DNA from: Xanthomonas codiaei
GTDB taxonomy: Bacteria > Pseudomonadota > Gammaproteobacteria > Xanthomonadales > Xanthomonadaceae
Length of the DNA: 64,000 bases
NCBI RefSeq assembly: GCF_002939785.1
Contig: NZ_MDEC01000002.1
Span: 62,001-126,000, forward strand
Direction of reading: 5' to 3'
Of this stretch, positions 1 through 64,000 are shown piece after piece (within the stretch, counting starts at the first letter, position 1; each line of letters opens with the position of its first letter). The translations under genes were made by a program, and so were the position numbers. The notes under the pieces were generated by a model. The model searched no databases. It saw only the letters and a program-made list of their open reading frames with translations, and had not been told where the DNA came from.

Positions 1-2334
1 ACCGAGCGCGGTAGCGTGGATACCGCTGGCGCTGCTGTAGGCCCCCACCGCCGTGGCGTAGACGTCGCTGGCGCTGGCGTAGCTGCCAACGGCAGCGGTA
101 CCCGTCGCAGCGGCCTGACTGCTTGCACCGAATGCAATGCTTTCGTCGCCCGACACGTTGCTGGAGACGCCCAGCGCAACGCTGTCGGTGCCGCTGGCGT
201 TGCTCTGCGCACCGATCCCGATCGCGCGCTCACCGCCGCTCAAGGCGGTGTTGCCGATCGCGATGGAGCCGGTGCCACCGGCACCCGAACTGAACCCCAG
301 CGCCACGCTACCCTCGCCGTAAGCGGTGCTTTCCGCACCCACCGACGTGCTCAGATCGCCCCATCCCACGCTGGCGAACCCCAGCGCGGTGGATTCGAGC
401 CCGTTGCCGATGCTCTCGAAACCGATCGCAGTGGCACCGCGGCCTTCGGCCACGCTGGTGCTGCCGACCGCCGTGCCATAGAAGCCCGACGCCGTGCTGT
501 CCGCGCCCAGCGCGGTGGCGTAACGGTCGCTGGCAACGCTGTTGAAACCCACCGCGGTGGCATTGTTGAAATTGGCCACCGCACCGCTGCCGACGGCGGT
601 GGTGTTGATGTCCGACGCCAGGCTACTGGAGCCCAGCGCGGTGCTGTAGTCGCTCAGCGCCGATGCGTTGGAGCCGGCAGCCACGCTGTCGACACCTTCG
701 GCCAGCGCGCTGCCGTCTCCGGTGGCAGCAAAGCTGCGCGCGGTGGCCGAAGCCACATCGGACACGGCGGTGAGCTGATCCAGGTTCACCGCATCGGTGC
801 GTTCGGTACCGGCAGCAACGTTGGTGATCTGGCGTTCCGCACCGTCAGCGCCCACCGACACGGTGTCGGCGCGCGTGGCCACCGAATTGGCGCCCAGGGC
901 CACCGAGTTGGCGCCGCGCGCGGTGCTGTAGTAGCCCAGCGCCGTGCTCAGTTCGCCGCTGGCCCAGGATTCTGGACCAACCGCGGTGGCGCCCTCGCCA
1001 GGCGCATAGGCGAAGTAACCCACTGCGGTGGCTTCGCTGCCGGAGGCTTCGCTCAGCGTGCCTACGGCGGTGGTGTAGGTGCCCGAGGCGATCGCACCGG
1101 CACCCAGCGCGGTGGAAGCTTCACCGCTGGCCTGGGTCTGCACGAAGAAGCCCAGCCCCGGAATCAGATCCACCGGGCCGCCCACGGCGGTGCTGCTGGT
1201 GCCACTGGCGCTGGTCTGGGTGCCCACGGCGGTGGCGTAATCGCCAGCGGCGTTGGCCACCGCACCGAACGCGGAGGACTGCGCGCCGGCGGCATAGGCG
1301 CCGACGCCGAACGACGAGGCGGCAAAGCCATCGGCATTGGCGCTGGCACCGACGGCGGTGCCGCCGACCCCGGCGCTGGTGGCGCCGGTATCGACCGGCA
1401 CGCCGCCGTTGGTGATCAGCGGCTGGCCGTCTTCGTCCACTGCCGCGCCGCCAACGGCCACGCTGGCGGGGCCATTGGCCTGTGCGTTATGGCCGAATGC
1501 CGCGCTGTTCTGTCCCGATGCCAGTGCGTTGGATCCCACTGCCGTCGCGTTCTCGGCCACCGCATTGGCGCCGGTGCCCAGCGCGGTAGTGGCGGTGCCC
1601 ACTGCATTGGCACCGTCGCCTGCGGCCAGGGCGCGCTCGCCTTCGACATAGGCGCCGACGCTGTCTTCGCCCGGGCTGGCCTTGAAGAACGTTGCGGTGT
1701 CTTCGGCCACATCGGCCACGTCCTGCAACTGCGCCACGTTCACCGCATCGGTGGCGTTGACGCCGGCGCTGACGTTGGTGATGCGGCGCGTGGCCGGGCC
1801 ACCGCGGCCATTGCCGCTGCCCACCGAGACCACGTCGTCTTCGTGGGTGCGCGAGCCGGCACCCAACGCGACCGAATTGGCGCCGGTGACGCCGGCATTG
1901 GCGCCCAGCGCCACGCCGTTTTCGCCCGCCTGGCGCACGAAACTGTTGTAGCCGATCGCCACGGCGTTCTCGCCGATGGCATTGGTCTGGCGCCCGATCG
2001 CGCTGCTGTTCACACCGCTGGCGCTGCTGTCGGCGCCGGTGGCCACCGCGCCGGTCGCACCGGCATGGCTGCCGGCACCGATGGCGGTGGCCTTGGCGGC
2101 AGGTGCCGACGCACCGCGGCCGACTTCGACCGATTGCGCGCTGGCGGGGAGAGGGGTGACGAAGCCGGCGCTACCTAGCGCCAAGGCGATGGCAGCGGCC
2201 AGTGCCAGGCTCTGCCGGCGGTCGATGAGCGAGGCCTGCGCTACTGCTCCAGGGCTGTCGCCGCTGGCCAGTTCCGAGGCCACCGTCCACACACCCAACG
2301 ATTTGTTCCAGACCTTGCGATAAATCCGATTCAT
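1..2334 (-). CDS. Trimeric autotransporter adhesin (YadA/XadA family), C-terminal part outside window
   Basis: Outer-membrane surface adhesin of the type Vc (trimeric autotransporter) class. It begins MNRIYRKVWNKSLGVWTVAS, a typical extended signal peptide region, followed by a hydrophobic segment and an Ala-x-Ala site near residue 67. The 778 visible codons are almost entirely YadA-head repeats (patterns such as ATAVG, NSVALGANS, TALGYYS). They are interrupted by two neck motifs of the form DTVSVG...RQITNVAAGTERTDAVNLDQL. An AGGAG lies 10 nt before the ATG. The membrane anchor is not visible because the gene runs off the left edge. It lies downstream of, and on the same strand as, a second adhesin and a secreted protease, but a terminator separates it from the protease. 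The family assignment is firm; the XadA paralogue number is not. Confidence 0.93.
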   Translation of the reverse strand, partial: MNRIYRKVWNKSLGVWTVASELASGDSPGAVAQASLIDRRQSLALAAAIALALGSAGFVTPLPASAQSVEVGRGASAPAAKATAIGAGSHAGATGAVATGADSSASGVNSSAIGRQTNAIGENAVAIGYNSFVRQAGENGVALGANAGVTGANSVALGAGSRTHEDDVVSVGSGNGRGGPATRRITNVSAGVNATDAVNVAQLQDVADVAEDTATFFKASPGEDSVGAYVEGERALAAGDGANAVGTATTALGTGANAVAENATAVGSNALASGQNSAAFGHNAQANGPASVAVGGAAVDEDGQPLITNGGVPVDTGATSAGVGGTAVGASANADGFAASSFGVGAYAAGAQSSAFGAVANAAGDYATAVGTQTSASGTSSTAVGGPVDLIPGLGFFVQTQASGEASTALGAGAIASGTYTTAVGTLSEASGSEATAVGYFAYAPGEGATAVGPESWASGELSTALGYYSTARGANSVALGANSVATRADTVSVGADGAERQITNVAAGTERTDAVNLDQLTAVSDVASATARSFAATGDGSALAEGVDSVAAGSNASALSDYSTALGSSSLASDINTTAVGSGAVANFNNATAVGFNSVASDRYATALGADSTASGFYGTAVGSTSVAEGRGATAIGFESIGNGLESTALGFASVGWGDLSTSVGAESTAYGEGSVALGFSSGAGGTGSIAIGNTALSGGERAIGIGAQSNASGTDSVALGVSSNVSGDESIAFGASSQAAATGTAAVGSYASASDVYATAVGAYSSASGIHATALG

Positions 2335-2569
2335 CGACGTACGACTCCTGAGTTGTTGGGACTGGTTTTTGTCGAACCCCCACCATCGAATGGCCCTGCG
2401 AGCCAGGCGATTCCCCGTGGTTGTTGGCGCCATGTGCCGATCGGCGGTGCGCGGCGAACGCCTGCACCCTGGATAGTCAAAAAGTGAACGCTACCCAACC
2501 ATAGAACTGCGCAGAGTGTTAACAGCCGTCAAATCGGGCGTCAAGTTTTTGACAGGAAGCGAAGTTAAG

Positions 2570-2585
2570 TGTGTTTTTTGTCACA
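2570..2585. promoter_or_regulatory. Candidate Clp (CRP-like) binding site upstream of the adhesin
   Basis: The sequence TGTGT-N6-TCACA matches 9 of 10 positions of the CRP/Clp consensus TGTGA-N6-TCACA with correct spacing. It sits within a longer inverted repeat (AAGTGTG...CACACTT, 2567-2588) in an unusually AT-rich patch about 235 bp upstream of the adhesin start. Clp is the Xanthomonas CRP homologue and a global virulence regulator. Binding is inferred. The hairpin could instead have a terminator or other structural role. Confidence 0.45.
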
Positions 2586-2690
2586 CTTCTGCTTGCTTTT
2601 ATTATTTTTTTGATAATTCTTTGGAAAACATGGACCTAGATCATGTCCTTGGAGACATTTCCAGACTGAATGGCTGGAACCGCCAGGGAC

Positions 2691-2723
2691 AAAAAAAGCC
2701 CGCTGGCAGGACGCCAGCAGGCT
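2691..2723 (-). terminator. Rho-independent terminator of the S8 protease gene
   Basis: Read on the minus strand, an AGCCTGCTGGC / GCCAGCGGGCT stem (11 bp, one mismatch) with a 5-nt loop is followed by seven T residues. It lies about 130 bp after the protease stop codon and so separates the protease from the downstream adhesin gene. Confidence 0.85.
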
Positions 2724-2855
2724 TGGTTGCGCAAAATTGCAGGTCAGCGGCCGGTCAAACCTCGGCCCAGGACTGCCCGCGCGGTGCCCCCGACCCGTGG
2801 GGGCGACATGCGCCAAAGAACCGGCGTGGCGCCGGTGTCCGTGCGCGGCGGCGGA

Positions 2856-4736
2856 TCATTGACGCGCCATCACGCTCACCCCACTGAAGCGCGGCCCTTC
2901 CAACTTGACGATGTAGGTGCCGGCGCGCGGCGCGGTGAAGCGCACCGTCTGGCTGGTGCCTACACGTGTGGAAGCACCGTCGTTGTCGGTGGCGCTGGGC
3001 TCGCGCCCCAGGCCCACGTACAGCGACGACTGGCCGCCCCCGCCAAAGCTGATGAAGCTCAGCACCGCACCGGCCGCGGCGTCGAAGCTGAAGATCTGCG
3101 CATCGCCGGCAACATTGGACACCCCGCGCTCGGGCACGTTGTTGCGCAAGGCCACGGTGTCCAGGCGGCAGCCGATATCGCCGGCGGCGCAGCGGCGCAA
3201 CGCACGCGTCACCGCTGCACCGGCATCGACGATGCCGCTGCCGGCAGGCGTGGCGGCCGGCATGGGCACCGGGAATGCACGCGCGCTGCGCTTGAGCAGG
3301 CGTTCCAGGTCTACCGGCGGCAGTGCCGCGCGGCCGTCGGCGATCAGCGCGCTCTGCACCAGCGCGGCTACCCCGGCCACATGCGGTGAGGCCATCGAGG
3401 TGCCGGCAAAATCCACGCCGAGATAGGTGAACTGGCCCGATGTCGGCGTGGTCAGCCCGGTGTAGCCGGCCTGCCAGACCCAACTGTCGATCGGACCATC
3501 GAGCGGGGGACCGCCCTGGGTCAGGCTCGCAGCGCCGCCGGGCCCGGCAAGATCGATCTGCGCGCCGAAATTGCTGTAGAAGGCCAATGCCCCGGTCGCA
3601 CCGGTGGCCGCCACGGCGACGACATTGGCGCAACCGGCTGGCGATATATCGGCCACATCGACAGCGCTGTTGCCGGCAGCCGCCACCACGGTGGTGCCGC
3701 GCGCCACGGCGCTGTCGATGGCGAGCTGCATGGCCGTCTCGCAGCCGCCTCCGCCGCCCAGGCTCATGTTGATCACCTCGGCCGGCGTGGGATTGTCGGG
3801 CACGCCATCGACGTGGCCGCCGGATGCCCAGACGATGGCGTCGGCGATATCGGAGGTGTAGCCACCGCAATGACCAAGCACACGTACCGGCAGGATCTTC
3901 GCCTTGTAGGCCACGCCCGCGCCGCCAATGCCATTGTCGGTCACCTCGGCGACCGAGCCGGCCACATGCGTGCCGTGCCAGGTACTGGGCTGGGCCACCG
4001 AGAAGATCCCGCAATCGCCGTCCTGCGCCACCCAATCGCCGCGATCCAGGGCACCGGGCACGCGCGCATTGCTGGGGCGCCGCGACACCTCGGCATCGGT
4101 GATGAAGTCGTAGCCCGGCAACACGTTGGCTGCCAGATCCGGATGCGTGGGCAGGATGCCGGTATCCAGTACCGCCACCACGATGCCCTCGCCCTGGCTC
4201 AGCGCCCAGGCGGCCGGCGCATCGATACCACCCACCGGATCGATCAGATGCCATTGGTTGGTCTGCAGCAGCGGGTCGTTGGGCAGGCGGCCGCCGCTGC
4301 TCTGCAGCGGCACCTTCATCCGATCGATCTCGGCATATTCCACCGCCGGGTCGGTACGCAATTCGCCCAGCACGCGCTCGGCGTCGCCACGGTCCAGCGC
4401 GCGCGGCAAGCCGATCACCTCCGCACCCACCGACAGCGTGCGCAGGCGCAGCGGTTGTGCCGGTTGCGCACCACCGCGCGCAACCGGCGCCAGCTGGATC
4501 GAAGCGCGGTGGGCGGCCGCCGTGACGCTGTTGATCGACGTCGATGCACTGCGCGTGGCGGCGGGATTGCGGTATTTGACGATGAGCCGTTGCACCGGCG
4601 CATCGTCGATGGCCTGCTGGCGCCGCTCGCCGGCATCGCTGGTGCCAGGGTCGGCAGCGGATGCCGCGCCGCCGAGCGACAGCGCGAACGCAGCGCAGAG
4701 CACGGCCAGGTGTTTGGAAACATGCGAATGGATCAC
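2856..4736 (-). CDS. Secreted subtilisin-like serine protease (S8) with C-terminal PPC domain
   Basis: Predicted 626-residue exported serine endopeptidase. I chose the GTG at 4736 because AAGGA precedes it by 8 nt and a signal peptide follows directly (HLAVLCAAFALSLGGAASAA). An ATG just inside is out of frame. A propeptide of about 120 residues precedes the catalytic domain. The triad is visible as Asp191 (AVLDTGI), His254 (WHGTHVAG) and Ser447 (FAGTSMASPHVAG), with oxyanion Asn356 (AAGNS). The last 100 residues resemble a bacterial pre-peptidase C-terminal (PPC) domain. The gene starts 89 bp after the stop of the large adhesin on the same strand, so the two are probably cotranscribed. Such proteases are normally exported by Sec and released by type II secretion. 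Processing of the neighbouring adhesins is possible but unproven. Confidence 0.93.
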   Translation of the reverse strand: MIHSHVSKHLAVLCAAFALSLGGAASAADPGTSDAGERRQQAIDDAPVQRLIVKYRNPAATRSASTSINSVTAAAHRASIQLAPVARGGAQPAQPLRLRTLSVGAEVIGLPRALDRGDAERVLGELRTDPAVEYAEIDRMKVPLQSSGGRLPNDPLLQTNQWHLIDPVGGIDAPAAWALSQGEGIVVAVLDTGILPTHPDLAANVLPGYDFITDAEVSRRPSNARVPGALDRGDWVAQDGDCGIFSVAQPSTWHGTHVAGSVAEVTDNGIGGAGVAYKAKILPVRVLGHCGGYTSDIADAIVWASGGHVDGVPDNPTPAEVINMSLGGGGGCETAMQLAIDSAVARGTTVVAAAGNSAVDVADISPAGCANVVAVAATGATGALAFYSNFGAQIDLAGPGGAASLTQGGPPLDGPIDSWVWQAGYTGLTTPTSGQFTYLGVDFAGTSMASPHVAGVAALVQSALIADGRAALPPVDLERLLKRSARAFPVPMPAATPAGSGIVDAGAAVTRALRRCAAGDIGCRLDTVALRNNVPERGVSNVAGDAQIFSFDAAAGAVLSFISFGGGGQSSLYVGLGREPSATDNDGASTRVGTSQTVRFTAPRAGTYIVKLEGPRFSGVSVMARQ

Positions 4737-4825
4737 GGGAATATCCTTGTGCTGGGAAAACTGCCAATGAGGGAGAAAGCCGCACCACCTGCACAGCAAG
4801 CGGTGCGTACGCTGCTGCCGGCCGG

Positions 4826-7800
4826 TTACCAACCGAAGCCCGCACCCATGCCGATCGAACGGTCGTCGCCGCTGAGCGCACCGCCCACGGTCAAGGTGGC
4901 GCGCGGGCTGATCGCACGCTGGTAGCCCACCGACAACGCCGATTCGCCGTTCTGGAAACCGACACCGGCACCGATGCGATTGGGCGAGGCGATACCCGCC
5001 ACGCTGGCGGACATGTTCAACATCGCCGAGCTCATCGCACCCTGGCGGTCCAGGCGACGGTTCTGCCTGCGCAGACGGTCCTCGATATCGCCCTGGTAGC
5101 TTTCGAAGCTGTCGGCCATCGCGCTGTAGCGGCTGTCGGTGTAGCTGTTGGCCGCGGCAACCCCGCTGTCCAGCTGGCCCTTGTTGACCGCATCGGTGGC
5201 ACGCGTACCGGCGGCCACATTGGCCACCTGACGCTCGCCGCCCACGCTGCCCACCGACACCGTATTGGCGCGGTCAGCGACCGAGCCCTGGCCCAGCGCC
5301 ACGGCACCCTGCGCGGTGGCACGTGCACCCTGACCGATCGCAGTGCCGGACGCAGCGGTGACCTGCGCGCCTTCGCCCATGGCCACCGCATTGGTGGCCA
5401 CTGCCGCGATCTGCGTGTTGGCGCCCACCGCCGTGCTGCCATCGGCATTGACGCGTGCATTGCTGCCGATCGCGGTGTCGTTGGGGCCGTGCGCATAGGC
5501 GCTGCCGCCGATGGCCGTGCCGGTCACGTGGTTGGCCACCGCGGCGGTACCGACTGCCGTGGAGGTCGCCGCCGGGGTGATGGCGCCGACCACTGCGGCG
5601 GTCGGCGTGCCCTGCACGCCGGCGGTTGCGCCGCTCCCGTTGCCTGCAGCGGCACTGGCGGCCGGCGTTGGGACAGGCGCCGTCTCGCCGGCGACCGAAG
5701 TCGCCAACACCGCACCGGCATCATCGGCAGCGCTGCCAGCACCGGTGCTTCGTGCACCGCTCATCCGCGTTGCTGCAGTACGTAGTGCAGACACCCGCGA
5801 GGCGGTCGCCGTGCCTGCACGCGCATCCAGTTCGCTGACCTTGCTGTCCAGCGCGGTCAATGCAGCGCCCACGTTGTTGTAGCTGGCGCCCTGGATCACA
5901 TAGGTCGGCGCCACGAACAGGCCTTGTGCACCGATCGCCGCACCGCCGCCGAGGAAGCTGGCGGTATTGCTCAACGACTGGAACAGCTGGCCGCCGTTGA
6001 TCGCATCGGTACTGCTGCCTGCGAGCGCGCCGGCACCCACATTGACGATGCGCCGCGTGGCCGGGCCACCGCGGCCGTTGCCGTTGCCCACCGACACCAC
6101 ATTGGCGTCGTAGGTGCGCGATCCCGAGCCCAAGGCCACCGAATCGGCACCGCTGGCGCCGGCGTTGGCACCCAGCGCAAGCGCATTGCGCGCGCTCTCC
6201 CGGGTGAAGGCGCTGTAGCCCATCGCCAGACTGTTGTTGCCGAGCGCCCGCGCCTGCACGCCCAACGCCACCGCGGCACTGCCTACCTCGCCGACGAAGA
6301 CACCGACGCCGGCATCGCGTCCGATTGCGATCGCATCGGGCGCATCGGCCTTGGCATTGGTCCCCAAGGCGATGGTGTCGCCGTAGATGATCGAAGTATC
6401 GGCGCCACTGCCGATCGCGATGCTGCGGCTGGACGCAGCACGCGCGTCGTAACCGATGGCGATCGCCTCCGCCGCCTGCGCCGACGAAGCGGCACCCAGC
6501 GACACCGTGCGCGGCCCGAATGAGCCGGCGCTATGCCCGATGGCCACCGCGTCGACGTTGTTGTCGTTGCCGAACACATTGGCGTTGTAGCCCAGGGCGA
6601 TGGCGTAGTCGGCCTCGCTACGCGCGCCTGCACCGATCGCCACGCTGCCCAGACCCGAGCTCCCCGCACTGAACAGCGTGTTGCTGATCAGCGAGAACCC
6701 ACCGATGGTGACGCTGCGCTCCCCGAACGCCGCTGCACTGCTGCCCACCGCGACGCTGCTCTCGCCATTGCCAAGCGCAGCAAATCCCACGGCGGTGGCC
6801 AGCCTGCCGGTGGTCACCGCATTGAATCCCAATGCCGAAGACGCCGCGCCACGCGCCGCCGAGAAACTACCCAGCGCGGTATTGGTCTCTTCCAGCGCCT
6901 GCGCGGCGAAGCCCATCGCCGTGGACTGCGCGCCGCGTGCCGATGCACCGGTGCCCACCGCAGTGGCAAAGGTCTGCATAGCCTGCGCGCCACCGCCCAA
7001 TGCCACCGCGCCACGCCCCTGCGCAGTGGTCGCCTGTTCCTGTTCGCCGACGATGAAGCCGGTCGCATCGAACAATGGCACGTTGGCCACACCGCCCAGC
7101 GCCACCGCCGACGCATCCGAAGCGCTGGCGTTGCGCCCTACCGCCACGGTGTCGCGGCCGACTGCCGCGCTACCGGAACCCAGCGCATTGGCACCATCGC
7201 CCAATGCATTGCTGGCGCTGCCAAGGGCAATGGCATCACTGCCTTCGGCAAAGGCATCCGGCGCCTCGGTATCGGATTTGGCCAGCGCCAGATGACGGTC
7301 CAGACGCGAAGCGATGGCACCAACGCGATCGAGCTGCGCCAGGTTCACCGCATCGGTGGCCTCGGTACCGGCGGCAACGTTGGTGATCTGCCGAGTCAAG
7401 CCGGTCTGCGCGTTGCCCACCGACACCGTATTGCTGCGGTCGGCATACGAATACGCACCCAAGGCCACGGCGCTGGACGGGGAGCGGTTCCAGGCATCGT
7501 CGATCAGATCGCCCACCCGTGCGCCATACCCGATCGCCACCGCATCGACGCCGTTGGTTTGCACATCCGCACCGATGGCGGTGTTGTTGCCGTTGAACCA
7601 CGAGGTCGCAGCGCGCGCACCCACCGCGACGCTGTTCTCGGCGTAGGTGACGCTCTCCTGGCCGATCGACACGCTGCCATCGCCCATCGTCAATGCAGAG
7701 CCGCCCAGGGAAACGGTATGCGGCGCGAAGGTTCCGGCGGAATGACCGATCACAATCGCATCGGTATTGCCCGGCTGATTGGGGAAGACGTTGGAGTTGT

Positions 7801-8797
7801 AGCCGATCGCGATCGCGTAGTCGGACTGGCTCTGCGCGCCGGCACCCAGCGCGATGCCACCGAGCCCTGTCGCCGCACTGATCGACCCCTGGGTGCTTCT
7901 GCTGGCACCGCCGATGGCCACGCTATCGGCACCGCTGGCGAGCGAGCTGTCGCCCATCGCCACCGTGCCGGTGCCGGTGCCGCGTGCGCCGAAACCCACC
8001 GCCGTGGCGAAATCGCCGCTCGCATTGGCGCTGTAACCCAGCGCGGCACCGCCAAAACCCGACACCTGCGACAAACCACCCACCGCCGTGGCGGCATCCT
8101 GCACAGTGCGTGCGTGATACCCCAATGCCGTGCTCTGTATGCCGCCGGCAATGGTGCCGGTGCCCACCGCCGTGGCCAGCGGATCGACCGCCTTGGCACC
8201 GCCACCGATGGCGGTGGACGCAATGCCGGTGGCCTCGGTGGCTTGCTCGCTGCTGCTGATGATGAAGCCAAACGCATCGTACTCGTAGACCGTCGCCACC
8301 CCGCCGATGGCAACCGCAGACGTTCCGACGGCCACCGCATTGCGCCCCACCGCCGTCGTGTCGCGTTCCAGTGCCAGGCTGCCGGCTCCCAGCGCACTGG
8401 CGCCATCGGCCAACGCATTGCTCGCGGCCCCCAGCGCGATGGCATCGCGTCCGTCCACAAACGGAGGAACCTCGCCGTCCTCGTCCGCCGCTGTCGTCGC
8501 CCCCCCGCCGGTGGTCGGCACGGCTGCATCGGCGAGCGCATCGGCACCGGTCATGGCCGCTATTGAGGACGCAAGGCAGCTCTGCCGACCGTCGATGACG
8601 GCGCAGCGTTCGGTGGCAATGCGGGCCTGGGCCGCCGCAGTTGCCGGCATGCCCCCGCCGGCCAGCACGATGCAGACGGCAATCGCCAGCCCGCTGCGTG
8701 CCTGCGCTCCCACCCAGCCGTGGACAGTTGAGATAATCCGGTCACGCTTCGCCGTACCGGAGGGAGAATTCCCTTCGGCATGTCTGATATTTTTCAT
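4826..8797 (-). CDS. Trimeric autotransporter adhesin (YadA/XadA family), complete, 1323 aa
   Basis: Complete type Vc autotransporter. I prefer the ATG at 8797 (MKNIRHAEGN) to the one at 8815 because GGGGAG lies 10 nt before it; the longer form has no Shine-Dalgarno. The order is: extended signal region, then a head of YadA repeats in two successive copies, then a third head segment. Neck motifs include NTVSVGNAQTGLTRQITNV and VVSVGNGNGRGG. After these come a short coiled stretch (SKVSELDARA), an Ala/Thr/Pro-rich linker, a small extra head and neck, and a C-terminal YadA beta-barrel anchor ending IGMGAGFGW. The two large head copies (about residues 119-494 and 519-924) share an unusual aromatic insertion (YDAFGFII / FDATGFIV). 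The protease follows after 89 bp. The upstream region is AT-rich. Confidence 0.95.
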   Translation of the reverse strand: MKNIRHAEGNSPSGTAKRDRIISTVHGWVGAQARSGLAIAVCIVLAGGGMPATAAAQARIATERCAVIDGRQSCLASSIAAMTGADALADAAVPTTGGGATTAADEDGEVPPFVDGRDAIALGAASNALADGASALGAGSLALERDTTAVGRNAVAVGTSAVAIGGVATVYEYDAFGFIISSSEQATEATGIASTAIGGGAKAVDPLATAVGTGTIAGGIQSTALGYHARTVQDAATAVGGLSQVSGFGGAALGYSANASGDFATAVGFGARGTGTGTVAMGDSSLASGADSVAIGGASRSTQGSISAATGLGGIALGAGAQSQSDYAIAIGYNSNVFPNQPGNTDAIVIGHSAGTFAPHTVSLGGSALTMGDGSVSIGQESVTYAENSVAVGARAATSWFNGNNTAIGADVQTNGVDAVAIGYGARVGDLIDDAWNRSPSSAVALGAYSYADRSNTVSVGNAQTGLTRQITNVAAGTEATDAVNLAQLDRVGAIASRLDRHLALAKSDTEAPDAFAEGSDAIALGSASNALGDGANALGSGSAAVGRDTVAVGRNASASDASAVALGGVANVPLFDATGFIVGEQEQATTAQGRGAVALGGGAQAMQTFATAVGTGASARGAQSTAMGFAAQALEETNTALGSFSAARGAASSALGFNAVTTGRLATAVGFAALGNGESSVAVGSSAAAFGERSVTIGGFSLISNTLFSAGSSGLGSVAIGAGARSEADYAIALGYNANVFGNDNNVDAVAIGHSAGSFGPRTVSLGAASSAQAAEAIAIGYDARAASSRSIAIGSGADTSIIYGDTIALGTNAKADAPDAIAIGRDAGVGVFVGEVGSAAVALGVQARALGNNSLAMGYSAFTRESARNALALGANAGASGADSVALGSGSRTYDANVVSVGNGNGRGGPATRRIVNVGAGALAGSSTDAINGGQLFQSLSNTASFLGGGAAIGAQGLFVAPTYVIQGASYNNVGAALTALDSKVSELDARAGTATASRVSALRTAATRMSGARSTGAGSAADDAGAVLATSVAGETAPVPTPAASAAAGNGSGATAGVQGTPTAAVVGAITPAATSTAVGTAAVANHVTGTAIGGSAYAHGPNDTAIGSNARVNADGSTAVGANTQIAAVATNAVAMGEGAQVTAASGTAIGQGARATAQGAVALGQGSVADRANTVSVGSVGGERQVANVAAGTRATDAVNKGQLDSGVAAANSYTDSRYSAMADSFESYQGDIEDRLRRQNRRLDRQGAMSSAMLNMSASVAGIASPNRIGAGVGFQNGESALSVGYQRAISPRATLTVGGALSGDDRSIGMGAGFGW

Positions 8798-9188
8798 TAA
8801 CGACTTACTCCCCATTATGGTCAGGCGTATAAGAACCGACCACCGTGCGCCACTGTGGCGCAGGGTCCCCCTGAGGTTTTATCGAGCGCAGCAACTCCCG
8901 TTCGCCTTTATTTCCCGGCGAAAACAGCAATCGCGAGTGTCCAGCAGCAGTGCGAACTGTACGGATATGTAACGCATAAAGAATTTATTGAAAATCCGAA
9001 TGACTAAAAGCGAACCATGTCACGCGGATAAAAAAAAAGAACTCCGCACCGAATAACTATTATTTTTTATAGTTACCAGAAGTAAACCTTATGGTTGTTT
9101 CGGGACTTTGTGGCGACTGCGAGGCCGGGGCAGCCCGGGACTCGACAACGCAGCGGGCAGTCCGGGACTCAGCGCGACGAATAAACGT
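8798..9188. other. AT-rich leader upstream of the large adhesin
   Basis: No gene is supported here. About 8960-9085 is much richer in A+T than the rest of the window. It includes a run of nine A residues and an inverted repeat TAACTAT...ATAGTTA (9054-9075). This is the likely promoter region and long 5' leader of the adhesin. No convincing -35/-10 pair could be assigned. Confidence 0.4.
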
Positions 9189-9295
9189 CTGTAGAGCCGC
9201 CAGGCGGGCGCAGCCAGTGCTCGCAATCGATGTTTACCGGCCGAGCACTGCTGGCCCGAGCGCACCGCCCACACCCGGCTGCCCACTGCTCGCTA
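9189..9295 (-). repeat. Degenerate copy of the TIR hairpin element found at 29760-29902
   Basis: Read on the minus strand it contains, in the same order as the intact element, TAGCGAGCAGT, CGGGTGTGG, TGCGAGCAC and GCGCCCGCCTGGCGGCT. The terminal inverted repeats are lost. No ORF in 9189-9793 has a recognisable product, so the rest of this spacer appears to be non-coding. Confidence 0.6.
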
Positions 9296-9793
9296 CGTCC
9301 TGCCAGCCCCTCAAGCGGGGCCGGTCAGTCGCATGCAGGCAATGCAATCATCGGTTGCCGTTGTTCACACCCGCAGCTGTCACAGCTGCGTCTTTTCGAC
9401 GGCAGCAGCGCTGCAACGATGGTTGAGCGCGGATTCCGGCGCCCTGTGCGATGCGACGTCCCCGCAGGCATGACCTGATTTTTCGGCACTGCAGGTAAAC
9501 GGCCTGCAGCCTGTCATGCCTCGCCGGTCAACCTGCGATGGTGGCCAGGGCCGCATGGCAGGCGTTGCGTGGGTGAGCCGGGCCAGGCAGTTGGAAAACC
9601 GTGCAACGCCAGGCACACGATACCGACCGCCCACTCGGGCCGGAGCCGGCGATGGCGCGTAGAGGCCTGTGCAAAACCCGCTGCGTGCGAGACCGGGCAG
9701 GGGGCTCCCAGCCACTCGGCACATGCCTTTTCCCGGCACGCGATAGCACGCTTTGCATTCACCGCAATGTACACGCCACGCGCCAAACGCGAA

Positions 9794-9821
9794 CGGCCGC
9801 GTGCATCGCTGCACACGGCCG
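9794..9821. terminator. Hairpin downstream of purL, possible terminator
   Basis: CGGCCGCGTGCA and TGCACACGGCCG form a 12-bp stem with one mismatch and a 4-nt loop, 53 bp beyond the purL stop. There is no T-tract on the minus strand, so intrinsic termination is uncertain. Confidence 0.4.
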
Positions 9822-9874
9822 CCAGCACAAAAGCGCATGGTGCAGTCAGCGCATGCGGCTCCTGAGCATCCGGC

Positions 9875-12800
9875 TCAACCGCACCAGACGCGCGCGTTGC
9901 GGAACATCCGCAACCAGGGCGACTCCTCGCCCCAGTCCGCCGGATGCCAACTCAGGTTCACCGTGCGCGGGGTGCGCTCGGGATGCGGCATCAGGATGGT
10001 GGCGCGGCCATCGGCGCTGGTCAGGCCGGTGATGCCGTCCGGCGAGCCGTTCGGATTGAGCGGGTAGCGCGAGGCCGCCACGCCATCGCCATCGATGAAG
10101 CGCAGGGCCACCCGTGCGGCCGCCTGGTCCACGGCGGTATCGAATTCGGCGCGGCCTTCGCCGTGCGCCACCGCCACCGGGATCCGCGAACCGGCCATGC
10201 CGCGCAGGAAGATCGACGGCGACTCCACCACCTCCAGCAGCGCGGTGCGTGCCTCGAACTGCTCGCTGCGGTTGCGCAAAAAGCGCGGCCAATGCTCGGC
10301 ACCGGGAATGATGTCCTTGAGCTGGCTGAGCATCTGGCAGCCGTTGCACACGCCCAGCGCGAAGGTGTCGCTGCGCGCAAAGAATGCGGCAAAGGCATCG
10401 CGCAAGGCCGAGCGCTCCAGGATCGAGGTGGCCCAGCCGCGGCCGGCCCCCAGCACGTCGCCGTAGCTGAAACCGCCGCAGGCCGCGAAGCCGGCGAACT
10501 GCGCCAGATCCACGCGCCCGGCGATCAGGTCGCTCATATGCACGTCGAACGCGCGGAACCCGGCGCGCTCGAAGTTGTAGGCCATCTCGATCTGCCCGTT
10601 GACGCCCTGCTCGCGCAGGATCGCCACCTTGGGCCGCGCACCGGTGGCCACGAACGGCGCGGCCACGTCTTCGGACGGATCGAACGCCAGCTTCGGACGC
10701 AGACCGGGCGCCTGGAAATCCCGCGCCAGCGCGCGCTCTTCGTCGGCGCTGTCGGGGTTGTCGCGCAGCTTCTGCATGGCGTGGGTCACCGACCACCAGG
10801 CATCGAACAGCTCTTCCCACCGCCATTCGGCCAGCACCCGGCCCTGCCCGCTGACCCGCACGCGCGGCGTGCCGGTGGGGCGTGCGATGCGCTGCGCGCA
10901 TTCGGTCAGCGCATGCCGCTCGACCAGATCGGCGAACGCAGCGCGATCTTCGCTGGCGATCTGCACCACCGCGCCCAGTTCCTCGTTGAACAGGCTGCGG
11001 AACGCATCCTCGCCCCAGGCATCGAGGGTGATGTCCAGGCCCTGGCGCGAGGCGAACGCCATCTCGCACAGCGCCGCAAACGCGCCGCCATCGCTGCGGT
11101 CGTGATACGCCAGCAGCAGCCCGCTCTGGCGCGCATCGCGGATCAGCTCGAAGAAGCTGCGCAGCCGCTGCGCATCGTCCAGGTCCGGCACGTCACCGCC
11201 GAATGCCGGCAGCGCCGCAGCGTCGGCGTACACCTGCGCCAGCACCGACCCACCCAGACGCTGCTTGCCGCCGCCGAGCCCGATCAACCACAGCTCGCTT
11301 TGCTCATCGTTGCGCAGCAACGGCGTCAGCTGGCTGCGGACATCGCTCACCGGAGCGAACGCGCTGATGATGAGCGAGACTGGTGAAACGCTCTTGTGGG
11401 TGGTGGGATTGGGCATTGGGGATTGGGGATTGGCAAGAGCGGAGGGCTCCGGTGTTTCGCCAATCCCGAATGCCGAATCACCAATCCCGGCCTCAACCCA
11501 CTGCGCCTGCATCGACAGCGAATCCTTGCCCACCGGGATGCTCAGCTCCAGCGCCGGGCACAGTTCCATGCCGACCGCGCGCACCGCGTCGTACAGCAGC
11601 GCGTCCTCGCCGGGGTGACCGGCGGCGGCCATCCAGTTGGCCGACAGCTTGATGCTGTCCAGCGCCTGCACCGGTGCGGCGCACAGGTTGGTGATCGCCT
11701 CGCCGACCGCCATGCGCGCGGAGGCGGCGGCATTCAGCAGCGCCAGCGGGGCGCGCTCGCCGATCGACATCGCCTCGCCTTCGAAGGTCTCGAACCCGGC
11801 CAGGGTGATCGCGCAGTCGGCCAATGGCAGCTGCCACGGCCCGATCATCTGCTCGCGTGCAGTCAGCCCGCCCACGCTGCGGTCGCCGATGGTGACCAGA
11901 AAGCTCTTGGACGCCACGGTGGGATGCGCCAGCACGCGCAGGCCGGCCTGCTGCAGATCCAGCCCGGCGGTCTGCAGCGCCGGCCACTGCGGCGCGGCCG
12001 GATGCACCGCATCGCGATGCATCTTCGGTGCCTTGCCGAACAGGACGTCCATGGGCAGGTCGATCGGGAGCTGGGATTGGGGATTGGGGATTGGGGATTG
12101 GTTGGAAGCAGGAGCGACTCCAGCACCCGAGGAAGCGCCGTTGCGAATCCCGAATCCCGCATCTCCAATCCCGGAGTCGAAGACTCCATACCCCACCACC
12201 AGCCGCTCCTCGGCCGTGGCCACGCCGACGGCGGCGAACGGGCAGCGCTCGCGGGCGCAGATGGCGGCGAATTGCTCCAGGCGCGCCTGCGGTACGCCCA
12301 GCACGTAGCGTTCCTGCGATTCGTTGCACCACAGTTCCAGCGGCGACAGCGAGGGGTCGTCGCTGAGCACGCGGCCCAGGTCGATGATGCCGCCCACGCC
12401 CGAGTCGTGCAGCAGTTCGGGGATGGCGTTGGACAGGCCGCCCGCACCCACGTCGTGGAACCAGCGGATCGGGTTGTCGGTGCCCAGCGCCACGCAGCGG
12501 TCGATGACCTCCTGGCAGCGGCGCTCCATTTCCGGGTTTTCGCGCTGCACGCTGGCAAAATCCAGCGCCTCGGCGCTGTCGCCGGCAGCCACCGAACTGG
12601 CCGCGCCGCCGCCCAGGCCGATCAGCATCGCCGGCCCCCCCAGCACGATCACCGCATCGCCCGGCTGCAGGCGCAGCTTTTCCACCTGGTTGCGATCGAT
12701 CGCGCCCAGGCCGCCGGCCAGCATGATCGGCTTGTCGTAGGCGCGGGTCAGGCCCTGCCCCTCGGCAAGCTCGAAGCTGCGGAAATAGCCGAGCAGGTTC

Positions 12801-13927
12801 GGGCGGCCGAATTCGTTGTTGAACGCGGCACCGCCGAGCGGGCCGTCGAGCATGATGTCCAGCGCCGGCGCCATGCGCGGGTTCAGCGCGCGCGGCGCTT
12901 CCCACGGCTGTGGCAGGGTGGGGATGCGCAGGTGCGAGACCGAAAACCCGGTCAGGCCGGCCTTGGGCTTGCCGCCGCGGCCGGTGGCGCCCTCGTCGCG
13001 GATCTCCCCGCCCGCACCGGTGGCCGCGCCGGGGAACGGCGCGATCGCGGTCGGGTGGTTGTGCGTTTCCACCTTGATCGCAAATGCCGACGGCAACACC
13101 GCTTCGCTGCGGTACTCGCCGCTGGCCGGGTCCGGGCGGTAGCGCGCAGCCGGCACGCCTTCCACCACCGCCGCGTTGTCGCTGTAGGCCGACAAGGTGT
13201 GCTGCGGGGTCTGCTGGTGGGTGTGCTTGATCATCCGGAACAGCGAGCGTTCCTGCGGCTTGCCGTCGATGGTCCAGCTGGCATTGAAGATCTTGTGCCG
13301 GCAATGCTCGGAATTGGCCTGGGCAAACATCATCAGCTCGACATCGGCCGGATCGCGGCCCAGGGCGGCGAAGCGTTCGCGCAGGTAGTCGATCTCGTCC
13401 TGCGCCAGCGCCAGGCCCAGCTCGCGGTTGGCCTGCTCCAGCCCGTCCAGCGGCACGCGCTGCAGCTGGCCCGGGTCGGGCACGTTGAACAGCGCCTCGG
13501 CCGCGGCGGCCGAGCCCAGCAGCGACTGCGTCATCGGGTCGTGCAGCAGCCTGGCCACCGCGGCCTGCGCGGCGGCATCGGCCGGCCAGCCGACCAGATC
13601 GATACGGGTGCCCCGCTCCACGCGCTGGATCGGCTGCCCGGCCCCACGCACCAGCTCGGTGGCCTTGCTCGACCACGGCGACAGCGTGCCCAGGCGCGGC
13701 ACCACATAGCGCGAAGAGGCGTCCTGGTCGCGCGGCGCCGGCTCTGCGCCGGCCTGCAGGATCCGCTGCAAGGTCACCTGATCGGGCGCTTGCCCGGCCT
13801 CGGCGCGGACGAAGTAGACGTGCCAGGCGCCGGTGATGCGCAGCGCGGGAACGAGGGTTTGCAGGCGGGTTTCGAGCCGAGCGCGGCGGAACGGCGAAAG
13901 GGCGGAAGCGCCCTCGAGGACCATCAT
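9875..13927 (-). CDS. purL: Phosphoribosylformylglycinamidine synthase (single-chain PurL)
   Basis: ATP- and glutamine-dependent conversion of FGAR to FGAM in purine synthesis, in the cytosol. At 1350 residues it is the large proteobacterial form. An N-terminal PurS-like region comes first, then two AIRS-type halves (e.g. [30 protein letters not shown]), then a C-terminal class I glutamine amidotransferase with its nucleophile at Cys1194 ([10 protein letters not shown]). The reading frame carries two in-frame insertions of about 30-36 residues (near 584-620 and 812-842), rich in N-P-Q-S-I-G, encoded by repeats otherwise found between genes. Without them the length falls near that of the E. 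coli enzyme (about 1295). Two consecutive ATGs open the frame; the longer is given. It appears monocistronic. Confidence 0.97.
11401..11494. repeat. GGGATT-type hairpin repeat inside purL (copy A)
   Basis: The left arm has GGGCATT-GGGGATT-GGGGATT units. The right arm has CCAATCCCGAATGCCG and CCAATCCCGG. The two arms are complementary, so the element can fold into a hairpin. It is read through in frame as part of purL. The same units occur in the pepA-holC and holC-valS spacers. Confidence 0.8.
12068..12177. repeat. GGGATT-type hairpin repeat inside purL (copy B) with four tandem heptamers
   Basis: Four perfect tandem copies of GGGATTG occupy 12073-12100. An opposing arm, CGAATCCCGAATCCCGCA...CCAATCCCGG, lies at about 12142-12176. 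In the purL frame the left arm encodes [10 protein letters not shown]. The heptamer period is not a multiple of three, so slippage by one unit would frameshift purL. Confidence 0.82.
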
Positions 13928-14352
13928 GTCCGGGGAACCGTGTCAGAAACGGGGCTGCAGATTGTAACGGAGCCGATGGGTCGGCGTCGGTCGCGCGTGC
14001 GGCCGCAGGCAATCGGCCAGCGAATCAGGCCGAAGGCCACCAGCCCACGTTCGTTCGACGCGGCCACCATGACGGGCGGACGAGCGAAGCGAGCTGGCGA
14101 CTGGCTGTCTGGCTGTCTGGCTGACGCGTTGGCGACCAGCCATCGGGCTAACGCGCTGGTTGGCAGCGCCCTGTTCTGCCCACCTGTCTTCGTCCACTCC
14201 GCCATCGTGGCCCTGCAACCGGCGCAGTCGCGCGATCTGGCAGTGGCGACATCTGCGCGCGGACGCAGCCGATCCACACCACCGCCTGCGCAAGCCGGCT
14301 GTCCGACACCACCCGGCCGCTCGATCAAGCCAGCCATTCCATCCCGAAACGC
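13928..14352. other. Spacer upstream of purL, no gene seen
   Basis: No ORF with a credible product is found. It contains a short tandem motif (CTGGCTGT repeated, about 14101-14121) and presumably the purL promoter, which I could not place. Just before the purL ATG there is no strong Shine-Dalgarno. Confidence 0.35.
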
Positions 14353-14382
14353 AAAAGGCCGGAATGCAGACGCATCCCGGCC
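14353..14382 (-). terminator. Rho-independent terminator of dsbC
   Basis: On the minus strand GGCCGGGATGC and GCATTCCGGCC form an 11-bp stem with a 4-nt loop, followed by TTTTGCGTTT. It lies about 70 bp past the dsbC stop and isolates the xerD-dsbC unit from purL. Confidence 0.8.
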
Positions 14383-14449
14383 CTCCAGCGAGCGCCCAGC
14401 CATCGAGTGCCAGCGCCAACGCGGCATCACACGACCGCGTCGCAATGGA

Positions 14450-15253
14450 TCAGCGGCTGCCGCCCGCCGTGGTGACGGCGCGCTTTTCCAGTGCTTCGCG
14501 CAGCTGCGCCGGCGGCAGGTAGCCGCCGAGCTGGGTACCGTCGGGCGCAAAGATCGCCGGAGTGCCGTTGACGCCCAGGCGTTGACCCAGCGTGTATTCC
14601 ATCGACACCGGGTTCTTGCAGTCCTTGGAAGCCACCGGCTGGCCCGACTTGGCCGCCGTCAATGCCTGCTTGCGGTCGGCCGCGCACCACACCGCAATCA
14701 TTTCCTTGTGGTCCTGGCTGCCCAGGCCCATGCGCGGGAAAGCCAGGTATTCGACCGCAATCCCCTGCTTGTTGAGCTCGCCGATCTCGCTGTGCAGCTT
14801 GCGGCAGTAGCCGCATTCCACATCGGTGAAGACGGTCACGGTGTACTTCGGGTGGGCCGGCGCGAACACGATGCGATCGGCCTTGGGCACCGTCTCCAGC
14901 TGCTTGCGGCGGTAGGCCAGCAGGCCCGGGCTGGCCGCGAACTGCTTGTTCTGGATGTCGAACGGCTGCGCCTGGATCAGATAGCGGCCGTCGTCGCTGA
15001 CGTACAGCACCTGCCCGCCGACCACCACTTCGCGGAACCCGGGAAACGGCGCGGCACCGATGTAGTCGGGCTTGAAGTCCGGGTCCAGCGCCTTGAGCGC
15101 ACTGCCCACGCGCTGGTCGACATTTCCCGACGCGGCGGCGGCAGGAGCGGCAGCGGGCTTGGCTCCGGCAGTGCTTGCCGCAGGCTGCGAGGACTGCGCG
15201 CAGGCAGTGAGGCTGAGTGCGCCCAGCAGCGCGGCGATAGCAAGACGATACAT
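14450..15253 (-). CDS. dsbC: DsbC-type thiol:disulfide isomerase, predicted lipoprotein
   Basis: Periplasmic protein-disulfide isomerase of 267 residues. Residues 1-18 (MYRLAIAALLGALSLTAC) form a lipoprotein signal with an LTAC lipobox, so the mature protein is probably membrane-anchored through Cys18. An Ala/Pro-rich spacer follows, then a DsbC/G-like dimerisation region (about 48-125). The thioredoxin fold has its active site at Cys147-Gly-Tyr-Cys150 and a cis-Pro loop at NGTPAIF. It lies downstream of xerD on the same strand, the order seen in the enterobacterial xerD-dsbC-recJ cluster. DsbC reshuffles incorrect disulfides in secreted enzymes, which fits a plant pathogen with two type II systems. 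Confidence 0.92.
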   Translation of the reverse strand: MYRLAIAALLGALSLTACAQSSQPAASTAGAKPAAAPAAAASGNVDQRVGSALKALDPDFKPDYIGAAPFPGFREVVVGGQVLYVSDDGRYLIQAQPFDIQNKQFAASPGLLAYRRKQLETVPKADRIVFAPAHPKYTVTVFTDVECGYCRKLHSEIGELNKQGIAVEYLAFPRMGLGSQDHKEMIAVWCAADRKQALTAAKSGQPVASKDCKNPVSMEYTLGQRLGVNGTPAIFAPDGTQLGGYLPPAQLREALEKRAVTTAGGSR

Positions 15254-15486
15254 TCACGCATCCAGTGGAATGGGGTCGCACGATTCTCGCACAGGGCGGA
15301 TGAAGCCTGGCAGCGGCCGCGACGGTTTGTTCGCGCGCGCGCCGGCAAGTGGCGATTCCCAGGACTTCAGCGCATCGCAATGCACATTGCACCGCCATTC
15401 GTGCGCCGGTAACGACGGGGTGGCGCCCACCGCACCGTCATTGCCCGGGCTGCACCGGAACCTGATGCCTGCCGCTCCGGCCTGTC

Positions 15487-16458
15487 CTAGCCGCGCGGAT
15501 GGTGCCGGGCATGCAGCGTCTGCAGGTGCTGACGCGCCACCAGCGTGTAGATCTGGGTGGTCGAGAGCGAGCTGTGGCCTAGCAGCATCTGCAGCGCGCG
15601 CAGGTCGGCGCCATGGTTGAGCAGATGGGTGGCGAAGCTGTGCCGAAGGCCATGCGGGCTGACCGTGGCCGGGTCGATGCCGGCCAGCGCCGCGTAGCGC
15701 TTGACCAGTGTCCAGAACTGCTGGCGGCTGAGCGGCTGGCGCGCGGCATCGATGAACAGCGGCACCTGCCCGTCTGCGGCGGGCACTGCCTTGCCGTCGG
15801 CCAGCAACGGGCGCGCCTCGCGCAGATAGCGCTCCAGCCAGTGCAGGGACTCCTCGCCCAGCGGCACCAGGCGTTCCTTGCTGCCCTTGCCGGTGACGCG
15901 CAGGACGCCCTGGCGCAGATTGACCCCCACCGCCGGCAACTCGACCAGCTCGCTGACGCGCAGCCCGGCCGCATACATCAATTCCAGCATGGCGCGGTCG
16001 CGCAGGCCCAACGGCGTCTGCACATCCGGCGCCGCCAGCAAGGCATCGACCTGGGTTTCGGTCAGCGCCTTGGGCAGGGAACGCGGCAGGCGTGGCGGGT
16101 CCAGCAAGGCGGTGGGATCGTCGCTGCGCACGCCATCGCGCAGCAGCAGCCCATAGAAGGCACGCAGGGTGGACAACAGCCGGGCATTGCTACGCGGGCT
16201 ATAGCGCGCCTCGGTGCGCCAGCGCAGGTAGTCGAACAAGGCCGGACGCTGCATTCCCGACAGGCCGCCACCGGCACCGTCGCACCAGCGCGCCAGCCCT
16301 TCCAGGTCGCGTCGGTAGCTGTCCAGCGTGTGTCGCGCCACGCCGTTTTCGGCCCAGAACCGGTCGGCAAAGCGTTCGATCGCCGCCGCATCGGCCGCCT
16401 GCAAGGGCGGCAGCTGCTGGGCGAGTTGGCGACGTTCGGCGGGGCTGCTGGCAGACAT
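15487..16458 (-). CDS. xerD: Site-specific tyrosine recombinase XerD
   Basis: Resolves chromosome dimers at dif together with XerC. The 323-residue form starts at [10 protein letters not shown]; an in-frame extension of ten codons exists upstream. The N-terminal SAM-like DNA-binding domain spans about residues 25-115, and the catalytic domain follows. The tyrosine-recombinase residues are visible: Arg167 (GLRVSE), Lys191 (GKGSKER), His269 and Arg272 ([14 protein letters not shown]), His295 ([13 protein letters not shown]) and nucleophile Tyr304. The gene has the length and motifs of a housekeeping XerD rather than a mobile integrase. dsbC lies 233 bp downstream. Confidence 0.95.
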
Positions 16459-16633
16459 CGCCACAGCATAGAACGTGACCGACGGCATGCGCGAGACGGG
16501 GACTGCCTGCGACGACGCGCACCCAGCGCTTGCCCGGCTGGTTGGTCACCGCACAGGCACGCCACACCGACGCCTGCCACGCACTGCCGCAGCGCGGCGT
16601 TGCCGTTGCACTGGCGCCGGCTATGCTCTCGGC

Positions 16634-17101
16634 ATGACGGCGATTCCTGCACCCCGCACTGCGCGCCCGCCTGCCCTGCTGGGCTGGCGGATCCTCGCCC
16701 TGTGTTACGACGTCTGGCCGGCGCTGGCGCTCTGGATGCTGGTGTCCACCGGCTTCACGCTGGGCTTCACCCTGGCCGGACACCCCGCCCGCCAGAACAT
16801 CGCTCCCTTCAGCGCCTGGCAGTGGCTGCTGTGGCTGTGCTGCTGGATCGTGGCGGGCGTGTATGCCACGGTCAGCTGGCGCCGCGGCGGCCAGACCCTA
16901 GGCATGCGTCCGTGGCGGCTGCGATTGCGCGAGCCGCGCCCCAGCTGGCGCCAGGCCTGGACGCGTTATGCGGTGGGCACGCTGTCGCTGGTCCTGGCCG
17001 GCGCCGGATTCTGGTGGGCCTGGGTGGACCGCGACCGGCTCACCTGGCATGACCGCGCGAGCGGGACCGGCCTGCAGCGCATTCCCAAGCCCGCTCGGTG
17101 A
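16634..17101 (+). CDS. RDD family membrane protein
   Basis: Small inner-membrane protein of 155 residues with an RDD domain. An R-D-type motif sits at the start of TM1 (WRILALCYDVWPALALWML), a second hydrophobic segment follows (WQWLLWLCCWIVAGVYATV), and then the conserved GGQTLGMRPWRLRL region typical of the family. A third segment (GTLSLVLAGAGFWWAWV) and WHDRASGT close the protein. I took the ATG at 16634; the frame extends upstream across the xerD promoter region without coding character. It is divergent from xerD. The substrate is unknown; some RDD proteins are proposed cation transporters. Confidence 0.85.
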   Translation: MTAIPAPRTARPPALLGWRILALCYDVWPALALWMLVSTGFTLGFTLAGHPARQNIAPFSAWQWLLWLCCWIVAGVYATVSWRRGGQTLGMRPWRLRLREPRPSWRQAWTRYAVGTLSLVLAGAGFWWAWVDRDRLTWHDRASGTGLQRIPKPAR

Positions 17102-17199
17102 ACAGATGGCAGTTCGGCTGCGGACCGAGCCCGACTGAGAATGAGTCGATGGCGACGTCGTCGAGCAGGCACGCTCCAGATCCGCCCGGACAGTGTCGT

Positions 17200-17508
17200 C
17201 TACCGTGAAAACGGCGACGGGCGCTCAATCCATGCCTGTATCAGACTGCCCAGCAGATACAACACGACCAGAAACGGCGGCACCAATACGAGGTAACTCG
17301 CCAGCCAGGACAGGCCAGATGCCCAGGAGCCGACGCCGACCGCATCCAGCACCGCGAGTTGTGGGGTAAGCGGCAATTGCAGCATCACAAATCGCCCCTT
17401 ATCGTCCCCACCCGCCTCCTGAGCGATCCACAGGCAGAGCACCGTCGGCATCGCGTACAGCACGCACAATGCGATGCCGAACACGCTGGGACGCCACCGG
17501 TGGATCAA
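17200..17508 (-). CDS. Small hypothetical membrane protein overlapping the end of lptG
   Basis: Predicted 102-residue protein of unknown function. It has hydrophobic segments at about residues 8-28 (VFGIALCVLYAMPTVLCLWI) and 65-90 (LSWLASYLVLVPPFLVVLYLLGSLI). The ATG overlaps the lptG stop codon (ATGA at 17505-17508), indicating translational coupling to the lptFG operon. No family was recognised. The overlap, membrane character and compact spacing are the only support for it being a real gene. Confidence 0.6.
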   Translation of the reverse strand: MIHRWRPSVFGIALCVLYAMPTVLCLWIAQEAGGDDKGRFVMLQLPLTPQLAVLDAVGVGSWASGLSWLASYLVLVPPFLVVLYLLGSLIQAWIERPSPFSR

Positions 17509-18611
17509 CTACTGCGTCGCCGGAACAACCACGCCGACACGCCCAGCATCACCATCGGCGGCAGCGCGTAGGCGATGCGGTAGTCCAGCTTGAGCGCGCC
17601 AGCCATGCGGCCGAAGAACAGCTGCAGCAGCCAGAAGCCCAGCGCGAACAGGATGCCCAGGAACAAGCGCTTGCCCAGGCCGCCACTGCGCAGCGAACCG
17701 AACGAGAACGGAATGGCCGCCATGCACAGCGCCAGTACGTTGAGCGGGTAGAACCAGCGGCTCCAGTACTGGTCTTCGTAGTCGCGCGCGTCCAGGCCGT
17801 TGCGGCGGCGGTACTCGATGCTCTGTTCCAGTTCGTGTGCGGAGAGATTGCGCGGCTTGGCCAAGCCGGCCGCCAACGCAGCCGGACTCAGCTGCGATTG
17901 CCATGCCAGTTCGGGAAAGGTCTCGCGCTGCACCGAGCGTTCCTGGAAGGTGTCGCGGCGTACCTGGCGCAGCGTCCAGCGGCCATCGCGGTGCTCGGCC
18001 ACCGACGCATAGGTCAGCTGCTGCATGCGGCCGTTGGCATCCAGGTGATACAGGCGCACGTCGTGCAGATCCAACGCAGTGCCGCCGCTGTCGAGCAATT
18101 TTTCCTCGCCACTGAGCGCATTGAGGAAGGTGTCGCCTTCGCGCGCCCACAGGCCGGAATAACGCGACGAGGCCATATTGCTGTTGTAGCGGGCGCTGGC
18201 CTTGAGCGTGTCGGCCTGGTTCTGCGCCCACGGCCCCACGGTCTCGCCGCTGATCACCATGCTGGCGGTCAGCAAGGCCATCGCAGCGACCACCGAGGCG
18301 GACATGCGCTTGCGCGACACACCCAACGCGCGCAGCGCGGTCAATTCGGATGTGGCCGCCAGCTGCCCCAGACCCATCAGCGCACCGATCACTGCGGCGG
18401 TGGGAAACAGGGTATAGGCGCGACGCGGCACCGTGTAGGCCACATAGGCCACCGCATGCCCGAAGCTGTAGCTGCCCTGGCCGATGTTCTTGGCCTCGCT
18501 GGCAAACGCATTGACCAGGTCCAGCCCCAGCAGCACCGCCCAGGTCAGCAGTACGGTGAACAACACCGCACGGCCGACGTACCAATCGTGTACCCGTGGC
18601 GTCAGCCTCAT
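17505..18611 (-). CDS. lptG: LPS export ABC transporter permease LptG
   Basis: Inner-membrane permease of the LptB2FG complex that extracts lipopolysaccharide for transport to the outer membrane. The 368-residue form starts at MRLTPRVHDWYVGR, whose ATG overlaps the lptF stop by four bases. Hydrophobic segments lie near the N-terminus (VLFTVLLTWAVLLGLDLV) and in a C-terminal trio (WFYPLNVLALCMAAIPFSF, LFLGILFALGFWLLQLFF, PPMVMLGVSAWLF). They flank a periplasmic beta-jellyroll region (about residues 130-265). The LRALGVSRKRM segment is the typical coupling region. Confidence 0.95.
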   Translation of the reverse strand: MRLTPRVHDWYVGRAVLFTVLLTWAVLLGLDLVNAFASEAKNIGQGSYSFGHAVAYVAYTVPRRAYTLFPTAAVIGALMGLGQLAATSELTALRALGVSRKRMSASVVAAMALLTASMVISGETVGPWAQNQADTLKASARYNSNMASSRYSGLWAREGDTFLNALSGEEKLLDSGGTALDLHDVRLYHLDANGRMQQLTYASVAEHRDGRWTLRQVRRDTFQERSVQRETFPELAWQSQLSPAALAAGLAKPRNLSAHELEQSIEYRRRNGLDARDYEDQYWSRWFYPLNVLALCMAAIPFSFGSLRSGGLGKRLFLGILFALGFWLLQLFFGRMAGALKLDYRIAYALPPMVMLGVSAWLFRRRSS

Positions 18612-19690
18612 GCGCGCGCCCTCGGCCGGCGCACGCGTCCATCGCGCGCATAGGCCCAGATCGCCACCGCCAGCAACAGCAGCGTCAGCCACCACAGCCC
18701 CAGCGCGGCCGGGGTCTTGCCGTTGGCGATCCACTGGGTGCCGACGATCATCAGGTTGGTGCCGACCATGTAGGCCAGGAAGGCCAGCATGATCCGGCCG
18801 TAGCGCTGCTGCCGCGGCGCGCTGCGCGACAGTGGCAGGGTCAGCAAGGCGAACGCCAGCGCCAACAGCGGCGGCGCCAGCCGCTCATGCAATTGCGCGC
18901 GGGCAGCCGGGCGTTCGTCCGACAGCAGCTGCGTGGTCCACATCACTTCCGGGTCGTTGGCATCATGCACGCGGGTACGGTCGGGCAGGGCCACGTCGTT
19001 GCTGGCGAACTTCATCAGGCGGTAGTCCAGGGTGTCGCCGGCCGCCGGGCCCTCGATGCGGTAGCCATCCTCCAGGCGCAGGTAGCGGTCGGTCTTGCCT
19101 TCGAAGAACATCGCGCCGCGCTCGGCAGTGACCACATCGATGCGGTCGTCCTTCTGCCGCTGCAGGAACACCTTGCCCAGGTTCTTGCCGTCGGCGGAAA
19201 TGGTGGTCAGGTAGACCACGCCACCGCCGGAGAGCGGAGTGAACTTGCCCGACTCCAGGCCGGCCATCAGCACGCTGCGATTGGCGTCTTCCAGCATGGT
19301 TTCGGCGGTGCGGCTGGCCCAGGGACCCAGCCACAGCGAGCACAGCCCGATGACCACCACCACCGGCACCACCAGCATCAGCATGGGCCGCAGCAGGCGT
19401 TTGGGGCCCACACCAATGGCGGTGATGACGGCCATTTCTGAATCGCGGTACAGCCTTGCCAGCGCCAAGAGCAGGCCCAGCATCAGCGCCAGCGGCAGGA
19501 TGATGGGCAGATAGGCGACGAATTGCAGCCCCACCTGCGACAGCAGCAGGCGCGCCGGGATGCGGCCATCGGCGATATTGCCGAGGATATCCACCAGCAC
19601 ACCGCCGACGCTGACGACCAGCAGCACGATCAGGGTGGCCAGGAAGCTCTGGGTGAAATCGCTGAGCAGGTATCGATCGAGCTTCGGCAT
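18608..19690 (-). CDS. lptF: LPS export ABC transporter permease LptF
   Basis: Partner permease of LptG in LPS export, 360 residues. It starts MPKLDRYLLSDFTQSF, the conserved opening of the YjgP/YjgQ family. TM segments follow (LATLIVLLVVSVGGVLVDIL; FVAYLPIILPLALMLGLLLAL), with the coupling segment ITAIGVGPKRLLRP. A periplasmic domain (about 125-270) and three C-terminal TM segments complete it. It is first in the lptF-lptG-orf102 operon and divergent from pepA across 107 bp, the same arrangement as in Escherichia coli. Confidence 0.95.
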   Translation of the reverse strand: MPKLDRYLLSDFTQSFLATLIVLLVVSVGGVLVDILGNIADGRIPARLLLSQVGLQFVAYLPIILPLALMLGLLLALARLYRDSEMAVITAIGVGPKRLLRPMLMLVVPVVVVIGLCSLWLGPWASRTAETMLEDANRSVLMAGLESGKFTPLSGGGVVYLTTISADGKNLGKVFLQRQKDDRIDVVTAERGAMFFEGKTDRYLRLEDGYRIEGPAAGDTLDYRLMKFASNDVALPDRTRVHDANDPEVMWTTQLLSDERPAARAQLHERLAPPLLALAFALLTLPLSRSAPRQQRYGRIMLAFLAYMVGTNLMIVGTQWIANGKTPAALGLWWLTLLLLAVAIWAYARDGRVRRPRARA

Positions 19691-19797
19691 GGGGTGGGCT
19701 TGTTTTAAACTCTCGGATTCGTTCGCGGCGCCGCCAGCCTAACCAGGCCGGCGTAAACGGCCCGCGATTGTACGGATTTGCCTACGGAATCTGATCA

Positions 19798-21282
19798 ATG
19801 GCCCTGCAATTCACCCTGAACCAAGACGCGCCGGCAAGCGCCGCGGTCGACTGCATCGTGGTTGGCGTGTTCGCCGACAAGACCCTCTCGCCCGCCGCCC
19901 AGGCCCTGGACAGCGCCAGCCAGGGCCGCCTGACGGCCCTGGTGGCACGCGGCGACGTGGTGGCCAAGACCGGCAGCACCACCCTGCTGCACGACCTGCC
20001 CGGGGTCACCGCCCCGCGCGTGCTGGTGGTGGGGCTGGGCGATGCCGGCAAGTTCGGCGTGGCGCCCTACCTCAAGGCGGTGGGCGATGCGACCCGCGCG
20101 CTCAAGACCGGCGCGGTGGGCACTGCCCTGCTGACCTTGACCGAGCTTTCCATCAAGGCCCGCGACGCCGCCTGGAACATCCGCCAGGCCGTGGTGGTCA
20201 GCGACCATGCCGCCTACCGCTACACCGCCACGCTGGCCAAGAAGAAGGTGGACGAGACCGGCCTGACCACCCTGGCCATCGCCGGCGACGACGCCCGTGC
20301 GCTGGCAGTGGGCATCGCCACCGCCGAAGGTGTGGAGTTCGCCCGCGAGCTGGGCAACCTGCCGCCGAACTACTGCACCCCGGCGTATCTGGCCGACACC
20401 GCTGCGGCCTTCGCCGGCAAGTTCCCGGGCGCCGAGGCCGAGATCCTGGACGAGGCGCAGATGGAGTCGCTGGGCATGGGCTCGCTGCTGTCGGTCGCGC
20501 GCGGTTCGGCCAACCGCCCGCGCCTGATCGTGCTGAAGTGGAACGGCGGCGGCGACGCGCGCCCGTACGTGCTGGTCGGCAAGGGCATCACCTTCGACAC
20601 CGGCGGCGTCAACCTCAAGACGCAGGGCGGCATCGAGGAAATGAAGTACGACATGTGCGGTGGCGCCAACGTCATCGGCACCTTCGTGGCCACGGTCAAG
20701 GCCGAGCTGCCGATCAACCTGGTGGTGGTGGTGCCGGCGGTGGAGAACGCCATCGACGGCAATGCCTATCGCCCCTCTGACGTGATCACCAGCATGTCCG
20801 GCAAGACCATCGAGGTCGGCAATACCGATGCCGAAGGCCGCCTGATCCTGTGCGATGCGCTGACCTACGCCGAGCGCTTCAACCCCGAAGCGCTGGTGGA
20901 CGTGGCTACGCTGACCGGCGCCTGCATGGTGGCGCTGGGCCACCAGACCGCCGGCCTGATGAGCAAGCACGACGACCTGGCCAACGAGCTGCTGGCCGCT
21001 GGCGAGCACGTGTTCGACCGCGCCTGGCGCCTGCCGCTGTGGGACGAATACCAGGGCCTGCTGGATTCCACCTTCGCCGACGTCTACAACATCGGCGGCC
21101 GCTGGGGCGGCGCGATCACCGCCGGCTGCTTCCTGTCGCGCTTCACCGAAAACCAGCGCTGGGCGCACCTGGACATCGCCGGCGTGGCCAGCGATGAAGG
21201 CAAGCGCGGCATGGCCACCGGCCGTCCGGTCGGCCTGCTGACCCAGTGGTTGCTGGACCGCGCCGCAAGCGGCGCGGCGTGA
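19798..21282 (+). CDS. pepA: Cytosol (leucyl) aminopeptidase PepA
   Basis: M17 leucine aminopeptidase of 494 residues, normally a hexamer with two metal ions. Metal and catalytic residues are visible in KGITFDTGG (Lys262, Asp267) and NTDAEGRL (starting Asn342, containing the catalytic Arg). In enterobacteria PepA also serves as an accessory protein in Xer recombination at plasmid sites and as a transcription regulator; whether this one does is unknown. It begins a pepA-holC-valS cluster. The stop codon abuts a GGGATT-type repeat. Confidence 0.96.
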
Positions 21283-21397
21283 TTGGGGAGTGGAGATTCG
21301 GGATTCGTGCCGCCGCACGCATCCCGCCGTCCTTAGCAACTTGCAGGCAGACAGTGACCGGCTGTCGCCAATCCCGAATCCCCCTCAACGAATCCCT
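21281..21397. repeat. GGGATT-type hairpin repeat between pepA and holC (copy C)
   Basis: Left arm GATTGGGGAGTGGAGATTCGGGATTCG begins inside the pepA stop codon. The right arm, CCAATCCCGAATCCCCC followed by CGAATCCC, ends a few bases before the holC ATG. The repeat therefore forms essentially the whole intergenic region. Confidence 0.75.
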
Positions 21398-21403
21398 GCC
21401 CTG

Positions 21404-21829
21404 ATGCCCCGTGCCGACTTCTACCTGATCGCCAAGCCGCGCTTCCTCAACGAACCGCTGCGGCTGGTCTGCGAGCTGGCGCGCAAGGCCAACGACGCCA
21501 ACCTGTCCACGCTGATCCTGGCGCGCGATGCGCAACAGGCCGAAGCGCTGGACGACCTGCTGTGGGCGTTCGACGACGAGGCCTATGTACCGCACCAGAT
21601 CGCCGGCACCGACGACGAAGACGAACTGGCGCCGGTGCTGATCGCCGCCCCGGAGTTCGCCGCGCCGTCGCGCCCGCTGGTGATCAACCTGCGCGACGAC
21701 CCCTACCTGGGCGCCTGCGACCGTGTCCTGGAAGTGGTGCCGGCCGACCCCGCCGCCCGCGAACCGCTGCGCGAACGCTGGAAACAGTACAAGGCCCTGG
21801 GCCTGGAACTCACCAAGTACGACATGTGA
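21404..21829 (+). CDS. holC: DNA polymerase III subunit chi
   Basis: Chi subunit of the clamp-loader complex, which links it to single-stranded DNA-binding protein. 141 residues, starting MPRADFYLIAKPRF and ending KYDM. The family-typical DFYLI opening, the LSTLILARDAQQAEALDDLLW segment and the FVPH-like YVPHQIAG are visible. It sits between pepA and valS as in many gammaproteobacteria. The frame extends upstream, but that part is translated repeat sequence, so I placed the start at 21404. Confidence 0.92.
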   Translation: MPRADFYLIAKPRFLNEPLRLVCELARKANDANLSTLILARDAQQAEALDDLLWAFDDEAYVPHQIAGTDDEDELAPVLIAAPEFAAPSRPLVINLRDDPYLGACDRVLEVVPADPAAREPLRERWKQYKALGLELTKYDM

Positions 21830-21835
21830 GGGCGG

Positions 21836-22048
21836 CGGGGATTGGGGAGACGGGATTGGGGATTCGTAACAGCAGATGTTTGCGTCTCCCTGGGCTGCAT
21901 CCAACGACCAACCCAATCCAGCCGATCTTCGTTCCGCAGCACCAACACCGACATTGATGAGTGGATTGCCAGTGATTCTCGCCGGCCCCATGACGCAACA
22001 AATCCCGAATCCCGAATCCCGAATCCCGAATAACGAATCCCAGCCCTT
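21836..22048. repeat. GGGATT-type repeat between holC and valS (copy D)
   Basis: Left arm GGGGATTGGGGAGACGGGATTGGGGATTCG is at about 21836-21869. The right arm is four tandem AATCCCG heptamers followed by AATAACGAATCCC at about 22010-22048. The intervening 140 bp has no gene. The right arm ends just before the valS start, so it also contributes the valS leader. Confidence 0.78.
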
Positions 22049-22050
22049 CT

Positions 22051-24903
<2,853 letters not shown>

Positions 24904-25235
24904 CGCAGCGGATCGTCTCGGTGCGCTGCAATTGCACGATCACGCATCCGTGCAAGCGGCGCCGATGCGACGGCAACACCGGGCCGGGCACTGGGCGGAT
25001 CGCTCACAGCGATGAAGGCATGCACTGCTTGGTGGTGCACCGACCATCCTGACCGGCCCTTGGCCCTGCAGCCAAGTCGCAGACCAGACGCCTGGCGCAT
25101 CATCCATCCGCAGCAATCGCTTGCAGACACCGATATCTACGCGATGCCCCCGCCGGGCACCACACCCAAGCAAAACCCGACAGCGCTGGCCGCGCGTTGT
25201 TTCGACGCAAGCACCGCATCGGGCATCATGTGCGC
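24904..25235. other. Spacer between valS and cca, nothing recognised
   Basis: 332 bp with no credible ORF, hairpin terminator or repeat match to the other families in the window. It presumably contains the cca promoter. Confidence 0.3.
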
Positions 25236-26468
25236 ATGAAGATCTATCTCGTTGGCGGCGCCGTCCGCGATGCCTTGCTCGGCCAGCCGGCCGGCGACCG
25301 CGATTGGGTGGTGGTCGGTGCCGATCAGGCGCAGATGCAAGCGCAGGGATTCAAACCGGTGGGCAAGGACTTCCCGGTGTTCCTGCATCCGCGTAGCGGC
25401 GAGGAATATGCGCTGGCGCGTACCGAGCGCAAATCGGGCCGGGGCTATCGCGGCTTCGTGGTGGATGCCGATCCCTCGGTGACGCTGGAAGAAGACCTGT
25501 TGCGGCGCGACTTCACCATCAATGCGATCGCCCGCGACGAAGACAGCGGCGAGCTGGTGGACCCGTATGGCGGTGCGCGCGATCTGCAGGCGCGCATCCT
25601 GCGTCATGTGGGGCCGGCGTTTATCGAAGATCCGGTGCGCGTCCTGCGTGCGGCGCGCTTCATGGCGCGGTTCGCCCCGCTCGGCTTTACCCTGGCGCCG
25701 GAAACCGCAGCGCTGATGCGCGAGATGGCGGCCAATGGCGAGCTGGACAGCCTGGTCCCCGAACGCGTCTGGCAGGAACTGCGCCGCGCCCTGACCTGCG
25801 CGCGACCGTCCGCCTTCCTGCGCACGCTGCACGACACCGATGCACTGCGCATCATCCTGCCGGAAATCGATGCGCTGTACGGCGTGCCGCAACGCGCCGA
25901 CTTCCACCCGGAAGTGGATACCGGCATCCACCAGGAGATGGTCAGCGACATGGCCGCACGTCTGGCGCCAAGCGATGCGCTGATCGGCTTTGCTGCGCTC
26001 ACCCACGACCTGGGCAAGGCGCTGACGCCACCGGAGCAGTGGCCTCGCCACCTGATGCATGAGCAGCGCGGTGTCGACCCGCTGCTGGCGCTGTGCGAAC
26101 GGCTCAAGGTGCCGCAGGACTATCGCCAGTTGGCCGTCACCGCCTGCCGCGAGCATCTCAACGTGCACCGCCTGCCCGAACTGCGCAACAGCACCGTGCA
26201 CGACTTGCTGGTGCGTTGCGATGGCTTTCGCCGGCCAGAGCGCATCGCACAACTGGCGCTGGTGTGCGAGGCCGACAAGCGCGGCCGCCTTGGCAGCGAA
26301 GAATCTGCCTACCCGCAAGGCGACCTGCTCAAGCGTCTGCATGCAGCAGCACTGGCGATCAATGCGCGCGACCTGGCCGCAACCGGCCTGCAAGGACCCC
26401 AGATCGGGCAGGCCCTGGCAAAGGCACGCATCGCCGCGATCGCCGCCGTGCGCAACCACCCCAGCTGA
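25236..26468 (+). CDS. cca: Multifunctional CCA tRNA nucleotidyltransferase
   Basis: Adds or repairs the 3' CCA of tRNAs. The 410-residue form starts [16 protein letters not shown]. The class II nucleotidyltransferase motif GGAVRD (7-12) is followed by the metal-binding Asp21-x-Asp23 (GDRDWVVVG). [10 protein letters not shown] and [12 protein letters not shown] form the template-reading region. A C-terminal HD domain is intact, with His257-Asp258 (THDLGKAL) and HLNVHRL, so the phosphohydrolase activities of the gammaproteobacterial enzyme are expected. A short in-frame upstream extension lacks support. It is convergent with the TonB receptor gene. Confidence 0.95.
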
Positions 26469-26614
26469 GAGCTACCGACCGGCTGCGGCACGCAGTCCCT
26501 GGATCGATGAGCGCACACGTGACACGCGCAACGCCTGGCACCCAGGCCACATCGACACCGAGTCCCCGGCCCTATCGACCGAAACGGCTGCACCACGCAG
26601 CCGCCCGGCACCCG

Positions 26615-29284
26615 TCACAGCTTGAAGTTCAGGCTCAACATGAAGGACCTGCCGTTCTTGTAGAGGTAGTACGGCTGGTTCTTGTTGCCGATGTAGCTGA
26701 AGTAGGTTTCGTCCAGCAGGTTGGTGGCTTCCAGCGCCACGCGCAGCCGCTCGGTGGCCTGGTAGCCGAACGAGGCATCGACCTGGGTGAAGGCATCGGT
26801 CATCTGCTGGCCGTTGAGTCGGCCGATCTGGGTGAAGTATTCCGAGCGCCAGCCCAGGTTCACCCGCGCGCTCCACTTGCCCTGCTCGTAGTACGGGCTG
26901 ATGTTGTAGGCGTTGCGCGAGTTGTACGGCAGGCTGTAATCACCGTCGGTATTGGAATCGGAATAGGTGTAGTTGGCGACCACGCCGAAGCCATTGCCGA
27001 AATTGTGCTGCAGATTGAGCGCCACGCCCTGCACCTTGGCGTCGCCGGCGTTGGTGGGCACCGAGGTCTGGTAGGTGCTCGGTCCACCGGTGGCGTTGTT
27101 GAAGAACACCCGGTCTTGTACGGTGGTGAGGATGTAGTTGGAGATATCGCGCGAGAAGAACTCGGCGCTGAGCAAGCTGCTGTCGGCGAAATACCATTCC
27201 ATCGACGCACCCAGGTTGGTGGATTCGTACGGGCTCAGGCCGGGGTTGCCGGTCGACGCGGTCAAGGTGGTGTCGTCGGTAGCCACGTACGGGGTCATGT
27301 TGGTGTAGCGCGGCCGCGCGATGACCTTGGAGGCGGCAAAACGCAGCATCAGGTCATCGCGCAGGTCATAGGCGATGTTGAAGGCCGGCAACCATTTGCC
27401 GTAGCTGCTGAGAAAGTTGACCGGCGTGTAGCTGCCGCCCGGCGCGTAGCTGAAGCCGTCGGTGGAATCGCGGGTATGCACGTAGCGCACGCCGAGGTTG
27501 CCGCGATAGCGCTCGCCGGAGAAGTTGCCCTGCAGGAACCAGGCGCGGTTCTGCTCCTCGATGCTGTAATTGCCTGCGTAGCTGATCGGCAGGCCGGCAT
27601 CGCCTTCCAGGCCGCCGATGTAGCGGCTGATCGCACCGCGACCGATGGTGGACCAGCGCTGCATGTCGGCGCTGGTGGACAGGCCATCCAGGTAACCGGA
27701 TGGCGTGGTGCCTGGCGAAAAATCCGCCAGCGTACTGCCATCGTTCGGTGCCCAGGTGCGGCTATAGGATGACTGTCCGGTGGCGTGGTTGGTGAGCTTG
27801 ATGCCGGTGAGGATCTGCGTGAACGGGCCCCATTCCACCGCATGGTCGAAATCCAGCTGCAGGTAACGCTCCTTGTCGTACTGCGGGCTGTGGCTGGCCG
27901 AGGCGTTGTTGAGCTGCATCGCCGCCGTATTGGTCGGCTCGGTGCTGTAGTCCATCGCGGTGCGGCGCCCGTCGATGGTGTAGCTGTAGCCGGCCAGGTT
28001 GCGGAACTGGATGCCGTAGATGCGCTCGGCACCGCCTTGTGAGCTGGTGTAACCGACCTGGCTGGAGGCATTCCAGCCGTCGCCATGCCAGTCGGCGCGC
28101 AGATGGATGCTGCCGGTGCTGACATCGCTGTTGCGCAGGTAGCCATCCAGGAACGTGGTGGACTGATCGCCGAAGGTGCCGGAGGTGGCCACGCCGTTTT
28201 CGAAGCCCAGCGCCTGTGCGTCGCCGGGGTTGGATCCCCAGTAGCCGTAGCGGCTCTGGTTGTAGTTGTCGAAATTCTCGGTGACGTATAGGCCGGTCAG
28301 GTTGAGCTCGAAATCGGCATCGGGCTTCCACTGCAGCGCAGCGCTGATGCCATCGCGTTTACGCGTCTGCTGGAACAGCGCGGTGTTGATCGAGGTCGGA
28401 AACACGCCGGTGTTGTTGCCGACCACCGCAGGTGGAAACGCGGCGCCGGCGACATCGTCGTAACCGAAGATCTCCACGCCCTCGCGGCGCAGCACGCGCT
28501 GGGAGTGCATCACCGAGGTCAGTATGCCGAAGGTTTCGTCCTGGTTTTTCCAGCTGTAGAGCGCGGAGGCGTTCGGCTTGCCCTCGTCGGAGCGATCGTT
28601 GTACCCGTAGCTCACTGTCCCGGTGAGCGTATTGCGATCGAGCTCCAGCGGCTTGCGCGTGTGCACGATCACGGTGCCGCCGATGGAGCCTTCGTCGATC
28701 CGCGCCTCGGGGGTCTTGTAGACCTCCATCAGGCCCACCACTTCCGGTGCCAGCGTGCTGTAGTTGAACGAACGGCTGTCCGGATCGTTGGGGTCGCCAC
28801 CCCAACTGGTGGAGGCGATGGTCTGGCCGTTGAGCAGCACGCGATTGAGCGCCGGATCGGTACCGAGGATGCTGACTTTTTCGCCTTCGCCGAACTGGCG
28901 ATCCACGGTGATGCCGGACAGGCGCGACAAGGATTCGGCCACGTTGGTGTCGGGGAACTTGCCGATATCCTCGGCGCTGATCGCATCCACGATCGCATCG
29001 GCATTGCGCTTGACGTTGAGCGCCTTGCCCAGGCTGGCCTGGTAACCCACCACCTTGATTTCGTCCAGCGTGGAGACCGAAGGAGTGGTTTGTGTAGCTG
29101 CCTGTTGCTGCGCAGGTACAGGCTGTTCCTGCGCAAGCGCCGGAAGCGCCGCGACACAGGCGACGGTGGCGCCACCGACAAGCAAGCGCCTGACGGCAGC
29201 ACTCAATGCAGAGCGGTGTAGCGCAGCGATGGACGCATGCACTTGCACACAGCGGGATGAAGCGAGCATACGGGGAGACAGCAT
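26615..29284 (-). CDS. TonB-dependent receptor next to the nag genes (predicted GlcNAc uptake)
   Basis: Outer-membrane beta-barrel receptor of 889 residues in the Xanthomonas/Caulobacter class. A signal region ending ALPALAQ is followed by a TonB-box-like stretch (STLDEIKVVGY). The plug domain includes DIGKFPDTNVAESLSRLSGITV and VLLNGQTIAS, and the barrel ends LSLNFKL with the usual aromatic-hydrophobic C-terminus. AGG precedes the ATG by 7 nt. The gene is in line with nagA, 710 bp downstream of it, and carries a LacI-type NagR operator candidate about 200 bp upstream. Transport of GlcNAc or chito-oligosaccharides is inferred from this context; comparable receptors are part of the Xanthomonas GlcNAc regulon. 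Confidence 0.88.
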   Translation of the reverse strand: MLSPRMLASSRCVQVHASIAALHRSALSAAVRRLLVGGATVACVAALPALAQEQPVPAQQQAATQTTPSVSTLDEIKVVGYQASLGKALNVKRNADAIVDAISAEDIGKFPDTNVAESLSRLSGITVDRQFGEGEKVSILGTDPALNRVLLNGQTIASTSWGGDPNDPDSRSFNYSTLAPEVVGLMEVYKTPEARIDEGSIGGTVIVHTRKPLELDRNTLTGTVSYGYNDRSDEGKPNASALYSWKNQDETFGILTSVMHSQRVLRREGVEIFGYDDVAGAAFPPAVVGNNTGVFPTSINTALFQQTRKRDGISAALQWKPDADFELNLTGLYVTENFDNYNQSRYGYWGSNPGDAQALGFENGVATSGTFGDQSTTFLDGYLRNSDVSTGSIHLRADWHGDGWNASSQVGYTSSQGGAERIYGIQFRNLAGYSYTIDGRRTAMDYSTEPTNTAAMQLNNASASHSPQYDKERYLQLDFDHAVEWGPFTQILTGIKLTNHATGQSSYSRTWAPNDGSTLADFSPGTTPSGYLDGLSTSADMQRWSTIGRGAISRYIGGLEGDAGLPISYAGNYSIEEQNRAWFLQGNFSGERYRGNLGVRYVHTRDSTDGFSYAPGGSYTPVNFLSSYGKWLPAFNIAYDLRDDLMLRFAASKVIARPRYTNMTPYVATDDTTLTASTGNPGLSPYESTNLGASMEWYFADSSLLSAEFFSRDISNYILTTVQDRVFFNNATGGPSTYQTSVPTNAGDAKVQGVALNLQHNFGNGFGVVANYTYSDSNTDGDYSLPYNSRNAYNISPYYEQGKWSARVNLGWRSEYFTQIGRLNGQQMTDAFTQVDASFGYQATERLRVALEATNLLDETYFSYIGNKNQPYYLYKNGRSFMLSLNFKL

Positions 29285-29481
29285 TGCGTGACCTCATGAC
29301 TTGTGTCGGATGGCAACCGTCTGGTTGCGCAACGACGCGCGACGCGCGTGTCATGCCCGCAATCCGTCCCCTGTGCCGGATACGAGCAACCACCCGCATC
29401 CCAAGACGTCATGCGGGTAACGCCAGGCTGCGAAAAGCGCGGCCGGCAATGTTTTTCTCGAACGTGGAGCAACGGCTCCTC

Positions 29482-29499
29482 GCTGACAACGTTATCAGC
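29482..29499. promoter_or_regulatory. Candidate NagR (LacI-family) operator
   Basis: GCTGACAACGTTATCAGC is an 18-bp near-perfect palindrome centred on AACGTT, with a CG at the dyad as in LacI-family operators. It agrees with the proteobacterial NagR pattern TGACAnCGnTnTCA as I recall it. A NagR homologue is encoded 3 kb away. It lies about 200 bp upstream of the receptor ATG. Binding is inferred. Confidence 0.6.
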
Positions 29500-29759
29500 G
29501 AAGGTGCCTTCCATAAGCGGCACTGTCAACCCATCTGCACGAACGCAGAATTTTATGCTTCAAACAGCGTATTTTGCGCAGATATCTGGATGACCGCGCG
29601 ACCGTCGTCTCACTGTTCTCGGCGCGTGTGCAGACCGATGCGCCTTGCGGCCTCGCTGCGACACCGCTGCGACACCGCTGCGCGCAGAATGCTGGCGCGG
29701 ACTGTTTGCGCGTGCGAAATGTGGGGTGCGTGCGGCGTCGGCAATGCATAACGACGCTA

Positions 29760-29902
29760 AGAGCGGCTAACAAAACCTAGCGAGCAGTCGTCAGGCGGGT
29801 GTGGATGGCGCGCAGGAACCGGAGTGTACGAGTAGTACATGAGGATTCCGAGCACCGGCCGCGCCCGCCTGGCGGCTGCGCAGTAGTTTTGTTAGCCGCT
29901 CT
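29760..29902. mobile_element. 143-bp TIR-bounded hairpin element (MITE-like)
   Basis: Perfect 17-bp terminal inverted repeats (AGAGCGGCTAACAAAAC and GTTTTGTTAGCCGCTCT) bound a sequence whose inner parts are also complementary: CAGGCGGG against CCCGCCTGG, and TGTAC-GAGTA-GTACA at the centre. The whole element can fold into one long stem. TA lies at both outer edges, consistent with a TA target duplication. It has no ORF. It sits between nagA and the TonB receptor gene and could also terminate nag transcription. Two decayed relatives exist in the window (9189-9295 and 54905-55012). Confidence 0.78.
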
Positions 29903-29996
29903 AAAGAGACGCCGCACTGCGCGAGGTAGGTGAAGGTTCGCAATAAGGCGACACGCGATGAACGCCGCGCGTAGTCGCGCGGCGCAAACGCAACGC

Positions 29997-31151
29997 TTAC
30001 TCCCGCTGCCCGCCAACCCAGGTGCCGAGCACCTGCACGTCGACGTCCACCAGCACCAGATCGGCCTGGTAGCCAGGTGCGATGCGGCCCAGGCGCTCAC
30101 CCAGGCCGATACATTGCGCCGGATACGTGGACGCCATGCGTGCGGCTTCGGCCAGATCCACGCCCAACCAGCGCACGCTGTTGCGCACGGCGGTGGCCAT
30201 GTCTAGCGCCGAGCCGGCAAGCGCGCCGTCGGCATTGCGCACCACCCCATCCACCGCAGTGATGGTTTCGCCGTACAGATCGAAGCTGGGGCTGTCGCTG
30301 CCGACCATCGGCATGGCGTCGGTCACCAGCAGCAACTTGCCACGCGGTTTGGCCGCCAACGCCACGCGCAGGCTGGCCGGATGCACATGCACGCCATCGA
30401 CGATGACACCGCACCACACGTTGGGATCTTCCAGCGCAGCGCCCACGGCGTTGGGCTCGCGCCCGGCCAGTTGCGACATCGCGTTGTACACGTGCGTGAA
30501 GCCACTGACGCCAGCAGCGATGCCATCGCGCGCCTGCTCGTAGGTGGCTGCAGTGTGGCCGGCGAACACGATTGCACCGCCAGCCACGAACGCGCGGATG
30601 TCCTCCAGCGGCACGCGCTCGGGGGCAAGCGTGATCAGGGTGACGCCGTTGTCCAGCGAGGTGTCTACCGCGATCTCGCGCGCGTCCGGCAGGCGGAACT
30701 TGCGCGCATCGTGAGTGCCCTTGCGTGCGGGGCTCAGGTAGGGCCCTTCCAGATGGACGCCAAGCACGCCGGGCACGCCTTGTGCGATGGCGGCGCGCGT
30801 CGCCTCGATCGCTTCGGCCATCACCTGCGCGGTATCGCTGATCAGCGTCGGCAGCATGCCGGTGGTACCGAAGCGGCGATGCGCCGCCGCAATGGTGGCC
30901 AGCGCCTGCGGGTCGCGTGCGTTGTTGAACAACACCCCTCCGCCGCCGTTGACCTGGATGTCGATGAAGCCGGGCAACAAGGTGGCGCCGCCCAGATCCA
31001 CGCGCGTGTGCGCCTGCGCCACGCGTGCATCATCGGCCGGCACGATCGCCTGGATCTGCGCACCGTCCAGCAGCACGGCCAGGCCATCCTGCAGACCGTC
31101 GTCGGTCAACACACGCGCATTGCACAGCGCTTGAATCGGGGAAGCATCCAT
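29997..31151 (-). CDS. nagA: N-acetylglucosamine-6-phosphate deacetylase
   Basis: Hydrolyses GlcNAc-6-P to glucosamine-6-P in the cytosol. The 384-residue form starts MDASPIQALCNARV (ATG at 31151, two bases after the nagB-II stop); a TTG six bases upstream is less likely. Metal and substrate motifs of the amidohydrolase family are present: LPGFIDIQVNGGGGV, GVHLEGPYLSP, VFAGHTAAT, THVYNAMSQL and the catalytic Asp in LVTDAMP. It is the last gene of nagQ-P-R-B-A, followed by the TIR element. Confidence 0.95.
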   Translation of the reverse strand: MDASPIQALCNARVLTDDGLQDGLAVLLDGAQIQAIVPADDARVAQAHTRVDLGGATLLPGFIDIQVNGGGGVLFNNARDPQALATIAAAHRRFGTTGMLPTLISDTAQVMAEAIEATRAAIAQGVPGVLGVHLEGPYLSPARKGTHDARKFRLPDAREIAVDTSLDNGVTLITLAPERVPLEDIRAFVAGGAIVFAGHTAATYEQARDGIAAGVSGFTHVYNAMSQLAGREPNAVGAALEDPNVWCGVIVDGVHVHPASLRVALAAKPRGKLLLVTDAMPMVGSDSPSFDLYGETITAVDGVVRNADGALAGSALDMATAVRNSVRWLGVDLAEAARMASTYPAQCIGLGERLGRIAPGYQADLVLVDVDVQVLGTWVGGQRE

Positions 31152-31153
31152 GG

Positions 31154-32182
31154 TCAAACGGTTTCCGTAACCTTGTTCAAGTGCGGCGGCAGGTCGGGAT
31201 TATGGCCGCGCTGCAGCGCAAGCGCATTGATCGCGCGATAGAAGCTCTGCACGGTCAGCAGCGGCGCACACGCCGGGTGCGCGGCATCGGCCAGTGGCAG
31301 ATCGCCATCGGGCGCGGCCAGCCACACCTGCGCGCCACGTGCACGGAATTCTTCGGCCAGCGCGCGCGTGCCTGCGCCGGTTTCGTCGGGCTGGGCGAAC
31401 ACCAGCACCGGGAAACCCGGGCCAACCAATGCCATCGGCCCGTGTTTGACCTCTGCCGAGCTATAGGCTTCGGCATGCAGGCCGCAGGTTTCCTTGAACT
31501 TCAGCGCCGCTTCCTGCGCCGCGCCCAGGCCGAGGCCACGCCCGAGCACGAACAGGTTGTGCGCAGGCGCCAGACCGGTGGTCAGTGCGGACCAGTCAGT
31601 CTGCCAGGCGCTACGCAGTTGTTGCGGCAACGCATCCACTGCGGCGAGCAGTGCGGGGTCGTTCTTCCACACCGCGCCCAGCTGCAGCACTGCCGCCAGC
31701 GAGGCAAGATAGCTCTTGGTGGCGGCCACGCTTTTTTCCGGGCCCGCGCCTAGCGGAATCATCACATCGGCCAATTGCGCCAGAGGCGAATCCTCCACGT
31801 TGACCAAGGCCACCACGCGCGCGCCGGCGGCCTTGGCCGCTTCGGCATTGCGCAGCAGGTCCGGGCTCTTGCCCGATTGCGAGATCACGATGTACAGCGC
31901 GCCACGCAGCTGCAGCGGTGCGGCATAGACCGATCCCACCGAGGGAGACGCCGAAGCGGTGACGATGCCCAGCTGCGTCTCGAACAGGTACTTGGCATAC
32001 GTTGCCGCGTGATCGGAACTGCCGCGCGCGCAGGTCACCACGAACGGCGGCGGGTTCTCGCGCAGCGACTGCGCCAGCGCAGCGATGGTATCGGCATTGC
32101 GCGCGAACTGTGCGGCGACCACGTCGGCGGTCTGTGCCGCCTCGCGGAACATCAGGGTCTCGGTTTCGAGGGGGAGGCTCAT
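31154..32182 (-). CDS. nagB-II: SIS-domain glucosamine-6-phosphate deaminase (NagB-II type)
   Basis: 342-residue protein with two sugar-isomerase (SIS) domains and no glutaminase domain, related to the isomerase half of GlmS. Motifs are ARGSSDHAATYAKYLFE, VISQSGKSPDLL, ATKSYLASLAA, GRGLGLGAAQEAALKFKETCGLHAEAYSSAEVKHGP and the C-terminal DLPPHLNKVTETV. Between nagR and nagA it most likely catalyses GlcN-6-P to fructose-6-P plus ammonia, the NagB-II replacement of classical NagB. The start has GGGGAGG directly upstream. Six bases separate it from nagR. Confidence 0.92.
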   Translation of the reverse strand: MSLPLETETLMFREAAQTADVVAAQFARNADTIAALAQSLRENPPPFVVTCARGSSDHAATYAKYLFETQLGIVTASASPSVGSVYAAPLQLRGALYIVISQSGKSPDLLRNAEAAKAAGARVVALVNVEDSPLAQLADVMIPLGAGPEKSVAATKSYLASLAAVLQLGAVWKNDPALLAAVDALPQQLRSAWQTDWSALTTGLAPAHNLFVLGRGLGLGAAQEAALKFKETCGLHAEAYSSAEVKHGPMALVGPGFPVLVFAQPDETGAGTRALAEEFRARGAQVWLAAPDGDLPLADAAHPACAPLLTVQSFYRAINALALQRGHNPDLPPHLNKVTETV

Positions 32183-32188
32183 CTGGAC

Positions 32189-33256
32189 TCAGGCGGATTC
32201 GGGGGAAAGAGGTTTGCTGGCCGGCGTCTGCGCCGGAGCGGTGGAACCGCGCACCACCAGTTGCGGCACGAAGCCGCGGTTCTGCAGTTGCGCGGGCTGG
32301 TCGTCGTAGGCATCGCTGCGCAGCTGGCTGATCAACAGGCGTGCGGCATGCCGCGCGATGTCGTCGGTGGCCTGCTTGGCGGTGGTCAGTGCCGGCCACG
32401 ACTGCCGCGAGAACGGGCTGTCCTCGAAGCCGGCGATCGACAACTGATACGGCACGTTCATGCCGGTGGACTTGGCTGCGGCCAGCACGCCGGCAGCGAT
32501 TTCGTCGTTGCTGCCGAAGATGGCGGTGGGTGGCTCGCGCAGCGACAGCAACCGACGTGCACCACGGAAGCCATCGTCGAAGGTGTAGTCGCCGGGAATC
32601 ACCAGGTGCTTGTCCAGGCTGATGCCGTAATCCTTCAACGCGGCCTCGTAACCGGCGTAGCGTTCGCCGCTGGAGCGATGCTGCGGCCCGCCCCACAGGA
32701 AACCGATGCGCTGATGGCCGAGCTGGATCAGATGCTCGGTGATTTCATACGCCGCATCGCGGTCGTCGATATACACACAGGGGCCATCGCCCGGATCATC
32801 GGTGGCGGCGATGATGCGCACGCTCTTGATGCCGCGCGCGGCCAGACCAGCCAGTAGCTCGGGGCGCTCGGACATCGGTGCGGTCAGCACCACGCCGGCC
32901 AGGCGCGAACGCTGCACCCATTCGGCCAGTTCCTCGGCCAGCAGCGGCGAGGTGGAATCGCAGGGATGGATCTGCAGGCCGAAGCCGGTTTCGCGGCAGG
33001 CGGCCAGCACGCCGTTCTGGATGCCGATGATGTGATACGGATTGGGGTTGTCGTAGACCAGGCCGATCACGAACGGCGTGCCGCTGCGCAGGTTGCGCGC
33101 GGACGGATCGGGTTCGTAGTCGAGATCGGCGATGGCGCGCAGCACGCGCGCGCGCGTGGCCTGCATGACCGAGGGCTCGTTGTTGATCACCCGCGACACG
33201 GTCTTCAATGAGACCTTGGCGCGCTCGGCGACGTCTTTGATGGTGGGCCTGCGCAT
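32189..33256 (-). CDS. nagR: LacI-family regulator NagR
   Basis: Transcriptional repressor of 355 residues. The LacI helix-turn-helix is at the N-terminus (TIKDVAERAKVSLKTVSRVI), with the hinge at about 45-60, followed by a periplasmic-binding-protein-like effector domain (FVIGLVYDNPNPYHIIGIQNG; TAIFGSNDEIAAGVLAA). I used the ATG at 33256 with AAGG 7 nt before it; another ATG ten codons upstream (33286) is possible. It is inside the nag operon, between the permease and deaminase genes, and is the probable ligand of the palindrome at 29482-29499. The effector is likely a GlcNAc-derived sugar phosphate. Confidence 0.92.
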   Translation of the reverse strand: MRRPTIKDVAERAKVSLKTVSRVINNEPSVMQATRARVLRAIADLDYEPDPSARNLRSGTPFVIGLVYDNPNPYHIIGIQNGVLAACRETGFGLQIHPCDSTSPLLAEELAEWVQRSRLAGVVLTAPMSERPELLAGLAARGIKSVRIIAATDDPGDGPCVYIDDRDAAYEITEHLIQLGHQRIGFLWGGPQHRSSGERYAGYEAALKDYGISLDKHLVIPGDYTFDDGFRGARRLLSLREPPTAIFGSNDEIAAGVLAAAKSTGMNVPYQLSIAGFEDSPFSRQSWPALTTAKQATDDIARHAARLLISQLRSDAYDDQPAQLQNRGFVPQLVVRGSTAPAQTPASKPLSPESA

Positions 33257-33296
33257 GGGTGTGCCTTGGTCGTCGGAACGCATCATGCCGGCGCGC

Positions 33297-34574
33297 TCAC
33301 TTGGCCTGGGCCGGCAGGCCCACGCGGTGACCGCGCAGCGAATAGAACAGGATGTACAGATAGCACGGCACCATCAGCGCAGCGAACACGACCTGGAAGT
33401 CGTAATGCTGTTTGAGGATGGCGAACAGCTGCGGAATGATCGCGCCGCCAGCAATGCCCATCACCAGCAATGCCGAGCCGATCTCGGTGAACCGGCCCAG
33501 TCCGCGAATGGCCAGCGGAAAGATCGCCGGCCACATCATCGCGTTGGCAAAGCCGAGCGCGGCGACGAAGCCCACCGACACGTAGCCATGGGTGAACAAT
33601 GCGCCCAGCGAGAACAGCACGCCGAGCACCGCCGACACGCTCAGGTAGCGCGCCTGCGAAATGACGTTGGGGATCAGCACCAGGCCGGCGATGTAACCCA
33701 GCAGCATCGCGCCCAGGGTGTAGGAGGTGAATAGCTTGGTGCTATCCAGCGGCAGGTTGAAGCCATGCCCGTAGGTGCCGATCGCATCGCCGGCCATTAC
33801 TTCCACGCCCACGTAGACGAACAGGCACAGCACGCCCAGCCACAGGTGCGGAAACTGGAAGATGCTGTGCTTTTGCCTGCCGGTCTTGGCGCCGGGCGTG
33901 GCATTGGCCTCGGCGGCCCGGAGTTCGGGCAGTGGCGAGAACAGCACGCCGATGGCCAGCAGCAGCAGCACGCCGGACATCACCAGATACGGTGCGTGGA
34001 TCTTGGCGGCGAATGCAGTGAGCAAGGTTTGCTTGGTCGCGGCATCGGCGCTGGCGACCTGCGCGGACAGGTCGCCGATGCCGTGCAGCACCAGCGAGCC
34101 GATCAGGATCGGTGCCAGGATGCCGGCGACCTTGTTGCAGATGCCCATCAAGGCGATGCGCCGCGCCGCGCTTTCGATCGGCCCGAGAATGCTGATGTAG
34201 GGGTTGATCGCGGTCTGCAGCAAGGCCAGCCCGCTGCCGATCACGAACAGGCCGCCCAGCGCGCCCGGATACCAGCGCTGGGTGGCGAACTGGCCGAAAC
34301 CGGCCGCGCCCACCGCCATCACCACCAGGCTCAGCGCCAGGCCCTTCTTCATGCCGGTGCGCCTGAGGATCCACGACGACGGCAGCGCCAGGAAGAAGTA
34401 CGACAGGTAGAACACCATCAGCACCAGGAAGGCGTTGACCTCGTTGAGATCGAACGCCAGCCGCACGAAGGTGATCAGCGGCCCGTTGATCCAGGTGAAA
34501 AAGCCGATGATGAAGAACAGCACGCCGACGATGGCGATCGAGACAACGGGATTTGCGGGCCTGGCGGTAGTCAT
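33297..34574 (-). CDS. nagP: MFS sugar permease NagP (GlcNAc uptake)
   Basis: Inner-membrane transporter of 425 residues with about 12 hydrophobic segments, of the FucP/GGP-like sugar permease branch (SIAIVGVLFFIIGFFTWINGPLI near the start; FVIGSGLALLQTAINPYISILGP; WPAIFPLAIRGLGRFTEIGSALL). The G-F-x-T-W-x-N-G signature matches FucP-type proton symporters. It lies between nagQ and nagR. GlcNAc entering through NagP still needs a kinase, which is not in this window. Confidence 0.9.
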   Translation of the reverse strand: MTTARPANPVVSIAIVGVLFFIIGFFTWINGPLITFVRLAFDLNEVNAFLVLMVFYLSYFFLALPSSWILRRTGMKKGLALSLVVMAVGAAGFGQFATQRWYPGALGGLFVIGSGLALLQTAINPYISILGPIESAARRIALMGICNKVAGILAPILIGSLVLHGIGDLSAQVASADAATKQTLLTAFAAKIHAPYLVMSGVLLLLAIGVLFSPLPELRAAEANATPGAKTGRQKHSIFQFPHLWLGVLCLFVYVGVEVMAGDAIGTYGHGFNLPLDSTKLFTSYTLGAMLLGYIAGLVLIPNVISQARYLSVSAVLGVLFSLGALFTHGYVSVGFVAALGFANAMMWPAIFPLAIRGLGRFTEIGSALLVMGIAGGAIIPQLFAILKQHYDFQVVFAALMVPCYLYILFYSLRGHRVGLPAQAK

Positions 34575-34616
34575 GGATCGGCTGGCTCTGAGGTTGTCGT
34601 GGGGATGCCGTTGGCG

Positions 34617-35372
34617 TCAGCGGCGCAGTTCGGCGACGAAGTCGTAGAAGTCGTTGTGGCAATAGGTGTCGGTCAGTTCGATCGCGCTGCCGTCGCGGGC
34701 GTAGCCCACGCGCACCACGTGCAGGATCGCCTCGCCGGTCTTCATGCGCAGGTGCTCGGCCAGCCGCGCCGGCAGGTTGATGGCGCGAAAGTACTGCAGT
34801 GCGCGCACCACCGGGGTGCCTTGCGCATCCAGATAGCTGTAGAGCGAATCGCCTACCTGCTGCGGGTCGGCCACGATGCGCTGCGGCAGCACGGCATGTT
34901 CGTAGGCCATCACGCGGTCGTCGGCGCTGCGCAGGCGCGTCAGCGAGGCCACCGCCGCGTCCGGCGACAGGCCCAGCCGCAAAATCTCCTCGCCGTGGGC
35001 CGGGCGCAGGCGCCGCTCCAGCCAGCGCGTGCCCGGCTCGTAGCCCTTGATGCGCAGCGTCTCGCTGAAGCTGGTGAGGCCGCTGAGCTGGTGCTGGATC
35101 TGGGTGGTGACGAAGGTGCCGGCGCCCTGCCGGCGCGACACCAGGCCTTGTTCGACCAGCACGTCCACTGCCTGGCGCAAGGTCACCCGCGAGATCTGCA
35201 GGCGCTCGCACAGCTGGCGCTCGGCCGGCAAGGCCTCGCCGGCCTTCCACTGACCACCGCGGATGGCGTCGGTGAGCTTGCCGGCCAGTTGCAGGTAGAG
35301 CGGCGTCGGCGCGGATGCGTTCAGGTGCAACTCGTCCAGTCGCTTGTCGGCGTCCGTCTTGGGCTTGGCCAT
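34617..35372 (-). CDS. nagQ: GntR/HutC-family regulator NagQ
   Basis: 251-residue regulator starting MAKPKTDADKRLDELH (AGGA 6 nt upstream). A winged helix at about 20-85 (YLQLAGKLTDAIRGGQW...LPAERQLCERLQISRVTLRQAVDVLVEQGLV) is followed by a UTRA effector domain (LTSFSETLRIKGYEP...LLHVVRVGYARDGSAIELTDTYCHNDFYDF-like end). It heads the nag operon; the tandem 11-bp repeat at 35399-35420 lies 27 bp upstream and is its likely autoregulatory site. The name follows its position in the Xanthomonas GlcNAc cluster; specificity for an amino-sugar phosphate is inferred. Confidence 0.85.
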   Translation of the reverse strand: MAKPKTDADKRLDELHLNASAPTPLYLQLAGKLTDAIRGGQWKAGEALPAERQLCERLQISRVTLRQAVDVLVEQGLVSRRQGAGTFVTTQIQHQLSGLTSFSETLRIKGYEPGTRWLERRLRPAHGEEILRLGLSPDAAVASLTRLRSADDRVMAYEHAVLPQRIVADPQQVGDSLYSYLDAQGTPVVRALQYFRAINLPARLAEHLRMKTGEAILHVVRVGYARDGSAIELTDTYCHNDFYDFVAELRR

Positions 35373-35398
35373 TGGTTGTTCCTGCCCGCCTGAATTCG

Positions 35399-35420
35399 AT
35401 AGGTCCAATATAGTACCAAT
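35399..35420. promoter_or_regulatory. Tandem 11-bp operator candidate upstream of nagQ
   Basis: ATAGGTCCAAT is immediately followed by ATAGTACCAAT, two contiguous 11-bp units identical at nine positions, so one helical turn apart. The half-sites GGTCCA / TGGTAC recall the TGGT...ACCA halves of HutC-subfamily amino-sugar regulators. It lies 27-48 bp upstream of the nagQ ATG, overlapping where a promoter would be. Confidence 0.5.
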
Positions 35421-35739
35421 CGACGGCAGCGCACCAGCCCCCGGCGCGCCAGGCACTGATGAAGCACGGATTCGGCTAGGAATTCAATCTCGGGCCGGCT
35501 GACGCACTGGTATGAAATTTCGGGACGATCGCGCAGTGGTCTGCCTGATGCCGCGGTGGCAGGGCCGGACGAGACGTCCTGCCAGGACCGCGGCAATGGC
35601 GTGCCGAATCGGGATTCAGACCGATTGCATTGCGGGTCAGCCGCAGCGTGCCCGATCGGCACTGCCGGACAGCGCGCTATGCCATGGACGTGTCGCTGTC
35701 CCCCACTGCACCGGTGGCCCATCGGCCCTGCAAACAGAT
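35421..35739. other. Spacer between nagQ promoter and xcsN, nothing recognised
   Basis: 319 bp with no credible gene. No intrinsic terminator for the xcs operon could be identified, so how its transcription ends before nagQ is unclear. Confidence 0.3.
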
Positions 35740-36456
35740 CTACAGCTGCCCTTCGTCGCGCCGTACCAGCCAACGCTCCGGCGTCTGCGTAAAGCCGAGC
35801 AATTGCAGGCCCAGCTGCAGGGCGGTGTCGGGGCCTGGCTCGACCTGGGTACGCCACTGCCAGCGGCCATCGCGTTGCAGGCGCAGTTCGGCATTCAACT
35901 GCACGCCATCCGGCAGGCCGCCATCGGGGGCGAGTGCCAGCACCACTGCATCGTCCACGCAACGCGGGCTGCCGCGCAGGCGCAGCGGCAGCAAGCCGGC
36001 GGCCTCGCCACCCTCGCTGGGCACGATCTGCATGGCCACATCGCCGCCGGCCTGGATGCAGCGGGCGGTGTCGAAGACCGCGCGGACATCGCGCAGATCG
36101 ATCGACAGATCCATCAAGCTCACCCCGCCGGGCTTGCGTAGCAACAGCCGGCCATGGGCCTGCTCCACGCCCTGCCGTGCGCCCTGCAGGGCAACCGCGT
36201 GCACGGTGGCCGAGCGCAGCTGCACCTGGCGTTCGCCACGCAGCAGCGGCAGCGCACGCAGGCGCACACCGACATCGCCCAGCTGCAAGCTGTTCCAGCG
36301 CAGCTCGCGCAAGGTGCCGTTCCAGATCGAGCCCTGCGCTTCCAGTGCGGAAAACGGCAGGCGCTGCGCCGACAACAGCAGGCGCAGCGGCAAGGTGGCG
36401 ATCACAGCCGTGGCGAGCAGCAGCAGGCCCAGCAGCGCCCAGCGCAGTGCCCTCAT
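35740..36456 (-). CDS. xcsN: Type II secretion protein N (XcsN)
   Basis: GspN-like component of the Xcs general secretory system, 238 residues. It has a single N-terminal membrane anchor (ALRWALLGLLLLATAVIATLPL) and a long periplasmic domain (FSALEAQGSIWNGTLRELRW is family-like). It is the last gene of the operon; its ATG overlaps the xcsM stop by four bases. Its function in the machine is not well defined. Confidence 0.85.
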   Translation of the reverse strand: MRALRWALLGLLLLATAVIATLPLRLLLSAQRLPFSALEAQGSIWNGTLRELRWNSLQLGDVGVRLRALPLLRGERQVQLRSATVHAVALQGARQGVEQAHGRLLLRKPGGVSLMDLSIDLRDVRAVFDTARCIQAGGDVAMQIVPSEGGEAAGLLPLRLRGSPRCVDDAVVLALAPDGGLPDGVQLNAELRLQRDGRWQWRTQVEPGPDTALQLGLQLLGFTQTPERWLVRRDEGQL

Positions 36457-36905
36457 GGCGCGATGCCCGGCAAGGTGATGTGCGCCTGCAGTTGGCCGTC
36501 GCGGCGGGTGATGTCGAGTTGCGTCGGTGCCAGATGCTCGCGCTGGCGCAGCTGTTCCAGCCAGGCAAACAGGCTGGCACTGCTTACGCTATCGATCTGC
36601 AGCTCGAGCGTTCCCGTTGGGCTCACGCGGTGATGGGTGATGACGATGGTGGCCTCGCGGGCGCTGCGCAGAATGCGCTCAAGGGGGACCGCGGCTACTG
36701 TAGCGGCGCGTTGTGAAGCGCGCGCAGCGAGCAGGGCTTCGGCGGCCTGGTCGTAACGGGACTGCGCCCTGTCCTTCCAGTGCCGCAGTGGCACCAACAG
36801 TGCGTACCACCCCACGAAGGCGGCCACGGCCACCAGCATGATCGCCAGCATGCCGCGCTCACGCGGCGCACGCGCCTGCCACCATGCCTGCATGCGTTGG
36901 CTCAT
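36453..36905 (-). CDS. xcsM: Type II secretion protein M (XcsM)
   Basis: Inner-membrane platform protein of 150 residues. A short cytoplasmic start (MSQRMQAWWQARAPRERGML) is followed by one TM segment (AIMLVAVAAFVGWYALLVPL), a coiled stretch (about 45-75) and a small ferredoxin-like periplasmic domain (LELQIDSVSSASLFAWLEQLR). It partners XcsL and its ATG overlaps the xcsL stop. Identification rests on position and topology more than on sequence motifs. Confidence 0.87.
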   Translation of the reverse strand: MSQRMQAWWQARAPRERGMLAIMLVAVAAFVGWYALLVPLRHWKDRAQSRYDQAAEALLAARASQRAATVAAVPLERILRSAREATIVITHHRVSPTGTLELQIDSVSSASLFAWLEQLRQREHLAPTQLDITRRDGQLQAHITLPGIAP

Positions 36906-37993
36906 CGTGGCGGCTCCAGCTGCAAGGTGGTGCGCAAGCGCGCATCCTCAGATTCGCTGGGCGATGGTTGCAGCTGCCAACCGGCATCGCGCAGACGAGA
37001 AGTGACATTCTGCAGCTGCGCCGCATCGGCATGCAGCACCGCGATCCGTATTGCGCCGGTGTGCCGGTAAGACAGCGCATCCAGTTCCACGCCTGGCGCC
37101 GAGTCCACTGCGGAGAACACGGTTGCCAGGCGCGTAGCGAATGCGTTCGGCGCTGTAGCGGCGGCCTGTGCGGCCGCATCGGACGGACGGTTGGCACCGC
37201 TGCTACCGAGCAGCGCGGCAGCGCGCCGCTGCAGCAGCTGCGCACCGATCTCGTAGCGCAGGGTCTGCGCGAGCAGCAGCAACACTGGCGACAGCACCAA
37301 TAGCGCAACCAACAGTGTCAGCGTGCGCGTGCGCAGGCCGGCGCGCTGGCGGCTGACCAGCGCAAAGCCTTGCTGGCGCAGATCGATCGGCGCGCTGGCC
37401 GCATGCCGGGCGAACTGCGCGATGGCCGGCTGCGGATCCGGATCCGGCGGCAGCACGGGCGCGACGGCAAGCGAGGCAATCAGCACCTGCGCAAGCGGCG
37501 GCTCCAGGCTGCAGGCCAGACGCGGGCCGCGCAACAGCCAGCGCCCGTCCCATTGCAGCAGTGTCGGCGGCTGCTCGGCGGCCGGCACGGGCAGCAGCAG
37601 GCAATCCGGCACCACCGCATCGGGAACGATGCCAACGCCTGCAGCGCGCTCCAGCCACTGCTGCATCACCGCCGTGTCCACCGCCGCGACCAGGTACATG
37701 CCGTCGGCATCCGGCTGCGCAGCAATCGCCACGTGCAGGGACTGCGTGTCTGCCGCCAGGTGCTCGGCCAATTGCAGGCGCGCGGCCGCCACCGATTGCG
37801 CCATGCTGCGCCCGGGCAAGGCCATCCAGCGCAGCTGCACATCGGCGCCGGGCACCGCCAGCACGCTGCGTCCAGCCGGCGCAGGCCGTGCGCTGCATTC
37901 GCCCTGCCAGACCACCTGCCCGTGCGCATCCACATGCACAGCGATTGGCAGCGTTGCGGTGTCGGCCGGCAGCAGCACCAGCGTGGTCATCAT
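36902..37993 (-). CDS. xcsL: Type II secretion protein L (XcsL)
   Basis: Bitopic inner-membrane protein of 363 residues linking the XcsE ATPase to the pseudopilus platform. It has a cytoplasmic actin-like domain (about 1-230), a TM segment (TLTLLVALLVLSPVLLLLAQTL) and a periplasmic ferredoxin-like domain at the C-terminus. The start overlaps the xcsK stop (ATGATGA). Sequence is divergent, as usual for GspL; operon position supports the call. Confidence 0.88.
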   Translation of the reverse strand: MMTTLVLLPADTATLPIAVHVDAHGQVVWQGECSARPAPAGRSVLAVPGADVQLRWMALPGRSMAQSVAAARLQLAEHLAADTQSLHVAIAAQPDADGMYLVAAVDTAVMQQWLERAAGVGIVPDAVVPDCLLLPVPAAEQPPTLLQWDGRWLLRGPRLACSLEPPLAQVLIASLAVAPVLPPDPDPQPAIAQFARHAASAPIDLRQQGFALVSRQRAGLRTRTLTLLVALLVLSPVLLLLAQTLRYEIGAQLLQRRAAALLGSSGANRPSDAAAQAAATAPNAFATRLATVFSAVDSAPGVELDALSYRHTGAIRIAVLHADAAQLQNVTSRLRDAGWQLQPSPSESEDARLRTTLQLEPPR

Positions 37994-38982
37994 GCGTCGG
38001 GGCTCCATTGACGTGCCACCAGCCGCACGCGGCCGGCCGGGTCTTGCTGCAGCAGGGCTTCGAGCATGACCTGCGCACCGGCATGCTCGACTTCGCTGAA
38101 GAGGGAAAAATACGTGGTGCGCAACTGCACCTGCTGCAGCACGGCGTTCGATGGTGCCGCTTGCAGCAGGGCCGGCATGTTGAAGAACACCGCCGGATCG
38201 CGCCATCCGCCGGCCGGGCGCGCGGCGATCACCCGGCGTGCGGCGGCCAGTTCCAGCCGGCCTTCGGTCAGCGCCACCAGCACCGGCGCATCCTGCAGGC
38301 GCAGCGTGTTGATGTTGACCGGCGACAGCCGCCCTTCCGGTAGCGCGCACAGATAGGGCTGCAGCAGCGTGATGCGCTCGGGCGTGTAGCCGGCGATGGC
38401 GCCCAGCTCGCTGACACCGGCCAGCAGGGCCGCACCGGTCCGCAGCGGCACGGCCGATTGCAGATACTGCTCGTCCTCGGCGCCATGCGCGCCGGGTTGG
38501 CTGTCGCTGTCGATCCAGTCCACCAGCGCATCGGTCAGCGCCTGCGCCTGCGGCGGCGTGATGCCCAGCGCCTCCAGCAAGGCCTGGTATTGGCGCGCAC
38601 CGTCGTCGCTGCGCTGCCATTGCTCGGGCGCACCGGCGACCACGCTATTGAGGTTGAAACAGCTGCCACGGTCGCGCAGCCGTACGCTCACCATGCCGTC
38701 GTCCAGCGGGAAGGTGACCGGCTGATCGTTCCAGCCGCCATCCAGCGTGGTGCGCAGCGGGTCGCGCCTGGCCAGTGCCTGCAGGCGTTGCCGCGCGAGG
38801 GTTTCGCTGCCCAGTGCATACCACTGCGCCTGCGTCATCGCCTCGCCATTGCCGCTGCGGCGCAGGCCAAAGCGCAGATCGTCCAGCACCGCGACCATCA
38901 GCAGCGTCATCACCGCCACCAGCAGCAATACCGTCAACAATGCGACGCCGCGTTGCCGCGCAGGTGCATGCAGCGCCCTCAT
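37990..38982 (-). CDS. xcsK: Type II secretion minor pseudopilin K (XcsK)
   Basis: 330-residue minor pseudopilin, the largest of the set. The prepilin-like N-terminus RQRG-VALLTVLLLVAVMTLLM has the Gly before the cleavage site but lacks Glu5, as is characteristic of GspK. Helical insert motifs (QALTDALVDWIDSDSQPGAHGAEDEQYLQ) and SPVNINTLRLQDAPVLVAL are typical of the family. With XcsI and XcsJ it should form the tip of the pseudopilus. The ATG overlaps the xcsJ stop. Confidence 0.92.
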   Translation of the reverse strand: MRALHAPARQRGVALLTVLLLVAVMTLLMVAVLDDLRFGLRRSGNGEAMTQAQWYALGSETLARQRLQALARRDPLRTTLDGGWNDQPVTFPLDDGMVSVRLRDRGSCFNLNSVVAGAPEQWQRSDDGARQYQALLEALGITPPQAQALTDALVDWIDSDSQPGAHGAEDEQYLQSAVPLRTGAALLAGVSELGAIAGYTPERITLLQPYLCALPEGRLSPVNINTLRLQDAPVLVALTEGRLELAAARRVIAARPAGGWRDPAVFFNMPALLQAAPSNAVLQQVQLRTTYFSLFSEVEHAGAQVMLEALLQQDPAGRVRLVARQWSPDA

Positions 38983-39581
38983 GCGCGCCCCTCCGGCAGC
39001 AGGAACACTTGCCGCACGCGCCCCCATTGCTCCAGGTCCAGCTCCAGCGAGATCGCATCCGGCAGCGCTTCCAGCCCGCCGCTCCAGCCATCGCTCCATT
39101 GCGCACGGTAATGAAACGCCACCACCGCCGAGCGCACGCCACGCAATAGCACCTGCGGCGTTGCGGCCGCCGTGCCATCCAGCGCCGCGCGTGCGCTGCG
39201 CTCCAGGCGTCCTTCGACTAGTCGGTACTCCACATATTGCAACGAGGCACGCGGCGCCCGATCCGGATTGCTCCAGCCGCGCCGCACGAAGCCGAACAAC
39301 GGCCCCTGGGTTCCCGGCGCACTGGCGATGAAGGCCGTGCGCGCGGCGCTGCCATCGCCATTGCGCGTGCGCCGCACCGCGGCCTGTTGCAGATCGCTGC
39401 GCAGCAGGCCATGGGCCAGCTGGAAATCGCGCACCTGCTGCAGCCGCTCACGGACCGCATCGCGTTGATCGATGCTCTGGCGCATCGCCACCACCGCCGC
39501 AGCTGCCACCAGCGCGAACACCGCCAGCGCCACCAGCAGTTCGATCAGGGTGAAACCCGCCGCGCGACGTGGGCCGCTCAT
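38979..39581 (-). CDS. xcsJ: Type II secretion minor pseudopilin J (XcsJ)
   Basis: 200 residues. The prepilin peptidase site is RAAG-FTLIELLVALAVFALV with Glu5, followed by the AMRQSIDQRDAVRERLQQV region typical of GspJ. The rest is a beta-rich soluble domain (VEYRLVEGRLERSARAALDG). The start overlaps the xcsI stop. It is a probable pseudopilus tip component with XcsI and XcsK. Confidence 0.92.
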   Translation of the reverse strand: MSGPRRAAGFTLIELLVALAVFALVAAAAVVAMRQSIDQRDAVRERLQQVRDFQLAHGLLRSDLQQAAVRRTRNGDGSAARTAFIASAPGTQGPLFGFVRRGWSNPDRAPRASLQYVEYRLVEGRLERSARAALDGTAAATPQVLLRGVRSAVVAFHYRAQWSDGWSGGLEALPDAISLELDLEQWGRVRQVFLLPEGRA

Positions 39582-39955
39582 TGCACGCTCCGCAACACGC
39601 TCAGGCTGGCGATTTCCTGCACCTGGCCTGCGGCACGCACCTGTACTTCGATACGCACCATGCCGGCGCTGGCCGGCATAGCCTGGCGCTGCCAGTCCCA
39701 GCTGCGGCCACCCAGCAGCTCCTGCCCACGCGCAGGCGCCAGCGCAGCGGCGGTGGGTGCAAGCATTGCCTCGATCGCCTGGTTTTCCGCCACCACGCCC
39801 GCCAGTGCGCGTTCTTCCAACACCACCGCCGTGCGCGTGCTTTCGCCGGACAGGTTCAACAGCCCGACCACTGCCATGCCGAAGATGGCCAGGGCGACCA
39901 GCAATTCCAACAGCGAAAAGCCGGCCGCGGCCTGGCGATTACCGGTGCGGCGCAT
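39578..39955 (-). CDS. xcsI: Type II secretion minor pseudopilin I (XcsI)
   Basis: 125 residues. The prepilin site is AAAG-FSLLELLVALAIFGMA with Glu5. AENQAIEAML and SWDWQRQAMPA agree with GspI. The start at MRRTGNRQ has GGAG 9 nt upstream and overlaps xcsH by 17 bp; longer in-frame starts exist but would give an overlong leader. Confidence 0.9.
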   Translation of the reverse strand: MRRTGNRQAAAGFSLLELLVALAIFGMAVVGLLNLSGESTRTAVVLEERALAGVVAENQAIEAMLAPTAAALAPARGQELLGGRSWDWQRQAMPASAGMVRIEVQVRAAGQVQEIASLSVLRSVQ

Positions 39956-40439
39956 CGACCCGTACTCCGCCGGCGGCATCGACCAGCACCTGTAGCTGTT
40001 GCTGCCCGTCGGCCAGGGCGATGCGTTGCGGCGTAGCCGCACCGGTGGGATCGAAGCGCACGCTCAGCCGCGTGGCACCGGCTGGTAGTTGCGCCTGCAC
40101 ACCGGCCGGCCAGCGCGTGGCGACGAACGGCTTTTCGTCCAGCGCCACCCACTGCTGCCGCGCCTGACGACGGAAGGCGTAGCCACCGCTATCGACGATC
40201 ACCTCGACCATGCGCAGGCTCAGGATGGCGTCGTCGCGCGCGTTGATCAGTGCACTGGCCAAGCCGTCGGCCTGGTCGTGGAGATCGCGCCGGGTGTCGG
40301 GCAGCGTCATCACCACCAGCGTGCTGGCCAGCGCGGTGATGACCAGCACAGCCAACACCTCCAGCAAGGTGAAACCACGCGTGCCCGCACGCCGGTGGCG
40401 TCGTGCGCATCGCTGCACGATGACGGGTGCGATCGGCAC
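39939..40439 (-). CDS. xcsH: Type II secretion minor pseudopilin H (XcsH)
   Basis: 166 residues with a GTG start. The prepilin site is GTRG-FTLLEVLAVLVITALA with Glu5, and DLHDQADGLASALINARDDAILSL is the usual GspH helix. It lies nine bases after xcsG. The Shine-Dalgarno is weak, suggesting coupling to xcsG translation. Confidence 0.9.
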   Translation of the reverse strand: MPIAPVIVQRCARRHRRAGTRGFTLLEVLAVLVITALASTLVVMTLPDTRRDLHDQADGLASALINARDDAILSLRMVEVIVDSGGYAFRRQARQQWVALDEKPFVATRWPAGVQAQLPAGATRLSVRFDPTGAATPQRIALADGQQQLQVLVDAAGGVRVDAPHR

Positions 40440-40448
40440 GCGCGCGTC

Positions 40449-40913
40449 TCAGCGCCAGTTGCCGATGTCGGCATTGTCGGCATCGCCGCCTTCGACACCA
40501 TCGGCACCGAAGGAATAGACGTCGAAGCCGCCATTGCGGCCCGGGCGGCGATATTGATAGGCATGCCCCCACGGATCTTCCGGCAGGCGGCGGATATAGC
40601 CGCCCTGCCGGTAGCGCTCCGGCCGGGCCAGGCCGCTCGGTGCGGTGAGCAGGGCCTGCAGGCCCTGTTCGGTGCTGGGATAGCTGAGGTTGTCCAGGCG
40701 ATAGGTTTCCAGCGCCTGCTCCAGCACCGCCACATCCGCGCGCGCCTTCTCGACCATGGCGCGGTCCTGGCTGGGCATCACGTTGATCATCACCACGGTG
40801 GCGAGCAGGCCGATGATGACGATGACCACCATCAATTCGACCAGGGTGAAACCGCGCGCGCGACCACGCAGCGGACGCGCGCCGGCAGATGCAAGAAAGT
40901 GGATGGAGTGCAT
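40449..40913 (-). CDS. xcsG: Type II secretion major pseudopilin G (XcsG)
   Basis: 154 residues. The prepilin site is RARG-FTLVELMVVIVIIGLLA with Glu5, and YRLDNLSYPSTEQGLQALLTAP with DPWGHAYQYRRPG are the invariant GspG segments including the calcium-binding loop region. GGAG precedes the ATG by 6 nt. It is the principal subunit of the pseudopilus. Confidence 0.96.
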   Translation of the reverse strand: MHSIHFLASAGARPLRGRARGFTLVELMVVIVIIGLLATVVMINVMPSQDRAMVEKARADVAVLEQALETYRLDNLSYPSTEQGLQALLTAPSGLARPERYRQGGYIRRLPEDPWGHAYQYRRPGRNGGFDVYSFGADGVEGGDADNADIGNWR

Positions 40914-40939
40914 ATGGATCTCCGAAAGGACGGCTGCGC

Positions 40940-42148
40940 TCAACCAAGCGCCAGGGTGTTGAATTGCAGGATGGGCAGCAGGATCGACAGCACGATCACC
41001 GCCACCACGCCACCGAGCAGCACGATGATGGCCGGCTCCAGCAGGCTCATTGCCGCAGTGGTGAAGGATTCGAACTCGCGTTCCAGGTAATCGGCGGCGC
41101 GTTCCAGCATCGGCGCCAGCCGCCCGCTGTTCTCGCCGCTGGAGGCCATGTACAGCAGCGTGGGCGGAAACACGCCCGCGCGCTTCATTGCCGCCGCCAG
41201 GCTGCCGCCTTCGCGGATGGCGGTGACCATGCTGTCGGTGGCCAGCCGCAAGGCACGGTTGTCCACGGTGCGTGCGGCGATCATCAGCCCTTCCATCAGC
41301 GGCAGGCCGCTGTTGACCATGATCGCCAGCGTGCGTGCCATGCGCGCAGCGTGCAGGTCGCGGATCAGCCGACCCAGCAAGGGCGCGCGCAGAATGGCGC
41401 GATCGGCGGCCAGCCGCGGCGCCGGCCGCTTGAGCAGACGGGCCGCCGCGAACCCAGCGATCGCCATGGCGATCAGCAACGGAATGCCTGCCTGCAACAA
41501 AATATTGGATACGCCGATCACCGCCCGCGTCAGCCAGGGCAAGGCGCGGCCCATCGAATCGAACTGGTCCACCACCTTGGGCACCACGAAGGTCATCAGC
41601 ACGATCACCACCGCCCCGGCGGTCAGGGCCAGCGCCGCCGGGTAGACCAGCGCAGACTGCAGCTTGCTGCGCACCTGCGCCTGGCGTTCGAGCAGGTCGG
41701 CCAGGCGTTCGAGCACCTGTGGCAGGGCGCCGGCACTTTCGCCGGCGGCCACCATGGCGCGATACAGCGGCGGGAACGCGTTGCCCTGGCGCGCCATCGC
41801 ATCGGACAGGCGGAATCCTTCCACCACCAGCGCATGGGTCTGGCCGGTGACCCGGCGCACGCCGCGACGCTCGGACTGGGTGCCGATGGTGCGCAGGGCT
41901 TCCTCCAGCGGTGCGGTTTCCACCAGCGTGGCGAGCTGGCGGGTGAACAGCACCAGGTCCTTGCCGCTGAAGCGCGCTGCACGCACGGTGATCGACGTCG
42001 TCGTGGCGGCGGCAGCCGGATCGACGCGCACCGGCACCCACTGCCGCTGTTCCAGCTGCACCCGCGCGCCCTGCACGCTGTCGGCGCTGATCACGCCCTG
42101 GCGGCTGCGCCCCTGCAGGTCGAGCACGGTGTAATCAAACCGCGGCAT
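40940..42148 (-). CDS. xcsF: Type II secretion inner-membrane platform protein F (XcsF)
   Basis: 402-residue polytopic protein with two GspF repeats, each ending in membrane segments (VYPAALALTAGAVVIVLMTFVVPKV; GIPLLIAMAIAGFAAARLL; LLEPAIIVLLGGVVAVIVLSILLP). The start MPRFDYTVLD has AGGAGG 6 nt upstream and overlaps the end of xcsE by 14 bp. It is the platform core that contacts XcsE. Confidence 0.95.
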   Translation of the reverse strand: MPRFDYTVLDLQGRSRQGVISADSVQGARVQLEQRQWVPVRVDPAAAATTTSITVRAARFSGKDLVLFTRQLATLVETAPLEEALRTIGTQSERRGVRRVTGQTHALVVEGFRLSDAMARQGNAFPPLYRAMVAAGESAGALPQVLERLADLLERQAQVRSKLQSALVYPAALALTAGAVVIVLMTFVVPKVVDQFDSMGRALPWLTRAVIGVSNILLQAGIPLLIAMAIAGFAAARLLKRPAPRLAADRAILRAPLLGRLIRDLHAARMARTLAIMVNSGLPLMEGLMIAARTVDNRALRLATDSMVTAIREGGSLAAAMKRAGVFPPTLLYMASSGENSGRLAPMLERAADYLEREFESFTTAAMSLLEPAIIVLLGGVVAVIVLSILLPILQFNTLALG

Positions 42149-43622
42149 GCGCATCCTCCTGCTGGCGGGTGACGCGCATGGCTTCTTCCAGCGTGGTGAG
42201 GCCTTGCAGCACGGCTGCACGCGCGGCCTCGCCCAGGCGCGGCGCACGCGCGAAGGCCACCGCCGCCAAGGCGTCTTCATCGGCGTTGCCGCCGATCAGC
42301 CGGCGCATCGCATCGTCCACCGCAATGGCTTCGTAGATGCCCACGCGCCCGGCGTAGCCGCTGTGATGGCAGGCGCTGCAGCCCACGGCCGCATACACGC
42401 TGGCAGTGGGGTCGCACCCCATCAGCTCGCGCGTGGCGGCGTCCAAGGGGCGCGGCGTGCGGCAGTGCGTGCACAGCCGCCGTACCAGCCGCTGCGCCAG
42501 GATCAGGCGCAGGCTGGAGGCAAGCAGGAATGGCTCGATGCCCATGTCGCGCAAGCGCGTGACCGCGCCGACCGCATCGTTGGTGTGCACGGTGGAGAGC
42601 ACCAGGTGGCCGGTGAGGCTGGCCTGCACCGCGATCTGCGCGGTCTCGGTGTCGCGGATCTCGCCGATCATCACCACGTCCGGGTCCTGGCGCAGGATGG
42701 CGCGCAGTCCGGCGGCGAAGGTCATGCCGACGCGTGCGTTGACCTGGGTCTGGCCGACGCCGTCGATGGCGTATTCCACCGGGTCTTCGACGGTGAGGAT
42801 GTTGCGCGAGCCATCGTTGAGCAGGCTCAGCGCCGCATACAGCGTGGTGGTCTTGCCCGAGCCGGTTGGGCCGGTGACCAGCACGATGCCATTGGGCATC
42901 TGCAGGGCGCGCTGCACGGTGTGCATCACCGCCGGCGGCATGCCCAGCTGCGCCAGCGACAAGGTGCCCTGCTCCTTGTCCAGGATACGCAACACCACCC
43001 GCTCGCTGCCGCGCGTAGGCAGGGTGGACACGCGCACGTCCAGTGCCTTGGCGCCCATCACCAATGACACGCGGCCGTCCTGCGGAATGCGTTTTTCGGC
43101 GATGTCCAGCCGTGCCATCACCTTGACCCGCGACACCAGCAAGGGCGCGATACGGCCGGGCAGCGTGGCCGCTTCGCGCATCACGCCATCCACGCGCAGG
43201 CGCACGCGCAGGCGCGATTCGTAGGATTCCAGGTGCACGTCCGAGGCACCCAGCCGCGCTGCCTCGGCGATGATGCCGTTGATCAGCCGAATGATCGGCG
43301 CATCGTCCTGGCTGTCCAGCAGATCGGCGGTGGGGATGTCGTCGATCAACGAATCCAGGCTGCCATGCAGGTCCAATGCCTCGACCTGCACGCCCTGTTC
43401 CAGCCCGGCGTCGGCATAGATCTCCGACACATGCCGGTCGAACACCGCCGGGGCCAGCGTGCGCACCTGCAACGGCATGCCGAGCGCGCGCCGCAGTTCG
43501 ATCAAGGCCTGCACATCGCCGCCTTCGCGCAGGCCGATCTGCGCGCTGTCATGCGCGCCGAGCAGCACCACGCCATGGCGCTTGGCGAAGGCATAGGAAA
43601 TGGCGGTGCGTGCGGTGGTCAT
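42135..43622 (-). CDS. xcsE: Type II secretion ATPase E (XcsE)
   Basis: 495-residue hexameric cytoplasmic ATPase powering pseudopilus assembly. Walker A is at 251-260 (GPTGSGKTTT), followed by the Asp box (ILTVEDPVEY), Walker B (DPDVVMIGEIRDTETA), the His box (TGHLVLSTVHTND) and a tetracysteine zinc motif (CTHC...CSACH). The N-terminal region is about 100 residues. The start lies four bases after the xcsD stop. Confidence 0.96.
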   Translation of the reverse strand: MTTARTAISYAFAKRHGVVLLGAHDSAQIGLREGGDVQALIELRRALGMPLQVRTLAPAVFDRHVSEIYADAGLEQGVQVEALDLHGSLDSLIDDIPTADLLDSQDDAPIIRLINGIIAEAARLGASDVHLESYESRLRVRLRVDGVMREAATLPGRIAPLLVSRVKVMARLDIAEKRIPQDGRVSLVMGAKALDVRVSTLPTRGSERVVLRILDKEQGTLSLAQLGMPPAVMHTVQRALQMPNGIVLVTGPTGSGKTTTLYAALSLLNDGSRNILTVEDPVEYAIDGVGQTQVNARVGMTFAAGLRAILRQDPDVVMIGEIRDTETAQIAVQASLTGHLVLSTVHTNDAVGAVTRLRDMGIEPFLLASSLRLILAQRLVRRLCTHCRTPRPLDAATRELMGCDPTASVYAAVGCSACHHSGYAGRVGIYEAIAVDDAMRRLIGGNADEDALAAVAFARAPRLGEAARAAVLQGLTTLEEAMRVTRQQEDAHAAV

Positions 43623-43626
43623 GGCC

Positions 43627-45708
43627 TCAGCGCTGCATCGGACGTGCGCCAGGCGCAGGCGTCGCTGCCGGCGCCGGCGCAACCGACGACGGACCCGCCG
43701 GCAGCTGCGGCGGCTGCGCGCGCAGATAGTCGCGCACCAGCGCATCGAGCGCGGCCTCCGGGTCTCCATCGGCCAGCTGCCGATCGCGCAGGTAGTTGTA
43801 GCGCGGCGCGGTCATGCGCTGCGCATCGGCCGCATCGCGGATGATGGTCGGGCGGATGAACACCATCAGGTTTGTCTTGTCGCGGTTGCGCGACTTGTGC
43901 CGAAACAACGCGCCCAGGCCCGGCACGTCGCCCAGCAACGGCACCTTCTCCACGGTCTGGCGATCGTTCTGGTCGAGCAGGCCGCCGAGCGCAACGATGG
44001 CGCCGTTCTCCACCACCACGCGCGTTTCGATCTGGCGCTTGTTGAACACCAGCTCGGAGGACTGCGTGCTCACCGGCCCGGCAATGGCCGAGACTTCCTG
44101 CTTGATGGCCAGCGTGATGCCGCCGGCGGTATTGATCTGCGGGCGCACTTCCAGCTCCACGCCCACGTCCTGGCGCTGGATGGTGCGGAAGGGATTGTCG
44201 TTGGCCGCACCCAGCACCTCACCGGTGGTGATCGGCACTTCCTGACCCACCAGGATGCGCGCCTGTTCGTTGTCCAGGGTCATGATCGAGGGCGTGGACA
44301 ACAGGTTGGAGCCGGTGTCGCTCTTGACCGCATCGATGATCATGCCGAACACCGCATCGTTGCTTTGCCCGGCCAGCCCGATCAGTCCGCCGCTCAGGCC
44401 CAGCAGGGATTGCGCGGCCACGTTGCGCGCCTGCTCCAGCGCCGAATCGTCATCGTCATTGCCGCTGCGCGCGCCGGCCGCCGCTGCGGCCAGCGGCACG
44501 ATGCCGGGCGAAGCACCGCTGTACTGGGTAGCGATCAGGGGCACGGTGCCGTTACGGCCGGCCAGCAGCAGCTGCACGCCCAGGCGCTTGGCGGCGGTGT
44601 CGGAAATCTCCACCACGATCGCTTCCACCAGCACCTGCTCGCGGTGCACGTCCAATTGGCGGATCACGTCCATCAAGGCGCGCTGTGTTTCCGGGTCGGC
44701 ATTGATGATCAGCGCATTGGAACCGGGGTAGCGCACGATCACCGGGCGCTTGCCAGCGGCCGGGGTGATCACCTGCGTCTGCGCGGCGCCGGTGGCGGCG
44801 GCAGTCACATCCACCGCAGTGGGGCGCGTGTCCTGCCCGGGCTGCGCCTCATTGCCCGGGGTCTGCCCGACCAGTTGCTGCAACACCGGCAGCAATTGCT
44901 CGGCGCTGGCGTGCTGCAGCCGCACCACACTGACATCGCCACGACGTTCCGCGCGTCCGTCCAGGTCCACTGCGGTGCGCACCACCCGCTGCACCAGTGC
45001 GGGGTCGCCACGCACGATCAGCGAGTTGCTGCTGTCCACCGCCAACACCGACAGCACATTGCTGCGCTCGCCGCCTTGCCCGAACAGCGTGGTCAGGGTG
45101 CGCGCCAGTTCCTGCGCCGAGCTGTTGCGCAACGTCACCGTATCGATGGCCGCGCGGTCGGTATCGATCTGCGCCACCAGCCCGCGAATGCGCCGCAGGT
45201 TGTCGGCGTAATCGGCGATCAGCAGGCTGTTGCCCTGTGGCATCGCCATGATCACCCCGCCGCGTCCGACCAGCGGCTTGAGGATTTCCGCCGCGCTGCG
45301 CGCATCCACCCGTTGCAGCGTGAACACCTGGGTGGCGAACCCCAGGTTGCCGTTGGCCGCGCTGCCCGGCTGCTGCGCGGCGGTGTCGTCGGGAATGATG
45401 CGATAGGTGGACGGGCCACTGGACACCGCAATCAAGCCATTGGCCCGCAGCACCGCCAGCAGCATGCCCAGCAGATCGGCCTCGGACATGGCCTGCGCGC
45501 GCGCCACGTTCACCGTGCCCTGCACGCGCGTGTCCACGATGAAGGTGATGCCGGTGGCACGCGAGACATCCTGGATGAAGGCGCGCAGATCCACATCCTG
45601 CAGGCGCACCGCCGGCGCATCGGCCGCGCGCAGCGAAACCGCCGGCATCACCGGCAGTGCAAACAACAACGTGGCCGAGATCAGCCAGAGGGGGCGAACG
45701 GCAGTCAT
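43627..45708 (-). CDS. xcsD: Type II secretion secretin D (XcsD)
   Basis: 693-residue outer-membrane secretin. A signal peptide (ISATLLFALPVMPAVSLRAA) is followed by the N0 domain (VRLQDVDLRAFIQDVSRATGITFIVD), three N1-N3 repeats separated by a Gln/Gly/Thr-rich linker, and the secretin core ending near VPLLGDVPGLGALFRHKSRNRDKTNLMVFIRPTI. The start overlaps the xcsC stop (ATGA). Presence of D directly after C, rather than at the end of the operon, distinguishes Xcs from the Xps system. Confidence 0.96.
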   Translation of the reverse strand: MTAVRPLWLISATLLFALPVMPAVSLRAADAPAVRLQDVDLRAFIQDVSRATGITFIVDTRVQGTVNVARAQAMSEADLLGMLLAVLRANGLIAVSSGPSTYRIIPDDTAAQQPGSAANGNLGFATQVFTLQRVDARSAAEILKPLVGRGGVIMAMPQGNSLLIADYADNLRRIRGLVAQIDTDRAAIDTVTLRNSSAQELARTLTTLFGQGGERSNVLSVLAVDSSNSLIVRGDPALVQRVVRTAVDLDGRAERRGDVSVVRLQHASAEQLLPVLQQLVGQTPGNEAQPGQDTRPTAVDVTAAATGAAQTQVITPAAGKRPVIVRYPGSNALIINADPETQRALMDVIRQLDVHREQVLVEAIVVEISDTAAKRLGVQLLLAGRNGTVPLIATQYSGASPGIVPLAAAAAGARSGNDDDDSALEQARNVAAQSLLGLSGGLIGLAGQSNDAVFGMIIDAVKSDTGSNLLSTPSIMTLDNEQARILVGQEVPITTGEVLGAANDNPFRTIQRQDVGVELEVRPQINTAGGITLAIKQEVSAIAGPVSTQSSELVFNKRQIETRVVVENGAIVALGGLLDQNDRQTVEKVPLLGDVPGLGALFRHKSRNRDKTNLMVFIRPTIIRDAADAQRMTAPRYNYLRDRQLADGDPEAALDALVRDYLRAQPPQLPAGPSSVAPAPAATPAPGARPMQR

Positions 45709-46520
45709 TGCGGGCGCTTCAAGGTCATGGTGTGGGTCTGGCCATTGCGGCGATAGGTCAGCGTGGCCGCCTGGCCACCGCGCAGTTCGTCCTGCAACTC
45801 GCGCAGGTGTTCGGCATCGAGGGTGCGGCCGTTGATCTGGGTCAGTACATCGCCGGCCGCCAGGCCGGCCTGGCGCAGCAGCGCGCCATCGCCGCGCGGC
45901 ATGATCGTGAAGCCGCTGCCGTCCTCGCTTGCGCGCAGCCCGGCAGTGCTCAACAACTGCTGCGGGTCCACGGCAGCGGCGGCGGCAGCGTCGGCCGCGT
46001 TGCCCACGTTCGACATCAACGCAGCGGCCGTGCCTGCCGCTGTCGTGCCCGCTGCCGGTGTCGTGGACGCGGGCACCTGCGGCACGGCCTCGATCAACGC
46101 CAGGCGGCGCACGCCGCTGCCGGTGCGCAGCAGCACGTGGTCTGTGGCGACCGCCTGCAGCACCACGCCGGGCCGCACCGCATCGCCCACACGGTAGGCG
46201 CCCTGCCCACCCTCGCCGTCACTGAGATAGGCCGCCGCGTGCATGCCACCGGCACGTAAGCCATGCAGCACGATGCCATCGCTGTCGAGGTCGCCGACAT
46301 TGCGATGGAACACGTCGCGACGCAGTGCCGACAGATCCGATGCCGGCTCGCTGACGGGCGCTTGCGTGCCCAGCGGGCCGATCGGCGTGACCACCAGCCA
46401 CACCAGCCGCAGCGCCTGCACCGCCAGCAACATGGCCAGCACGCAGAGCACGGCCGTGCGTGCGCCGCGCAGCGACATGACGGTATTCAACGAGGGCAAC
46501 ACACGCTGCAAAGCAGACAT
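45705..46520 (-). CDS. xcsC: Type II secretion protein C (XcsC)
   Basis: 271-residue inner-membrane protein linking the platform to the secretin. One N-terminal TM segment (TAVLCVLAMLLAVQALRLVWLVV) is followed by the homology region (about 65-140) and an Ala/Thr-rich spacer. The C-terminal PDZ domain (GALLRQAGLAAGDVLTQINGRTL) is often implicated in substrate selection. I used the ATG at 46520; a GTG three codons upstream is possible. It is the first gene of the operon. Confidence 0.93.
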   Translation of the reverse strand: MSALQRVLPSLNTVMSLRGARTAVLCVLAMLLAVQALRLVWLVVTPIGPLGTQAPVSEPASDLSALRRDVFHRNVGDLDSDGIVLHGLRAGGMHAAAYLSDGEGGQGAYRVGDAVRPGVVLQAVATDHVLLRTGSGVRRLALIEAVPQVPASTTPAAGTTAAGTAAALMSNVGNAADAAAAAAVDPQQLLSTAGLRASEDGSGFTIMPRGDGALLRQAGLAAGDVLTQINGRTLDAEHLRELQDELRGGQAATLTYRRNGQTHTMTLKRPQ

Positions 46521-46540
46521 CCGTCTCACGATTGCGATCG

Positions 46541-46598
46541 GATGACAGAATGCGGCAGCAATGTGTCAGTTATAAGAAACCGATGACATTGGCCGACA
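46541..46598 (-). promoter_or_regulatory. Pho-box-like direct repeats upstream of xcsC
   Basis: On the minus strand CTGACAC, CTGCCGC and CTGTCAT follow each other at 10-11 bp intervals (46569 to 46542). A further pair, TGTCGG and TGTCAT, lies just upstream (46598-46583). PhoB sites consist of CTGTCAT-like heptamers with 11-bp periodicity. The match is imperfect and the site is inferred. Confidence 0.42.
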
Positions 46599-46618
46599 CA
46601 AACTGATGTGCGGCACAA

Positions 46619-46657
46619 CGCAAACGCCCACCGTGCCAAGCACTGCGGGCGTTTGCG
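46619..46657 (-). terminator. Terminator-like hairpin after the TonB receptor gene
   Basis: CGCAAACGCCC and GGGCGTTTGCG form an 11-bp stem with a 17-nt loop, followed on the minus strand by TTGTG. It lies between the receptor stop and xcsC, suggesting xcs has its own promoter. Confidence 0.6.
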
Positions 46658-46678
46658 GCCCTTCCCGCGCGCTGCGGA

Positions 46679-49327
46679 TCAGAAGCGCGCTGTCACACTG
46701 ATGTCATAACTGATGCCGGGCTGGTAGCTGTACAGGTCCACCCGGCTGCTGCCCACCTGCTGGTATTCCTGGTACTTGGTCTTGAGCAGGTTGCGTGCGG
46801 CAAAGTTCACCGACAGCGTATCGCCCGACCACACCAGGCCTTTCCTGATCACCAGATCCAGCGAGGTACCCGGCTTGTCGATGTAGTCCGGCTGGCCGGG
46901 GCGGCCGCGCGCCGACACCCGCTCGCCCACGTAGTTGGCGATCAGGGTGGCCTGGCTGTTGGTGCTCTCGCTTTCCACGCCGATCTGCAGATTGGCGATA
47001 TCGTCCGACTGCCCCTGCAGTGCCGAGCCATCGCGGATGAACAGGTTGGCCTGCACCGGCGCACTGAAGCCGAACGGCTGCACGGTGTCGCTGGCGCTGG
47101 CGCTCACCTTGGACTTGGTGCGCGTGTAATTGCCGGACACGAACAGACGCTTGTCGCCCCACCAATCGGCGGCGATCGGCAGATCCAGATACTTCTTGGC
47201 TTCCAGCTCGATGCCGTAGAGGTTGGCCTTGGGCGCATTGATGAAACTCTGCACGATGCCGCCACCGGGCGCGTCGTTGACGATGGCTTCGATCGGCTTG
47301 TCGATGTCCTTGTAGAACGCACCGACGGTGACGTACTGGCCCGGTTCGAAGAACCACTCGTAGCGCGCATCCAGATTGACCAGCTCGCTGTCGACCAGGA
47401 ACGGGTTGCCGAAGAACTGGCGGTCGATATCCGGGTCCAGATACTGCTGCGGCGCCATTTCGCGGAACTGCGGCCGCGCGATGGTCTTGGACGCACCAAA
47501 GCGCAGCTGCTGGTTGTCGGCGAAGTTCCAGGTCACCGTGGCCGACGGCAGCGCGTAGCTGTTCTGCAGCGGCGCCACGCTGTCCTGGCGCGTGCCGCTG
47601 AAGATGTCGTACGGATGCACCGCCTGGGTGGCATCTTCGTAACGCACGCCGACGGTGGCACGCAGGGTCGGTACGATCTCGCCTTCGGCCTGCAGGTACG
47701 CCGCCTTGACCTTCAAGGTCGCATCGTAGGCCGCCGCACCGAAGCTACCGGTGGTCTCGCGCAGCCGCAGCAGATCGTTGCTGAGATTGTAGTCGGAGAG
47801 CAGATAATCCACGCGCTGATACTGGTTCAGAAACGGCAGCGGGCCGTCCAGCGCCAGGAAGCGGAACTCGCGGTTCCACGCGGTGCGGTCGTTGTCCAGA
47901 TAGGCCAGACCGCCCTTGACGGTGAGATCGTGCTCGATCGGCAACCGCCAGGTCACGTCCACGCCGCCGCTGGCGACGGTGTCGTCGACCTTGCTGAAAC
48001 GGGTGTAGTTCTGCACGCGCGAGGCATCGTGCGCCCAGTAGCCATCCAGCAACTCATAGCGGATGCCGGTTTCGTACGGCACGTCGCGGCTGGCATTGGC
48101 CACTGCCGCGCGCCATTGGATCTTGAGATCGTCGTATTCGCCGAACGCGTGCGAGCCCAGCAGCTGGTTGTTGATCAGTTGGCGCTCGTACCATTCGGTG
48201 TTGTCGTCGCGCACATCGAAACCGGCCAGCTCATCGCGGCCGGCACGGCTGCGCGCCACCTTCAACGCATCGTGCACGTACAAGGTGGTCCAGCCGATCT
48301 TGTGACGGCCATATTCCCAGCCCAGGCCCAGCATGCCGTTGCTGCGCACGTTGTTGCGGGTGGTGGCGAAATCGTAGTTGGAGTTGAACTCCACGCTGTC
48401 GCCGACGAAGATGCCGTCCTGCTGCTTGCCGGTGCGGGTGCGCCATTCGTTGTCGTAGCTGGCAACGGCCAGGATGCCCAGCTTGGCCTCGCCGATGTCC
48501 ATGCTGTAGCCGGCGCTGGCGCCCACATTGACGTCCGGGTCGATGCTGTCCTTTTCCTGCAGCACATACAGGTTGGCATTGTTCATGCTGCGCCCGATGC
48601 GGCGGATGTCCTCGCGCGAGAAATTGCCCAGGTCCACGCGGCGCCCGCTGGCGATGGCATCGCGCAATGCACCGGGCTGCTTGCGTGCGCCGTCGTCATA
48701 GCCCCACTCGTCATCGCCGGAACCGTAGTAGGTCAGGCCCTTCTCGCCGGTGCTGACGCTATTGGCGCCGCCGCCCACGGTGAGCGAGAGGAACGGCTTG
48801 TCCGGCACCGTCATCGATTGCAGATCGATCACGCCGCCGCCGAATTCGCCCGGATAATCGGCCGAATAGGTCTTCTGCACGGTCACGCTCGCCAGCACAT
48901 CGCTGGGGAACAGATCCAGCGGCACCACACGCTGCATCGGCTCGGGGCTGGGCAACGGCGAGCCATTGAACAATGCCGACGAGTAGCGCTCGCCCAGGCC
49001 GCGCACATACACATATTTGCCGCGCGACAGGCTCAGGCCGGTGACACGCGTCAGCGCCACCGCGGCGCTGCTATCGCCGGTGCGCTCCATGTCCTCGCGG
49101 GTGACGAACGAGGCCACCTCGGAAGTCTGCAGCATCGGTTCGGGAATGTATTCGCCGCGCACCACGACCTGGTCGAGTTGCTTGGGCGCAATGGCGGCAC
49201 TGGAACTGCTGCCGCCGGCAGCATCGCTGGTGGTCGACTGCGCCAACGCGGCGCCGGACATCAGCAAGGTGGAAATGGAAAGAGACAGGCCCGTCCGCGA
49301 GAGACGGGCAACAGTGGAGGTTCGCAT
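46679..49327 (-). CDS. TonB-dependent receptor linked to the xcs operon
   Basis: Outer-membrane receptor of 882 residues. The signal peptide is LSLSISTLLMSGAALAQ. The plug includes LDQVVVRGEYIPEPM, DSSAAVALTRVTGLSLSRGKYVYVRGLGERYSSALFNG and FPSDVLASVTVQKTYSADYPGEFGGGVIDL. The barrel ends ISYDISVTARF with a terminal Phe. The start at 49327 was chosen over an upstream frame extension because the signal peptide begins there. It lies 77 bp downstream of the lipoprotein gene and 150 bp upstream of xcsC, all on one strand. The ligand is unknown; phosphate-related or carbohydrate substrates are possible. Confidence 0.92.
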   Translation of the reverse strand: MRTSTVARLSRTGLSLSISTLLMSGAALAQSTTSDAAGGSSSSAAIAPKQLDQVVVRGEYIPEPMLQTSEVASFVTREDMERTGDSSAAVALTRVTGLSLSRGKYVYVRGLGERYSSALFNGSPLPSPEPMQRVVPLDLFPSDVLASVTVQKTYSADYPGEFGGGVIDLQSMTVPDKPFLSLTVGGGANSVSTGEKGLTYYGSGDDEWGYDDGARKQPGALRDAIASGRRVDLGNFSREDIRRIGRSMNNANLYVLQEKDSIDPDVNVGASAGYSMDIGEAKLGILAVASYDNEWRTRTGKQQDGIFVGDSVEFNSNYDFATTRNNVRSNGMLGLGWEYGRHKIGWTTLYVHDALKVARSRAGRDELAGFDVRDDNTEWYERQLINNQLLGSHAFGEYDDLKIQWRAAVANASRDVPYETGIRYELLDGYWAHDASRVQNYTRFSKVDDTVASGGVDVTWRLPIEHDLTVKGGLAYLDNDRTAWNREFRFLALDGPLPFLNQYQRVDYLLSDYNLSNDLLRLRETTGSFGAAAYDATLKVKAAYLQAEGEIVPTLRATVGVRYEDATQAVHPYDIFSGTRQDSVAPLQNSYALPSATVTWNFADNQQLRFGASKTIARPQFREMAPQQYLDPDIDRQFFGNPFLVDSELVNLDARYEWFFEPGQYVTVGAFYKDIDKPIEAIVNDAPGGGIVQSFINAPKANLYGIELEAKKYLDLPIAADWWGDKRLFVSGNYTRTKSKVSASASDTVQPFGFSAPVQANLFIRDGSALQGQSDDIANLQIGVESESTNSQATLIANYVGERVSARGRPGQPDYIDKPGTSLDLVIRKGLVWSGDTLSVNFAARNLLKTKYQEYQQVGSSRVDLYSYQPGISYDISVTARF

Positions 49328-49404
49328 CGTGGGAGCCCTGGCAACAGAAAGATGAAGCGGGACGCATCGGGCGGCGGCATCGGGCCACCGCGCGATGCCG
49401 TGCC

Positions 49405-50877
49405 TCAGCAGGGACGATCGGCGGTCAGGCCGCAGGTCCAGCCCTGCCACCAGGTGTCGTTGGCATCACGCACGCCACCGATGTAGTTCACCTGCTGGAA
49501 GAAGCTGCTCACCCCGTTCAAGCCCTGGAATGCCGGCACCGCGCTTTCGTTGGCGCCATTGACGAACGTGTTCTGCAAGGTGGACACGCCGTTGGCGACG
49601 TTGTTGGTACCGGCCGCGAACTGGGTAGCCGCACGCGGATCGCTGCCGAACGCGGTCGGGCAGGCGAAGAACACCGAGTTGAAGGTACCGAGCGTGTCTG
49701 TATCGGCCAGGTTGAAGCACACCAGACCATCACCGGTGCCACCGGCCGGACGGGTGACCACCGTGTTGTAGAACGCGGCCTGGGTGCCCTGGTTGAGCAT
49801 GATCGCCGCACCGGCGCGCGCATTGCCCACATAGGTGAAGTTGGCCACCTTCGGGCGCGAATACGGCTGGCGACGCAGGCTGCTCCACTCGTTCATGCGG
49901 TCGCCGCCACCGGCGCGCTGCACCACGATGCCGAACTGCAATGCACCGCTCCAACCCGCATCGGTATCCAGCGAATCGTCGTCGGCACCGGTGATGACCA
50001 CGTGGCTGCCGTTGACCGTGCCGCCGAACCATTCGATGCCGTCGTCGGAGCTGTTGTGGATCTGCACATAGTCCAGACGCGTGCCGCTGCCCACGCCGGC
50101 CAGGGTGATGCCCTGCAGCTCGTTGTTGGGCGAAATTTCGAAGCCCGAATACATCACGCGCAGGTAGCGCAGCGAACCGCTGTTGTCGGTGGCGCTGTTG
50201 CCGCCGTAGAACGCGTTGGTGCCTTCCACCTGCGCCTGACACTCGGGCGTGCCCGACACGGTAGCGCCCGGGCAGTTGTTGATCGCCGCGCGGCCCAGCA
50301 CCACGATGCCGCCCCACAGACCGATGGTGTTGGCGCTCACCGTGCCGTCCAGCGCCTGGCGTGCCGTGAACACGATCGGTGCGGTGGCGCTGCCTTCGGC
50401 AAAGATCTGCGAGCCGCGATTGACCACGATGTAGTCGCTACCGGCCGAACCATACAAGGTCACGCCCGGCTCGATGGTCAGAATGCCCTGCACACTGCCG
50501 GCCGCCGGTGCGGTGGCATTGCCGCCGCGGTCGGTGCCCACATTGACGCGACCGCTGATCGAATACGCGGTGCCTGCACGGGCCGGCACCACCAGGTTGC
50601 CGGTGATGGTTTCCGGCAACTGACAGGAGCGCAGCGTGTTGTTGGCGATGGTGCCGACGTTGGAAAAACCGGTCGGGCAATCGGCGGCCGGGCCGCCAGG
50701 TGCCGGTGCAGGCGTGGGTGCAGGTGTGGGTGCCGGCGTCGGCGCGGGCGCCGGTGCAGGCGGAAACGCGCCTTCGCCCGGCGAAGCGACACGGTCGGCA
50801 CCGCCACCGCAGGCAGACAGCGCCAGGGCGGTACCAAAGGTCATGAGAAGTGTCCTGCTGCTGTTGCGAACGGCCAT
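49405..50877 (-). CDS. Beta-helix-like lipoprotein, candidate Xcs substrate
   Basis: 490-residue predicted lipoprotein: signal MAVRNSSRTLLMTFGTALAL with lipobox LSAC, then a Pro-rich linker of repeated PAPTPAP units (about 40-60). The globular domain has segments such as GILTIEPGVTLYG, SQIFAEGSATAPIVFTA, GLWGGIVVLGRAAINNC, DNSGSLRYLRVMYSG and DYVQIHNSSDDGIEWFGGTVNG. These recur in a widespread family of secreted proteins that look like right-handed beta-helices and often accompany TonB receptors. GGAG lies 9 nt before the ATG. Position beside a TonB receptor and a full T2SS suggests a dedicated, surface-released substrate. Function is unknown. Confidence 0.85.
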   Translation of the reverse strand: MAVRNSSRTLLMTFGTALALSACGGGADRVASPGEGAFPPAPAPAPTPAPTPAPTPAPAPGGPAADCPTGFSNVGTIANNTLRSCQLPETITGNLVVPARAGTAYSISGRVNVGTDRGGNATAPAAGSVQGILTIEPGVTLYGSAGSDYIVVNRGSQIFAEGSATAPIVFTARQALDGTVSANTIGLWGGIVVLGRAAINNCPGATVSGTPECQAQVEGTNAFYGGNSATDNSGSLRYLRVMYSGFEISPNNELQGITLAGVGSGTRLDYVQIHNSSDDGIEWFGGTVNGSHVVITGADDDSLDTDAGWSGALQFGIVVQRAGGGDRMNEWSSLRRQPYSRPKVANFTYVGNARAGAAIMLNQGTQAAFYNTVVTRPAGGTGDGLVCFNLADTDTLGTFNSVFFACPTAFGSDPRAATQFAAGTNNVANGVSTLQNTFVNGANESAVPAFQGLNGVSSFFQQVNYIGGVRDANDTWWQGWTCGLTADRPC

Positions 50878-51014
50878 GTGGCTGATCTCCAGGTCAAAGA
50901 GTCCGGTATGAAGAGGAGTCGTCAAGAATTGGTTGCGTTCCGCGCACTGCAGTGGCGAGCACGTTCAAGATCCCCGTCACCTTTATAGGGGCCGTCTGTT
51001 GCATTTGTCTTACC

Positions 51015-51041
51015 GCGACACATTTGACATATCGCTGACAC
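51015..51041. promoter_or_regulatory. Pho-box-like direct repeats between the lipoprotein and hydroxylase genes
   Basis: On the minus strand TGTGTCAGCGATATGTCAAA has two TGTCA units exactly 11 bp apart, and a third TGTCG follows nine bases on. This resembles a PhoB direct repeat. The segment lies 140-165 bp upstream of the lipoprotein ATG and about 25-50 bp upstream of the divergent hydroxylase ATG, so it could serve either gene. A TATAAA lies at 50979-50984 on the lipoprotein side. Confidence 0.45.
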
Positions 51042-51064
51042 ACGCCAGCATGCACTGTAGCCGG

Positions 51065-51925
51065 ATGACATCCACCGCAATTCCCACCCCATTGGCCGAC
51101 TGGATCCTGGCGCAGGCCCTGGCCGGCCAACCGCCCGAACAGGCGCTACAGCCGCTGATCGATCAAGGCTGGACCGAGCAGGACGCCATCGACGCGGTCG
51201 AGGCATTGGTGCGCGACCACATCCAGCGCCATGCCCAGGCCAATGGCCTGCCGCTGCCGGTCCGCGTGCCGGCGCTGCTGCAACACGACGATGCCTCGCT
51301 ATTGGAGCTGGGCGACCGCCAGGTGCGCGTGCTGATGAGCCTGCTGCTGCCGCGCGTGGTGGTGTTGGGCGGCTTTCTGTCCGATGACGAATGCGATGCC
51401 TTGATCGCGCTCGCACAGCCGCGCCTGGCGCGCTCGCGCACGGTGGACAGCGGCAGTGGCGCGCAGATCGTGCACGCCGCACGCACCAGCGACAGCATGT
51501 GCCTGCAGCTGGGCCAGGATGCGCTGTGCCAACGTATCGAGGCACGCATTGCGCGTCTGCTCGACTGGCCGGTGGATCACGGCGAAGGACTGCAGGTGCT
51601 GCGCTACGCCACCGGCGCGGAGTATCGGCCGCACTACGATTATTTCGACCCGGATGCGGCCGGCACGCCCGTGCTGCTGCAGGCTGGTGGCCAGCGCGTC
51701 GCCTCGCTGGTGATGTACCTCAACACGCCCGAACGCGGGGGTGCCACGCGCTTTCCCGACGCGCATCTGGATGTGGCCGCGATCAAGGGCAACGCGGTGT
51801 TCTTCAGCTACGACCGCCCGCACCCGATGACACGTAGCCTGCATGCCGGCGCACCGGTGCTGGCCGGGGAAAAGTGGGTGGCCACCAAGTGGTTGCGTGA
51901 GCGCGCAGTGCGCATGCCTGGCTGA
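51065..51925 (+). CDS. 2-oxoglutarate/Fe(II) dioxygenase, prolyl 4-hydroxylase-like
   Basis: 286-residue soluble oxygenase. The double-stranded beta-helix core carries the iron ligands His190-x-Asp192 (YRPHYDYFDPD) and His260 (TRSLHAG). Lys270 (GEKWVATKW) binds 2-oxoglutarate. The N-terminal 90 residues are helical with an unusual LIDQGWTEQDAIDAVEALVRDHIQRH segment. It belongs to the bacterial P4H alpha-subunit-like group, which hydroxylate prolyl residues in proteins or peptides. It is divergent from the Pro-rich lipoprotein gene; that lipoprotein's PAPTP linker is a conceivable substrate, but this is speculation. A longer in-frame ORF upstream overlaps the promoter and is unlikely. Confidence 0.88.
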   Translation: MTSTAIPTPLADWILAQALAGQPPEQALQPLIDQGWTEQDAIDAVEALVRDHIQRHAQANGLPLPVRVPALLQHDDASLLELGDRQVRVLMSLLLPRVVVLGGFLSDDECDALIALAQPRLARSRTVDSGSGAQIVHAARTSDSMCLQLGQDALCQRIEARIARLLDWPVDHGEGLQVLRYATGAEYRPHYDYFDPDAAGTPVLLQAGGQRVASLVMYLNTPERGGATRFPDAHLDVAAIKGNAVFFSYDRPHPMTRSLHAGAPVLAGEKWVATKWLRERAVRMPG

Positions 51926-52071
51926 GGGCGGCGATCAACGCGTACACAGTTGCCAAGTGCTTGACGATTTCGCTGAAGATGATCCGTCCAAGCTCTTGGA
52001 TCAGCTCCCTGCGACAGGGTGTCGACTCATGATGGCTCTCAGAGACAGTCAAGAGCTGGGTGAGTCGAGCG

Positions 52072-52175
52072 AGCGGTACCCTCACCGCTCGCGGGACACG
52101 CCGTAAACCCGTCCATGGGGGGTTCGATGGCGGCATCCATGCCACCAACGGTCCCGCAATCGGCGAGGGCACCGC
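52072..52175. repeat. Imperfect palindromic repeat element
   Basis: The arms GCGGTACCCTCACCGCTCGC and the complement of a right arm ending GGCGAGGGCACCGC pair imperfectly. Between them are GGGAC...GGTCCC and an internal GGCATCCATGCC. No ORF. Structure and sequence recall palindromic intergenic repeats common in Xanthomonas. Confidence 0.5.
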
Positions 52176-52336
52176 ACCACAGAGTTGGTCGACAGCTAAC
52201 CGAAAGCGGTCACACCATATGCCGCGTGGGCTTGCTGCTACGGCACTGGTGTACGACAACAAGAAAAGCAATCGAATGAATCTGATCAGCAACGCGCTCA
52301 TGCATTGCTCTCACTTGCACACCCACCAACTCCACT

Positions 52337-52444
52337 GGCCCTTGCCCGCCCACCGTCGCGGGACCTTACGCGGCATGGATGCCGCGTAAGAGCTTACAAG
52401 GACGTACTTGCAGCGTGTCTCGCGATGGTGGGCGGGCAAGGGCC
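52337..52444. repeat. 108-bp inverted-repeat element with internal perfect hairpin
   Basis: 28-bp ends beginning GGCCCTTGCCCGCCCACC pair with two mismatches (left 52337-52364, right 52417-52444). Inside, CTTACGCGGCAT-GG-ATGCCGCGTAAG is a perfect 12-bp stem. It lies 45 bp from the vanZ-like stop and could act as its terminator. No ORF. The rest of the 51926-52488 spacer shows nothing else. Confidence 0.65.
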
Positions 52445-52488
52445 CTGCAGTGAATCTGCAGCCCCACACCTACCGTCTTGCCGACCAA

Positions 52489-52902
52489 TCAACGCGGCCC
52501 AAACAAGCGCCGATCGATCCGCAGCATCACAAAACGCAGCGGCGTCCATGCCAGGCACAGCCCGGCCAGGATGCCCAGCGTATCGGCCAGCGCATCGTAG
52601 GGATCTGCGCTGCGATTGGTGGTCAGCGCGCCTTGCGCGATCTCGATCCCGATCCCCAGCAGCACCAGCCCGAACGCAGCCAGCAACAGCGCGCGGCGCG
52701 TGGCGAACAATTGCACTGCACCCCAGCACAACAACACGAAGGTCAAGAAATGCTCGGCCTTATCGCTGTTGGACGGCAACTCCGGAAATTCCGGTGGTGG
52801 CCCCAGGCACACGGCAACGACCACACCGATTGCAGCAATCCACAGACCCACCCACAAGCGCGGCCGCCGAAACGGCCGTAACGCCGAAGTCACAGCCGCC
52901 AC
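52489..52902 (-). CDS. VanZ-like family membrane protein
   Basis: 137-residue inner-membrane protein with a GTG start and about four hydrophobic segments (LWVGLWIAAIGVVVAVCLG; FLTFVLLCWGAVQLF; LLLAAFGLVLLGIGIEIAQG; ADTLGILAGLCLAW). The conserved VanZ signatures are the DKAEHFLTFVLL helix and GIEIAQ...RSADPYDALADTLG. Its start overlaps the end of the methyltransferase gene by 13 bp, so the two are an operon. VanZ homologues are linked to teicoplanin resistance in Gram-positives; the role here is unknown. Confidence 0.85.
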   Translation of the reverse strand: MAAVTSALRPFRRPRLWVGLWIAAIGVVVAVCLGPPPEFPELPSNSDKAEHFLTFVLLCWGAVQLFATRRALLLAAFGLVLLGIGIEIAQGALTTNRSADPYDALADTLGILAGLCLAWTPLRFVMLRIDRRLFGPR

Positions 52903-54074
52903 GTGAGATCGCCAGCCAGAAAAGCAGGGGCGAAATCCATCTCGCGCGAGAAACCCATCACCTGGAAACGCTCGCCCATTTCGCTGGGCAGGGTGAGCTG
53001 CTTGACCTGCTGACGCAGGCGCATGCGCCCGACTTCATCGGTACGCGCATCGGCCTGGGTCAGCAAGGTATCCAGGCCATTGCCCAGCAGGAAACTGGCC
53101 TGCGTGCAGTAACCGGCCAGCTCGAAACCGGCGCCGGTGCCGGCCTCGGCCAACGCAGTGAAATCCACCGAGGCGGTCAGGTCCTGCAGACCCGGCCAGC
53201 GATACAGATCCTCGTGCATGCGGTGGCGATAGAACGCGCGCAAGGTGCCGTCCTCGCGCTGCGCACGATAGAACTCGCCACGCGGATAACCGTAGTCGAC
53301 GAACAGCATCGCACCGCGTTTCAGTCCGCCGGCCACCGCCTGGATCCAGTACGGCAGCTGCGGCAACAGCTCGGATCGATAGCCGTCGGCGAACGGCTGT
53401 TCCAGATAGCGTTCCAGATGCCGTACCGCCGCGCTCAGCAAGGCGTCGGCCGGCTGCTCGCCGCGCGCGAACTGCTGCTGCGCATCCAGCACCACGGTTT
53501 CCTCATAGACCTGCCCATTGCGCATCGCAAAGCGTGGCGTGGGCAAGGCGTCGATCACCTCGTTGGCGAACAGCACGCCGTCCCAATCGTCGGGGAATGG
53601 TGCGTCCAGCCACTCGACCAGATCGAACACCGGCGGAATCAGGCTGCGCCCCAGACGCTCGCGCTGGCGTTCGCGCAGGTCGGCACTGGGCTCGAGAATC
53701 GCATAGCGCTCGGGCAGCGCATCCAGTTCCAGCAACCGCTTGAGCGTGACCTCGGCAAACGCACCGCTGCCACCGCCCACTTCCAGCACCCGCGCCTGCG
53801 GCCCCAGTTGCTGCAGCACCGGCGCCAGCGCACCGGAGACGGTGGCGGCGAACAGCGGCCCCAGCTCGGGCGCGGTAACGAAGTCGCCGGTCTCGCCGAA
53901 CTTGCTCGACCCGGCGCTGTAGTAGCCCAGGCCCGGCGCATACAGCGCCAGCTCCATGAAACGCGAGAACGGAATCGCTCCGCCGGCCGCCTGGATTTCG
54001 GCGCGCAGATGCGCGGCCAACCGCTCGCTATGCGCCAGGGCGTCCGGATCGGGTGTGGGAAGGTCGGCGTGCAT
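52890..54074 (-). CDS. SAM-dependent methyltransferase of the MidA/NDUFAF7 family
   Basis: 394-residue predicted protein-arginine methyltransferase-like enzyme (COG1565 type). The SAM site is VLEVGGGSGAFAEV (about residues 97-110). IPFSRFMELALYAPGLGYY and GDFVTAPELGPLFA are diagnostic at the N-terminus, and GVLFANEVIDALPTPRF follows. In mitochondria the relative NDUFAF7 methylates a complex I subunit; the bacterial substrate is unclear. The start MHADLPTPDPD was chosen because the upstream extension crosses the divergent gene's promoter. Confidence 0.87.
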   Translation of the reverse strand: MHADLPTPDPDALAHSERLAAHLRAEIQAAGGAIPFSRFMELALYAPGLGYYSAGSSKFGETGDFVTAPELGPLFAATVSGALAPVLQQLGPQARVLEVGGGSGAFAEVTLKRLLELDALPERYAILEPSADLRERQRERLGRSLIPPVFDLVEWLDAPFPDDWDGVLFANEVIDALPTPRFAMRNGQVYEETVVLDAQQQFARGEQPADALLSAAVRHLERYLEQPFADGYRSELLPQLPYWIQAVAGGLKRGAMLFVDYGYPRGEFYRAQREDGTLRAFYRHRMHEDLYRWPGLQDLTASVDFTALAEAGTGAGFELAGYCTQASFLLGNGLDTLLTQADARTDEVGRMRLRQQVKQLTLPSEMGERFQVMGFSREMDFAPAFLAGDLTWRL

Positions 54075-54141
54075 GCGGGCACCGGTTGCGAAGACAATGC
54101 ACAGGATAGCCGAGCCCTCCGCAACGCCGAGCGAGTACGCC

Positions 54142-54879
54142 ATGACAGACAGTTCCAAGGTGGTGTTGATCACCGGTGCAGGCCGCCGCATCGGCGCGCA
54201 GATTGCCACCACGCTGCACGCCGCCGGCTACCGCGTCGCGCTGCATGCGCACCGCTCCGGCCAGGCGCTGAGCGCGCGCGTGGCTGAGTTGTGCGCGCAG
54301 CGCGCCGGGAGTGCATGCGCCCTGCAGGCGGACCTGCGCCTGCCGCAGGCGCCCGCCCAGCTGGTGGACGACTGCATCGCCGCCTTCGGCCGCCTGGATG
54401 CGGTGGTCAACAACGCCTCGGCGTTCTATCCCACCGCGCTGGGCCAGGCAACGCCGGCGCAGTGGGACGAATTGTTCGCCGTCAACGCACGTGCGCCGTT
54501 CTTCATCGCCCAGGCCGCCGCCGCGCAGCTGCGCCTGCACCGCGGCGCCATCGTCAACCTCACCGACCTGCATGCCCTGCAGCCGATGCGTCATCACCCG
54601 CTGTACGGCGCCTCCAAGAGCGCGCTGGAAATGCTGACCCGTTCGCTCGCACTGGAACTGGCGCCGGACGTGCGGGTCAACGCGGTGGCGCCCGGTGCGA
54701 TCCTTTGGCCGGAAGAAGGCAAGGCCGCCCAGGCCAAGCAGGCACTGCTTGCGCGCACTCCGTTGGCACGGATCGGCACGTCGGACGAAATCGCCGAGGC
54801 GGTGCGCTGGTTGCTCGACGACGCCAGCTTTATCACCGGACACACGCTGCATGTGGATGGCGGCCGTCGACTCAGCTGA
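54142..54879 (+). CDS. Pteridine reductase (short-chain dehydrogenase)
   Basis: 245-residue NADPH-dependent SDR. The dinucleotide motif is TGAGRRIG, the TGx3RxG form typical of pteridine reductases and FolM. NNAS is followed by the catalytic YxxxK in LYGASKSALEM and the terminal GHTLHVDGGRRLS. It probably reduces dihydrofolate or dihydromonapterin-type pterins. folK lies 270 bp away in convergent orientation, which supports a folate/pterin role. It is divergent from midA across 67 bp. Confidence 0.88.
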   Translation: MTDSSKVVLITGAGRRIGAQIATTLHAAGYRVALHAHRSGQALSARVAELCAQRAGSACALQADLRLPQAPAQLVDDCIAAFGRLDAVVNNASAFYPTALGQATPAQWDELFAVNARAPFFIAQAAAAQLRLHRGAIVNLTDLHALQPMRHHPLYGASKSALEMLTRSLALELAPDVRVNAVAPGAILWPEEGKAAQAKQALLARTPLARIGTSDEIAEAVRWLLDDASFITGHTLHVDGGRRLS

Positions 54880-54904
54880 GAACGGTTGGCCGCACAACTG
54901 CGCT

Positions 54905-55012
54905 CACCGCCAGGCGGGCGCAAACAATGCTCGGTGAGAGATGCGCATGGCGACTCGTACATCTCGATCATGAGGGCGCCATCCACACCCGCCTGCCGAC
55001 TCCTGGATACGT
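54905..55012 (-). repeat. Degenerate copy of the TIR hairpin element, opposite orientation
   Basis: Read on the minus strand it shares AGTCG, CAGGCGGGTGTGGATGGCGC, GTACGAGT, CGAGCA and GCGCCCGCCTGGCGG in the same order as the intact element at 29760-29902. It lacks the GAGCGGCTAACAAAAC ends. It lies between the pteridine reductase and folK genes. Confidence 0.65.
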
Positions 55013-55147
55013 CTGCTGCGCGAAGGCGGACCAAGCACATTGCGTCGTGCGACTACATCGCCAGCGATCGGCATCCCCCTGCGCACAAGCCAATCTGCAC
55101 AGAGCCCGGCTTGAGTGCGGCACGGCCAGCTGCACTGCACACCTGCG

Positions 55148-55657
55148 CTAAAGCGCAGCATTCAGCGCAGGCGCATCCAGCTCCACTGTGGCGAACGCAC
55201 TGCCATGCTGCGGATGCGCCTGCCATAGCGCGGCCAGCGTCTGCCCGCTCAACGGGTCCACGAAGTCCGGCGCGATATCGGCCAGCGGCTTGAGCACGAA
55301 GGCATGCTTGAGCTCGGGCCGCGGGATGCGCAACTGCCCTGGCCCTTCGACGATGCAATCGCCGAAGAACACCACATCCACATCCAGGGTGCGGTCGCCC
55401 AAACGCGGCCCGCTGCGATCGCGGCCGTGCGCATCTTCCAGCGCATGCAGCCACTGGTCCAGCGCGGGCAACTCCAGCTCGGTCTGCAGCGCCACGGCGT
55501 TGTTGACGAAATCCGGCCCATCGAAGCCCACCGCCGGCGTGCGGTACGCCGGGGACACGAGGAGCGGGCCAAAGCGCGCGTGCAGCGCCGCCACGGCCAG
55601 GCGCAGGTAATGGGTCGGCTGGACGTTGCTGCCCAGGCTGAGAAGCACGGTGGTCAT
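55148..55657 (-). CDS. folK: 2-amino-4-hydroxy-6-hydroxymethyldihydropteridine pyrophosphokinase
   Basis: Transfers pyrophosphate to hydroxymethyl-dihydropterin in folate synthesis. The 169-residue form starts MTTVLLSLGSNVQPT. HPPK motifs are VSPAYRTPAVGFDGPDFVNNAVAL, HALEDAHGRDRSGPRLGDRTLDVDVVFFGD (with the two Mg-binding Asp in LDVDVVF), RIPRPELKHAFVLKPLADIAPDFV. Other folate genes are not in the window apart from the neighbouring pteridine reductase. Confidence 0.95.
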   Translation of the reverse strand: MTTVLLSLGSNVQPTHYLRLAVAALHARFGPLLVSPAYRTPAVGFDGPDFVNNAVALQTELELPALDQWLHALEDAHGRDRSGPRLGDRTLDVDVVFFGDCIVEGPGQLRIPRPELKHAFVLKPLADIAPDFVDPLSGQTLAALWQAHPQHGSAFATVELDAPALNAAL

Positions 55658-55748
55658 GCGGTATTCGCGCATGCGGCCGGCGTCAGCGTCAACTGTTGCA
55701 CGCGTGCCGGCTGCCTATCGACGCGCAAGCCGCACACCGCACTTCGGC

Positions 55749-57230
55749 TCAGGCCACTTCGAGCGCGTGCGCCACCGCGCGGAACACCCGGCGCATTTCC
55801 AGCGGTTTGCGCAACACGTGCACCGGGATATCGGGCGGGAAGTGCACCCGCTGCAGCGGCGACCCCATGTCTTCCAGCAAGATCGCCGGCCCCTGGTAAC
55901 CCAGCTCCTGCATGCTCAGCAGGACATTCACCGCAGACAGCTGGATGATGTCGCTGTCGATGATCACCAGGTCCGGCATGGCATGCTGCTGCACCAGCTG
56001 CAACGCCGCAAAGCCATCGGTGGCCAGCTGTGGCTGATATCCCTGGCTGGACAACGCATTGCCCAGCAGCGACAGGCGCGTGGCCTCGCCATCCACCAGC
56101 AGGATGCGCTGCCCACGGCCCAGCGCAAGCGGCAGTTCGGCGTCGGCGATCGTCACTGCGGCCGCACGCATCGGCACGATCATGTCAAAGCGCGTGCCTT
56201 CGCCCAGCCGGCTATCGACCTGGATGCTGCCGCCGTAGCTTTCCACGATGCGCTTGCACGAAATCAGACCCAGTCCGGTGCCATCGACCTTGGTGGTGAA
56301 GAAAGGGCTGAACAAGCGCGCGCGGGTTTCATCGCTCATGCCCACGCCGGTATCGGCCACGCTCATGCGCACGCGCGTGGCATCGAAGCGATCGGCCGAC
56401 AGCATCAAGGTGCCGCCGCCCGGCATCGCCTGGATCGCATTCAAGCCCAGGTTGAGCAGGCATTGCTGCAGCTCGGTGGAGTTGGCCTCGATGGTCAGGT
56501 CCGCCGCGATCGGGTCCATCTGCAGCCGCACGCCATCGGGCAGGCTGCTCTTGAGCAGCATCTGCACGGCCGAAAACAGGCTGGCGATGGACACCTGCTC
56601 GCGCGGCTTGTTGGAGCCGCGTACGAACGACAGCATCGACTCGGCCATCTCGTGCCCGCGTCGGCCGCACTCGGCCACCACGTTGGCCAGCTGGCGCAGC
56701 TGCGGGTCGTCGGTGCGGCCGGCCAGCAGGTCGGGCACGATCAGCAAGGGTTGCAGGATGTTGCGCAGGTCGTGGCTCAAGCCGGCCGCCAGCATCGCCA
56801 GGCTCTCCAGGCGCTGCGCACGCATCAGTTCGCTTTCCACCCGCTGGCGCTCCAGATCCGCGCGCGCCTCGCGGATGGCCCGCATCACTGCGCTCGGCAG
56901 GCGGGTGGGATTGTGCTTGATGATGTAGTCGTTGGCGCCGTCCTGCAGCGCCTTGACCGCGGTCTCCTCGCCCATGGTGCCGGAGACGAAGATGAAAGGA
57001 ATGGCGCCGTTCTGCCGCACCAGGCGTAATGCCTGGTGACCGGAGAACCCGGGCATGCTCAGATCCGACAGCACGATGTCCGGCTGGAACGCGTCCAGCG
57101 CACCGCGCAACGACGGCTCGCTGTCCACGCGCTCGAACGCCGCATCGATGCCGGCATCGAGCAGCTGATCGGACAACAGCTCGGCGTCTTCTGGCGAATC
57201 TTCCACCAGAAGGATCTTCAGCTGCTCCAT
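55749..57230 (-). CDS. Hybrid sensor: receiver-histidine kinase-receiver protein
   Basis: 493-residue cytoplasmic two-component protein starting MEQLKILLVEDSPEDAELL, preceded by a G-rich Shine-Dalgarno. The N-terminal receiver (about 1-120) has the acidic pair ED, phospho-acceptor Asp in IVLSDLSMPGFSG and Lys in IIKHNP. The kinase core has H-box GLSHDLRNILQPLL, an N-box in NLGLNAIQAMPGG, and G-boxes VADTGVGMS and GTGLGLISCKRIVE. The C-terminal receiver (about 375-493) is more divergent (LLVDGEATR, VIIDSDI, LRKP) but keeps an Asp. No membrane segment. It is third in an operon with a membrane kinase and a single receiver, so it probably receives phosphate from them or integrates a second input. 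Confidence 0.92.
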   Translation of the reverse strand: MEQLKILLVEDSPEDAELLSDQLLDAGIDAAFERVDSEPSLRGALDAFQPDIVLSDLSMPGFSGHQALRLVRQNGAIPFIFVSGTMGEETAVKALQDGANDYIIKHNPTRLPSAVMRAIREARADLERQRVESELMRAQRLESLAMLAAGLSHDLRNILQPLLIVPDLLAGRTDDPQLRQLANVVAECGRRGHEMAESMLSFVRGSNKPREQVSIASLFSAVQMLLKSSLPDGVRLQMDPIAADLTIEANSTELQQCLLNLGLNAIQAMPGGGTLMLSADRFDATRVRMSVADTGVGMSDETRARLFSPFFTTKVDGTGLGLISCKRIVESYGGSIQVDSRLGEGTRFDMIVPMRAAAVTIADAELPLALGRGQRILLVDGEATRLSLLGNALSSQGYQPQLATDGFAALQLVQQHAMPDLVIIDSDIIQLSAVNVLLSMQELGYQGPAILLEDMGSPLQRVHFPPDIPVHVLRKPLEMRRVFRAVAHALEVA

Positions 57231-57254
57231 TTTGCCCCCCTCATGCGGCATGGG

Positions 57255-57695
57255 TCAGTCCAGCTCCGGCGCCTGGTTGATGACCGCCCAGAAGGTGCCG
57301 AGCGTCTTGACCGCGTTGAAGAACTGATCCACATCCACCGGCTTGACCACATAGGCATTGACGCCCAGGTCCCAGCTGCGCGCCAGGTCGCTCTCCTCGC
57401 GCGAGGACGACAGGATCACCACCGGCAGACGCTTGAGCGTTTCATCGCTGCGCACCTGCTTGAGCACTTCCAGCCCGTCCAGGCGCGGCATCTTGATGTC
57501 CAGCAGCAGTACCGCCGGCAGACCTTCCTCGCGGTTGGCATAGGCACCGCGGCGCAGCAGATAGTCCATGGCTTCCACGCCGTCTTCGACGTGCACGATG
57601 GGGTTGGCCAGGCGCGCATCGCGCAGGGCGTCGACCGCCATCTCCGCGTCGGCCGGGCTGTCTTCTGCCAGAAGGATGGTACGAATGGCACTCAT
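57255..57695 (-). CDS. Single-domain response regulator (Rcp1/CheY-like)
   Basis: 146-residue stand-alone receiver: acidic pair in LLAEDSPADAEM, phospho-acceptor Asp in AVLLLDIKMPRLDGLEVL, Ser/Thr in VVILSSSREESD and Lys in NAYVVKPVDVDQFF. The extended insert (LLRRGAYANREEGLP) is typical of Rcp1-type regulators that pair with PAS- or phytochrome-type kinases. Its ATG overlaps the kinase stop by four bases, so it is the likely partner of that kinase. There is no output domain. Confidence 0.93.
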   Translation of the reverse strand: MSAIRTILLAEDSPADAEMAVDALRDARLANPIVHVEDGVEAMDYLLRRGAYANREEGLPAVLLLDIKMPRLDGLEVLKQVRSDETLKRLPVVILSSSREESDLARSWDLGVNAYVVKPVDVDQFFNAVKTLGTFWAVINQAPELD

Positions 57696-59503
57696 ACGGT
57701 GAACTCTTGGTTGGGCGCCTCATGCGCAGGGGGAAGCTCGAAATAAAACGTGGCGCCTTCATCGACGACGCCTTCGGCCCAGATGCGGCCACCGTGACGC
57801 GTCAGCACCCGCCGCACGCTGGCCAGGCCGATGCCGGTGCCCGCGTACTCGCTGGCCTTGTGCAGCCGCTGGAACACGCCGAACAGCTTGCCGCTGTACT
57901 CCATGTCGAAACCGGCGCCGTTGTCGCGCACGCTGAACTGGTGGCCGCCCTCAGGCGTTGGCACATAGGTGATCTCGATCCTGGCCACCTCGCGCTTGGC
58001 GCTGTACTTGACCGCATTGCCCAGCAGGTTCATCCACAGCTGGCGCATCATGTTCTCGTCGGCCACCAGCACCGGCAGTGGCGCGATCTGCCACTCCACG
58101 CGGTGACCGGTGTTCTCGCTCTTCACATTGGCATCCAGGATCGCGCGCGTTTCGGCGACCAGCGACTGCATGTCCACCGCCTGCAGTCGCAGCGCACCAC
58201 GGCCCAGGCGCGAGTACACCAGCAGATCGTCGATCAACGACGCCATGCGCCGCGCCGAGCTGCTGATCACTTCCATGTAATGGCGCGACTTCTCGTCGGC
58301 GGCATCGCCCAGATGGCGCGCCAGCTTGTCGGAGAAGCCGGCCACATGCCGCAGCGGCGCGCGCAGGTCGTGCGAGACCGAATAGCTGAAGGCCTCCAGT
58401 TCGCGGTTGACCTCCGACACCTGCTCCACCTTGCCCTCCATCTGCCGGTTGAGCTCGGTGATGCGCAGCTGCGAGGCCTTCTGCAGGCTGATGTCGCTGA
58501 CCGTCATCAGCACCACGTCTTCGTCCACCGTGTCCGGCAACGGCATACGGCGCGCATTGATCAGCATGGTGCGCATCACGCCGTCGGCGGCGCGTTGCTC
58601 GTGTTCGAAATCCCACAGCTCGCGGCCGCGCAGCAACACGTCGGCCAGCCGCTGGTGGATCTGCTGGTCGCGCCACACGCCGTCCCCCACGTCCTCCAGC
58701 GCCATCAACTCGTTGCCGCGCTCTTCCAGGCCGTACAGCTCGGCGAACGCGGGGTTGTGCAGCACGATGCGCTGGCTGGCGTCCAGCAACACGATGGGCT
58801 CGCGCACGGTCTGCAGCACCGAGCTGGCGCGGCCATTGGCACGCAGGTATTCCTGTTCGGCCGCCAGCCGGCGACGGATCTGCCGCTGCAGCAACCAGAT
58901 CACCGTGGTCAGCAACAGCAACTGCACCGCCAGCGCAGCCCAGCTCAGCATCGTGTAGTGCATGCGCTCGGTTTCCGCGCGCGCGTTGCGCTGCGCCAGC
59001 AGCCGGCCCTCGGCACCTTGCAGTTCGTCGATCAACACGCGAATCGGGTTGTTCACCGTCATGTCGTTGATCAGCGTGCGGATCTGCTCCGGCTCGGTCG
59101 TCACGGCGATCCGCTCGGCCAGCAGCAACCGGCGCTCGATCGTGCTCTGGATCCGCCCGACGCGCAGCAGCTGCGGCGGGTTGTCGTTGGTCAGTGCAAT
59201 CAGCCGCGACACCGCGGACATGGATTCGCGCCGGCCCCGACGCATGCGCTCCAGCAGCGCGGGGCGGTCCACGCCATGCGAACGCATCAGCGCGGCCGAC
59301 TCGGTGTCGCGCATCGCCGCTTCCAACCGTTGCGCGGTTTCCTGCACTTCCTGGCTGTGCGACACCCACACCGCAGCCCGGTTGGCGTTATGCGCCATCT
59401 GCTGCAGCAACAGGGACGGCACCACCACGATCAGGCACACCGCCACCGCCAATGAAGGCAGGCGCCAGCGATCCCATTTGTCTGCTTGGGCCGTTGTCTG
59501 CAT
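57692..59503 (-). CDS. Membrane sensor histidine kinase with CHASE3-like and PAS domains
   Basis: 603-residue sensor starting MQTTAQADKWDRWRLPSL. TM1 is LAVAVCLIVVVPSLLLQQM. A periplasmic, helical CHASE3-like domain (about 40-180) is followed by TM2 (MLSWAALAVQLLLLTTVIWLLQ). The PAS domain is around VREPIVLLDASQRIVLHNPAFAELYG. The HisKA H-box is SYSVSHDLRAPLRHVAGFSDKLA. The HATPase contains NLLGNAVKYSAKRE, VRDNGAGFDMEYSGKLFGVFQRLH and GTGIGLASVRRVLTRHGG. This sequence type resembles phytochrome-like kinases that use Rcp1-type regulators. A GTG 23 codons upstream is an alternative start. The signal is unknown. Confidence 0.92.
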   Translation of the reverse strand: MQTTAQADKWDRWRLPSLAVAVCLIVVVPSLLLQQMAHNANRAAVWVSHSQEVQETAQRLEAAMRDTESAALMRSHGVDRPALLERMRRGRRESMSAVSRLIALTNDNPPQLLRVGRIQSTIERRLLLAERIAVTTEPEQIRTLINDMTVNNPIRVLIDELQGAEGRLLAQRNARAETERMHYTMLSWAALAVQLLLLTTVIWLLQRQIRRRLAAEQEYLRANGRASSVLQTVREPIVLLDASQRIVLHNPAFAELYGLEERGNELMALEDVGDGVWRDQQIHQRLADVLLRGRELWDFEHEQRAADGVMRTMLINARRMPLPDTVDEDVVLMTVSDISLQKASQLRITELNRQMEGKVEQVSEVNRELEAFSYSVSHDLRAPLRHVAGFSDKLARHLGDAADEKSRHYMEVISSSARRMASLIDDLLVYSRLGRGALRLQAVDMQSLVAETRAILDANVKSENTGHRVEWQIAPLPVLVADENMMRQLWMNLLGNAVKYSAKREVARIEITYVPTPEGGHQFSVRDNGAGFDMEYSGKLFGVFQRLHKASEYAGTGIGLASVRRVLTRHGGRIWAEGVVDEGATFYFELPPAHEAPNQEFTV

Positions 59504-59702
59504 TACCAGATCTGTATCCGCTCGCTGCAAGTCCCGGGTCGGCTCGGCATTGTCTCCGATCCCGCCCCACACCAGATTAATGATTCAGCAAATTTCGGGT
59601 AGCTCCGTGACATTGCTGAATGGGCATATCATAAGTGCAGCAAACGTGAAAACGGCGAGAGCGCCCGCCACCTGTCGGCTTGCCGGTCAACTGGACCAGA
59701 CG

Positions 59703-59730
59703 AAAAAAGGCGCACTCCGGAGAGTGCGCC
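59703..59730 (-). terminator. Rho-independent terminator of the BON-domain gene
   Basis: On the minus strand GGCGCACTC-TCCG-GAGTGCGCC forms a perfect 9-bp stem followed by six T residues, about 57 bp after the stop codon. It separates this gene from the kinase operon. Confidence 0.9.
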
Positions 59731-59786
59731 TCGTGCTCGGGCCAGCCGCCTCGCCTCGGCCGGCCCGGCATTGCCAGCGGCTGCGC

Positions 59787-60164
59787 TTACTTCTTCGCAG
59801 CGACGACCTTCAGGCCGGTCGACTTGACGCTCTTGACGCCTTCGATGCCCTTGGCCACGGCCACCGCCTTGTCGTGCTCGGCCTGGGTCGCCACCGAGCC
59901 GGTCAGCGTCACGATGCCGTTCTTGGTCTCGACCTTGACGTCGGTGCCGGACACGTTGTCGGTCGCCAGCAGGTCGGCCTTGACCTTGGTGGTGATCCAG
60001 GTGTCGGTGACCGGCTTCTTGGACTCGTTCATGCCGGCGGCATGGTCCTTGTGCGCGCCCATGTCCTTGTCCTGCGGCGCGGCGAATGCCTGCGTCGCAC
60101 CCAGGGTCAGGCCCAGCGACAACGACAGCGCCAGCAGCTTGCGTGCATGTTTCATGTTCTTCAT
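59787..60164 (-). CDS. BON-domain periplasmic protein (OsmY-like)
   Basis: 125-residue exported protein starting MKNMKHARKLLALSLSLGL, signal peptide ending ATQAFAA. A short charged, Met/His/Lys-containing stretch (QDKDMGAHKDHAAGMNESKK) precedes a single BON domain (about 50-122: TWITTKVKADLLATDNVSGTDVKVETKNGIVTLTGSVATQAEHDKA). AGGAG lies 8 nt before the ATG. BON domains bind membranes or peptidoglycan-associated partners; OsmY-type proteins are stress-induced chaperone-like factors. It is monocistronic with a strong terminator and divergent from the oxidoreductase gene. Confidence 0.88.
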   Translation of the reverse strand: MKNMKHARKLLALSLSLGLTLGATQAFAAPQDKDMGAHKDHAAGMNESKKPVTDTWITTKVKADLLATDNVSGTDVKVETKNGIVTLTGSVATQAEHDKAVAVAKGIEGVKSVKSTGLKVVAAKK

Positions 60165-60313
60165 TCGAGCCACTCCTGTTGAACGTGGCTGCAGCTTGCG
60201 GCGGCGCTCGTCGAGCAGACGTGACCGCAGCATGCAGGCGCCGTGAACCCGGCGAACACGCGTGGGTGCAATACCATGCGGGTTCCTTCCGTCGTTGCGA
60301 TGAACCGTTTTCA

Positions 60314-61372
60314 ATGCCTAAACCGTTCAATCTGGCCGTCGTCGGGTACGGCTATGTCGGCCATACCTTTCATGCACCGCTGATCGCCAGCACGCCGGGC
60401 CTGCAGTTGCACAGCGTGGTGTCGTCCAAGCCGCAACAGCCACAGGCGGACTTCCCGGGCATCGATGTCGTCGCCGACCTCGACACCGCGCTGGCCGATC
60501 CCGCGCTCGATGCCGTGGTGCTGGCCACGCCCAACCAGACCCATGCGCCATTCGCGTTGCAGGCGCTGGCGGCCGGCAAGCACGTCCTGGTGGACAAGCC
60601 CTTTGCGCTGGATGCCGCGCAGGCGCGCAGCATGGCGGCCGCCGCGGCCGCCGCCGGGCGCATCGTCAGCGTGTTCCAGAACCGCCGCTGGGACGCGGAC
60701 TTTCTCACCTTGCGCCGGCTGATCGACGAAGGCCAGCTGGGCGAGGTGGTGGAATTCCATTCGCACTTCGACCGCTATCGCCCGCAGGTGCGCGACCGCT
60801 GGCGCGAAAGCGATGCTCCCGGCGCCGGCCTGTGGTACGACCTGGGCCCGCATCTGCTCGACCAGGCCCTGCAACTGTTCGGCATGCCGCAGGCGATCGG
60901 CGCGGACCTGCAGCGCCAGCGCAGCCAGGCGCGCAGCGACGATTATTTCCACGTCACCCTGCACTACCCGCGGCTACGGGCAATCCTGCACGCCGGTTCG
61001 CTGGTGGCCGACAACCGCCTGCGTTTTGCGGTGCATGGCACACGCGGCAGCTATCTCAAGCATGGCCTGGATACGCAGGAAGATCAGCTGCGTGCCGGAC
61101 GGCGCCCCGGCACGGTCGGTTGGGGCGTAGACCCGTTGCCGGGCACGCTGACGCGCGTGGACGACGAAGGCCGCGTGCACACCCATCAGCCGGACAACCT
61201 GCCCGGCGATTACCGCCAGTGCTACGCCGCCTTCCGCGACGCTCTGGCCGGCACCGGTCCGGCGCCGGTGGCTGCTGAGGAGGCGGTGCAACTCATGCAT
61301 TTGCTGGAGCTGGCGCAGCGCAGCGCGGCGACCGGCCAGGTGCAGTGGCTGGAGGACGTGCGCACGCCCTGA
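60314..61372 (+). CDS. Gfo/Idh/MocA-family NAD(P)-dependent oxidoreductase
   Basis: 352-residue enzyme. The Rossmann motif is VVGYGYVGHTFHAPLI near the N-terminus. DAVVLATPNQTHAPFALQALAAGKHVLVDKPFAL carries the family's EKP-like motif in the form D-K-P with the catalytic Lys. The C-terminal substrate domain contains AGLWYDLGPHLLDQAL, the usual GGG-H region. The sequence is closest in feel to YdgJ/YvaA scyllo-inositol dehydrogenases. The substrate is unknown and no sugar pathway genes adjoin except the 6-phosphogluconate dehydrogenase. Confidence 0.87.
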   Translation: MPKPFNLAVVGYGYVGHTFHAPLIASTPGLQLHSVVSSKPQQPQADFPGIDVVADLDTALADPALDAVVLATPNQTHAPFALQALAAGKHVLVDKPFALDAAQARSMAAAAAAAGRIVSVFQNRRWDADFLTLRRLIDEGQLGEVVEFHSHFDRYRPQVRDRWRESDAPGAGLWYDLGPHLLDQALQLFGMPQAIGADLQRQRSQARSDDYFHVTLHYPRLRAILHAGSLVADNRLRFAVHGTRGSYLKHGLDTQEDQLRAGRRPGTVGWGVDPLPGTLTRVDDEGRVHTHQPDNLPGDYRQCYAAFRDALAGTGPAPVAAEEAVQLMHLLELAQRSAATGQVQWLEDVRTP

Positions 61373-61423
61373 CGCAGACCCGGCCGCACCCGCGTTGCAG
61401 CGGGCACGGCCATGCAAAGCCGC

Positions 61424-62365
61424 CTATGCGTCCTTGCTGCCGATCGTCGGCGGGGCCGCGGTGGCGGACATCACCGCATGCCCGCCGAACTGGTTGCGCA
61501 TCGCCGCCAGCAGCTTGTCGGTGAAGGAGTCCTTGTCGCGCGAACGCAGCCGCTCCATCAGCGACAGGGTGATGACCGGCGCCGACACTTCCAGATCGAT
61601 CGCCTCGGCCACCGTCCAGCGGCCTTCGCCCGAATCGGCCACGAATGGCGCAATGCCGCCCATGCTGGGGTTGTGGCGCAGCGCATCGGCGGTCAGGTCC
61701 AGCAGCCACGAGCGCACCACGCTGCCGTCGCGCCAGATCTCCGAAACCTGATGCAGGTCCAGCGCGAAATCGGTCTTGTGCTGCATCAACGCGAAGCCTT
61801 CGGCATAGGCCTGCATCATTCCGTACTCGATGCCGTTGTGGACCATCTTGGTGAAGTGGCCGGCACCGCTCGGGCCAACGCGCCCCCAGCCCTTGTCGGG
61901 TGCCGGCGCCAGGGTGGCCAGGATCGGATGCAGCGTGGTCACCGCCGCTTCCTCGCCACCGACCATCAGACTATAGCCTTCCTTCAACCCCCACACGCCG
62001 CCGCTGGTGCCGCAGTCGACGAAGGCGATGCCGCTGGCCTGCAGCTGCGTGGCGCGGCGCTGCGAATCCTTGTAGTACGAGTTGCCGCCATCGATGACGA
62101 TGTCGCCGGCCTGCAACAGCGGCAGCAACTGCGCCAGGGTGTCGTCGACGATCTTGCCGGCCGGCACCATCAGCCACACCACGCGCGGGCTCGGCAACGC
62201 GGACACCAACGCGTCCAGCGCATCGGCCGTCACAATGCCCTTGGACTGCGCACCGCTGCGCGCGCTGGCGCCCGGATCGTAGCCATGCACGCGGTGCCCG
62301 CCGTGCACCAGGCGCTCGGCCATGTTGGCGCCCATGCGGCCCAAACCCACCATACCCAGTTCCAT
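61424..62365 (-). CDS. gnd: 6-phosphogluconate dehydrogenase, short (NAD-type) decarboxylating form
   Basis: Oxidative decarboxylation of 6-phosphogluconate to ribulose-5-P. At 313 residues it is the short class, lacking the long C-terminal tail of the 470-residue enzymes. The nucleotide motif is MELGMVGLGRMGANMAERL, followed by DIVIDGGNSYYKDSQRRA, FVDCGTSGGVWGLKEGYSLMVGG and the catalytic KMVHNGIEYGMMQAYAEGF (Lys and Asn). GAGGAG precedes the ATG by about 6 nt. Short forms are usually NAD-preferring; cofactor choice here is inferred. It is convergent with the oxidoreductase gene. Confidence 0.92.
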   Translation of the reverse strand: MELGMVGLGRMGANMAERLVHGGHRVHGYDPGASARSGAQSKGIVTADALDALVSALPSPRVVWLMVPAGKIVDDTLAQLLPLLQAGDIVIDGGNSYYKDSQRRATQLQASGIAFVDCGTSGGVWGLKEGYSLMVGGEEAAVTTLHPILATLAPAPDKGWGRVGPSGAGHFTKMVHNGIEYGMMQAYAEGFALMQHKTDFALDLHQVSEIWRDGSVVRSWLLDLTADALRHNPSMGGIAPFVADSGEGRWTVAEAIDLEVSAPVITLSLMERLRSRDKDSFTDKLLAAMRNQFGGHAVMSATAAPPTIGSKDA

Positions 62366-62385
62366 AACCACTCCTCATGCTCTGA

Positions 62386-63780
62386 TCAGTGCAGGGTGCC
62401 ACGCCCGGCGTACGCCGGCGTGGCGGAATTCTCAATGGATCGTTCCGCGGCGGCGCTGGTGGCGCACTGTTGCAGCTGCCAGTCGATCCAGCGCCAGTAC
62501 AAGGTGGTGTGCAGATTGTGCAGGGTCAGGTCGATGGCATAGGGCGTGCGCGGATTGCGGTCCAGCAAGCGCGCCACGTGATAGCCGATCGGCTTGATGC
62601 CCTTGGGATGCACGTACACCAGAAAGCCCTGATAGAACGGATCGTCCAGCAGCGTCTGCAATGCCTGCAGCTGCGCCTGCTGCTGCGGCTCCAGGCTGGC
62701 GCGCAGCGACGCATCGCGTTCGTAGAGCAGCCGTTCGAAGCGTCGCTTGCCCGGCCCGCGCAGTGGCTTGGACAGTTCCCAGATCCGCCGGTTGAGCGCG
62801 TCGTAATGCGCAAAGCCGCCATGCCGGGCCAGCGCCTGCGCCGCCGCATCGCTGACATCCACCACCACGAAGTTTTCGGCCTGGTTATGGATATCGTCCA
62901 GATAGGCCTTGTCGAAGACGTGCGCGATGAAACCCGGCGCACCGACGAAGGCCTGCCGTCCCAGTCGTGAGGTCTTGACCGCCTTGCCGTCGGCAAAGAA
63001 TTCACCAGCGTGCGCGCCGAGCAGAATGCTGTCGGTATCGTGCAGGGTCAGGAAGGTGCCGATCGACAGCTCGCCGGGCGTGAACATCTGGTCGAATCCG
63101 GCATCGCCATACAACTCGCGTTGGGTGGCGAGCTGGGCCACCTGCCGCCCCACTCCGCATTCGGCGCGCACATGCCCGCGGTAGAACGCATCCAGTGCCT
63201 GCGCATTGCCGGCACGCGGCCGATAGCCGCGGCCGAAGCTGCGAAATCCGCTCCAGCCCTGCGTGGCCGCACCGCGCCAACCGAAGCCGATCCAGCCCAG
63301 TTGCAGCGCCGAAAAACGGTAGTTCGGATTGTCCTGCAACTGGGTCACCGCACGGCGGGTTGCCGCCCCCACCTCGAACCCATAGGCGCAGTGCGTGGCC
63401 GGTTCATCCAGCAACGCCTTGAGTGCGGCGCTGCGTTGGGACGTGCTCCAGCTCGACGGCAAGGTCACCTGCAGATCGCCGGCCGCCTGCGCCTGCGCCC
63501 GCGAGGCGCGTGTGCACGGAGCGCCTCCGGCGATGACCGGCGCCTGGACCGCAGCCTCGCGAATGGTCCAACCCAGGCGTTGCAACAGCGCCTGCACGCA
63601 GTCGGCGCTGGCTGCGCCTGCTGCATCGCTGGGCGCAGCCGTCGCTGCCTGCAGCAGCTGCGCAGCGACCAGCACTGCGGCACAGCACAGCGCCGCCACA
63701 CGGGCACGCACGCCATGCCGCGTGGCCACGCAGCTGGAGGGCAATGCACGCTGAGAGCACGGCAGCTGAAGTTTGCTCAT
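62386..63780 (-). CDS. Exported protein of unknown function, possible Tgl-like cysteine enzyme
   Basis: 464-residue protein starting MSKLQLPCSQ, with a signal-type hydrophobic segment (VAALCCAAVLVAAQLLQAATAA). I do not recognise it as a named family. It has cysteines near residues 61, 89 and 131, an aromatic/Gly-rich region (LGWIGFGWRGAATQGWSGFR) and a conserved-looking central domain. That domain contains RAECGVGRQVAQLATQRELYGDAGFDQMF (Glu207-Cys208) and HNQAENFVVVDVSDAAAQALARHG (Glu302-Asn303). These two segments resemble, by eye and from memory, the Glu-Cys and Glu catalytic segments of Bacillus protein-glutamine gamma-glutamyltransferase Tgl. A hydrophilic C-terminal part follows. An ATG two codons upstream is also possible. 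Confidence 0.75.
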   Translation of the reverse strand: MSKLQLPCSQRALPSSCVATRHGVRARVAALCCAAVLVAAQLLQAATAAPSDAAGAASADCVQALLQRLGWTIREAAVQAPVIAGGAPCTRASRAQAQAAGDLQVTLPSSWSTSQRSAALKALLDEPATHCAYGFEVGAATRRAVTQLQDNPNYRFSALQLGWIGFGWRGAATQGWSGFRSFGRGYRPRAGNAQALDAFYRGHVRAECGVGRQVAQLATQRELYGDAGFDQMFTPGELSIGTFLTLHDTDSILLGAHAGEFFADGKAVKTSRLGRQAFVGAPGFIAHVFDKAYLDDIHNQAENFVVVDVSDAAAQALARHGGFAHYDALNRRIWELSKPLRGPGKRRFERLLYERDASLRASLEPQQQAQLQALQTLLDDPFYQGFLVYVHPKGIKPIGYHVARLLDRNPRTPYAIDLTLHNLHTTLYWRWIDWQLQQCATSAAAERSIENSATPAYAGRGTLH

Positions 63781-63827
63781 TCGCATGACGGCGGGGATGG
63801 ACGGCGTTGTTCTCTCGACCACAACAG

Positions 63828-63852
63828 AAAGCCCCGGCATGGCCGGGGCTTT
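63828..63852. terminator. Hairpin terminator after the glycine-zipper gene
   Basis: AAAGCCCCGGC-ATG-GCCGGGGCTTT is a near-perfect stem with A and T flanks on both strands, 20 bp beyond the stop of the gene at the right edge. It can work in either direction. Confidence 0.75.
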
Positions 63853-63872
63853 GCGGATTCACTGCATCAGGT

Positions 63873-64000
63873 TCAGCGGCGTTCGCAGACGCGCTCGACG
63901 CGGCGGTTGCCGTTGGCCTGCTGGCGGTTGCCCTGGATGGTGCGGCCTGCCGCGCCGCCTGCCACTGCACCGGCGACCGTTGCCAGCTTCCTGCCGTTGC
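63873..64000 (-). CDS. Glycine-zipper 2TM-type protein, C-terminal fragment
   Basis: Only the last 41 codons are in the window. They read KLATVAGAVAGGAAGRTIQG followed by NRQQANGNRRVERVCERR and a stop. Small-residue spacing AxxGAVAGGAAGR is typical of glycine-zipper 2TM (SlyB/YcfJ-like) envelope proteins, and the Arg-rich VERVCE end matches that group. The N-terminus lies beyond the right edge. Confidence 0.7.
   Translation of the reverse strand, partial: NGRKLATVAGAVAGGAAGRTIQGNRQQANGNRRVERVCERR

Follow-up and report, generated by a model that had tools for sequence, protein, structure and literature searches.

The purL gene of Xanthomonas codiaei, in the 64,000-nucleotide stretch of DNA analysed here (the window), is interrupted by two palindromic repeats that are read through in frame, and this raises the question of how such elements entered an essential enzyme, and what keeps them there. 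With a probability of roughly three in four, we consider the inserts to be tolerated cargo of a mobile repeat, which resides in two permissive loops of PurL and is overwritten by short-tract exchange.

Two inserts in the PurL protein of the window

The gene and its inserts were located as follows:

9875-13927, minus strand: purL, single-chain phosphoribosylformylglycinamidine synthase (1350 amino acids), with a frame open through both inserts
12074-12175, minus strand: site 1 insert (residues 585-618), directly C-terminal of the AIRS_C domain (421-579); net +29 codons relative to Stenotrophomonas
12143-12172, minus strand: site 1 sense 5' arm, G-rich, GGGATT-type units
12073-12101, minus strand: site 1 sense 3' arm, C-rich, four CAATCCC units (read from the sequence)
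11393-11488, minus strand: site 2 insert (residues 814-845), towards the C-terminal end of the PurM_N-like domain; net +27 codons
11459-11488, minus strand: site 2 sense 5' arm, G-rich
11405-11434, minus strand: site 2 sense 3' arm, C-rich

Two in-frame GGGATT/AATCCC blocks within purL had been described in a first-pass annotation, and both were present where it placed them; the frame was open across each, in agreement with its claim that they are read through without a stop. All domains of the single-chain enzyme (FGAR-AT_N, linker, PurM_N-like, AIRS_C, and GATase_5) were matched in the window protein, the PurM_N-like match covering residues 673-814 (profile positions 1-142 of 160). Alignment to Salmonella PurL (1t3t and 6jt9), which had been proposed as a check, gave three stretches, between which residues 585-618 and 814-845 matched nothing in the Salmonella chain; the ends of these stretches on chain 6jt9 abutted or nearly so (604/605 and 798/804). 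The annotation had also held that the same residues in orthologues from repeat-free genera would speak against insertion, and the repeat-free PurL of Stenotrophomonas, Pseudomonas, and Rhodanobacter had none. The loops contained 11 and 7 codons without, and 40 and 34 codons with, the insert, and subtraction of the 56 net insert residues from 1350 left 1294 amino acids, the length of the insert-free Stenotrophomonas protein (L035); the expectation of a usual PurL length after subtraction was thus confirmed. The site 2 arms (30 nt) were 83% complementary, and both inserts folded as RNA better than shuffled sequences (z values of -2.95 and -4.88, with 2 and 0 of 200 shuffles, respectively, folding as well).

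Site 1 was placed five to six positions N-terminal of Leu600 in Salmonella PurL, using a numbering offset deduced from the match of Leu600, Val604, and Leu605. In the available part of PMC3815217, this region is described as a thirty-residue linker between the duplicated halves, with a loop close to the surface and a pocket at the linker-domain interface that adjoins the site 1 loop. The earlier suggestion of permissive surface loops therefore held for site 1, from the preserved frame and this published loop, and was less firmly based for site 2, where it relied on variable loop length and low model confidence. In an AlphaFold2 model of residues 205-1085 (43 sequences; mean pLDDT of 70.1), both inserts were coil with pLDDT under 50 over model positions 381-407 and 611-632; since seven other stretches of the model were also below 50, this is weak evidence for disorder.

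A mechanism consistent with these features may be proposed. The linker after the AIRS_C domain and a loop towards the C-terminal end of the PurM_N-like domain would both tolerate added residues. Short, mostly intergenic palindromes (four heptamer units and their four complements, separated by a spacer) have entered them in frame, as the open frame, the alignment, and their position show. The inserts would then be translated as a disordered loop. Resident inserts would be overwritten as cassettes of approximately 100 bp through short-tract recombination with alleles of other species, and single arms may sometimes be overwritten by other genomic copies.

The heptamer elements in this genome and known repeat systems

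The same repeat type had been noted in the spacers that the annotation named pepA-holC and holC-valS, and it was present in the region after the aminopeptidase gene:

19798-21282: aminopeptidase gene (Peptidase_M17 match; next large frame 22051-24903)
21300-21396, no strand assigned: GGGATT-type copy directly after the aminopeptidase gene, overlapping the longest reading of frame 21290-21829
21838-22041, no strand assigned: GGGATT-type array pair between frames 21290-21829 and 22051-24903

Because of its overlap with frame 21290-21829, the first copy is intergenic only if the start of that gene is further down. The exact 15-mer GGGATTGGGGATTGG had 90 matches in the 5.04 Mb genome (each overlap within tandem arrays being counted), and its reversed control had none. 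A survey of 55 stretches around exact GGGATT-type and GGGACC-type matches (GGGAAT-type matches were not among the seeds), together with the window, yielded 91 unit clusters, or 80 when neighbours were merged, and the typical element had a spacer flanked by two mutually complementary arms of four heptamers each. An ORF and codon-usage rule placed three of the 91 clusters inside a coding frame, two of them in purL and the third in a methionine-synthase-type frame; a looser cut added four clusters with a spanning open frame (L141, L143, L162, and L189). Methionine synthase itself appeared to be split in this genome (L154; C9:95300-104000, near position 2550): the second frame contained B12 and pterin domains (Pfam) and one GGGATT-type element in frame, the preceding frame resembled the homocysteine half by eye, and a SPSPACGRRWRAAPDEG-type repeat separated the two.

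Arrays of GGGATTG, GGGAATC, GGGACCC, and GGGACTC had no stop in any of the six frames, and are therefore suited to in-frame residence; GTGATTC arrays were free of stops in three frames. In 25 paired elements outside purL, a mean of 4.28 of the six frames was open, versus 2.26 in shuffles.

Like MITEs, the purL-type elements had terminal inverted repeats and many copies; the loop flanks were too diverged from insert-free genera for a target-site duplication to be read by eye. They carried no GTAG-type head beside the palindrome as REPs of the RAYT system do, the arms being heptamer arrays, and no cognate tyrosine transposase flanked by the repeat was found in this genome. The single Y1_Tnp match had two internal stops, and the stretch around it contained four scattered single units and no array; a RAYT as the mover of these repeats was therefore unsupported. 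According to the available part of Nunvar 2010 (PMC2817692), Xanthomonas REPs of the RAYT type begin with GTAGGAGCGC.

The closest known repeats are the G-quadruplex heptamers (GGGNATC) of Xanthomonas, for which the accessible sections of Rehm et al. 2015 (PMC4692102) report that four units are preferred, that inverted pairs are frequent (70 and 75 cases), that GGGAATC repeats are mostly intergenic (11% and 7% at least partly overlap genes), and that 56% and 42% of repeats have four intact quadruplex-capable G-tracts. The purL inserts were of the same unit type, with at least two tandem GGGANTN heptamers, and differed in that the arm pair and spacer form one in-frame cassette. The GGGATT-type inserts of the window contained no exact GGGAATC unit and are, by that strict criterion, a sister type, while class B purL alleles of other species (see below) did contain it. 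Neither sense arm of the window had four intact G-tracts (GGG,GAG,GGG,GGG and GGG,GTG,GGC,GGG). The main text of Rehm et al. does not mention purL.

In their behaviour, the inserts resembled the Rickettsia palindromic elements, which, according to a review (PMC2229807) of Ogata et al. 2000, are of approximately 105-146 bp and translated in frame inside conserved enzymes, including a Gmk that is translated and active. The purL case differs in its lineage, in the presence of several families at the same two loops, and in turnover between close species. GTAG/CGTC REPs were also described inside genes by the Di Nocera group (2013; PMC3733652, in part), in frame in many species, as inserts of 20-30 amino acids, with double insertions within one gene and, in recB, different REPs at approximately the same site in X. 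campestris and X. oryzae; the purL elements lack the GTAG/CGTC head, and section 15 of that paper neither names purL nor reports cassette exchange. Nematomorpha mitochondrial protein genes embed long inverted repeats as coding palindromes (PMC6649704, in part), in different organisms and with no dispersed repeat family described in the portion available, and, in X. citri, 7-nt repeats are used as typing markers (PMC6482255, in part). Thus, in-frame palindromic elements (Rickettsia and REP-rich genomes) and the heptamer repeats of Xanthomonas were already known. On the other hand, no prior report of the purL case was recognised in the titles and abstract openings of the open-licence PMC literature (supplements aside), and no case of several families settling repeatedly in the same two loops of a single enzyme, together with cassette turnover, was found in the literature searched.

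Distribution and turnover of the inserts

Arm types were classified as A (GGGATT), B (GGGAAT), or C (GGGACC), written as left/right arm. purL was present in all 35 Xanthomonas genomes, in 34 of them as a single match that spanned the entire query without a break, and these 34 had an unbroken frame with inserted sequence, in some cases shortened, at both loops. Site 1 was A/A in 14 genomes, B/B in 12, C/C in 5, B/A in 2, and -/A in 1; the corresponding figures at site 2 were 14 A/A, 14 B/B, 4 C/C, 1 B/-, and 1 AC/-. The sites varied independently (sites 1 and 2 were A and B in L010, B and C in L024, and C and A in L015), and mixed arms were found in L005, L026, L126, L128, and L133. At site 1 of L030, a shortened insert (63 nt loop) was still a near-perfect palindrome by eye, unlike a simple deletion, and L111 had lost the right arm of site 2 in frame. 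In the remaining genome (G027; L115), the match was in three pieces with the frame broken inside both inserts. This assembly had a completeness of 90% and a contamination of 4%, and by eye its inserts departed in single bases rather than in whole heptamers; the breaks are probably sequencing errors at the repeats. Phase variation by slippage was considered for this genome and set aside, the single-base differences and the state of the assembly giving proof neither way. A strain named Xanthomonas sp. GPE 39 (L042) had short non-repeat loops only.

Some form of insert in all 35 sampled Xanthomonas genomes suggests an old entry; in the presence/absence comparison proposed earlier, the blocks were thus no oddity of one strain, and it was their content that turned over fast. 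The single repeat family assumed at the outset held within the window and did not extend across species and genera, where several families occupied the same loops. Other Lysobacteraceae, including the neighbouring genus (code g7), carried there GTGATT (L045 and L196), GGGACT (L191 and L198), type A (L199), or type B (L048, L205, and L206), and a SLLPPGEGARRADEG-like family was found in L061, L196, L204, L210, L215, and others. The genome of L045 contained 27 GTGATT and no GGGAAT matches; that of L048, with GGGAAT at site 2, contained 109 GGGAAT and 64 GTGATT matches; and G054 contained neither, with 13 SLLPPGEG-type matches including that of purL itself. In the GTGATT-type site 2 inserts of L045 and L196, GAA stood where the array consensus gives TGA in frame. 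By our own reading, this substitution, like the frame kept in 34 of the 35 Xanthomonas genomes, would be needless if the blocks were absent from the mature product owing to RNA removal or ribosome skipping, a proposal that nothing in this analysis favoured and that we regard as scarcely credible.

Among the matches listed, the site 1 loop was at least 20 residues longer than that of Stenotrophomonas in 26 of 69 genomes and 14 of 23 genera, by a length criterion that does not imply repeat identity (the 69 lie outside g1 and g7 and have one match spanning site 1, other match shapes being excluded). The 40 relatives that were fetched had been chosen partly by length, and hence yield no rate. Of the complete PurLs from ten other families of the order (partial matches excluded), 2 of 88 exceeded the query by at least 15 residues; when both were aligned, G376 had a longer loop at site 2, and the excess in G384 was spread over several places. 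A GPAQRAGRSDEPRG block at site 1 in several genera was not counted as a proven repeat family, since the 40 of 118 candidates that were scored yielded just 2 genomic matches at E<=0.001, purL itself included.

The two loops of this essential enzyme may act as family-wide landing pads, which unrelated Lysobacteraceae palindrome families enter time and again. A resident palindrome would itself focus exchange there, e.g., when a hairpin breaks and is mended by short-tract repair, and species would thereby swap in-frame cassettes of approximately 100 bp. We advance this extension tentatively, as somewhat short of an even chance; if true, purL would record the repeat family that is currently spreading.

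Inserts differed between close species, with little change in the rest of the gene. In 50 pairs with flank identity of at least 95.5%, 68 of 100 site comparisons differed in arm type or by more than 12 nt (the pairs are not independent), and part of the 68 reflected decay or deletion with no swap (e.g., L030/L112 and L022/L111). L004 and L010 were identical over 75 bp on either side of site 2, yet had an A and a B insert, and L133, L128, L062, and L125 shared 75 identical bases upstream of site 2 with types C, B, A, and A, respectively. On an insert-free purL tree (57 rows), arm type had to change 28 times at site 1 and 25 times at site 2, equal to the minima of 100 shuffles (means of 32.1 and 29.4), and therefore carried little phylogenetic signal. 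Near-identical alleles occurred in species whose flanks were 6 to 8% apart; insert and flank identities were 0.98 and 0.924 in L010/L017, and 1.00 and 0.935 in L017/L027. Insert identity exceeded flank identity in 22 of 124 (site 1) and 21 of 177 (site 2) pairs of the same type and length; since the insert was the more diverged part in most same-type pairs, most insert differences look like ordinary divergence.

Types might instead switch solely by re-insertion or conversion from copies in the same genome, with no exchange between species, which we find doubtful but worth weighing. The purL arm type followed the A/B balance of its own genome (Mann-Whitney p values of 0.0013 to 0.0022 in four tests) and type C followed the C count (p = 0.00045), all without control for descent; when descent was controlled, a mean of 1.2 pairs was for, 0.2 against, and 5.6 uninformative at site 1, and 2.9, 0.1, and 4.0, respectively, at site 2, too few being informative at either site. 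The mixed arms noted above also fit same-genome conversion, as do the A and B alleles at site 2 that have a spacer in common but different arms, a pattern that points to arms having been replaced at some stage. However, a fresh insertion would carry its own spacer, near-identical alleles recur in distant species, and a mutated unit, GGCATTC, was common to 10 of 13 class A site 2 alleles (an eleventh having one further change), which argues for one old allele that moved. From the identical flanks, the near-identical inserts in distant species, the shared spacers, and the mixed arms, we infer short-tract exchange between species together with some ectopic conversion.

Constraint on the inserts and other repeat-bearing proteins

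Changes were counted by codon position in 43 same-class pair-by-site comparisons (flank difference of at most 6%; inserts more than 25% different dropped). They numbered 126/118/172 in the inserts (8.9% overall) and 840/535/5386 in the flanks (4.1% overall; approximately 9.8%, as derived, at third positions). The inserts evolve at about the silent rate, and the near-even spread over codon positions makes their peptides look unconstrained. The location of the site 1 loop beside the linker-domain pocket of Salmonella PurL (PMC3815217, available part) would suit a function of the insert peptides themselves, e.g., in regulation or partner binding; given these rates, and the little sequence that peptides of different families have in common, we judge such a function very unlikely.

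Retention for RNA hairpins, which might slow ribosomes at domain boundaries as a long protein folds, is somewhat easier to entertain but still unlikely. Both sites are at or near such boundaries, both inserts fold strongly as RNA, and some insert form was present in every sampled genome of the genus. Against this, no compensatory stem changes were found at site 2 in 29 pairs of 12 class B sequences or in 29 pairs of 13 class A sequences, and class A pairing had decayed to 80.4% of cells; stem conservation was rejected on the lack of covariation in either class. Moreover, L111 lost the site 2 right arm in frame, and L042 and the insert-free genera manage without inserts.

Avoidance of G-quadruplexes on the sense arms was also considered. 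Class means of intact G-tracts per arm ranged from 2.4 to 3.8 of 4. For the sense versus the C-rich arm, they were 2.88 versus 3.71 (site 1) and 2.40 versus 2.70 (site 2) in class A, 3.71 versus 3.59 and 3.76 versus 3.29 in class B, and 3.29 versus 3.57 and 3.71 versus 3.71 in class C; class A fits avoidance, but class B does not follow, and this candidate was rejected.

These results are consistent with tolerated cargo that confers no shown benefit. Pure neutrality does not explain why both inserts persist, at least as remnants, in every sampled genome of the genus; their precise loss may be rare. The inserts provide a natural series of many variants of an essential enzyme, where dispersed palindromes arrive, decay, and give way to others at fixed positions with the frame kept. 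How bacterial palindromic repeats spread, are tolerated, and are exchanged is a long-standing question, which can here be approached by counting at a single conserved locus. The two loops are naturally tested sites for extra peptide. In practice, purL serves poorly as a marker across these loops, and its repeat-encoded residues should not be taken for enzyme sequence.

In-frame repeats were also found in proteins other than PurL. A search with an SLLPPGEG insert among proteins of approximately 770 to 2440 residues gave 13 matches at E<=10: seven PurL, four proteins with valyl-tRNA synthetase domains, one MmeI-type methylase, and one Lhr-like helicase, as identified by Pfam domains or source names. 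In the four synthetase-type proteins (P0007, P0008, P0009, and P0015), the reading frame ran through an SLLPPGEG-type repeat; that of P0009 separated the catalytic domain, which extends to 608, from the anticodon domain, which starts at 680. With a GGGACC insert and the same size limit, the best seven of nine matches were all PurL, in a search that favours PurL because the query region included nine of its conserved residues. In the window, positions 4826-8815 (minus strand) encoded a 1329-amino-acid trimeric autotransporter adhesin with YadA head, stalk, and anchor domains.
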